From Deltaproteobacteria bacterium (lineage in GTDB: Bacteria > Bdellovibrionota_C > UBA2361 > SZUA-149 > JAITKM01), in assembly GCA_031278395.1 (NCBI GenBank), contig JAITKM010000052.1, positions 1 to 36,547 of the forward strand: a stretch of DNA of 36,547 bases, in the 5' to 3' direction. Below the pieces are notes generated by a model that was not told the DNA's origin, ran no database searches, and saw only the letters and a program-made list of their open reading frames with translations. The first letter of the stretch is position 1, and each line of letters starts with the position of its first letter. Shown one piece after another: positions 1-36,547 of this stretch. A program made the translations under genes and the position numbers.

Positions 1-483
1 GTATACGGATCTACTACTGGTTGTGGATTCATCTTTATTTACAGTATGAACTTCAGCATCACCACTGCTTGAGATTTCAGCTTTATCTTTATTAGCCTCT
101 GCTTCAGCATTGTATACGGCTTCACTATTGGTTGTGGATCCATCTTTATTTACAGTATGAAATTTGGATGTACTACTGCTTGAGCTTTCAGCTTTATCTT
201 TATCAACCTCTGCTTCAGTCTTATATACGGTTTTACCACTGGTTATGGATCCATCTATATCTACAGTATGAAATTCAGCATTACCCCTGCTTGAGCTTTT
301 AGCTTTATCTTTATTAGCCTCTGCTTCAGCATTGTATCCGGCTTCACTACTGATTGTGGATCCATCTTTATTTACAATATGAAATTTAACATTACCCCTG
401 CTTGAGCTTTCAGCTTTATTTTTATCAACCCCTGCTTTAGCATTGTATACGGTTTTACCAATGGTTATGGATTTATCTATATC
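1..483 (-). repeat. Tandem 111-bp coding repeats with 222-bp super-period
   Basis: Units lie at 483-373, 372-262, 261-151, 150-40 and 39-1 (partial). All are exactly 111 bp, so the reading frame is preserved. Landmarks such as GGATCCATCTWTATYTACA recur at 111-bp spacing. Alternate units are more alike than neighbours (DIDxS type against NKDxS type), which points to expansion as 222-bp pairs. The unit entering the window edge breaks the alternation, being NKD-type after an NKD-type unit. Confidence 0.9.
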
Positions 484-642
484 TAAAGTATTAAATTCGA
501 CTTGAGGTGGTAGCGGCGGCAGATTCAGATTAGTTTGTTTTTCATTTTCTTTCGTCTCTTGTTCTTGTCTTGACCTTTGTCTTGGTTGATTTCTGCTATT
601 ACAACCAAATGTTTTTCTAAATGACTCTATTAAAATACACAT
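1..642 (-). CDS. 37-residue-repeat protein, 3' end outside the window
   Basis: The minus-strand frame opens with ATG at 642, after a GAGG about 12 bases upstream, and stays open for 214 codons to the window edge, so the gene is partial. Residues 1-53 are polar and Arg/Gln/Glu-rich and end in a proline patch (LPPLPPQ, residues 41-47). From residue 54 the protein consists of 37-residue units: four full copies and 13 residues of a fifth. Units carry a K-rich helix-like part (EAEANKDKAESSS) and a FHTV end. Two unit types alternate, one starting DIDGS and the other NKDGS, giving a 74-residue higher-order period. There is no signal peptide or membrane segment at the N terminus and I recognise no family. 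It could be a surface, structural or secreted repeat protein. The function is unknown; the coding call rests on an uninterrupted frame and codon-phased repeats. Confidence 0.8.
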   Translation of the reverse strand, partial: MCILIESFRKTFGCNSRNQPRQRSRQEQETKENEKQTNLNLPPLPPQVEFNTLDIDKSITIGKTVYNAKAGVDKNKAESSSRGNVKFHIVNKDGSTISSEAGYNAEAEANKDKAKSSSRGNAEFHTVDIDGSITSGKTVYKTEAEVDKDKAESSSSSTSKFHTVNKDGSTTNSEAVYNAEAEANKDKAEISSSGDAEVHTVNKDESTTSSRSVY

Positions 643-933
643 AATATATATAACCTCATAAAAAAAATAGCTATTATTAAAAACCTGAAGTTTTTATACT
701 TCAATAAAATAACTCGTTATTAGCTAGTAACAAGTTAGTCGTAGTGGTTCAAATTGAAACATCATATCGACACCTTTATTATACGAAAAATTCACTAAAA
801 GTTGTACTTTTTAGTATTACTTTTTTAGTATTAATATCAGCTTGTTATAAAAAGTTATTCTTTCTGGACTTTCTATCATTATAACATCCTAGAAAATTTA
901 GGTTTTTTTAGGTTTCGGCAGACTCAGGGAAAA
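643..933. other. Intergenic region with small hairpins
   Basis: This stretch separates the minus-strand repeat-protein gene from the nucleotidase remnant. Two short inverted repeats are visible: TGAAG/CTTCA around 685-702, and AACTCGTTA/TAACAAGTT at about 711-736 with one mismatch. They could be leader or operator elements of the repeat-protein gene. I see no convincing promoter pair and no further coding sequence. Confidence 0.35.
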
Positions 934-1347
934 ATGAAAGATCCAAAAATTTGGTTCTGGTCTATGGATTCAAATTACTACACAGAAATCCAAAAACTAT
1001 ACAACTATTATTATAATAATATTGAACATGATACAACATTAGCACAAACTATACGTAATACTTATATGCTAGAGTGGTGGAACAAGCATTTGAGTTGCCT
1101 AATAAAATATCAGCTAAAAGAAAAAAATTTATTTTATTTAGCACAAAACGATTACATTATCTTACGTGAAGGTGCGAAAGAATTTTTACAATTTTTATAT
1201 CAAAACAGAATACCCCTTTTTATTATTTCAGCAGGTATCGCAAATATAATAGAAATATTTTTATTTTTAAAAAAACAAAACTTGCTGTTTGATAATATAT
1301 TCAAAAAGAACCCTACACCAGAGAGACAAGCCAAAATAATTTGGTAA
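934..1347 (+). pseudogene. Pyrimidine 5'-nucleotidase (UMPH-1 family) fragment
   Basis: The 137-residue frame matches the middle of the UMPH-1/cytosolic 5'-nucleotidase III family, HAD-fold phosphatases that dephosphorylate pyrimidine nucleoside monophosphates. Visible family features are YMLEWWNKH (residues 44-52), LREGAKEFLQFL (77-88) and the HAD motif II region PLFIISAGIANIIE (94-107). Missing are the N-terminal DxDxT nucleophile motif, for which no equivalent is seen upstream in any frame, and the C-terminal motif III/IV region. The family is normally about 280-300 residues. The frame runs into the dispersed repeat AAAAGAACCCTACACCA at 1304-1320 and stops shortly after. I infer a decayed gene truncated on both sides. 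UMPH-1 proteins are best known from eukaryotes, so acquisition by transfer is possible but unproven. Confidence 0.65.
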
Positions 1348-1550
1348 ATAAAAAAAAACGAAATTGGTCTAAGGAACTTAATGATAAGCTAAATATTATC
1401 GTCTAATCTATCAATTAATTTCATACAGGGATAATCATAAAAAGAGGGTTGCACCAAAATATATATATCCAAAAATATATATAACTGTATTCAAAAAGAA
1501 CCCTACACCAGAGAACCCTACACCAGAGAAGCCAAAAGAACCCTACACCA
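1304..1550 (-). repeat. Cluster of four short repeats related to the element ends
   Basis: AAAAGAACCCTACACCA occurs at 1304-1320, 1494-1510 and 1534-1550, with a shortened copy at 1513-1525. The first two lie inside a longer direct repeat of about 28 bases that begins ATTCAAAAAGAACCC, about 190 bp apart. The reverse complement (TGGTGTAGGGTTCTTTT) closely resembles TTGGTATAGGGTTCTTT at 6097-6113 and the arms of the inverted-repeat elements at 6187 and 9109, so these look like one dispersed family. The stretch between copies holds no gene. Confidence 0.75.
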
Positions 1551-1567
1551 GAGAGACAAAAACATCT

Positions 1568-1674
1568 TGCCAAACCCAAGTTTTTTACTTATAAGCCCCG
1601 CGTTTAATACGCCAATAGGTGTGGCAAATCCAGCAAAGGTAAATAAGCTTTTAAAAGTAAAACTTGGCAAAGTT
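1568..1674. repeat. Imperfect inverted repeat between nucleotidase remnant and dksA-like gene
   Basis: A left arm beginning TTGCCAAACCCAAGTTTTTTAC (1568-1591 region) pairs imperfectly with a right arm ending GTAAAACTTGGCAAA (1650-1674 region). The frame is open through most of the region on both strands, giving peptides such as ISPAFNTPIGVANPAKV on the plus strand. It may be a palindromic insertion element or the relic of a gene. I cannot assign it. Confidence 0.4.
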
Positions 1675-1761
1675 TTTTGGCGGATTGAGAAAACCGTCCC
1701 TACGTGTTATTATTAAAAATTAACAAAATTATAAAAACACCTAATATAAGGAGTAAGGTCT

Positions 1762-2181
1762 GTGAAAAAAAAAGATTTAGAAAGATTTAAAAAAATTTTA
1801 TTATTAGAACAACAAAAAATTCTTAGTCACCTTTCATCATTAGAAAGCAACTCACAATCAGAATTATCGCAATCCAGCACTTCGGACCCAAGCGATTTTG
1901 CAACGGTTGAAATTAATCAAACCGGAATTCAAAGAATTGGTAGTCGTGAGAAAGGACTATTGAAAAAAATTTCCATAGCTCTTCAAAAAATTGAATCCGG
2001 TGAATATGGCATTTGTAAAAATTGCGGAGAAGACATTGCAATCAATCGTCTTGAAGCACGCCCAGTTGCGGAATATTGTATTGATTGCAAAACTGAGCAG
2101 GAAAATATTGAGCGTCGTTTTAGTGATGAGCATGAAGAAGATGAAATCGACTGGATAATTGAAGACGCTGGCACAGAATAA
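1762..2181 (+). CDS. DksA/TraR-family zinc-finger regulator, copy A
   Basis: This 139-residue protein belongs to the DksA/TraR family, whose members enter the RNA polymerase secondary channel and modulate initiation, often with ppGpp. The N-terminal half is an alpha-helical coiled coil with the tip motif DPSDFA (residues 42-47), matching the acidic DxxDxA tip of DksA. The C-terminal half carries the four-cysteine zinc finger CKNCG ... CIDC. The tail is acidic (HEEDEIDW). The start is GTG at 1762, preceded by AAGGAGTAAGG; the start residues match copy B, which begins with ATG. It converges with copy B, its close paralog, leaving only 6 bp between the stops. About 78% of the first 120 residues are identical between the two, so they are a recent duplication. 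Which promoters are affected cannot be told from the sequence. Confidence 0.92.
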   Translation: MKKKDLERFKKILLLEQQKILSHLSSLESNSQSELSQSSTSDPSDFATVEINQTGIQRIGSREKGLLKKISIALQKIESGEYGICKNCGEDIAINRLEARPVAEYCIDCKTEQENIERRFSDEHEEDEIDWIIEDAGTE

Positions 2182-2187
2182 AGAGGT

Positions 2188-2604
2188 TTACTCTTCAAAC
2201 TCTTCAGCAGTTGACCATTCATCTTCGTCATTATTATTATCACTATACCGACGCTCGTTTTGCTCCATTTCTGTTTTGCAATCAATACAGAGTTGCGCTA
2301 CTGGACGAGCTTCAAGACGTGCTAATGATATTTCCTCGCCACAATTTTCACAAATGCCATATTCACCGGATTCTATTTTTTGAAGAGCTACACTTATTTT
2401 ATGCAGCATCTTTTTTTCATAATTTCCAATCTTTTGAATTTCAGCTTGATTAATTTCAACCGTTGCAAAATCGCTTGGGTCCGAAGTGCTGGATTGCGAT
2501 AATTCCGACTGAGATTCTTCCTCCAAAGAAGAAAGATGCCCTAAAATTGACTGTCGTTCCATTAATAAGATCTTTTTAAATCTTTCTAAATCTTTTTTTT
2601 TCAT
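2188..2604 (-). CDS. DksA/TraR-family zinc-finger regulator, copy B
   Basis: This 138-residue paralog of the gene at 1762 lies in convergent orientation. It has the same architecture: helical hairpin with DPSDFA tip motif, then CENCG ... CIDC zinc finger, then an acidic tail (NNNDEDEW). The frame extends upstream to 2682, but the start is set at ATG 2604 because AAGGAG lies 10-12 bases before it and the N terminus then aligns residue for residue with copy A. The zinc-finger and tip residues are intact in both copies, so both could work at RNA polymerase. The differences concentrate in the tails and in coiled-coil surface positions, which is where specialisation would be expected. Confidence 0.92.
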   Translation of the reverse strand: MKKKDLERFKKILLMERQSILGHLSSLEEESQSELSQSSTSDPSDFATVEINQAEIQKIGNYEKKMLHKISVALQKIESGEYGICENCGEEISLARLEARPVAQLCIDCKTEMEQNERRYSDNNNDEDEWSTAEEFEE

Positions 2605-2789
2605 TAATACATCTCCTTTTAGTAATTCATAAACTAAAAAATCATCCTTCTCTAACCAAGAAAGATTATCCCCCACCCCCATTAGCTAAGTGGTTAGGGG
2701 CGCGGAGTTTATGTTAGATTTATATTAAAAGTCAATTATAAAAAAAATACTTGCCAATTCTAACATAAATTGCCTATCTACTTGCCTTT

Positions 2790-3245
2790 ATGAAAGAACA
2801 AGTAAAATATAATCTATGCTTTATTTATAATGTTGAACATATCCATTTTGGACAGTTCGACCTAGGAGGTGTGCTCTATCATCCACGTTATTTTCACCTC
2901 TATGAAATGGCGCGTGAATTTTTACTCAAAACTCACGCTCTCCCCTACACCGTTTTGCTTGAACGCGATCAACATTTATTAGTTTCAGAATCGCATCAAA
3001 AATTTATCAATCCCATTTTTTATGGCAAAAAATATATCATCTATTTATGGATTACCAATATTAGAAAAGCCTCTATTGTCATGCACTATGATATTCTAGA
3101 TATAGAAACAAACTCTCTGATTCATAAAGCTTGGACTAAACATGCTTTTATAGAAAAGAACGCTCAGAGTTTCAAAATTGCAGAATTGCCTTTCAATCTA
3201 CTTGAAATTATGAAAAAATATGCACAAGACGTTGAGGTTTTATGA
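2790..3245 (+). CDS. YbgC-like hotdog acyl-CoA thioesterase
   Basis: This 151-residue protein has a 4HBT hotdog fold and probably hydrolyses acyl-CoA or acyl-carrier thioesters in the cytoplasm. The family signature is clear near the N terminus: the catalytic Asp followed by GGVLYHPRYF and then the helix YEMAREFLL (residues about 24-47), as in YbgC and 4-hydroxybenzoyl-CoA thioesterase. The length is typical of the family. No good ribosome-binding site precedes ATG 2790. The stop codon overlaps the start of the next gene by 4 bases (ATGA), so the pair is probably translationally coupled with the deacetylase-fold protein. The true acyl substrate cannot be told from the sequence. Confidence 0.85.
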   Translation: MKEQVKYNLCFIYNVEHIHFGQFDLGGVLYHPRYFHLYEMAREFLLKTHALPYTVLLERDQHLLVSESHQKFINPIFYGKKYIIYLWITNIRKASIVMHYDILDIETNSLIHKAWTKHAFIEKNAQSFKIAELPFNLLEIMKKYAQDVEVL

Positions 3246-4387
3246 CAGACGACAAGCTCGAGAATAATTTAAATCTAACTATTGAAGACAATCCAGCTTT
3301 TAAATTACTACAAAATGCCAATCAGCTTGATGAAAAAGAAATTATTTTTCGCCACTACGTTAATAAAATAATTGGCTATATTATCTATTACTCTGGTTTG
3401 ATCATGGCACTTCGACAAAGAGATTGCAAAAAGGGTGATCTGGCTTGGCGTATTCTCAAATATGAAAAAATCTTAACTCCTGAAGCTGCTCAAAACGAAA
3501 TTTTACAAGACAACATTACTTTACTTGAGGATTTTAAACTTCACTTAGAATTTCTAAAAGAAAAATGTCAAGTTATCCCTTTTCGGCAGTTACTTTTAAA
3601 ACAAATCAATGGCGAAAATATTCCACCTAATACAGTGGTGCTGACTTTCGACAAAGGACATCAATCGATTTACACCAATGCTCTGCCTTTACTTAAACAA
3701 TATAACTTGCCAGCTACTCTTTTTATTCCGACTATCTATATCGGTTCGAGCAATATGTTGTGGTATGAAAAGCTGCTCACTGCTTTTCAGATTCTAAAAA
3801 ATAATAACATTCCTCTAGACTTTCCTTTTCTGAAAGATTTCGAACTTATCTATAATACTTTTAATAGCAAAATAAATTTTAAAACTGACTGGAATTCTTC
3901 TTTAATAACTTACTTAAGGACTTTAGACATTAATGAACGTTATGCTATCCTTCATTCCGTTTTAGAGGTAGTCGAAAAAATCACAGCTTTTCCACAAGTC
4001 AAAAGTTTTATGTCTTGGAAAGAAGTTGAGCTTGCTTTTCAAGATGGTTTTGACATCGGGACAATGGGGCACGGCTACCAATATTTTAGGGAACTTTCTC
4101 CAGCAGAGCTAGAAGAAGAGTTAAAACTCAGTGTGCAAGCTTTGCTCGAACATAAAATTGAGCCGCTACCAATTATTTGTCCGCCAGATCAGGATGAATT
4201 ATTTCCAAATACTAGAGCGCAGTTAGTTAAGTTAGGGGTATCAGTATATTGTGGTGGCACGTTGTATTGGAATAATTTAAACAGCAAAGAATTGGGAATC
4301 TATTATAGGCGAACGCCACTACGGGATCTTGTTAAAACCAAGCCAGAGTTAGCTATGCAATTATGGAATTTGAAATTATTAAACTAA
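3242..4387 (+). CDS. Polysaccharide-deacetylase-fold protein lacking metal ligands
   Basis: This 381-residue protein has a NodB-like carbohydrate esterase 4 domain from about residue 115 onward. Landmarks are VVLTFDKGHQSIYTNALPLL (motif 1), LPATLFIPTIYIG, MLWYEKLL, SWKEVELAFQDGFDIG (motif 2 region) and ELSPAELEEEL. Active members use a DHH metal triad, with TFDDG in motif 1 and HTxxH in motif 2. Here motif 1 reads TFDKG and the motif 2 segment after DIG reads TMGHGYQ, so in a gap-free alignment the second Asp is Lys and the two His are Met and Tyr. The first Asp, the catalytic base, remains. I infer an inactive or re-purposed homologue. The N-terminal ~110 residues (helical) are not recognised. 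It overlaps the thioesterase by 4 bp and is followed within 5 bp by the 534-residue orphan. Confidence 0.82.
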   Translation: MTDDKLENNLNLTIEDNPAFKLLQNANQLDEKEIIFRHYVNKIIGYIIYYSGLIMALRQRDCKKGDLAWRILKYEKILTPEAAQNEILQDNITLLEDFKLHLEFLKEKCQVIPFRQLLLKQINGENIPPNTVVLTFDKGHQSIYTNALPLLKQYNLPATLFIPTIYIGSSNMLWYEKLLTAFQILKNNNIPLDFPFLKDFELIYNTFNSKINFKTDWNSSLITYLRTLDINERYAILHSVLEVVEKITAFPQVKSFMSWKEVELAFQDGFDIGTMGHGYQYFRELSPAELEEELKLSVQALLEHKIEPLPIICPPDQDELFPNTRAQLVKLGVSVYCGGTLYWNNLNSKELGIYYRRTPLRDLVKTKPELAMQLWNLKLLN

Positions 4388-4392
4388 AATAA

Positions 4393-5997
4393 ATGCTTAA
4401 CGAAAAAATTCTCGATATTACTACGGAGTTCTGTGGAACTTTTAACATCATTCTCAAGGGCTATCCGCAATATGCCCTAGACCTTAACTATCAAAGCCTA
4501 ACTACGATTAATTTGCTCCTCGAAACTTTGCGGGGCAAAACTTCTTTCTCAGATGAAGAAAATAAATATCTTAATGGTTGCGCTTGTTATCTTGCAGCCA
4601 TGGCGCACGATATTTGGGCATTTTTTCCCGGGAGTCAAAACCTGGATTTAAATTTAAACGAAAACAATGAAGTTATACTTTCGACTTACGGAGCAAAATA
4701 TACTTCTGAAGATTCGCCTTATATTATCAACCTAACTCGCACCTTAAAATCGATTTTAGTTTCTGACACAATTATGATTTCGCCGGAGTATTCAAAAAAA
4801 CTTAATAGTTTTGAAAATTTTATTGCGCCGGCTTTTTTAGGTATAGCCTGTGGTTTTAGTCCATATGGTGTGGGAGTTTGGACTACTAAAAAGTGCGATG
4901 ATTTACTAGAGCACACAGCGGTTGCAGTTAGTTCTCTGGCTACCTCAACTGCACAAACCTATAAAAAATTATTTCCACTTGAAAAATATGGTGCGCAACC
5001 TGAATTATATATTTCTGGTCTTATTTATCCGCCAACTGGATTTGAAGATTATGAATATGCCAAGTCAGCTTTATCGCTAATTAAATTTAAAAATAAAAAT
5101 ACTTTAGATGATAATGAATTTTATACTTTGTCGAAAAATCTAGCTAGGCTGCCAGACCCACGTATATCAGAGACGGGGTTGATTTGTGCTGTTTCTTTGG
5201 CGACGGCAGATGATTTGGATTTGCGGTTATTATTAGACAGTAAGCTTTTGCATTTTGATATTTTTTCTGCTGTGTCAAAAATACGTCCACAGCTTAGTTC
5301 TGGGAATTTCTTACAAGTTTTAGAGACTGGAGAGTTGGCTAGGGCAGTTAATATTTTGGAGCTTGAGAAAACATTTAATCTTGTACCTTATATAAAATTC
5401 CCGTCTTATTATTGCCAGCACCAACATTTAGCTGATTTAATCAGCGCCCTCTATTTGCGTAATTTAAAGTCAGCGTTAGAAGCTTTACAAGAGTTAGAGA
5501 GGCAAAATAAAATTGATTTAGATTTATTTTTGCAAAAAATATTTATTCAAATTTGTTTAGGTGATTTAGAGTTAGCTAAAAAAGAGTTAGAAAAAATTGA
5601 TTTACAGAGTCTGCCTGAAGGTTCACCTGAGCAAGGTTTTTTATTGGAATTTACCGGGATTATCTACTATTTAGAGCAAGATTTTAAAAATTCTTATAAT
5701 TATCTAATGCGGGCTTTAAATATTCCCGAGCTAGCAAAATCAGAAAAGATTATTATTGCTGAAAACATTTCAAATATTTTGATGGCGTCTCAACAGTTTG
5801 ATGAATTAATAAAATTTTCTAATAAGTTAGAAATAAATCAACTGCAAAATTTGAATATTCTAATCAATCACTGTTTAGCTTATCTACATGTCGAAGACAA
5901 AAAAGAGTTTAGAGAAATCCTCAAAAACCTTGTTCAAAAAATTCCCTTTGATAAACGAGTTTTCGCCCTTCTGCGCATGTCATTAAGCATGAATTAA
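4393..5997 (+). CDS. Uncharacterised 534-residue helical protein, TPR-like C-terminal part
   Basis: I do not recognise this family. The protein begins 5 bp after the deacetylase-fold gene, with no clear ribosome-binding site, so it is probably co-transcribed and coupled. It has no signal peptide. A hydrophobic, glycine-rich stretch (FIAPAFLGIACGFSPYGVGVW, around residues 142-162) might be buried or membrane-associated. From about residue 300 it is built of helical pairs such as LKSALEALQELERQ, DLELAKKELEKIDL and YYLEQDFKNSYNYLMRAL, which look like degenerate tetratricopeptide repeats. A scaffold or partner for the two upstream gene products is plausible but is inference only. Confidence 0.8.
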   Translation: MLNEKILDITTEFCGTFNIILKGYPQYALDLNYQSLTTINLLLETLRGKTSFSDEENKYLNGCACYLAAMAHDIWAFFPGSQNLDLNLNENNEVILSTYGAKYTSEDSPYIINLTRTLKSILVSDTIMISPEYSKKLNSFENFIAPAFLGIACGFSPYGVGVWTTKKCDDLLEHTAVAVSSLATSTAQTYKKLFPLEKYGAQPELYISGLIYPPTGFEDYEYAKSALSLIKFKNKNTLDDNEFYTLSKNLARLPDPRISETGLICAVSLATADDLDLRLLLDSKLLHFDIFSAVSKIRPQLSSGNFLQVLETGELARAVNILELEKTFNLVPYIKFPSYYCQHQHLADLISALYLRNLKSALEALQELERQNKIDLDLFLQKIFIQICLGDLELAKKELEKIDLQSLPEGSPEQGFLLEFTGIIYYLEQDFKNSYNYLMRALNIPELAKSEKIIIAENISNILMASQQFDELIKFSNKLEINQLQNLNILINHCLAYLHVEDKKEFREILKNLVQKIPFDKRVFALLRMSLSMN

Positions 5998-6073
5998 ATC
6001 AACAAGTTCCAACCAGACTGCTCATAAACAAAAATAAAACAAATTCACAAATAGACTGCTTCAAATTGGCAAA

Positions 6074-6113
6074 TTGGTATTGGGTTCTTTGGTAAATTGG
6101 TATAGGGTTCTTT
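6074..6113 (+). repeat. Two direct copies of the TTGGTATNGGGTTCTTT motif
   Basis: TTGGTATTGGGTTCTTT (6074-6090) and TTGGTATAGGGTTCTTT (6097-6113) are direct repeats 23 bp apart. They share the core GGTATNGGGTT with the arms of the element at 6187-6307 and, in reverse complement, with the cluster at 1304-1550. They are probably solo ends or decayed members of the same repeat family. Confidence 0.7.
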
Positions 6114-6186
6114 ATTTTTCTTATCTTTTTAATGCTTGTTAGGTTATAATATATTTAATTTATTTGCTATTTTTATAAATTTTAGC

Positions 6187-6307
6187 TGGTATCGGGTTAC
6201 TTTATATTTTACTTTATATTTTAGAAAATAACTTAAAGATTAACTTAATCGTCAAATATTTTTAAAAGTTTCCATTTAAATTTATGTCTAAAAGTAACCC
6301 GATACCA
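6187..6307 (-). repeat. MITE-like element copy 1 with 17-bp perfect terminal inverted repeats
   Basis: The arm TGGTATCGGGTTACTTT (6187-6203) has an exact reverse complement at 6291-6307, enclosing an AT-rich core with no coding capacity. The core read on the minus strand aligns with the core of the element at 9109-9278; both contain CATAAATTT followed shortly by TGGAAACTTTTAAAAAT and then ACGAT. The two copies therefore lie in opposite orientations. A non-autonomous transposon (MITE) is the simplest reading. No flanking target duplication is obvious. Confidence 0.8.
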
Positions 6308-6331
6308 ACCAAACTAAATAAAAAAGAGCTT

Positions 6332-6459
6332 GCCTCCTAGAATAAGGCGGAGGATTACCTCGACAGTCACCACCCATCTCTGCCTCTTGCATTACAAAAA
6401 GTTATGCAATAGTCATGTTCAGCCAGCGCTAGTAATAAACCTTAAAGGACAGAATAACA
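6332..6459 (+). other. Possible structured leader of rmuC
   Basis: Two hairpins precede rmuC: CCTCC (6333-6337) pairs with GGAGG (6349-6353), and TTGCATTAC (6387-6395) pairs with GTTATGCAA (6401-6409) with one mismatch. The region is less AT-rich than its surroundings and encodes nothing recognisable. It may be an mRNA leader or a repeat remnant. AAAGGA lies about 11 bases before the rmuC ATG. Confidence 0.3.
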
Positions 6460-7812
6460 ATGAGTGAATTAATAATCAGTGGAATAAGTTTAGTTTTCTT
6501 TATCATTGGATTTTTTATTGGACGAACTTTTAATAGCAGATTGTCCCGAATGGATAATGCTGAACTAAAAAGATGTATAGAAAGATCTGGTCGCTTAGAA
6601 GTTGTTGAAAATCATAAAAACGAACTTCTAAAAGAAAAGGAAGCTTTAGAAAAAAAAGTTGTGCAAAAAGATAATTTAATCGCTGAGCAACAGGAATTAA
6701 TTCATAATTTTGAAAACGAAAGAATCAGAATCACCGAACAACAAAAAACTACCGAAGAAAAATTAAATTTCATTGCCCAAGCAAAAGATGATTTTATTGC
6801 CAAATCAACCACCATTTTTAAAGGGCTTGCCTCAGATATTTTAAAAAATCACAGTGAAGCCTTTAAAGAAACAAATCAAGGACAAATTTTGCAAATTCTA
6901 AGTCCCTTAGAAAATGAAATCAAAAATTATCAAATCGCCATTAAAGAGTTTTACAAAGCACAAGATGAAAAACAAAATTTTCTCCATCGAGCGATCGATG
7001 AGAACTTAAAGATGAACCAAAACTTAGCTAAAGAAGCTGCCGAATTAACTACCGCCCTGCAAAACAAAAAAATTCAAGGTAATTGGGGAGAAATGGTTTT
7101 AGAAAGAGTTTTAGAATGCGCTGGGTTAAAAGAAGATCGAGAATATTCTAAACAAGAGCTATATAAGAATGCTGAAAACAAAAGACGTTATCCAGACTTT
7201 GTAATCACTCTTCCGCAAGACAGAAAAGTGATTATTGATTCTAAAATCTCAATTGAAAATTATAAGCGCTGGGCAAATGAAAATGCCCCTGAACAAAAAA
7301 AACTTTTTCTCACACAACATATCCAAGATATCAAGAGACATATCGATGAACTTTCCAATAAAGAATACCAAACACTTCTCAAAGATAACGGATTAGATTT
7401 CGTAATTATGTTTATCCCTATAGAATATGCCTATTATGTAGCGCTAGAAACTGACATGTCATTAAATGAATATGCTAGTCAAAGAAAAGTTGCGCTGGCG
7501 ACTGCTTCTTCACTTTTCCCAATTTTAAAAGTTGTCGAAAACCTATGGAGAATTGATACCTCAAATAAGAACAATGAAGCAATTATCAAGACTGGAGAAG
7601 ATATGCACAAACGAGTTGTGGCATTTTTGGACGCCATGCAAAGGATTCAGAATAATTTAAAAAATGCGCAAGATTCATATAACGATGCGATCACTAAATT
7701 AAATGGCAATCAAGGAATTATCAAATCTGCAATCAAACTTGAAGAGTTAGGAATTAAACATCAAAGAACTATCCAAGATATTTCAAAAAAATTAACCGAA
7801 ATAGAAATATGA
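6460..7812 (+). CDS. rmuC: DNA recombination protein RmuC
   Basis: This 450-residue protein is an RmuC homologue of usual length. RmuC is thought to limit inversions at inverted repeats and has a predicted nuclease-like core. An N-terminal membrane anchor (residues about 5-24) is followed by a long coiled coil to about residue 200. The conserved domain follows, with IQGNWGEMVLERVLE, YPDFVITLP, VIIDSKISIENYKRW and FIPIEYAYYVALE. The Asp/Lys of VIIDSK fit the PD-(D/E)xK-like core described for this family. AAAGGA precedes the ATG. Its end overlaps menA by 4 bp (ATGA), so the two are probably coupled, although the products are functionally unrelated. Confidence 0.92.
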   Translation: MSELIISGISLVFFIIGFFIGRTFNSRLSRMDNAELKRCIERSGRLEVVENHKNELLKEKEALEKKVVQKDNLIAEQQELIHNFENERIRITEQQKTTEEKLNFIAQAKDDFIAKSTTIFKGLASDILKNHSEAFKETNQGQILQILSPLENEIKNYQIAIKEFYKAQDEKQNFLHRAIDENLKMNQNLAKEAAELTTALQNKKIQGNWGEMVLERVLECAGLKEDREYSKQELYKNAENKRRYPDFVITLPQDRKVIIDSKISIENYKRWANENAPEQKKLFLTQHIQDIKRHIDELSNKEYQTLLKDNGLDFVIMFIPIEYAYYVALETDMSLNEYASQRKVALATASSLFPILKVVENLWRIDTSNKNNEAIIKTGEDMHKRVVAFLDAMQRIQNNLKNAQDSYNDAITKLNGNQGIIKSAIKLEELGIKHQRTIQDISKKLTEIEI

Positions 7813-8714
7813 ACACAAACATTACTACAATTGAAAAAAATTCTTTCAAAGCCTGGTTACTTGCTATGCGCTTACACACCATACCGCTTTCGCTTGTGCC
7901 AGTAATTACGGTCTCAGCTTTAGCTTATAAGTTGGATAGTTTTAATCTCATCCCTGCCTTAGTTTGCTTAACTTTTGCCGGGCTAATGCAAATAGTAGTC
8001 AACCTGAGTAATGACTATTACGATTTTATCAATGGCGCCGATACTCCCGATCGCGTTGGCTTTACCAGACTAGTTGCCAATGGTTTGTTAGAGGGAAAAA
8101 AAGTTTTGTTCGTAACTGCAATTTTTTGTGCAATCGCCTGCTTGCTTGGTTTAACTTTAATATTTTATAGCAGCTGGTGGCTTATTTTTGTAGGATTATT
8201 CTGCGTCATCGGGGCATATGGTTATACAGCTGGACCTTATCCCTTCGCTTATCACGCACTTGGTGACCTTGTCGTGTTTATCTTTTTTGGTTTAGTTTCT
8301 ACGGCTTTTTCTTTCTATGTTCAGGCTTTAGAATTTCATTGGACTCTCTGGATTCTGGGTATTGCCTTTGGTTTAACGATTGTAAATATTCTTGTTGTAA
8401 ATAATGTGCGAGATGTTGAAGCAGATAGAAAAGTCAACAAAATAACTAGCGTCGTTTTATTTGGAACTAAATTTGGCGAGTATTTTTATTTAGTAAATGG
8501 TTTGATCGCAGGACTTATTTGTCTACTTTTTTTAAAAGCTGGCTGGCTTGGCGGAGCATTTTTGCCCCAACTATTTTTAATTTTTCATTTTAGAATTTGG
8601 CGCAAGCTTTGTACTCAAACTGGTTCAAGCCTCGATAATATTTTAAAACAAACTGTTCTAAATGTAATGCTCTTGGGTGGATTAATCGTAATTGGATTAT
8701 TGCTACTGCCTTAA
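7809..8714 (+). CDS. menA: 1,4-dihydroxy-2-naphthoate polyprenyltransferase (MenA-like)
   Basis: This 301-residue UbiA-superfamily membrane enzyme most likely attaches the polyprenyl chain to 1,4-dihydroxy-2-naphthoate in menaquinone synthesis. The first Asp-rich motif is NLSNDYYDFINGADTPDR (residues about 66-83). The second is VNNVRDVEADRKVNKIT (about 196-212), including the D..D...K pattern typical of MenA. Eight or nine hydrophobic helices cover the rest. The N terminus (WLLAMRLHTIPLSLVPV) also resembles MenA. It starts inside the stop of rmuC (4-bp overlap). Other UbiA prenyltransferases cannot be fully excluded, but the SNDYYDF and VRDVEAD spacing favours MenA. It fits with the nuoB gene further along, since menaquinone is an electron acceptor for complex I in many anaerobes and microaerophiles. 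Confidence 0.88.
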   Translation: MNTNITTIEKNSFKAWLLAMRLHTIPLSLVPVITVSALAYKLDSFNLIPALVCLTFAGLMQIVVNLSNDYYDFINGADTPDRVGFTRLVANGLLEGKKVLFVTAIFCAIACLLGLTLIFYSSWWLIFVGLFCVIGAYGYTAGPYPFAYHALGDLVVFIFFGLVSTAFSFYVQALEFHWTLWILGIAFGLTIVNILVVNNVRDVEADRKVNKITSVVLFGTKFGEYFYLVNGLIAGLICLLFLKAGWLGGAFLPQLFLIFHFRIWRKLCTQTGSSLDNILKQTVLNVMLLGGLIVIGLLLLP

Positions 8715-8816
8715 ATCCCATAGTCCTTTAAAGTTAAATTGAAATTAGAACTCAATACAAGCAATTCTAAAATGTATGTAGAAGGGGAATTACTCTAATG
8801 GTAGTTTTAGCTTACA

Positions 8817-9071
8817 TTAGCATTTATGAGTTTTAATTCTATCTTTTGACATTCGGCAATATGCATCGTCTATTTCGATACATATAAATCGCCTTTTTAA
8901 TTCTTCACAAGCACAGCCAGTAGTTCCCCCACCACAAAAAGGATCTAACACTAAATCGTTTTCGTTAGTCCAAGATAGGATATGATCTTTTGCCAACCAT
9001 AAAGGCAATTGTGCAGGGTGAGACAAATGTTTACATATATTTTCTTGTCCTGCTGTATTCCCCTTCCATAT
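8817..9071 (-). pseudogene. C-terminal remnant of an N4/N6 DNA methyltransferase
   Basis: The minus-strand frame from 9071 to the stop at 8817 encodes the C-terminal part of a beta-class N4-cytosine/N6-adenine DNA methyltransferase. Visible are the HPAQLPLWLAKDHILSW helix, the S-adenosylmethionine motif I block VLDPFCGGGTTG, the following RRFICIEIDDAYC strand, and a terminal Arg-Ile. In this class the catalytic DPPY motif and target-recognition region lie upstream. They are absent here: the frame is stopped by TGA at 9072-9074 and the sequence runs into an inverted-repeat element starting at 9109. A TTG at 9026 could start translation, but the product could not methylate DNA. I infer a gene truncated at its 5' side. 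Confidence 0.8.
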
Positions 9072-9108
9072 TCACCAATAGTTCTTTTCCTATTCGTTAA
9101 CTGGTTAA

Positions 9109-9278
9109 CTGGTACAGGGTTACTTTTAATAAACTATTAGTTAGTATCAATCATAAATTTCAGTGGAAACTTTTAAAAATTAAAAACGATGAAGTAAGAT
9201 TTGGAGCATTTTTTTTCAATCAGAAAATCATAACAAAAACATAAAGTTAAAAATAAGCTCAAAGTAACCCTGTACCAG
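9109..9278 (+). repeat. MITE-like element copy 2 with 18-bp perfect terminal inverted repeats
   Basis: The arm CTGGTACAGGGTTACTTT (9109-9126) has an exact reverse complement at 9261-9278. The core (CATAAATTTCAGTGGAAACTT onward, about 9150-9200) matches the reversed core of the element at 6187-6307. Copy 2 is about 50 bp longer. It is preceded by CTGGTTAACTGGTA, a doubled TGGTA motif that also precedes the element at 35850. It sits 35-40 bp from the truncated methyltransferase. No coding sequence is present. Confidence 0.8.
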
Positions 9279-9310
9279 AAAAAACCCAGAAAAACCCAGA
9301 AAACTTGGCT

Positions 9311-9460
9311 TTATTCGCAGAAATCTTCATTCAAATCGTAATTTATTGGAGCATTGTATTCTTGTGGAATTTTAGGGTTTCCCTTTTTGCCACAAGCAGA
9401 AAACAAAAATGGAAATATAAAAAGAATAATTATTACTAAAACAAATTTTATTTTTTTCAT
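9311..9460 (-). CDS. Small lipoprotein, LptM/YifL-like
   Basis: This 49-residue lipoprotein has a basic start (MKKIKF), a hydrophobic core and a lipobox ending LFSAC with Cys23. It is followed by GKKGNPKIP, which resembles the CGxKGPLxxP pattern of the small LPS-assembly lipoproteins LptM/YifL. The frame extends upstream to 9544, but the signal peptide only makes sense from ATG 9460. The ribosome-binding site is weak. It lies 107 bp downstream of hslU on the same strand. The LptM relation is by motif only; the length and position after the Cys agree, but the rest of the sequence is too short to be sure. Confidence 0.65.
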   Translation of the reverse strand: MKKIKFVLVIIILFIFPFLFSACGKKGNPKIPQEYNAPINYDLNEDFCE

Positions 9461-9567
9461 TTTTTTAAATTTGAAAATTGTCATCCAAATCAGCCCCAAT
9501 CTTTTAAGTCTAGAAACTCTTAGCTGTATTATAACTAAATTCAATACTTCCTTGGGGAGGCAAAGAG

Positions 9568-10959
9568 TTATAAAATAAATCTCGATAAATCTTGGTCAGC
9601 AACAATATTCTTTAATTTTTCTTGGACATACTTACGATTAATTATAATCTCTTGTCCTGTTAATTCATCAGCAGCAAATGACACATCCTCTAATAATTTT
9701 TCTAATATGGTATGCAAACGTCTCGCCCCAATATTTTCAGTCCTAGAATTTACTTCTTCTGTTAATTTGGCAATCTCTTCAATACCATCATTACTAAATT
9801 TTAAAGTAACCCCTTCAGTGAGCATTAATTCCTGATATTGTTTAATTAAGGCATTTTTAGGCTCTTTTAAAATTCTAATAAAATGCTCAGCAGAAAGACT
9901 TTTTAACTCAACCCGGATTGGAAAACGCCCCTGAAACTCTGGCATTAAATCTGACGGGCTAGAAATATGAAACGCCCCAGAAGCAACAAACAAAATATGA
10001 TCAGTTGTGATAGGACCATATTTAGTGTTCACTGTGCAACCCTCAACCAGTGGCAATAAATCTCTTTGCACACCTTCACGAGAAACATCTGGACCTTTTG
10101 AATTGCCATCTTTAGCACAAATTTTATCAATCTCGTCAATAAACACTATTCCGCTCTGTTCCGCACGTTTTAAAGCTAGTTTAGTAATGTTTTCCATATT
10201 CAACATGTTCTCTTGGACTTCTTTAATCAATAACTTACGCGCTTCTTTAACTTCAACTTTCCTGCGTTCTTTAGCCTTAGGTAAAACATTTGAAAGCATT
10301 TCCTTAAATTGATTTTCCATATCACCCATCATTGGCGGTCCAAAAATTTCCAAATGAGCTGAAACAGCTCTAGTTGTTTCAATTTCAACAAAACGCTCTT
10401 CAAGTTTGCCACTTTTTAACATTTGTTTTAACTTAGCACGAGTTGAACGTTTAGTTGGCTTTTCTTTGTCATTTACTATCTCTACCTCGACATCGTTAAA
10501 CGGTTCCTTAGAACTTTCATTATTAGGCAACAACAAATCTAAAAGAATTTCTTCGGCTTTATCCGTGGCTTTCTGTTTTACTCGTTCACACTCTTCTTGT
10601 TTGATTAAATTATGTGAATTTTCTACTAAATCACGAATTATTGATTCAACATCGCGTCCAACATAACCAACCTCAGTAAATTTTGAAGCCTCAACTTTAA
10701 TAAATGGAGCATTAGCCAACTTGGCAAGTCGTCTAGCTATCTCTGTTTTGCCACAACCAGTTGGTCCAATCATGATAATATTCTTAGGCGTAATCTCTTC
10801 TCTAATTTCATTTTTGACCTGCAGGCGGCGCCAGCGGTTACGCAAGGCCACTGCAACTGCTTTTTTAGCATCTTCTTGAGCTATAATATAGTGATCAAGT
10901 TCAGCAACGATTTGTTTTGGGGTTAGTTCGTGGTCTATTATTTTTTGAGTTGTTTCCAT
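9568..10959 (-). CDS. hslU: ATP-dependent protease ATPase subunit HslU
   Basis: This 463-residue AAA+ unfoldase, also called ClpY, feeds substrates into the HslV peptidase in the cytoplasm. It shows the HslU N terminus [18 protein letters not shown], Walker A GPTGCGKT (residues 65-72), [17 protein letters not shown], Walker [10 protein letters not shown] (about 268-276), sensor/arginine regions near [21 protein letters not shown] and [14 protein letters not shown], and the C-terminal DLSRFIL that inserts into HslV. The central I-domain (about 110-230) is present. Length and motifs are complete. It lies 54 bp downstream of hslV on the same strand, so the two are probably one transcript. Confidence 0.97.
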
Positions 10960-11013
10960 AATATTTTTTATTTCAAGATGTTTAAATTTTTGCCTTTAGA
11001 ATCAGTTAATTTT

Positions 11014-11574
11014 TTAGCAATTGATCTCCTCAATATGAAAATTATTATTAGTAAATACACAAAGCTCGGCAGCGATCTGCATAGAAATTTCGGCAATTTC
11101 CTTAGCGGATAATTGGCTGCTCTTACCATCTTTTTCAGCACTACGCACTAAAGCACGAGCAGCAGCTAAAGCATAATTGCCACCAGAACCAATCGCCAGA
11201 ACATTGTCGTCCGGCTGAATTACATCGCCATTACCAGAAAGCAAGAATAAGGCTTCTTTATTAGCAATAATTAGCATTGCTTCAAGTTTTCTGAGATATT
11301 TATCACTCCTCCAATTTTTAGCTAATTCAACTGCTGCACGTGCCAGTTGACCATTATGTTCATTTAATTTTGCTTCAAACATTTCATAAAGTGTAAAGGC
11401 ATCCGCGGCAGAACCTGCAAAACCTGCTAAAACTTCGCCTTTTTGCAGAGTCCTAATTTTATTGGTGGTGTGTTTCATTATTGTATTTCCGACAGTTACC
11501 TGTCCGTCGCCAATCATAACTAGTTTGCCATTGTACTTGATAGCAAGAATTGTAGTAGCTTGTATGTTTTTCAT
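11014..11574 (-). CDS. hslV: ATP-dependent protease peptidase subunit HslV
   Basis: This 186-residue proteasome-like N-terminal-threonine peptidase partners with HslU. A six-residue propeptide (MKNIQA) precedes TTILA; processing would expose the catalytic Thr at position 7. [32 protein letters not shown] and [14 protein letters not shown] are all family signatures. The propeptide and the [11 protein letters not shown] segment resemble HslV of Firmicutes and deltaproteobacteria-like lineages more than the enteric type, which has almost no propeptide. It is the first gene of hslV-hslU. The C terminus is slightly extended ([11 protein letters not shown]). Confidence 0.96.
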
Positions 11575-11665
11575 AAAATAATAATTATTAATGTATTAAC
11601 TTAGATTTTAAAATTGCGCAGGCTAACCATTTGTTTAAAACAATGCAAGTTTTTTGAAAATTATT

Positions 11666-12112
11666 TTACATTTTATGCAACAACACATCCTCTTTTGCCC
11701 AATTTTTTATTCTATTAATTAAATATTGTATTCCGTTTGAACGATTTGGGGTAAGGTGTTGTGTAAGTTGAATCTTATCAAAAAGTCCATTAATATCGAA
11801 ATCTAAAATTTCTTGTGGGGTTTTATTTAAATAAATTAAGCGCACTAATGCGACTAAACCTTTGACGATTTGCGAATCGCTATCAGCAACAAAATCAAAT
11901 TTATCAACTCTATCATCAGCACTAGAAGTATCTTTGATTCTTTTTAACCAAACATTACTTTGGCAACCATTTAGTTTAGTTTCGGCAGTTTTATCTTTTT
12001 CAGCGATTGGTGGTAGATCCTTGCCGAGTTCAATAATAAAACGATAACGTTCTTCCCATTCAAGTAGGTCCTCAAAAATATCTATTAATTCTTCAGGGGT
12101 TAAGAACTCCAT
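11666..12112 (-). CDS. SufE-family cysteine desulfurase activator
   Basis: This 148-residue SufE-like protein accepts persulfide sulfur from a cysteine desulfurase (SufS/CsdA) for Fe-S cluster assembly. The active cysteine is Cys50 in KLNGCQSNVWL, exactly in the family context GCxSxVWL. The flanking blocks EWEERYRFIIELGKDLPP, FVADSDSQIVKGLVALV and LTPNRSNGIQYLINRIK are also characteristic. The length is normal. It lies 91 bp upstream of hslV on the same strand and divergent to the bactofilin gene. No sufBCDS genes are in the window, so it is detached from its usual operon. Confidence 0.9.
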   Translation of the reverse strand: MEFLTPEELIDIFEDLLEWEERYRFIIELGKDLPPIAEKDKTAETKLNGCQSNVWLKRIKDTSSADDRVDKFDFVADSDSQIVKGLVALVRLIYLNKTPQEILDFDINGLFDKIQLTQHLTPNRSNGIQYLINRIKNWAKEDVLLHKM

Positions 12113-12229
12113 AACTTATTATTTTTAAAGTATTATTTTTTATAATGCAAAGCTTCTCTTTTTTTGTTATGGGCTGATAGCACAAAAAACGTGTTTTATA
12201 AATGATTGTTTAGAAAAAGGAGTAATTAA

Positions 12230-12649
12230 ATGAAAATTTTAGGAAATAATATAGCTACAAAAGACAATTTAATTCAGGGAAGTTTGGCTGAATCCAATCT
12301 AAAATGTGTTTCTCAAAGCGAGACGGCAGAACAAGATATTATCAAAACAGCTATCGGTTATGGAACTATCATTGAAGGGAAATTTAAATTTGATTCTCCA
12401 GTTCGGATTGATGGCGAACTAAGTGGTGAGATAGTTTCTGATAGTATTTTAATTGTCGGAGAGACAGCTGTTTTAAAGGCGCAAATCAAAGTTGGAAGTT
12501 TGATAGTCTATGGAAAAATTATTGGTGATATTTTTGTTGACGAATTAGTTAATATCAAATCAGACGGTTTAGTAGAAGGCAATATCACAACTAAAAGAAT
12601 TGCTATAGACGATGGTGGGTATTTCAAAGGAACTATTGCGATGGGTTAA
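12230..12649 (+). CDS. Bactofilin cytoskeletal protein
   Basis: This 139-residue bactofilin is a polymerising beta-helix protein that organises cell shape, polarity or cell-wall machinery at the membrane. The DUF583 core runs from about residue 40 (YGTIIEGKFKFDSPVRIDGE) to the C terminus. It shows regular short strands typical of the right-handed helix (ILIVGETAVLKAQIKVGSLI, YGKIIGDIFVDELVNI). The ~39-residue N-terminal tail is polar and probably disordered, as usual. AAAAAGGAG lies 8 bases before the ATG. It stands divergently from the sufE-like gene, with TATAAT at 12141-12146 as a possible -10 box but no good -35. kdsA follows 40 bp later. Confidence 0.92.
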   Translation: MKILGNNIATKDNLIQGSLAESNLKCVSQSETAEQDIIKTAIGYGTIIEGKFKFDSPVRIDGELSGEIVSDSILIVGETAVLKAQIKVGSLIVYGKIIGDIFVDELVNIKSDGLVEGNITTKRIAIDDGGYFKGTIAMG

Positions 12650-12689
12650 AATCTTCTTTCGTCGCCTTGAGTGACAGTTTATCAAAATT

Positions 12690-13529
12690 ATGTCTATCAA
12701 AAATATTCTGGATAAATTATCAAACTATACCACAGTTGCTGGCAAGAAGAACGATCTACTTATTATAGCTGGACCATGCATGGCAGAATCGCAAGAGTTG
12801 TGTTTTGAAGTTTGTGAAGTAGTTAAAAGTATTGGTGAAAGATTAAGTCTGCCTTATATTTTCAAAGCGTCATTTGACAAAGCTAATCGTTCAAGTGGCA
12901 AATCTTTTAGAGGACCTGGCTTAGAAAAGGGCTTGGCTATTTTAGAAAAAGTTAAAAGCAAATTTGATGTCCCTATTATTACTGATATTCATCTTCCAGA
13001 ACAAGCAAAAGTTGTCAGTAGCGTAGCTGATATCTTACAAATTCCTGCCTTTTTAGCTAGGCAGACAGATTTGGTTGTAGCTGCGGCTCAGACGGGAAAA
13101 ATTGTAAATATTAAGAAAGCGCAATTTATGTCAGCTAATGACATGCTACCTGTAGTAGAAAAAATTAAATCAACTGGTAATCAAGATCTTTTACTTACCG
13201 AACGTGGCACTTTTTTTGGTTATCAAGATTTAGTCAACGATTTTAGATCTCTTAAGATAATGCGTCAATTTGCACCAGTTATTTATGATGCAACGCATAG
13301 TGTCCAAACTCCTGGTAGTTTGGGAAATACTACTGGTGGTAGACGTGAATTTATTCCAGATTTGACACGTGCCGCAGTTGCTTTTGGCATTGATGGCTTA
13401 TTTTTTGAAACACATCCTAATCCAGATAAAGCTTTAAGTGATGCTGGCTCGCAAATTCAATTAAGTGATTTTGAGGCGCTACTCTCGACAGCACGAAATA
13501 TATATCAAACTTTAAAAGACAACTCCTAA
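12690..13529 (+). CDS. kdsA: 3-deoxy-8-phosphooctulonate (KDO-8-P) synthase
   Basis: This 279-residue enzyme condenses phosphoenolpyruvate with arabinose 5-phosphate to give KDO-8-P, the precursor of the KDO sugar in LPS inner core. Signature blocks are KASFDKANRSSGKSFRGPG, PAFLARQTDLVVAAA, NIKKAQFMS, ERGTFFGYQDLV and THSVQTPG. The metal site of the metal-dependent class is complete: Cys30 in IAGPC, His in DATHSVQ, Glu in FFETHPNP and Asp in LSDAGSQ. In the metal-independent E. coli type the Cys is Asn. It therefore belongs with the Aquifex-like class. Its presence shows that the organism makes an LPS-type outer membrane. It lies 40 bp after the bactofilin gene. Confidence 0.96.
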   Translation: MSIKNILDKLSNYTTVAGKKNDLLIIAGPCMAESQELCFEVCEVVKSIGERLSLPYIFKASFDKANRSSGKSFRGPGLEKGLAILEKVKSKFDVPIITDIHLPEQAKVVSSVADILQIPAFLARQTDLVVAAAQTGKIVNIKKAQFMSANDMLPVVEKIKSTGNQDLLLTERGTFFGYQDLVNDFRSLKIMRQFAPVIYDATHSVQTPGSLGNTTGGRREFIPDLTRAAVAFGIDGLFFETHPNPDKALSDAGSQIQLSDFEALLSTARNIYQTLKDNS

Positions 13530-13554
13530 CGGCGTCTATCGCTGGTAACCACAT

Positions 13555-14586
13555 TTACAAACCCACTTCAGCCCAGACTAGTAAATGATCACTACCCTGA
13601 CCATATGTACCAACTGTGCCAACTTTTTTGATTAACTGTGCAGATCTAGCAGAAATATATATTTCGTCATATAAAAATTCTTTATCTTTATATTTATAGC
13701 TATGTGCAACATTACTACCTATTTTTTTAGCAAGCATACCTATAAATTTTGCCGGTCGCCTCTGATAACCTGCACAATGAGCCGAAAGATATTTTTTATC
13801 AATACTACACATTCCCTTGAAATCTACTAAGTTCAACTTACCACTTAGAACTTCATCTGTCGCAGAATCCGTGTCTGCATTACGATCACCCATAAACAGC
13901 ACAATTGTATCTAATTGTTTATCTCGCTCCTCGGCTATTTTTCTAACTGCCTCCGCAGTTTCAATCCGATTCAACTCAAAATCAAACTCAGACAAATCTT
14001 TCCAACCACTAAGCTTAGACTTTAAATGATAATCAATTAAATATAATTTCTTAGCCTTCGTAAAATACTGTGTCGATAACTCAAGACTTAGGACTAACGG
14101 TCCACGCGGGAAACGCCTACTCGGCGCATCAGCATTAAGTCTAGGCACTGGGATTCTGTATAAATGCCTCCATTTAACTTGACCTAAAGCCTTTCTATAA
14201 AGATAACCATTCCGAATAAACTTATCGTTAGTCTTAGCATAGTAAGACAAATAGTCTTGCTTAGTCGCTAAACTAACAGCTGTCTGAAATTTTTTAAGAT
14301 TTTTCTTCGCCTCTTTGGCTGACTTACCGTAGACCTCCTGCAATGCCACAATATCACACTTAGCTTTCTGCACTCGCTCAACTAAAAACTTTAATTGTTT
14401 CTTCTGCTGATTAGCAATTTTCTTTTTAACCTTACTTTTATTGTCTTTTTCCTCTTTTATTCCAAAATTATGCATATTTAATGAACAAATTTTAACTGAA
14501 CTCCGCAACTCTCCAGCTTGCGCCGAACCTACAATCAAGAATTGAAAAACTAATAACCAGCAAATAATAACACGAAATTTTAACAT
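13555..14586 (-). CDS. Exported endonuclease/exonuclease/phosphatase-family protein
   Basis: This 343-residue protein has a Sec signal peptide ending SAQA (about residue 24) and an EEP-fold catalytic domain, so it acts outside the cytoplasm. Catalytic motifs in order are SLNMHNFG (metal-binding Asn), DIVALQEV (metal-binding Glu), IDYHLKSK, FMGDRNAD (GDxN) and GSDHLLVWAEV (SDH general base), all expected for DNase I/exonuclease III-like or phosphodiesterase enzymes. The lysine-rich coiled segment after the first motif (about residues 43-65) is an insertion. Whether the target is DNA, RNA, a phospholipid or a small phosphate ester cannot be read from the motifs. It lies 18 bp downstream of ruvC on the same strand. 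Confidence 0.85.
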   Translation of the reverse strand: MLKFRVIICWLLVFQFLIVGSAQAGELRSSVKICSLNMHNFGIKEEKDNKSKVKKKIANQQKKQLKFLVERVQKAKCDIVALQEVYGKSAKEAKKNLKKFQTAVSLATKQDYLSYYAKTNDKFIRNGYLYRKALGQVKWRHLYRIPVPRLNADAPSRRFPRGPLVLSLELSTQYFTKAKKLYLIDYHLKSKLSGWKDLSEFDFELNRIETAEAVRKIAEERDKQLDTIVLFMGDRNADTDSATDEVLSGKLNLVDFKGMCSIDKKYLSAHCAGYQRRPAKFIGMLAKKIGSNVAHSYKYKDKEFLYDEIYISARSAQLIKKVGTVGTYGQGSDHLLVWAEVGL

Positions 14587-14604
14587 AAAAACTCAAATAT
14601 ATAT

Positions 14605-15273
14605 TCAACCCAATTTTACAACATCACACTCCCGCCACCTTAGAGTTGAATGTGATTTTTTAAAACTTCTTCGACCTTCATGAAAAGCTTCGGCTAAATC
14701 AATTTTTAATTTCTGACACAAATCAATCTGCGTAATACAAAAAGCGCCTATCAAGGCTGCATCAATAATATCTTGAGATAGCACTTTCCGGCGAGAGTTC
14801 AGTTTATTGTTTTGGTTGTTTGCAAATTCCTTAACAAATAATCTTTCAGCCACACTTCTGGCGATTTTTTTAACCTCGGCTCTTTTAACTTGTTTACCCT
14901 TTAAACCTAAAATCTCTGTATGAATAATTCTTGGATTTACACGACCCGGAACATCAACACCGCGCTTTCTTGCCAACACTTCAAACATTCCGCGCACATG
15001 TTCTACTTTCAATGCGCTTTGCGGATTTAAAACCAAATGCGCAGGACCTTCACAAACCAGAACATCACCAGCCTGCAACTCAACAGCAGATAATAAAGCT
15101 TCAATTTCTTGTTGTAAAATCGCAAGGCGCCTTGCCAAAACTATTTTAGGACCTGGGTCGTTTAAAATTCCAAATTGGCGAATCGTTCCAGTTTGTAAAT
15201 CAAACAAAACCCAGCCAGTAGAAGTTAGACTTGGATCAATAGCTAATAATTTTTTAAAAGAATTAATACTCAT
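14605..15273 (-). CDS. ruvC: RuvC-like Holliday junction resolvase
   Basis: This 222-residue RNase H-fold nuclease resembles RuvC, which cleaves Holliday junctions during recombination. The acidic tetrad is in place: Asp13 (AIDPSLTSTGW), Glu75 (VCEGPAH), Asp168 and Asp171 (SQDIIDAALIG), the last two spaced as in E. coli RuvC. SALKVEHVRGMFEVLARK matches the DNA-binding helix region. It is about 50 residues longer than typical RuvC, with insertions before the last motif (about 140-165) and a basic tail (RRSFKKSHSTLRWRE). The usual IEEVF motif is replaced by VCEGPAH. No ruvA or ruvB is nearby and no clear ribosome-binding site precedes the ATG. A RuvC-like resolvase of mobile origin is the main alternative. 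Confidence 0.8.
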   Translation of the reverse strand: MSINSFKKLLAIDPSLTSTGWVLFDLQTGTIRQFGILNDPGPKIVLARRLAILQQEIEALLSAVELQAGDVLVCEGPAHLVLNPQSALKVEHVRGMFEVLARKRGVDVPGRVNPRIIHTEILGLKGKQVKRAEVKKIARSVAERLFVKEFANNQNNKLNSRRKVLSQDIIDAALIGAFCITQIDLCQKLKIDLAEAFHEGRRSFKKSHSTLRWRECDVVKLG

Positions 15274-15460
15274 TAGGGGCGGAGTTTAAGCATTATTTAA
15301 GAAGGTTATCAATAATTTTTAATCTAATTACGCATAATTATTATAATAATTATAAATTGCATTATTTTATTGATTGTGCTAAAAGGCAAACCCGAATTTA
15401 ACCCGAATTTTTTCGCTAAAACCAGTAAAATTAAACTATAAAATTTAATATATAAAAACT
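15274..15460. promoter_or_regulatory. Divergent intergenic region with tandem 11-bp repeat
   Basis: This region separates ruvC (minus) from the winged-helix gene (plus). AACCCGAATTT occurs twice in perfect tandem at 15389-15399 and 15400-15410, about 50 bp before the winged-helix start. A TATAAA at 15437-15442 could be its -10 box. An AT palindrome (TTATAATAATTATAA) lies upstream. The tandem repeat is a candidate operator, possibly for the adjacent small regulator. Confidence 0.4.
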
Positions 15461-15742
15461 ATGCGACCAGCTCTGAAGAAAAGTATTATTACTGAAACTG
15501 AATTTTGTGTTTTAAAAAATCTCCATATGCATTATGTTGCTAATAGAGAGCGACCCGCTACAGAAATTTCACAAATTGCTATTGATATTGGCGTCAAAGA
15601 TAAAGACGAAGTTTTAAGAGCACTCTACATTTTAGAAGGGCGTTCCCTAGTTTCCCCAGAGCCAGCCGGCTCATTTACAAGTAACTCTTGGAAAATTACT
15701 GAGATTGGCATTCGAGCTTATGACTTAGCTATTGCGATGTAA
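15461..15742 (+). CDS. Small predicted winged-helix protein
   Basis: This 93-residue protein has an organisation suggesting a winged helix: an N-terminal helix with TETEFCVLKNLHMHYV, then ATEISQIAIDIGVKDKDEVLRALYILEGRSLV as the helix-turn-helix and recognition helix, and a wing around SPEPAGSFTSNSWKIT followed by TEIGIRAYDLAI. This pattern (reading head plus 'level of order' helix, then K-I-T-E-x-G) is common in small MarR/PadR-like or DUF-type DNA-binding proteins. It has no recognised family name. It stands alone on the plus strand between ruvC and the secretion cluster, both on the minus strand. No ribosome-binding site is visible. Confidence 0.7.
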   Translation: MRPALKKSIITETEFCVLKNLHMHYVANRERPATEISQIAIDIGVKDKDEVLRALYILEGRSLVSPEPAGSFTSNSWKITEIGIRAYDLAIAM

Positions 15743-15762
15743 GCTTGTATTTTTTAGGGTTC

Positions 15763-16404
15763 TTATTCTATTTGACCGGCAGTTGGCACTGGCACTTTAT
15801 TAGTCGCTGTTTTAGTTAAATAGGCTTTATAGACAAACCCCCTCATGCCGCCTATAGTTAGAACTTTAAACCAATCCCCCTGTCGATCCTCAACCTGCAA
15901 CATGGCGCCTTTCTGCAACTTCATTAGTAAGGGATAATTGCCACCTGGTCCAACATATAATCCCGTTCCATCTACTGAAATATACAAGGTTAAGATTGTT
16001 GATTCAACTGGCGCTGGTGGTGGAGTTCCAATCGGCAAATTCTCAGACGCCTGTCGTAACGAACGAACTGTTTTTACTCCGGCATTGAGATTTAAATCAA
16101 CTTTTTGCCCTTTATTAGGAACCTGCTGAACTCTCTTAGCATTTTCAGCATATGACTTTAACTCAGCTTCCTTTAATATTAACAAATTATTAAGGTCAGC
16201 AACTAACTTTTCAAGCTCTTTGTTTTTTTTCTGGACTACGTCATATTGTTTTTGCAAAAAATTTACAGCTTCATTAGCCTGTTCTAACTCTTGCTTAAAT
16301 TGCTCTTCTTTAGTCTGGGCTGCAACAGAATACACTAAAACTCCACCCCACAAAAAAGTTATCAAGAAAAATAAAAGAATTTCTATCTTAAAAATTTTTT
16401 TCAT
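15763..16404 (-). CDS. Exported coiled-coil protein with bacterial SH3 domain
   Basis: This 213-residue protein has a signal peptide (cleavage near VAAQ, about residue 29) and a coiled coil from about 32 to 90 (EEQFKQELEQANEAVNFLQKQ and on). A Pro-rich linker (IGTPPPAPVES) leads to a C-terminal SH3b domain (about 138-200: LYVGPGGNYPLLMKLQKGA, DWFKVLTIGGMRGFVYKAYL). SH3b domains bind cell-wall peptides or other envelope ligands. It starts 3 bp after the PH-domain gene and is the last gene of the secretion-cluster strand. A periplasmic peptidoglycan-linking role for the machine is plausible inference; TrsG/TcpG-like SH3 proteins are known accessory parts in some systems, but no direct homologue is recognised. 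Confidence 0.8.
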   Translation of the reverse strand: MKKIFKIEILLFFLITFLWGGVLVYSVAAQTKEEQFKQELEQANEAVNFLQKQYDVVQKKNKELEKLVADLNNLLILKEAELKSYAENAKRVQQVPNKGQKVDLNLNAGVKTVRSLRQASENLPIGTPPPAPVESTILTLYISVDGTGLYVGPGGNYPLLMKLQKGAMLQVEDRQGDWFKVLTIGGMRGFVYKAYLTKTATNKVPVPTAGQIE

Positions 16405-16407
16405 ATA

Positions 16408-17061
16408 TCAATCGCCAGTTACGACATTAACTAACGCTGACTTACCTTTTTTTCTAGTATTCCCAATACTTAAATTCTTAATTCTCTTATCTCGTTCGTT
16501 ACCAATTAAAATTTGAACCGACCTGGGATCAGCTACGCCAATCATCGAAATCTCAATCCCTTCTGTCATAGCACTACCTACCTCAACTGTTCCAATACTC
16601 AAAAATCTCTCCCAAAGTGATTGCACTGCTTCCACTCCACGAATATCTTCATATTTTAGACGCAATTGCCTCAAATGCAAAGCCACCAGACCAACTTGAG
16701 CTTCCACCCCACGCTCGTCAATAATGTATCTACAATTATACATATACAACAAAATGCTGCCTAGAATTGTTCCGGGTATAAACATTAATATCGGAAGATT
16801 TAAAATAAACTCAGTGTTGCCAATTACAAACAACTGCCCGCGAATTACTAAATCCGGAAATTCGTTAGATAACCTAACACTCAAATATGAAGTCAGAAAA
16901 AAAAGAAACAGTTGAAGCACTCTTGAACGCCAAGTCGGATAAAAATAATAACGGATTGGCAATCCATGGTCATTAAAAATGTTAGCATTATCCCTAACAC
17001 CAAAAGCATCTTTAACCATCTTATCAATCAAGACTGAACCTGTCTTTTGATTATTATCCAA
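16408..17061 (-). CDS. Membrane protein with bacterial PH domain
   Basis: This 217-residue membrane protein has two transmembrane helices (about residues 48-66 and 86-107) followed by a bPH2 (YdbS/YdbT-like) domain. The domain spans roughly 110-190, with YIIDERGVEAQVGLVALHL, LKYEDIRGVEAVQSLWERFL and IGTVEVGSAMTEGIEISMIG. Such domains sit at the cytoplasmic face. The start is TTG at 17061, with AGAGGTGG 7 bases upstream. It is followed after 3 bp by the SH3-domain gene. Membership of the secretion operon is inferred from strand and spacing. The function is unknown. Confidence 0.8.
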   Translation of the reverse strand: MDNNQKTGSVLIDKMVKDAFGVRDNANIFNDHGLPIRYYFYPTWRSRVLQLFLFFLTSYLSVRLSNEFPDLVIRGQLFVIGNTEFILNLPILMFIPGTILGSILLYMYNCRYIIDERGVEAQVGLVALHLRQLRLKYEDIRGVEAVQSLWERFLSIGTVEVGSAMTEGIEISMIGVADPRSVQILIGNERDKRIKNLSIGNTRKKGKSALVNVVTGD

Positions 17062-17150
17062 AATTCCACCTCTTAAATTTTTAATTTATCTGTGGCGTTA
17101 CTCTTATCTAAATAATACACAGGAGGATTACCTATGCTATAGTATAAACT

Positions 17151-17462
17151 TTACTTACGCCTTAATCTATTACTTAATCTTTCAAAATCAACCTGCTCTT
17201 CTTGTTTCTCTTGTTTCTTCTCAGGCAAAATTATTTTTTCTACCTGCTTAACCTCTTCTCTAACCACTTCTTCTACTGGTTCAAAATAACCAAAATTTTG
17301 ACTACTAACGTTCTTAACTGCTGTCAAAGGCTGAATTTCAATCTTTCCACCACATAAAATATAAATCAAGAAAAATAAAAAAACTAATCCTAACGAACTA
17401 AGATTTCGAGATGAAAAAATTCTAAGCGGCACAATAAAATTGATAATTTTTTTTACGTTCAT
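17151..17462 (-). CDS. Single-pass membrane protein, unknown
   Basis: This 103-residue protein has one transmembrane helix (about residues 23-40, LGLVFLFFLIYILCGG) preceded by a short basic N-terminal segment. A polar, Glu/Lys/Val-rich C-terminal part follows (EPVEEVVREEVKQVEKI, KKQEKQEEQVDFERL) that would lie in the periplasm. The low-complexity EEVKQVEK stretch suggests a flexible or coiled linker. The overall layout (short cytoplasmic tail, TM, charged linker) resembles TonB-like or VirB10-like linkers, but no domain is recognised. It lies in the same-strand run, 163 bp after the preceding lipoprotein. Confidence 0.65.
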   Translation of the reverse strand: MNVKKIINFIVPLRIFSSRNLSSLGLVFLFFLIYILCGGKIEIQPLTAVKNVSSQNFGYFEPVEEVVREEVKQVEKIILPEKKQEKQEEQVDFERLSNRLRRK

Positions 17463-17625
17463 AGTTTTTTAAAAATTTCTAATACATACTTAAATTTGTT
17501 AAACCAAAAGCGTTCGGGGCAGACAAAATTTGCACGATATTTATTAGCGACAATGCAAAATTAATTACAGCGAATTTTGGCACGCCTCTCCACGAAACTT
17601 CTCTATTATTCATACCGCAAACACA

Positions 17626-17970
17626 CTAATCCAATGGGATTAATTCATTTTCGCCATATGCCTTACTGCGCATCTCACGACAAGGTCGCCAACGCCCCAT
17701 ACGCACTTCATTGATAGACTTGTGCGCTGGCAAATACCACCTGCCGTCAGTATTGACCCCCGCATTTACCTTTTGTTCAATTACTAAAGGCTCTTCCCAA
17801 CAATACTGAACCACTCCCTCTGGAGGATTCGGCTCAATATCTTCAGTCCCAATATACATCGAAACTTTAGGTATTGTAGACTGCGTATCGCTCGAACAAG
17901 CGATACCACCCAACAGCGCAGCCGATATACACAAAATTCTTCCTAAACTCAAATGATAATTAATTTTCAT
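17626..17970 (-). CDS. Lipoprotein in the secretion cluster, unknown
   Basis: This 114-residue lipoprotein has signal segment MKINYHLSLGRILCISAALL and lipobox GGIAC with Cys25. The frame runs back to 18048, but ATG 17970 is preferred because TAGGAG lies about 12 bases upstream and the signal peptide begins there. The mature part is small with Trp and Cys residues (VQYCWEEPLVIEQK, RMGRWRPCREMRSKAYG), so one disulfide is possible. No family is recognised. It and the next gene upstream (18048-18347) are consecutive small lipoproteins immediately downstream of traC. Confidence 0.75.
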   Translation of the reverse strand: MKINYHLSLGRILCISAALLGGIACSSDTQSTIPKVSMYIGTEDIEPNPPEGVVQYCWEEPLVIEQKVNAGVNTDGRWYLPAHKSINEVRMGRWRPCREMRSKAYGENELIPLD

Positions 17971-18047
17971 AAATAAATAACTCCTACATAATCTTAAATT
18001 GCCTATAAATAACAGGCGCTCCCCCCGAAGAAGAGGGTTACAATGCA

Positions 18048-18347
18048 TTATTCTGTTGGATACTCCACCCGTTGAACTCTGCCCGGTACTATCTCAACAA
18101 TTGTATCATGGCTTGGTCTATAATAAACTCCCATTGGATCAACTTGTGCTGGCACCTTGACTACATCCCGCATCGGCTGCAGATATGGCTCGGTTACGGT
18201 TCCTCGTATTTTATTACCTATAATCGGCTCTACAACCTGCCCATAGCCACTGCTAAACGCACAAAGCCCTTCATTACAATTACTTTTCTCAGTCGGCGTG
18301 CAAGCCACCAAACCAACTAACATCATAAACAAAAATATTTTTCTCAT
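18048..18347 (-). CDS. Lipoprotein in the secretion cluster, unknown
   Basis: This 99-residue lipoprotein has signal peptide MRKIFLFMMLVGLVAC, the lipobox Cys being residue 16. The mature part has two further Cys (SNCNEGLCAFSSG) and a Pro/Val-rich tail (PMRDVVKVPAQVDPMGVYYRPS, IVEIVPGRVQRVEYP) without recognisable domain. TAAAGGA lies 6 bases before the ATG. It starts 36 bp after traC on the same strand. Being short, outer-membrane-directed and next to the ATPase gene, it could be a VirB7-like core lipoprotein, but this is only positional. Confidence 0.75.
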   Translation of the reverse strand: MRKIFLFMMLVGLVACTPTEKSNCNEGLCAFSSGYGQVVEPIIGNKIRGTVTEPYLQPMRDVVKVPAQVDPMGVYYRPSHDTIVEIVPGRVQRVEYPTE

Positions 18348-18383
18348 ACATTAATCCTTTATTCATTATAGGAACTTCTAAAA

Positions 18384-21068
18384 TCATGAAGCATCCTTGA
18401 TCATTTGCTCTAAAATCTTTCGTTTCCTAGCCAAAGATTCAGCACCCATTGGAGCTAACTCTACAGCTCGCTGTAACGCAAGGAAAAAATCGCCATCATT
18501 TTCTTCTAATAGAGCTGCAAACAATTGGTTATCATCACCATTGTTTGTCGAAACCCAATAAAACGATGGTTCAAGCGGCAAAACTAACGCTGCTTCACCA
18601 ATATCCGACAGTAAGAAAAACTGTGATTCAATACCTTTAACAGTGTTTAACGCCATAATTGTATTGGCATGCTGCTGCGATAAATTAAACGCCTGCGCCG
18701 TTAAATGAAAACGACTTGGATCCTGCTTTAAGAATATCTTATGCGAACTATTCTGAATAATTGCTTGTCCGCCTTCACCTACATAAAAATCTTCACCACT
18801 CTGGGAGGCTGCAATTACAATACCTTTTCTTTTACGATACAATCTAAATGCCGACTCAACTACACCAGCAGCAGTTTTACCTACTAAGTCATGAGCTTCA
18901 TCAAAGACTAATATTTTTCTAGTATCTAATTCATCTGGTGTATTCATCACTTCGTCAGCCCAAAGCATAGCCACTTTTAGAAATACTCTTTGTAAATCTG
19001 GATTACGGCTTAAGCCTTTTAAATCAAACACAATAAAACGCTCTTTTAAAGCCAAGGCTCCAACTCGGTCAAAAAATCTCGCATATGTGCCATCGCCATA
19101 ATACTCACGCATCATAATTGCCAACTGCTGTCGCATTCTAAAGTTATCCTCTGTTTCACTGGCTCGTGGCGGCTCTTTTAAAACCTTAACTATGTCTCTG
19201 AGTAAGAACTCCCTATCTTTTATACCATGTCGATAACGATAATGCGCTTCTAAGAAAGATTCAACTATTTCGTTTCTTTCCAGTCGACCAAGTTTGGTAT
19301 CTTTTTCAGAAGCCATATCCACAATAATGTCGACAGCAATATCTAGCAAATCTTTAAATTCTTCATTTGTCTTGTCTGGGTCAAACTCGCCAATTCGAGC
19401 TAAGAAGTTCATAGCTGGAGCTTTAGACGGCGTAGCTTGATAAATTTGACCGCCAAAGAGTTTAGCAATTCTTTCAAAACCACAAGGCTGGTTAGGCATA
19501 CCTTTATCAAAAATAAAGGTAATTGGCGGACGCGCCACACGCGAGCCATCAGATTTAATCGCATAATGCCCACGGTTCATAGTAATTAAAATAAAATTCA
19601 ACAGATAACTCTTACCCGAACCAGACACACCAGTAATTACTACGTTAGGAGCTGTATTAGAATCATATAAATCAAAACCGACTAACTCCCTGTTCCACAA
19701 GCTTGGTAAAATAATTTGATGATTGCGACTGCCTTTCCAATTGCCCCATAATGGAAAAAGTCGCACAGCTCTTGAGGACTGCAACATACAAGTCCAACCT
19801 GGTCCGTCTGTATGCGGATCATAGCAGCCTGGCAAGGCATTAATAATTACACCTAGGTCGCTGATTAAATGCGACATCCCTCGCGCATCATTCATTGACG
19901 GAAAAGCGGCTAACATTTCACTTGAAGCTCGACGGGCTTCTTCTAAGTTCTGCGTAATTTGAACATGATGCACACCAACTTTTACAATTTGTGAGCGGCC
20001 ATTATATAACTCGTCACGAGCCGCCCGAATTACTGAAATTTCGTGATTAACTTCCTGGTTACTTCGTCCACGCATTCCGTGCGTTCTCATACCAAGTAGA
20101 CTATCTTTAACGCTTAGTCGTCGCAGCTGGACTTCTTTTGGGTCTTTAGAATAGGTTACTGTAAAAATTGATTCGCAAGTGACATTCTGAATTGGAATTG
20201 TCATTAACGGCAGACACCTCTTGGGAGGTTTGACCATACTAACCGCATGATATACACGTCTGTCTTTAACTACATAGCCGTCTTCGGGATGATAAGCTGG
20301 AGTTTCTGAAATCTGGTTAGCTAAAATTTCATCGTTATCATACTTAGGCACTGGCACAGCGTTTAAGCGTCCTTTTTTAAATTTACCGCCTTTGGTCTGC
20401 GAGCGATTCAACAGAGGATATAAAAGATTAATTAATCCCTGCCCATCAATCATATGTGGCTGAAAACCCATATCGGACAGTCTGGCAATTTTACCATCAA
20501 CTTCGCCTTGGAAGTCTTGTAAATATTTTTTATATTCATTTAATCTTCTGTCTAAAGAAAATTCTAAACCTTTATTACCTAAAAGGGTTAAAAATTGTCT
20601 TTTAATTTTCTCGCTTAATTCTTGCCCCTGCCAAGGTGGATCAAAACGAAAAGCCAGGATTAAACGCATTTTTTTAATTCTGGCAGCTCCAGTCCGCTGC
20701 TTCGAGGCGTTTTTAATCATCTTGACCCAGCGTCTTGCCATCCAGCCTGAAACGCCTTGTAGCGGATAAGAACTAATACAGTCATTAAGTAAATCTTCAA
20801 CATCAAAAGTTGTAATCCAGCTAAACTGGGCTTTGATACGATGACTTAAAGAATCAACTAAGGATTGAATTGTGGCGCAAGCTTGGAAAGCATTGGCATT
20901 AGAAGCAGAAGTTAAAAGTAATGGACTTAACTCCCAGATTGACCAAAGCGACGCGTCGGAATGAACAAATACACGATTAACAGCATCCCACTTAACGTAA
21001 GGTAAAAGACTATTAAATAGCTTTTCATCTTGATATAACCTCTCTCTAGTCCATCTTGATATAGTCAT
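18384..21068 (-). CDS. traC: TraC/VirB4-family type IV secretion ATPase
   Basis: This 894-residue protein is the energising ATPase of the type IV secretion machine, at the cytoplasmic face of the inner membrane. Walker A is VITGVSGSGKSYLLNF (about residues 477-492). The next strand block TFIFDKGMPNQ with FERIAKLFGGQIYQATPSKAPAMNFL matches the VirB4/TraC segment that follows it. Walker B is KILVFDEAHDLVG (about 716-728). The downstream blocks FRLYRKRKGIVIAASQSGEDF and IIQNSSHKIFLKQDPS are typical. The N-terminal ~300 residues resemble the TraC/VirB4 N domain more loosely. The length is at the upper end of the family. The gene is preceded by the DotD-like lipoprotein (47 bp). Confidence 0.88.
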   Translation of the reverse strand: MTISRWTRERLYQDEKLFNSLLPYVKWDAVNRVFVHSDASLWSIWELSPLLLTSASNANAFQACATIQSLVDSLSHRIKAQFSWITTFDVEDLLNDCISSYPLQGVSGWMARRWVKMIKNASKQRTGAARIKKMRLILAFRFDPPWQGQELSEKIKRQFLTLLGNKGLEFSLDRRLNEYKKYLQDFQGEVDGKIARLSDMGFQPHMIDGQGLINLLYPLLNRSQTKGGKFKKGRLNAVPVPKYDNDEILANQISETPAYHPEDGYVVKDRRVYHAVSMVKPPKRCLPLMTIPIQNVTCESIFTVTYSKDPKEVQLRRLSVKDSLLGMRTHGMRGRSNQEVNHEISVIRAARDELYNGRSQIVKVGVHHVQITQNLEEARRASSEMLAAFPSMNDARGMSHLISDLGVIINALPGCYDPHTDGPGWTCMLQSSRAVRLFPLWGNWKGSRNHQIILPSLWNRELVGFDLYDSNTAPNVVITGVSGSGKSYLLNFILITMNRGHYAIKSDGSRVARPPITFIFDKGMPNQPCGFERIAKLFGGQIYQATPSKAPAMNFLARIGEFDPDKTNEEFKDLLDIAVDIIVDMASEKDTKLGRLERNEIVESFLEAHYRYRHGIKDREFLLRDIVKVLKEPPRASETEDNFRMRQQLAIMMREYYGDGTYARFFDRVGALALKERFIVFDLKGLSRNPDLQRVFLKVAMLWADEVMNTPDELDTRKILVFDEAHDLVGKTAAGVVESAFRLYRKRKGIVIAASQSGEDFYVGEGGQAIIQNSSHKIFLKQDPSRFHLTAQAFNLSQQHANTIMALNTVKGIESQFFLLSDIGEAALVLPLEPSFYWVSTNNGDDNQLFAALLEENDGDFFLALQRAVELAPMGAESLARKRKILEQMIKDAS

Positions 21069-21115
21069 AAAACCTATTTAACCAATCTATAACCTACCGC
21101 TATTTTTTTTATCTT

Positions 21116-21565
21116 TTAATAGAGTTTGGGTCTTGGAACTCTATTAAATACCTTAATTATTCTTTGTTTGTCGTCCACTTCTGAGCTGATATTGGCTTGA
21201 CGACAAATTGTTTCTAAAATTTCTATTGTTGTTCCATCCATAACTACTGAAACCCGGCGACCTTCTAATTCTTTTGGAATAATAGCCTCATAACCTGCGC
21301 TGTGAGCCAAAATCATGATTGATTCCTTAACATTTGAATTTGGCACATCAAACGTCATTACTTTTTTCAGATAAGGTCCTTTGGTTTCAGTTTCCGGTAC
21401 AATAGGTTTCGGCAGATGGCTCCAAGTTACTTTAGAATATCTATGATCTTGCGGTAATTTCTTGATAACTGGTTGATATGTTTCAACTAGCACCTTTCTT
21501 GAACTACAAGAAACTACACTTAACATTACAAAGATTAAAAATATTGTAACTTTTATTTTATCCAT
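21116..21565 (-). CDS. DotD-like lipoprotein with secretin-type N domain
   Basis: This 149-residue lipoprotein has its lipobox Cys at residue 20 (SVVSC). The C-terminal half (about 68-145) forms a small beta-alpha-beta domain: FDVPNSNVKESIMILAHSAGYEA, IIPKELEGRRVSVVMDGTTIEILETICRQANI and a final IIKVF. This pattern is the N0/STN-like fold seen in secretin N domains and in the outer-membrane core lipoprotein DotD of type IVB systems. Classic F-type tra operons lack such a gene, so its presence just before traC is unusual. Function in outer-membrane core assembly is inference from the fold and the neighbourhood. Confidence 0.72.
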   Translation of the reverse strand: MDKIKVTIFLIFVMLSVVSCSSRKVLVETYQPVIKKLPQDHRYSKVTWSHLPKPIVPETETKGPYLKKVMTFDVPNSNVKESIMILAHSAGYEAIIPKELEGRRVSVVMDGTTIEILETICRQANISSEVDDKQRIIKVFNRVPRPKLY

Positions 21566-21599
21566 AATTACCTTAATTTATTGTTGAGACACGCAATAT

Positions 21600-22040
21600 T
21601 TATTTCTGGTTACCATAAACCCATGGAGTAGCTGATGCATCACTACCAGTTCCGAGCTGCCGCTCCATTTCAAAGGCATCCTGCACTGCCCAACGATCTT
21701 CAAGCACTTTTAAATAAAAATAGTGTGCGGGAACTAAATCACCGGCTTTATTTAAATGATCCGGCACCCACATTAATCTTACTTCTGCTGGCTGCATAAC
21801 TGGGTAATAAGGCTGCGGATCCTGAGCTGCTCGGTAGGTTCCTAAAACTTCTAAAGCATACCTTGCATTTTCTGCGGTTGAACTTTTTGCGCCACTGTTG
21901 TCAAGAATCGCTTTGTTGCTGCGTTCGCCATAAACTTGTCCACTATCACTATCATCCCCAAAGGGATTTAGCACTTCAAAAGTACCACTTGAACAGCTAC
22001 AAAGCCAACCAGCCATCATACATAATATTATTTTTTTCAT
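21600..22040 (-). CDS. Secretion-cluster lipoprotein at the TraV position
   Basis: This 146-residue lipoprotein has signal peptide MKKIILCMMAGWLCSC, the lipidated Cys probably being 16. The C-terminal part has a well-formed, Trp/Tyr-rich block (PQPYYPVMQPAEVRLMWVPDH, VPAHYFYLKVLEDRWAVQDAF) that looks like a folded periplasmic domain. It sits between traB and the DotD-like gene, where the lipoprotein gene traV lies in F-type operons. It does not show the Cys pattern of TraV, so the assignment is positional only. The ATG is preceded by GAGG at a spacing of about 11. Confidence 0.7.
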   Translation of the reverse strand: MKKIILCMMAGWLCSCSSGTFEVLNPFGDDSDSGQVYGERSNKAILDNSGAKSSTAENARYALEVLGTYRAAQDPQPYYPVMQPAEVRLMWVPDHLNKAGDLVPAHYFYLKVLEDRWAVQDAFEMERQLGTGSDASATPWVYGNQK

Positions 22041-22107
22041 TTTTATAACCTCGATTAAAATTAAATTTATAATGCCTAAATTTATAATCTCTGCCTGCCC
22101 CTGACAC

Positions 22108-23280
22108 CTAGTCTAAAGAAGTATCATAAATACTCTCATCACTCTCGTCTAGTATCTCAATTTCAGCAGGTTGCGAAAATATTGCGGCTACTTCACGCCC
22201 TGACAAAATCTCAACTACTGGTACTAATTTTTCATACCTGTCAATTAAAACTTGACCTAGCCTATTTGAAGCATCGGTTAAAGCCTTACCTAGAGCATAG
22301 TTTTGATTACTCGTAGTAATAGTAATTCCTTGACTATCTGAATATTGATCCGGTTTTGTTAGATGCGACATAATACCTTCGCCTAAAGCTGAAACTCCAC
22401 TAACTCCAGCAGTTGCAGCAATTAGCCGTCCTAGCTTATCAATCAGAATTCCCCGCATACCCCGGATGCCATCCTCACCAACAATCCAGCCATCAATCTT
22501 CACCACAGAACGGCGACCGTCTTTATGCCTAATAGCTAAATCAGTTAGCCTAAACAAAGCTCTTGAATCTGTTTCAGAGCCTGTAGCAGCAGCTAATAAC
22601 CTAGCTTCACCAATATCTAACATTGAACCATCGGGACCATTAATTTGGCTATTAATCTGAAACAAGACTGGATATGGCGTGCCATCTACTGGAGCATTAA
22701 CACCTGTTAGTAACTTAACAGCTACTGAATCGCCTGGGGAAATCAACGTCATTTTTAAAGGTTGAGGTGGTAAGGGCGGTGGACCCTGTTCAACGCCTAG
22801 ATCACCCCAAACTTCTGGACCAGAAGCTGAAATTGTCGGACTTTCATAATTCGTGTGATCAACTGCACTAAGATTAAGGTTTTTAATTTTCTCTTCCAAG
22901 ATACCAAAATTTGTATCTATTTGGTCTAAACGATCAGCTACATTTTCAAAAATATTTTGGAACTGCTTGCGGTCTTTACTGACGTCTGTTACCAGTCGAT
23001 CGACTACTTGCCTTTGAGCTGCTGTCTGGCTTTTGATACTCTCAATATCTTCACCATACGCTGAAATTAAATCTTTGTAAGTAGAGTCAGCACCTAATGT
23101 ATTGGGCTGCTGAGCTCTTACTTCAGTTGGCAAATTTTGAGGTGTCCTTGTCCTTCTAGTCGGAGTCGACGAAAACTTATAGCAAACTATAACTATCAAC
23201 AAGAATATGGCAATAAACCAGACCTTCTTATCATTCTTGGCTATTAATTTTAGGTTTAATAAACTTTCTTTTAACCCCAT
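22108..23280 (-). CDS. traB: TraB/VirB10-family inner-membrane channel protein
   Basis: This 390-residue protein is of TraB/VirB10 type, expected to span from inner to outer membrane in the secretion channel. A cytoplasmic tail and one TM helix (about residues 20-36) are followed by a coiled coil (about 60-135, including DRLVTDVSKDRKQFQNIFEN). A Pro-rich hinge (GPPPLPPQPLK) leads to the C-terminal beta-barrel-like domain. That domain shows GEARLLAAATGSETDSRALFRL, VVKIDGWIVGEDGIRGMRG and LIDKLGRLIAATAG, a pattern seen in TraB C-terminal domains. GTGAGG lies 6-7 bases before ATG. The coiled coil is duplicated as a separate small protein at 23691-24014. It is close to F-plasmid TraB in domain order, but about 80 residues shorter. 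Confidence 0.8.
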   Translation of the reverse strand: MGLKESLLNLKLIAKNDKKVWFIAIFLLIVIVCYKFSSTPTRRTRTPQNLPTEVRAQQPNTLGADSTYKDLISAYGEDIESIKSQTAAQRQVVDRLVTDVSKDRKQFQNIFENVADRLDQIDTNFGILEEKIKNLNLSAVDHTNYESPTISASGPEVWGDLGVEQGPPPLPPQPLKMTLISPGDSVAVKLLTGVNAPVDGTPYPVLFQINSQINGPDGSMLDIGEARLLAAATGSETDSRALFRLTDLAIRHKDGRRSVVKIDGWIVGEDGIRGMRGILIDKLGRLIAATAGVSGVSALGEGIMSHLTKPDQYSDSQGITITTSNQNYALGKALTDASNRLGQVLIDRYEKLVPVVEILSGREVAAIFSQPAEIEILDESDESIYDTSLD

Positions 23281-23357
23281 AAAAACCTCACTTCAATTAA
23301 ATTCTATCTTAAAAACTTAAAAAAACTTGTTGCTAACTGAAGACTCTACCGTTACTT

Positions 23358-23516
23358 TTAATCAGTTACGACTGTATTATTATCTTCTGTTATATTTTGA
23401 TTACGATAGTTAGGATTCAGCGATGAATTATAGAGTAAATACCCAAGATACACGCTAAGAAACCCAATTCCTATCGTAGCAATAATATTTAATTTTAATT
23501 CCTTATAATCTATCAT
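23358..23516 (-). CDS. 52-residue single-pass membrane protein
   Basis: This short frame runs from ATG 23516 to TAA 23358. The product has a polar N terminus (MIDYKELKLN), one transmembrane helix (IIATIGIGFLSVYLGYLLY, residues 11-29) and a polar, Asn-rich C-terminal tail (NPNYRNQNITEDNNTVVTD). It fills the gap between the coiled-coil gene and traB on the same strand. AAGAGG abuts the ATG, closer than ideal for a ribosome-binding site, which weakens the call. It resembles the tail-TM-linker start of a VirB10/TraB-type protein, so it could be a detached membrane anchor or a small channel component. A pilin is not suggested, as there is no signal peptide and only one TM. Confidence 0.55.
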   Translation of the reverse strand: MIDYKELKLNIIATIGIGFLSVYLGYLLYNSSLNPNYRNQNITEDNNTVVTD

Positions 23517-23690
23517 CCTCTTAAAGTCTAAAATCAATTATTTTTGTTTATTCTCAAGCTTGCTTACTCACTGTTCCATCCAATCTATTACCACTGAACT
23601 TCTCACTTTGATAGCAAAATTATAGTTAACTATGTTCATCAGAACCTATAACACCTCTCATAAACAATTTATTTTCATTTTTTGCATCCA

Positions 23691-24014
23691 TTATTTTCGT
23701 TCTTTAGTAAGTTCACTTATTCTTTGATCCAAACCTTGCAAATTACCGTCAATCTTATCTAATCTATCCGTAATACTTTCAAAAATTCTAGCCAGTTGTT
23801 TGCGATCTTGGGTATAATCACTAACAAACTTATCCAGCATTGCTTGCTGCGCCTGAGAATTTTTCTTTAAACTATCTAGTTCATCTCCATATATCCCCAC
23901 CAATTCCTTATATACTACGCTATCGCCAGTTTCATTATTATTCTGCGCTAAGACTTGTCCTGTTACAGAACAGACTAACAAAATACTACAAATTATCTTA
24001 GCTCTTTGCCGCAT
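23691..24014 (-). CDS. Exported coiled-coil protein, free copy of the TraB coiled-coil domain
   Basis: This 107-residue protein has a signal peptide (cleavage near VLAQ, about residue 23) and a coiled coil from about 33 to 104. The stretch YKELVGIYGDELDSLKK to ISELTKERK aligns without gaps with residues ~65-135 of TraB, which read YKDLISAYGEDIESIKS to KIKNLN. I count 29 identities in about 68 positions, including the shared DRKQ and DRLD blocks. It lacks the TM helix and the TraB C-terminal domain, so it is a periplasmic helical protein. It likely co-assembles with or competes for the TraB coiled coil. It starts 7 bp after traK. Confidence 0.82.
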   Translation of the reverse strand: MRQRAKIICSILLVCSVTGQVLAQNNNETGDSVVYKELVGIYGDELDSLKKNSQAQQAMLDKFVSDYTQDRKQLARIFESITDRLDKIDGNLQGLDQRISELTKERK

Positions 24015-24021
24015 AAGCCTT

Positions 24022-24789
24022 TTAACCTCGTCTCGACCTCGTAATAATATAAACTTTACCTTTATGCGCGCCTGCCCGTTCCTGTTCCGCAGTCTGTGGC
24101 TTTGGCGCTAACTCCCAACGCTGCGCTGCAATCGCGCGCGTGCCATCTAACCGAAACGAAGCAGGATTAATTTTCTGCGTTGTATCCAACAAATTTTCCA
24201 CAGAAACTACATAGCCCCAAAGATTAGTGCCAATAAAGACTTCATCTAAAGTTGCCTTAAGCGTGCCATCATACATAATAGTTTCTCCAGAATACTGGTT
24301 TGAACGCCGATAGCCGGCAGCTCCTTTCTTTTTACCAAATTCTGCAATTAAAATCAGATTTTTCATTAACTCGGTGATCGCGCTAGGTTTGCCTTTGACA
24401 ACTTCCTCCTCTTCAGTAATCATTGGCGGACGTAAATCATTAATCATAACGTTACCTTCTCTTTGGTTATTATTGTCCGCAGGCATTACTCTCAAAGAAT
24501 AAGTTCTTTTATCGTCAATCTGAATAATTATACCTTCACCTTCAAGACTTAGCCCTGGTTTAGCAAAAATAATTAGATAATTATCATGTTTTTCAATAGC
24601 TACACGAGAGTCTTTATTCTTGAAACCACCTTCAACTTTACTAGGAAAGACGACTTGTGTCGGTTCACCCGGAATAACATAAATCTTCTGTTCTGTACCA
24701 TTATATCTAATCTCTTTTGCATAACTATCCTTACCACTCCAGAGACTTAACAAAAATACTGTTAAAATCAAAATAAATATATTTTTCAT
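24022..24789 (-). CDS. traK: TraK/VirB9-family secretin-like core protein
   Basis: This 255-residue exported protein has a signal peptide ending SYA (about residue 24). The first half has the TraK/VirB9 look: QKIYVIPGEPTQVVFPSKV, NYLIIFAKPGL, then DDKRTYSLRVMPAD. The C-terminal domain has LWGYVVSVENLLDTTQKINP, FRLDGTRAIAAQRWELAP and final KVYIITRSR, matching the TraK C-terminal pattern W..N..., then F...V.A..., then L.P...VYV. In F-type systems TraK with TraV and TraB forms the outer-membrane core. It lies 30 bp after the second VirB8 gene. A DotH-like assignment was considered, but the N-terminal block fits TraK better. Confidence 0.72.
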   Translation of the reverse strand: MKNIFILILTVFLLSLWSGKDSYAKEIRYNGTEQKIYVIPGEPTQVVFPSKVEGGFKNKDSRVAIEKHDNYLIIFAKPGLSLEGEGIIIQIDDKRTYSLRVMPADNNNQREGNVMINDLRPPMITEEEEVVKGKPSAITELMKNLILIAEFGKKKGAAGYRRSNQYSGETIMYDGTLKATLDEVFIGTNLWGYVVSVENLLDTTQKINPASFRLDGTRAIAAQRWELAPKPQTAEQERAGAHKGKVYIITRSRRG

Positions 24790-24819
24790 ATCACCCTTAT
24801 TATTATGATTATTATGTCA

Positions 24820-25587
24820 TTACCATGAATAAAATTTAAAATTCACTTTCTGTCTTTTACGTTTAGCAATTCGCGTTTCTTCTTTATCTTCTCTTTCAAG
24901 TTCGTCCTGCAAACTTTCTGAGACACCCGACTTCGGTTCCTGATACTCAAACCCCGTAATCACAACACCATTAGGGTTAAAAACAGTATAAGGAACAGTC
25001 TGCAGATAAACATATAATACCACTTCAGTATTAGTTACTAATCTAGCATTTTTTTTAACAAACTTAGTAAAATTACCGTATAGTCTAACTTCAACTTTAT
25101 TGTTCACTGGATTCTCCGCTGCTATTCTTTTAACGCGTATAAAATACTTATCAATAAAAAACATCTGCGTTTTTTCCAATTTAGTAGCTAACATAATTTC
25201 AGAATTTAGATCCTTCTTATTTAAATACTTTTCTCTAAAATCATGATAAAACTGCGGACTTAAAAATTTTGAAGCATATTCAAATTGCGCCTCCGCCGTC
25301 TTAGCATTAAACGTTGAAATTAAATTAGCAAATTCCACTGCATATAAAACAAACTCTTTATCCGGCACTTGATCAGTTAAATAATAACCAGGCGACGGTT
25401 TAGGGTCGACATGCACTATTATATTTGCCGTCAAATAAAGAACAATCGCCGTAATTACAGCTACTAAAGTTGCCGGAACTTGAATTAAAGAAAGCATTCT
25501 CCAAAGATAAGATTGCTCTCTAAAACCACTAGCCAACTCCTTTAGTCTGGCGATTTCTTCTATATAGACTGACTTTTCTTCCGACAT
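24820..25587 (-). CDS. VirB8-family inner-membrane protein, second copy
   Basis: This 255-residue bitopic protein has a cytoplasmic helical start (about residues 1-30), a TM helix (about 35-57) and a periplasmic NTF2-like domain. VEFANLISTFNAKTAEAQFEYASKFLSP and MFFIDKYFIRVKRI fit the VirB8/TraE domain, and VPYTVFNPNGVVITGFEY has the NPxG motif known from DotI/IcmL-type VirB8 proteins. It follows the first copy by 2 bp. The two are paralogs sharing layout and most motifs. It ends in a charged tail (DELEREDKEETRIAKRKRQK) absent from the partner. Pairs of VirB8-like proteins in tandem occur in Dot/Icm systems (DotJ-DotI); a heteromeric inner-membrane ring is a plausible inference. Confidence 0.8.
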   Translation of the reverse strand: MSEEKSVYIEEIARLKELASGFREQSYLWRMLSLIQVPATLVAVITAIVLYLTANIIVHVDPKPSPGYYLTDQVPDKEFVLYAVEFANLISTFNAKTAEAQFEYASKFLSPQFYHDFREKYLNKKDLNSEIMLATKLEKTQMFFIDKYFIRVKRIAAENPVNNKVEVRLYGNFTKFVKKNARLVTNTEVVLYVYLQTVPYTVFNPNGVVITGFEYQEPKSGVSESLQDELEREDKEETRIAKRKRQKVNFKFYSW

Positions 25588-25589
25588 TT

Positions 25590-26345
25590 CTACCTACTCC
25601 CCAAATTCTTTCTTTCATCCAGCTTTCTTAAATCTTCAGATGTCTGCTTTTTAATTCGCACATCAAAAACCACAATACCTTTTGGATTATAAGGACTTCT
25701 TGGAATAGTAGTCATCTTAAAATAATAGGCTATCTCATCATCTAAGGGTTTTTTCCCGATTAAGGTTTGCCTAGTTCCTGGTATGCGAACAATAACCATA
25801 TCTTGATTTGGATACCTCTGCACTTGTATCAAATCATTATTAATCATAAACGCCTGCGAGCGATTAATATCCTTAATTATTGGCAGTTCCTTATTAAGGA
25901 AAATCTTTTCAAATTCACTTAGCGCCGGCTCCCATAAAAATAAGCGAGCAGTTCTAAATTGCCTTTCTGCAGTAGCTGGTTGATAAGTCCCAATTAAATT
26001 CACAATATCCACACCCGCTTTTAAAAACTCTGAATCTGGCAATCTCTTAATCGAATACATGCCAGGTTGTGGCGTTTCTGGCGATTCAATAACAATATTA
26101 GAGGAAGAATAGACAATCAGACCAAAAATCAAAGCCACAATAGTTATGGGCAGTTGCATTATAGCAACAATTCTCCAAAGTAAAGCCTGTTCTTTGTAAG
26201 CTTCCCACAAACGAAAAGTATCAGCTCCGGAACGTCCATCAACTTTTTCGATAGTCGCCAGACTATCGAAAAAGTTGCCAGATTCTGATTTAGCATCACT
26301 CGGAGCTTTCAGCAGAACTTTATCTTTTTTCTTCTTCTCAGACAT
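25590..26345 (-). CDS. VirB8-family inner-membrane protein, first copy
   Basis: This 251-residue protein is paralogous to the next gene. A cytoplasmic N terminus (charged KKKKDKVLLK plus helical FRLWEAYKEQALLWRIVAIMQ), a TM helix (about 66-86) and a periplasmic domain follow. The periplasmic domain contains VDIVNLIGTYQPATAERQFRTA, RSQAFMINNDLIQVQRY and YNPKGIVVFDVRI; the NPKG motif again matches DotI/IcmL and its counterparts. The N-terminal tail is longer than in the second copy. It begins 49 bp after the TraL-like gene and ends 2 bp before its paralog. F-type TraE is the positional counterpart, being the gene between traL and traK. Confidence 0.8.
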   Translation of the reverse strand: MSEKKKKDKVLLKAPSDAKSESGNFFDSLATIEKVDGRSGADTFRLWEAYKEQALLWRIVAIMQLPITIVALIFGLIVYSSSNIVIESPETPQPGMYSIKRLPDSEFLKAGVDIVNLIGTYQPATAERQFRTARLFLWEPALSEFEKIFLNKELPIIKDINRSQAFMINNDLIQVQRYPNQDMVIVRIPGTRQTLIGKKPLDDEIAYYFKMTTIPRSPYNPKGIVVFDVRIKKQTSEDLRKLDERKNLGSR

Positions 26346-26394
26346 TATAATTTAAATACAAAATTTAACCTCTATTTTAACCTCTTCTTATTTA

Positions 26395-26853
26395 TTACAC
26401 CTTTTCTCGAATTTCCTTTTTACCTTCATCTTCCAAATATAAAGAGTCATCTGGCTCTTCTAATTCAACTTTATGAATTGGAAATACCAAGTGCAATCCG
26501 ATTTGCATAAAATCCGACCTCTTAGGCAACTCTTTAACTAAAGTCGCACTCCAAATTGGTTGCAACGAAGCTGGAGCTGGAATATTCATAGGTGGTATAC
26601 CAACTAAGGTAGTAAAATAATTTCTCATTCCTTTTTCTCCATCCGGAAAAAGTCTCCTTAAACTTCCAAGCGTATAAGTTGTAGTAACCCAACCACCAAT
26701 CATAAACGGCAACATTCTCCCAACCATACCGTTAGGAGCAAAAACGCTAATCAACACAAAGACAGAAAAACCAATAAGCCATTCTGGCGCAGTAGCTCCG
26801 ACAAAAGTCCATGGTTTATCCAAATCTGGTAAAACTTCGCCGTTATCAAACAT
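26395..26853 (-). CDS. traL: TraL/VirB3-like small membrane protein
   Basis: This 152-residue protein begins with DLDKPWTFVGATAPEWLIGF, followed by two hydrophobic helices (about residues 26-44 and 48-66). A basic cytoplasmic part follows (LGSLRRLFPDGEKGMRNYF), a layout typical of TraL/VirB3, which tethers the VirB4/TraC ATPase. F-plasmid TraL is only about 90 residues; here a ~60-residue extension (PKRSDFMQIGLHLVFPIHKVE and an acidic end) is added. It is upstream of the VirB8 pair, exactly the L-E order of F-type operons. Homology is based on pattern and position, so the call is moderate. Confidence 0.62.
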   Translation of the reverse strand: MFDNGEVLPDLDKPWTFVGATAPEWLIGFSVFVLISVFAPNGMVGRMLPFMIGGWVTTTYTLGSLRRLFPDGEKGMRNYFTTLVGIPPMNIPAPASLQPIWSATLVKELPKRSDFMQIGLHLVFPIHKVELEEPDDSLYLEDEGKKEIREKV

Positions 26854-26906
26854 AATTTTATCCTTATCTTTTTCCCAAAGCAGTAAGTTGCTACTTGGAG
26901 AAAATT

Positions 26907-27689
26907 TTAATTCTTATTCAGTTTTTCGGCGATCGCTTTCTCAATCGCCTTTTCAATATCCGCGTCATTCACAGTTTCAGCAGATAGTTTCTGATTCTCC
27001 ACTGCATTACCAAAATCAGCGCTATTTTCTAAAGAAATTGCCGAGATTTCCTGTTCTAACTCTTTTATTTTTTCGACAGCCTTTTCTTCTTTAGCAGCTT
27101 CTTCTTTGGGTAAATTAAGTTTTTTAATTGGGGCAACTTCTTTTTCAAGAATATTTTCTTCTTGGACAACTGGTAATTTGGTCTCAGATTTTTGGCTTGA
27201 AGAAGATTGAGCGCTAGAACTCTTAATTTTAGCTGGTGAACTTATCACCGTCTTACTTTTAGTTTGAGTCTTTTTGGTTGTAGGATTTTTACTAATTTTA
27301 TTACCAGTAACATACGGACTTTTGTACGAAGGTCTATTCTGACCTACTAATTGGCTATTTGCTCCATACTCTATACCACTTCTCGTAATTCTAGGTTTAG
27401 GTTCTATGATGCGATTTAATTCTTCCGCCCGAACTATAATATTTCCTCTCCACCTTTCAGTATCCAGTAAGAGGCTAGGGTCAGAGATAGTTTTACCTAA
27501 TTCAAACTCTGCCAAAGCTTCAATTAATAAAGCTCTAGCACGCGAAAAATGTCCGATAGCAGCTGTATCTCTTTCTGAATTATTAACTAACTTTTCTCTA
27601 GTTTGTGCAGTTGCTAAATTATGACTTGCAAAAAATATAAACAACGAAAATGTAAATGTTAAAAAACTAGAATTGAATGTTTTACTCAT
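26907..27689 (-). CDS. Exported protein of the secretion cluster, unknown
   Basis: This 260-residue protein is the first gene of the minus-strand run. Its signal peptide (MSKTFNSSFLTFTFSLFIFFASHNLATAQ, cleavage near residue 29) is followed by a helical segment (DTAAIGHFSRARALLIEALAEFELG, about residues 40-65). A low-complexity Ser/Thr/Lys/Glu-rich region (about 120-210) and a helical, Glu-rich end follow. AGAGGA lies 6-7 bases before the ATG. No family recognised. It may be a periplasmic spacer or regulatory component of the machine. Inclusion in the operon rests on its 53-bp distance to the TraL-like gene. Confidence 0.75.
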   Translation of the reverse strand: MSKTFNSSFLTFTFSLFIFFASHNLATAQTREKLVNNSERDTAAIGHFSRARALLIEALAEFELGKTISDPSLLLDTERWRGNIIVRAEELNRIIEPKPRITRSGIEYGANSQLVGQNRPSYKSPYVTGNKISKNPTTKKTQTKSKTVISSPAKIKSSSAQSSSSQKSETKLPVVQEENILEKEVAPIKKLNLPKEEAAKEEKAVEKIKELEQEISAISLENSADFGNAVENQKLSAETVNDADIEKAIEKAIAEKLNKN

Positions 27690-28379
27690 AAAAAATCCTC
27701 TAAAATAAAACCTCTAACCATGTAATTAAAAAAACCTTTGTTATGAAGTTTTTACTGAATTAAACTACCCTCGTTATTATTGTTATGTAATATTTTTTAA
27801 TATATGTAGCTAAAAAAAATAATTTTTGTATAGAAAAATACCTATATCTTTCATCGTTTTCTTTATTATAAATTATATTATATTCTCTCGGATGGATTAA
27901 AAAAAATATTTAAAATATAATTAATTGTATTAATTATAAATAGTTACCTAATATATAGGGAGCTCGCTATTGTTTATACGAGCGAAGCTATCCAGATATA
28001 CGCTACTTTTAATTTCACAACAAATATTTCTACACTTTGCCACTGGGCAAAACAAATTGCGCGGAGTTTTCGAATACTTAACTAGCAACAATTAGCGTTA
28101 CGCTTGTGCCAATTATGATTTTGGCTTTATTCGAAATACCAAGAATTGGAGTCGTTGGCGCAGCCGTTTCGACAATTATTTAGTCAAGCCGTAGCGTTTT
28201 TACCAACAAAAAACCAAAAGCTGGGGGTAAGTTATTAGAAAAACGAGCTATATTAGAATTTATTAGAAAATCAATAAAAACCAATATATTAAACAACCAA
28301 TTGAATTATTTAGCTATTTCAGCTAAAAGGTTGGGCTGTTTAATCGACCCAAAAAACAATAATAAATCATTAATTATTT
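27690..28379. other. 690-bp gene-poor region with possible gene remnants
   Basis: The region between the start of the secretion cluster (minus) and the TPR lipoprotein gene (plus) holds both promoters in principle, but I cannot point to convincing boxes. Its first half is extremely AT-rich. Around 27960-28220 the composition becomes mixed and short coding-like pieces appear: an open plus frame at about 27960-28085 (GAG CTC ... to TAG), and at about 28113-28180 a frame reading MILALFEIPRIGVVGAAVST then a stop, reminiscent of a segment of MATE-type transporters. Both are too short to be genes. Decayed coding sequence is the best guess. Confidence 0.35.
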
Positions 28380-30659
28380 ATGTTCATAAAAAAATTACAA
28401 AATCTCCTAAATTACTTTTTAATAATCTCAGTTATTTCTTTGCTTTCAGTCTCTGCTTGTTCTGAACAAACCCCTGAAAACAAATATACGGCTTTAATCA
28501 AACAAGCCCAAAAAGATAAAGAAAATAATAAGTTTCTTGCTGCTCAGAAAAAACTTTTAAACGCAATAGAAATATATCCTAACGACTATCAGGCTTATTT
28601 TGAGTTAGCCGAAGTTCAATTAAATTCAACATCCGGAACGGACTTTTCAAACGCGTATAATTACTATACGACTGCTCTTAACCTCAACCCGAATCACCGA
28701 GAAAGCCGTCTTAGAATTGCTAGTTTTCTTGTGTTAACCAACAATCCAGAACAAGCTGAAACGCATATACGTAAACTACTCCAGAAAAACCCTAATGATA
28801 TTGACGCGCAAATTTTAGATATTACCTTAGATAGTCAGCGAAAAAATTTTATTACCGCCAAAAATAAACTTAATAATCTATTAACGCAAAATAGTAATAA
28901 CCCGACTGTCTTAGCTACATATGCGAATATTTTGCTTCAAGAGGCTAATACTCTAGAAGATAAAGAAGTTAATATTAGTCAAGCCGAAAGTTATCTCTTG
29001 CAAGCTTTACAACACGAGCCGTCTAACGAAACTATTCGTATTGCTCTGGCAGAACTTTATTCTAATACTGGCAAAATCTTAGCCGCCGAAGAACTACTTA
29101 AAGAACTAATTAAAAATAATCCTCAAAATAACCGGTTACGCTATTATTTTGCAGAATTTTTGCTTGAAGCTGGCAAAACTGAAGCGGCATTAAAAGAATA
29201 CTTAACCATCATAGAAAACAATCCTGCTTTTATTCAAGCTAGAGACAAAGTCTTTGACTATTATCTTTCTAGCAAAAATGAACAGAAAGCCAGAGATTTG
29301 GTTAAAGATTTAGAAACTAAATTCCCTAATTCTCCTGCTGTTACTTACTTCCAAGGCAGGCTGCTTAGTTTAGAGTATAAGTTAGATTTGGCGTTAGAAA
29401 AATATATTTCCGCTATCAAAAGCCTGCCAGACTTTGCTGCTGCCTATAGAAGTGCTGGGCTAGTTGAATTAGCCTTAAACAAACCTAATGAAGGTTTAGA
29501 ACATTTAAGACAAGCTATCGCCATCGATCCAGTCGATATTCCTGCACGGATGGCTTTAGCTCAAATCGCGCTAACCGAAAAAAAATACGATCTAGCTCTT
29601 GAACAAGTCAATCGAATTTTAGCTAAACATCCTAAACAAGTTGGCGCAAACATCATTCGAGCGGATATTGCTCTGCTTCAAGACGATACTCAAACCGCCG
29701 AAACTATTTATAACGCCTTGCAAGCTGCTTTTCCCGATGAAAACAAGATTTACTTCAAAATTGCCCTACTCAAAGAAAAGCAAAATGCTCTTCCACAAGC
29801 GCTGGAGTATTATAAAAAATATACAGTTCTAAGTAATGATGTGCTGGGATTAAATCGCTATATTGAGTTGTATATCATACAAAATTCCAGCGCTGATGTT
29901 AGTCAAAAAATTTCAGCTGGAATTAAGGAAGTCGAGAGACTTCAAACCGAGCTAAAAAATGTTTCTCAAGAAAATTTTGATTTCATCCTGAGTGTATTAT
30001 ATCGAGATAAGTATATAGCCGGCAAAGAACAGAAAGATTTAGACGAATCAAAAAATTATCTTTTTAAAATTTTAAAATCCAAACCAGAAGCTGTTGAAGT
30101 TTACACTAGTTTAGCTCAACTTGCCAAACTAGAGGGTAAACCAGAAGAGTTCATTAAGAATTATCAGAAAATAGTCGAAATTCAGCCGCAGAATATTAAT
30201 GCTCGTTTACAAATAGCCTTGTTTTATGAAGCACAGCGTAATTTTACTTTAGCTGAAAAAGCCTACCAAGAAATACTAAACATTGCTCCTCAGCTTCCAA
30301 CGGCAGCTAACAATCTAGCTTGGCTGATAGCTGTTGAATTAAAAGGAAATTTAGACGAAGCCTTAAAGCTTGCCTTAATCGCTAAGCAAGGAGCCGCCCA
30401 AGACCCTAGCGTGTTAGATACATTGGGGTGGATTTATTATTTACAAGGTAATTATAAAGAAGCTTTAGAACATATTGAATTAGCTTTTAATATCGAGGCA
30501 AACAATAATCTTAAAAGTCCAGAAATTATGTATCATTTAGCGATAATCAAAACCCATTTAGGACAAAAAGATGAAGCGAAAAAAATAGCGGATTCGGCAT
30601 TAAAGCTCATTGACGAAAAATACCCTAGGTATAAGGAACTAAAGGCCTTGACTAAGTAA
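28380..30659 (+). CDS. TPR-repeat lipoprotein
   Basis: This 759-residue protein has a lipoprotein signal peptide (LLSVSAC, Cys27), followed by roughly 18-20 tetratricopeptide repeats over nearly its whole length. Clear repeats include FLAAQKKLLNAIEIYPNDYQAYFELAE, NAYNYYTTALNLNPNHRES, LDLALEKYISAIKSLPDFAAAYRSAG and YKEALEHIELAFNIEANNN. It is probably anchored to a membrane and exposed in the periplasm, where TPR arrays serve as protein-docking scaffolds. Similar large TPR lipoproteins occur next to exopolysaccharide export (PEP-CTERM/XrtA-type) loci, but nothing here confirms that link. It stands upstream of a two-TM protein (9 bp gap). Confidence 0.88.
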   Translation: MFIKKLQNLLNYFLIISVISLLSVSACSEQTPENKYTALIKQAQKDKENNKFLAAQKKLLNAIEIYPNDYQAYFELAEVQLNSTSGTDFSNAYNYYTTALNLNPNHRESRLRIASFLVLTNNPEQAETHIRKLLQKNPNDIDAQILDITLDSQRKNFITAKNKLNNLLTQNSNNPTVLATYANILLQEANTLEDKEVNISQAESYLLQALQHEPSNETIRIALAELYSNTGKILAAEELLKELIKNNPQNNRLRYYFAEFLLEAGKTEAALKEYLTIIENNPAFIQARDKVFDYYLSSKNEQKARDLVKDLETKFPNSPAVTYFQGRLLSLEYKLDLALEKYISAIKSLPDFAAAYRSAGLVELALNKPNEGLEHLRQAIAIDPVDIPARMALAQIALTEKKYDLALEQVNRILAKHPKQVGANIIRADIALLQDDTQTAETIYNALQAAFPDENKIYFKIALLKEKQNALPQALEYYKKYTVLSNDVLGLNRYIELYIIQNSSADVSQKISAGIKEVERLQTELKNVSQENFDFILSVLYRDKYIAGKEQKDLDESKNYLFKILKSKPEAVEVYTSLAQLAKLEGKPEEFIKNYQKIVEIQPQNINARLQIALFYEAQRNFTLAEKAYQEILNIAPQLPTAANNLAWLIAVELKGNLDEALKLALIAKQGAAQDPSVLDTLGWIYYLQGNYKEALEHIELAFNIEANNNLKSPEIMYHLAIIKTHLGQKDEAKKIADSALKLIDEKYPRYKELKALTK

Positions 30660-30668
30660 AATTATTTT

Positions 30669-31001
30669 ATGGTTTTTTCTAAATTTAAAACTCGCCGCCG
30701 AATTTTGCATCTCCTATTGTTAGGAATTTTTATCTTGCTGATTGGGTTAGGCAATTTTTATGTGGGACAAATAAAAATTCATGATCATCAACAGAACATA
30801 GAAGAGATAAAACAAACTATTTTAAACACAACCTCGGCAGTATCCGTCAATCCAGATTTAGTTTATTCTAAATTGGAATTTTCTTTACAAAAATCGATCA
30901 CCCGTATGAACTACTACAAGCTAGTCAAGGTTGGCGGCTTGATTTTTATTTTATTGGGTTTGGGATTAATTTTTATCGCACAATTATTACGTTTGAAATA
31001 A
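30669..31001 (+). CDS. Two-helix membrane protein, unknown
   Basis: This 110-residue protein has a basic cytoplasmic start (SKFKTRRRI), TM helix 1 (about 13-32), a ~50-residue helical loop (IKIHDHQQNIEEIKQTILN, YSKLEFSLQKSITRMN) and TM helix 2 (about 86-106). With both termini inside, the loop would be periplasmic. It starts 9 bp after the TPR lipoprotein, so it is probably co-transcribed. It converges with nuoB, with only 9 bp between the stops. No family recognised. Confidence 0.72.
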   Translation: MVFSKFKTRRRILHLLLLGIFILLIGLGNFYVGQIKIHDHQQNIEEIKQTILNTTSAVSVNPDLVYSKLEFSLQKSITRMNYYKLVKVGGLIFILLGLGLIFIAQLLRLK

Positions 31002-31010
31002 TTTCTTGTT

Positions 31011-31478
31011 CTAAATAATTGACTGTTTTGCTCTATGGATATCTCGCTGCAATTTGAGTAATCCATCTAAAATAGTTTCGGGACGCGGTGGACAACCAGG
31101 AATATAAACGTCAACCGGAATAATGGTATCAATTCCAGCTACCGTTGCATAATTATCATAAAATCCCCCACTACAGGCGCAAGCTCCACAACACAAAACC
31201 CATTTAGGCTCGGCTAGTTGTTCATAAACTAGCTTTAAAACCGGAGCTTGTTTTTGAGAAATTGTTCCAACGACCCATAACACATCAGATTGCCTGGGAG
31301 TAAATCTAGGAAGCGCTGCCCCGAATCTGTCAGTATCATAGTGAGCGCAACTCACAGACATATATTCCATCCCGCAACACGCTGTAACAAACGGATAAGG
31401 ATATAAAGAATATTTTCTACACCAACCAATCAAGTGATCTAAAGTTGTCGTGATATAATTTTCAGAACTGTCATCCAT
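31011..31478 (-). CDS. nuoB: NADH-quinone oxidoreductase subunit B (NuoB)
   Basis: This 155-residue protein carries the N2 iron-sulfur cluster at the end of the electron path of complex I, next to the quinone site. The cluster ligands are all present: the tandem Cys of FVTACCGMEYM, Cys in CCGACACSGGFY and Cys in PGCPPRPE, along with PRQSDVLWVVGTISQKQAPVL and IIPVDVYIPGCPP. The ATG at 31478 is preferred. An alternative GTG at 31496 adds six residues (VACKI); neither has a clear ribosome-binding site. The N terminus is short compared with many NuoB. No other nuo gene is in the window, whereas nuoA and nuoC are usual neighbours, so complex I genes are scattered here, or this is an isolated copy. 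Confidence 0.92.
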   Translation of the reverse strand: MDDSSENYITTTLDHLIGWCRKYSLYPYPFVTACCGMEYMSVSCAHYDTDRFGAALPRFTPRQSDVLWVVGTISQKQAPVLKLVYEQLAEPKWVLCCGACACSGGFYDNYATVAGIDTIIPVDVYIPGCPPRPETILDGLLKLQRDIHRAKQSII

Positions 31479-31531
31479 AATTTTGCAAGCAACCACAAAA
31501 AGATTATTTTTACAAGATATATTATCTCTGC

Positions 31532-31560
31532 TTGTAATGTTTTAGATTCTATGCTATAAT
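31532..31560 (+). promoter_or_regulatory. Sigma70-type promoter of the SNF2 helicase gene
   Basis: TTGTAA (31532-31537) and TATAAT (31555-31560) are separated by exactly 17 bp. The -10 box is preceded by TG at the extended -10 position (ATGCTATAAT). This is the best promoter in the window. It would give a leader of about 67 bases to the ATG at 31634, in the gap divergent from nuoB. Confidence 0.75.
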
Positions 31561-31633
31561 CACGCCCCGCTAAATTCTAAATTTACTTAAAATCATAGAT
31601 AATTAAACTAAAATATAAAATTAAGAAATAAAC

Positions 31634-36547: not shown

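What the first reader, a model, noticed from the sequence alone, without database searches (positions are those of the whole stretch)
15763..27689. Chromosomal type IV secretion-like cluster with F-type core order but no conjugation genes
Sixteen genes run on one strand. The order TraL - VirB8 - VirB8 - TraK - TraB - lipoprotein - DotD-like - TraC mirrors the F operon L-E-K-B-V-C, yet no relaxase, coupling ATPase, pilin, TraG/H/F/U/W/N or VirB6 is visible. In their place are PH- and SH3-domain proteins, small lipoproteins, a free TraB-type coiled coil and a mini-membrane protein. The neighbours are ordinary housekeeping genes. A core channel plus one ATPase, without DNA-processing genes, suggests a domesticated secretion or envelope machine whose substrate is unknown.
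Basis: partly seen in the sequence, partly recalled or inferred. Interest (0 to 1): 0.88.

Follow-up and report, generated by a model that had tools for sequence, protein, structure and literature searches.

The report
Class-wide scattered type IV secretion system
This gene block is the core of a secretion machine that a whole class of uncultured bacteria has kept, about as faithfully as a housekeeping gene; its remaining parts sit elsewhere in the genome and DNA-transfer enzymes are usually absent, which suggests that these bacteria export proteins, perhaps into other cells.

Summary
The block is real and belongs to a type IV secretion system (T4SS). Profiles support TraC (VirB4), TraB (VirB10), TraV (VirB7), TraK (VirB9) and TraE (VirB8); the "DotD-like" lipoprotein has the DotD/secretin-N0 fold. 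It is not a minimal remnant. TraC occurs in 43 of 45 genomes of the class, across more than 20 families. The block keeps its order in 17-18 of 20 neighbourhoods, on different flanks, and TraC is about as conserved as HslU.

The "missing" parts exist. Relatives carry a coupling ATPase (DotL/TrbC/TraD kind), its helical membrane partner, an M23 peptidase and a VirB2-like pilin beside the block. In this genome the ATPase-partner pair, three pilins and a TraG-like tandem array lie on other contigs. Relaxases (three models) are absent here and in 39 of 45 genomes; five of the six exceptions also hold a separate TrbL-type T4SS. TraU is essentially absent.

Best reading: an ancestral, vertically inherited, scattered F/I-hybrid T4SS that probably exports proteins, analogous to Dot/Icm in Legionellales and rvh in Rickettsiales. 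Substrate and target cell are inferred, not shown.

The parts
26907..27689 (-). First gene of the block (260 aa, signal peptide, unknown periplasmic protein; N-terminal part conserved)
   Evidence: Orthologues in 17 of 20 class neighbourhoods, 26-44% identity; no Pfam family
26395..26853 (-). TraL/VirB3-position membrane protein (152 aa)
   Evidence: Syntenic in 17 neighbourhoods; no relevant Pfam match in 15 members; assignment by position only
25590..26345 (-). TraE/VirB8 homologue 1 (251 aa)
   Evidence: PF05309 TraE in 12 of 17 class members, best 6.5e-7
24820..25587 (-). TraE/VirB8 homologue 2 (255 aa), lineage-specific duplicate
   Evidence: 32% identical to homologue 1, E 1.4e-35; only the window genome and G003 have it among 20 neighbourhoods
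24022..24789 (-). TraK/VirB9 homologue (255 aa)
   Evidence: PF23536 TraK_C in 14 of 15 members, 2.2e-5
23691..24014 (-). Free periplasmic copy of the TraB coiled coil (107 aa)
   Evidence: 41% identity over 83 aa to TraB, 3e-22; also present in G003
23358..23516 (-). Possible 52-aa one-helix ORF in the 410-bp gap; doubtful
   Evidence: Sequence only; not seen in the relative
22108..23280 (-). TraB/VirB10 homologue (390 aa)
   Evidence: PF03743 1.4e-15; class profile matches solved F-type TraB 7okn/7spb at 3.6e-16
21600..22040 (-). TraV/VirB7-type lipoprotein (146 aa)
   Evidence: PF09676 over cut-off; IncC TraV 1.3e-8
21116..21565 (-). DotD-like outer-membrane lipoprotein, N0 domain (149 aa)
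   Evidence: Lipobox VVSC; AF2 core pLDDT 97-98; top five Foldseek PDB hits all Legionella Dot/Icm chains; VIA Z 10.3, tied with other N0/STN domains
18384..21068 (-). TraC/VirB4 ATPase (894 aa)
   Evidence: PF11130, PF19044, TIGR02746 1.8e-58; Walker A and B residues invariant; 43 of 45 class genomes
18048..18347 (-). Small lipoprotein (99 aa)
   Evidence: Lipobox LVAC; conserved next to TraC
17626..18048 (-). Small lipoprotein-like protein (140 aa)
   Evidence: Orthologues in 17 neighbourhoods
17151..17462 (-). Small membrane protein with charged tail (103 aa)
   Evidence: Conserved in seven neighbourhoods; same-size unmatched ORFs at the same place in most others
16408..17061 (-). Membrane protein with bacterial PH domain (217 aa)
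   Evidence: PF03703 5.1e-7, over cut-off; 14 neighbourhoods
15763..16404 (-). Periplasmic coiled-coil plus SH3 protein (213 aa)
   Evidence: PF08239 4.5e-9; in many relatives followed by an M23 peptidase and a VirB2-like pilin

Best explanation
The block encodes the envelope-spanning core and the VirB4 motor of a T4SS that was present in the ancestor of this bacterial class and has been inherited vertically since. The complete machine is scattered over the chromosome. It comprises: the core operon (VirB3 slot, VirB8, VirB9, VirB10, VirB7, DotD, VirB4, cell-wall and lipoprotein accessories); a coupling pair (DotL/TrbC/TraD-kind ATPase plus helical membrane partner); VirB2-like pilins in one to ten copies; and a module of thioredoxin-fold protein, TraH-position protein and one or more TraG-like membrane proteins. 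Proposed mechanism: the coupling pair recruits substrate at the inner membrane, TraC powers pilin assembly and transport, substrate passes the TraG/TraE inner complex and leaves through the TraB/TraK/TraV/DotD outer core, with SH3 and (in relatives) M23 proteins opening the cell wall. Because relaxases are absent in most genomes while the coupling ATPase is kept, the substrate is most likely protein delivered to other cells (prey or host). Shown: composition, conservation, predicted fold of the DotD-like protein, parallel evolution of TraC and the coupling ATPase. Inferred: assembly into one machine, protein substrate, target cell.
For: TraC in 43 of 45 class genomes, nearly always single copy; ordered block in 17-18 of 20 neighbourhoods on changing flanks. 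TraC identities to the window protein match or exceed HslU's (mean 67% vs 65%, 13 genomes). Coupling ATPase in 38 of 45 including own genome, matches DotL 1.6e-12, TraG-D_C, SXT TraD and IncI TrbC models. Partner gene in 40 of 45, directly upstream. TraC and coupling-ATPase distances correlate r = 0.94 over 22 genomes, 0 of 2000 permutations. Pilin-like family in 42 of 45. TraG_N in 21 of 45 including own. Relaxases in 6 of 45, five of which also hold a separate TrbL system (Fisher p 1e-4). DotD fold.
Against: No substrate is known; no cultured member was found. TraL, TraH and pilin assignments rest on position and topology more than on profiles. TraG_N matches are mostly below the family cut-off, including both in the own genome. 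Relaxases of untested families (MOBV, MOBT, MOBC, MOBM) or in the 8% missing from the MAG are not excluded. The TraC and coupling-ATPase correlation would also arise from plain vertical inheritance without a shared machine. Family f11 (two reduced genomes) holds TraC without the coupling pair or the block nearby.
Confidence: 0.62

Rival explanations
1. A DNA-releasing or DNA-transferring machine of the gonococcal GGI kind: it mobilises chromosomal or plasmid DNA, using relaxases from other elements or an unrecognised nicking enzyme.
For: F-type core and a coupling ATPase of conjugation ancestry are kept; some relatives do hold relaxases.
Against: Three relaxase models are absent from 39 of 45 genomes and from the own genome; where present they mostly go with a separate TrbL-type system. 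No TraU.
Confidence: 0.17
2. Mainly an adhesion or contact pilus, like Bartonella Trw: pilin and TraG arrays diversify, translocation has been given up.
For: Pilin paralogues up to ten per genome, tandem pilin and TraG arrays; Bartonella Trw precedent in PMC12857230.
Against: Trw lacks a VirD4 homologue, whereas here the coupling ATPase is kept in 38 of 45 genomes at about 60% identity.
Confidence: 0.13
3. One reading: a minimal domesticated core channel with one ATPase, acting as an envelope machine without coupling protein or pilus.
For: True of the window taken alone.
Against: Coupling pair, pilins and TraG-like array are in the same genome.
Confidence: 0.05
4. A degenerate integrated conjugative element.
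For: Tra homology.
Against: Fixed over more than 20 families with constant order and strong conservation; GC close to the rest of the contig (0.372 vs 0.337).
Confidence: 0.02

Closest known systems
F-type (MPF_F) conjugation system, F/pED208 and IncC
   Same: Core order TraL-E-K-B-V-C; TraC is F-type; TraB matches solved F-type TraB; TraG_N proteins with a thioredoxin-fold neighbour
   Different: No TraU or relaxase; DotD-like lipoprotein added; coupling ATPase at least as near to DotL/TrbC as to TraD; parts scattered; fixed across a class
Dot/Icm T4BSS of Legionellales and IncI (R64) relatives
   Same: DotD fold; DotL-kind coupling ATPase directly downstream of a helical membrane partner gene; ancestral inheritance in a whole lineage (PMC11338181)
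   Different: VirB4 and VirB10 are F-type, not DotO/DotG; the partner shows no sequence or Foldseek match to DotM
Rickettsiales rvh T4SS
   Same: Scattered islets, vertical inheritance, VirB6 arrays, duplicated VirB8 (PMC2653234)
   Different: rvh is a VirB-archetype system; here the core is F-type with TraG-like instead of VirB6 proteins
Gonococcal genetic island T4SS
   Same: F-like chromosomal system
   Different: GGI has a relaxase and secretes DNA (PMC12857230); a genetic island, not a class-wide trait

Membership tests
Type IV secretion system (superfamily) | VirB4-family ATPase | tested here: met
   TIGR02746 1.8e-58, TIGR00929 1.8e-30
Type IV secretion system (superfamily) | VirB7/VirB9/VirB10 outer core | tested here: met
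   TraV, TraK_C, TrbI/TraB matches; TraK below its cut-off
Type IV secretion system (superfamily) | VirB8 | tested here: met
   TraE in 12 of 17 members
Type IV secretion system (superfamily) | Pilin (VirB2) | tested here: inconclusive
   Three-helix pilin-like family in 42 of 45 genomes; TrbC/VirB2 model only 0.015 in one member
Type IV secretion system (superfamily) | VirD4-type coupling ATPase | tested here: met
   Own genome C46:57112-59214; family profile hits DotL 1.6e-12, TraG-D_C over cut-off in a relative
F-type conjugation system (MPF_F) | TraU, an F-specific protein | tested here: not met
   Absent from own genome, 1 of 45 in class
F-type conjugation system (MPF_F) | TraG N-terminal domain | tested here: inconclusive
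   Own genome 1.7e-8 and 1.5e-7, both below the cut-off; 21 of 45 genomes match, six over the cut-off
F-type conjugation system (MPF_F) | Relaxase | tested here: not met
   PF03432, PF08751, PF07514 absent from own genome; other relaxase families not searched
Dot/Icm (type IVB) | DotD | tested here: met
   Fold only: Foldseek 4.4e-4, VIA Z 10.3, tied with other N0/STN domains
Dot/Icm (type IVB) | DotM partner of the coupling ATPase | tested here: inconclusive
   Same position and membrane-plus-helical build; no DotM in profile, Foldseek or VIA results
Dot/Icm (type IVB) | DotG/DotH/DotO-type core | tested here: not met
   Core proteins match F-type models instead
Dot/Icm (type IVB) | Export of effectors into host cells | not testable with these tools
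   Needs experiment

The most novel reading that the evidence does not exclude
An uncultured, possibly phylum-level lineage has depended since its origin on its own hybrid T4SS (F-type core, DotD ring, DotL-kind coupling complex with a new partner, TraG and pilin arrays) to inject proteins into other cells: a third ancient, lineage-defining protein-injection T4SS beside Dot/Icm and rvh, implying that the whole class lives by attacking or inhabiting other cells.
Probability: 0.4. Interest if true: 0.87.

Novelty: new variant of a known kind. Interest (0 to 1): 0.73.

Why it matters
A T4SS fixed over a whole class and conserved like a housekeeping gene is rare; the known cases (Dot/Icm, rvh) define lifestyles. 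If this one moves proteins, it predicts the biology of dozens of uncultured genera and gives a clear list of machine parts to test. It also joins F-type and I-type modules in one machine, which bears on how T4SS subtypes exchange outer-ring and coupling parts, and it shows how a scattered system is underestimated when only one locus is read.

Tried and rejected
Minimal remnant idea: rejected after the coupling ATPase, pilins and TraG array were found in the own genome. Mobile element idea: rejected by class-wide fixed synteny. TrbL/VirB6 (PF04610): found in seven of 45 genomes, in separate VirB-like operons, not the VirB6 of this machine. 'DotM-like' label for the 690-740 aa partner: no support from profile search or Foldseek; VIA lists HD-domain and phosphodiesterase folds at Z 7.9 or less, which the tool calls common for helical models, so left open. 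TraL, TraE and TraK against single IncC proteins by hhalign: no signal. Pilin profile against IncC TraA and the PDB: no signal. Plasmids: the partner has no match; the coupling ATPase has a 59% identical relative on a Leptolyngbya linear plasmid without other T4SS parts nearby. Papers: none found on this system or lineage; 'UBA2409' gave none. Rfam: nothing in the window.

Full report
What is in the window. The window is a complete 36,547-bp contig (G000:C3) of a 1.71-Mb draft genome, 92% complete. Fifteen ORFs run on the minus strand from 27689 to 15763 with short gaps apart from 163 and 410 bp. Neighbours are kdsA, hslUV and a NuoB-like gene, and GC differs little (0.372 against 0.337). Profile searches support TraC, TraB, TraV, TraK and TraE, plus a PH-domain and an SH3-domain protein. 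TraL is supported by place only. The DotD-like lipoprotein has no sequence family, but its predicted core (pLDDT 97-98) gives Legionella Dot/Icm DotD as the top Foldseek hits. VIA puts DotD first at Z 10.3, tied with other N0/STN domains.

How widespread it is. TraC is found in 43 of 45 genomes of the class and in almost none outside (one weak match among 12). Both genomes without TraC are incomplete drafts (77 and 89%) and do have the coupling pair. In 20 neighbourhoods from as many genomes the block keeps its order in 17-18, on flanks that lack kdsA and hslUV. Identity of TraC to the window protein, 59-80%, is like that of HslU, 60-73%, in the same 13 genomes (one TraC is partial). ATPase motifs are invariant. 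Public titles file these genomes as Deltaproteobacteria, Bdellovibrionales, Oligoflexia or plain 'bacterium'. The kinship list jumps from class to domain, so the phylum may hold this class alone; its formal name was not retrieved.

Where the missing parts are. In relatives, a divergent pair next to the block encodes a 690-740 aa membrane protein and a coupling ATPase, and on the other side an M23 peptidase and a VirB2-like pilin follow the SH3 gene. The ATPase is present in 38 of 45 genomes, matches only DotL among solved structures (1.6e-12), and matches TraG-D_C, SXT TraD and IncI TrbC models. In the own genome the pair lies on C46, 55.0-59.3 kb. Pilins lie on C62, C34 and C25. TraG_N matches lie on C38 and on the small contig C42, preceded on C38 by a thioredoxin-fold periplasmic protein and a TraH-position protein. 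The same module with up to five tandem TraG-like genes recurs in relatives.

One machine. Pairwise distances of TraC and of the coupling ATPase correlate at 0.94 over 22 genomes (0 of 2000 permutations; 0.89 in five genomes where the two are not on one contig), with similar rates. This fits a shared machine; it would also fit plain vertical descent.

What is really absent. TraU: 1 of 45. PF03432 relaxases: 5 of 45, four over the cut-off; TrwC relaxases: 2 of 45; MOBH: none. Together 6 genomes, five of which are among the seven with a separate TrbL system (p = 1e-4). The own genome has none.

Mechanism and comparison. A kept coupling ATPase without relaxase argues for protein substrates; systems thought to serve pili or DNA uptake (Trw, ComB) lack that ATPase (PMC12857230). 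Class-wide vertical inheritance resembles Dot/Icm in Legionellales (PMC11338181) and rvh in Rickettsiales, which is also scattered, with VirB6 arrays and doubled VirB8 (PMC2653234). Composition differs from both: F-type core and motor, DotD-like ring protein, DotL-kind coupling. The partner resembles DotM in place and build (DotM: three membrane helices and an all-helical domain, PMC5802825; gene order in Legionella from general knowledge), but no homology was shown.

Limits. No experiment, no cultured member, no substrate. TraL, TraH and pilin names are positional or topological. Draft genomes make absences soft. Two reduced genomes of one family keep TraC without block or coupling pair, which is unexplained.

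Noticed in passing
L156:19788-21857 (Leptolyngbya boryana linear plasmid pLBX): A cyanobacterial plasmid gene 59-63% identical to the class's coupling ATPase, beside a protelomerase gene, with no other T4SS part within 41 kb.
   Followed up: partly
G004:C60:143513-146157 (L145), G001, G014, G010: Tandem arrays of diverged VirB2-like pilin genes, up to ten copies per genome.
   Followed up: no
L143:612-2258 and L144:10453-11541: Orphan ORFs (548 and 362 aa) beside dispersed pilin genes in the own genome share their first 66 residues (33%, E 1.7e-5); possible substrates or accessory proteins.
   Followed up: partly
L162 (G040:C30), L163 (G007:C144): Very long ORFs (about 1,415-1,480 aa) that contain a pilin-like membrane segment.
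   Followed up: no
G015:C2 (L049) and G017:C55 (L050): Two reduced genomes of one family hold TraC alone, without the block within about 10 kb and without the coupling pair.
   Followed up: partly
L038:2644-5043 and seven other neighbourhoods: A large protein with a kinase-like domain and membrane helix sits divergently next to the pilin in eight relatives; possible regulator.
   Followed up: no
window 1762-2181 (+) and 2188-2682 (-): Two convergent, closely similar DksA/TraR-type genes side by side.
   Followed up: no
window 14605-15273 (-): Divergent RuvC-like nuclease-fold protein (PF02075 0.012, below cut-off) next to a secreted endonuclease/phosphatase-like protein, just downstream of the block.
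   Followed up: no
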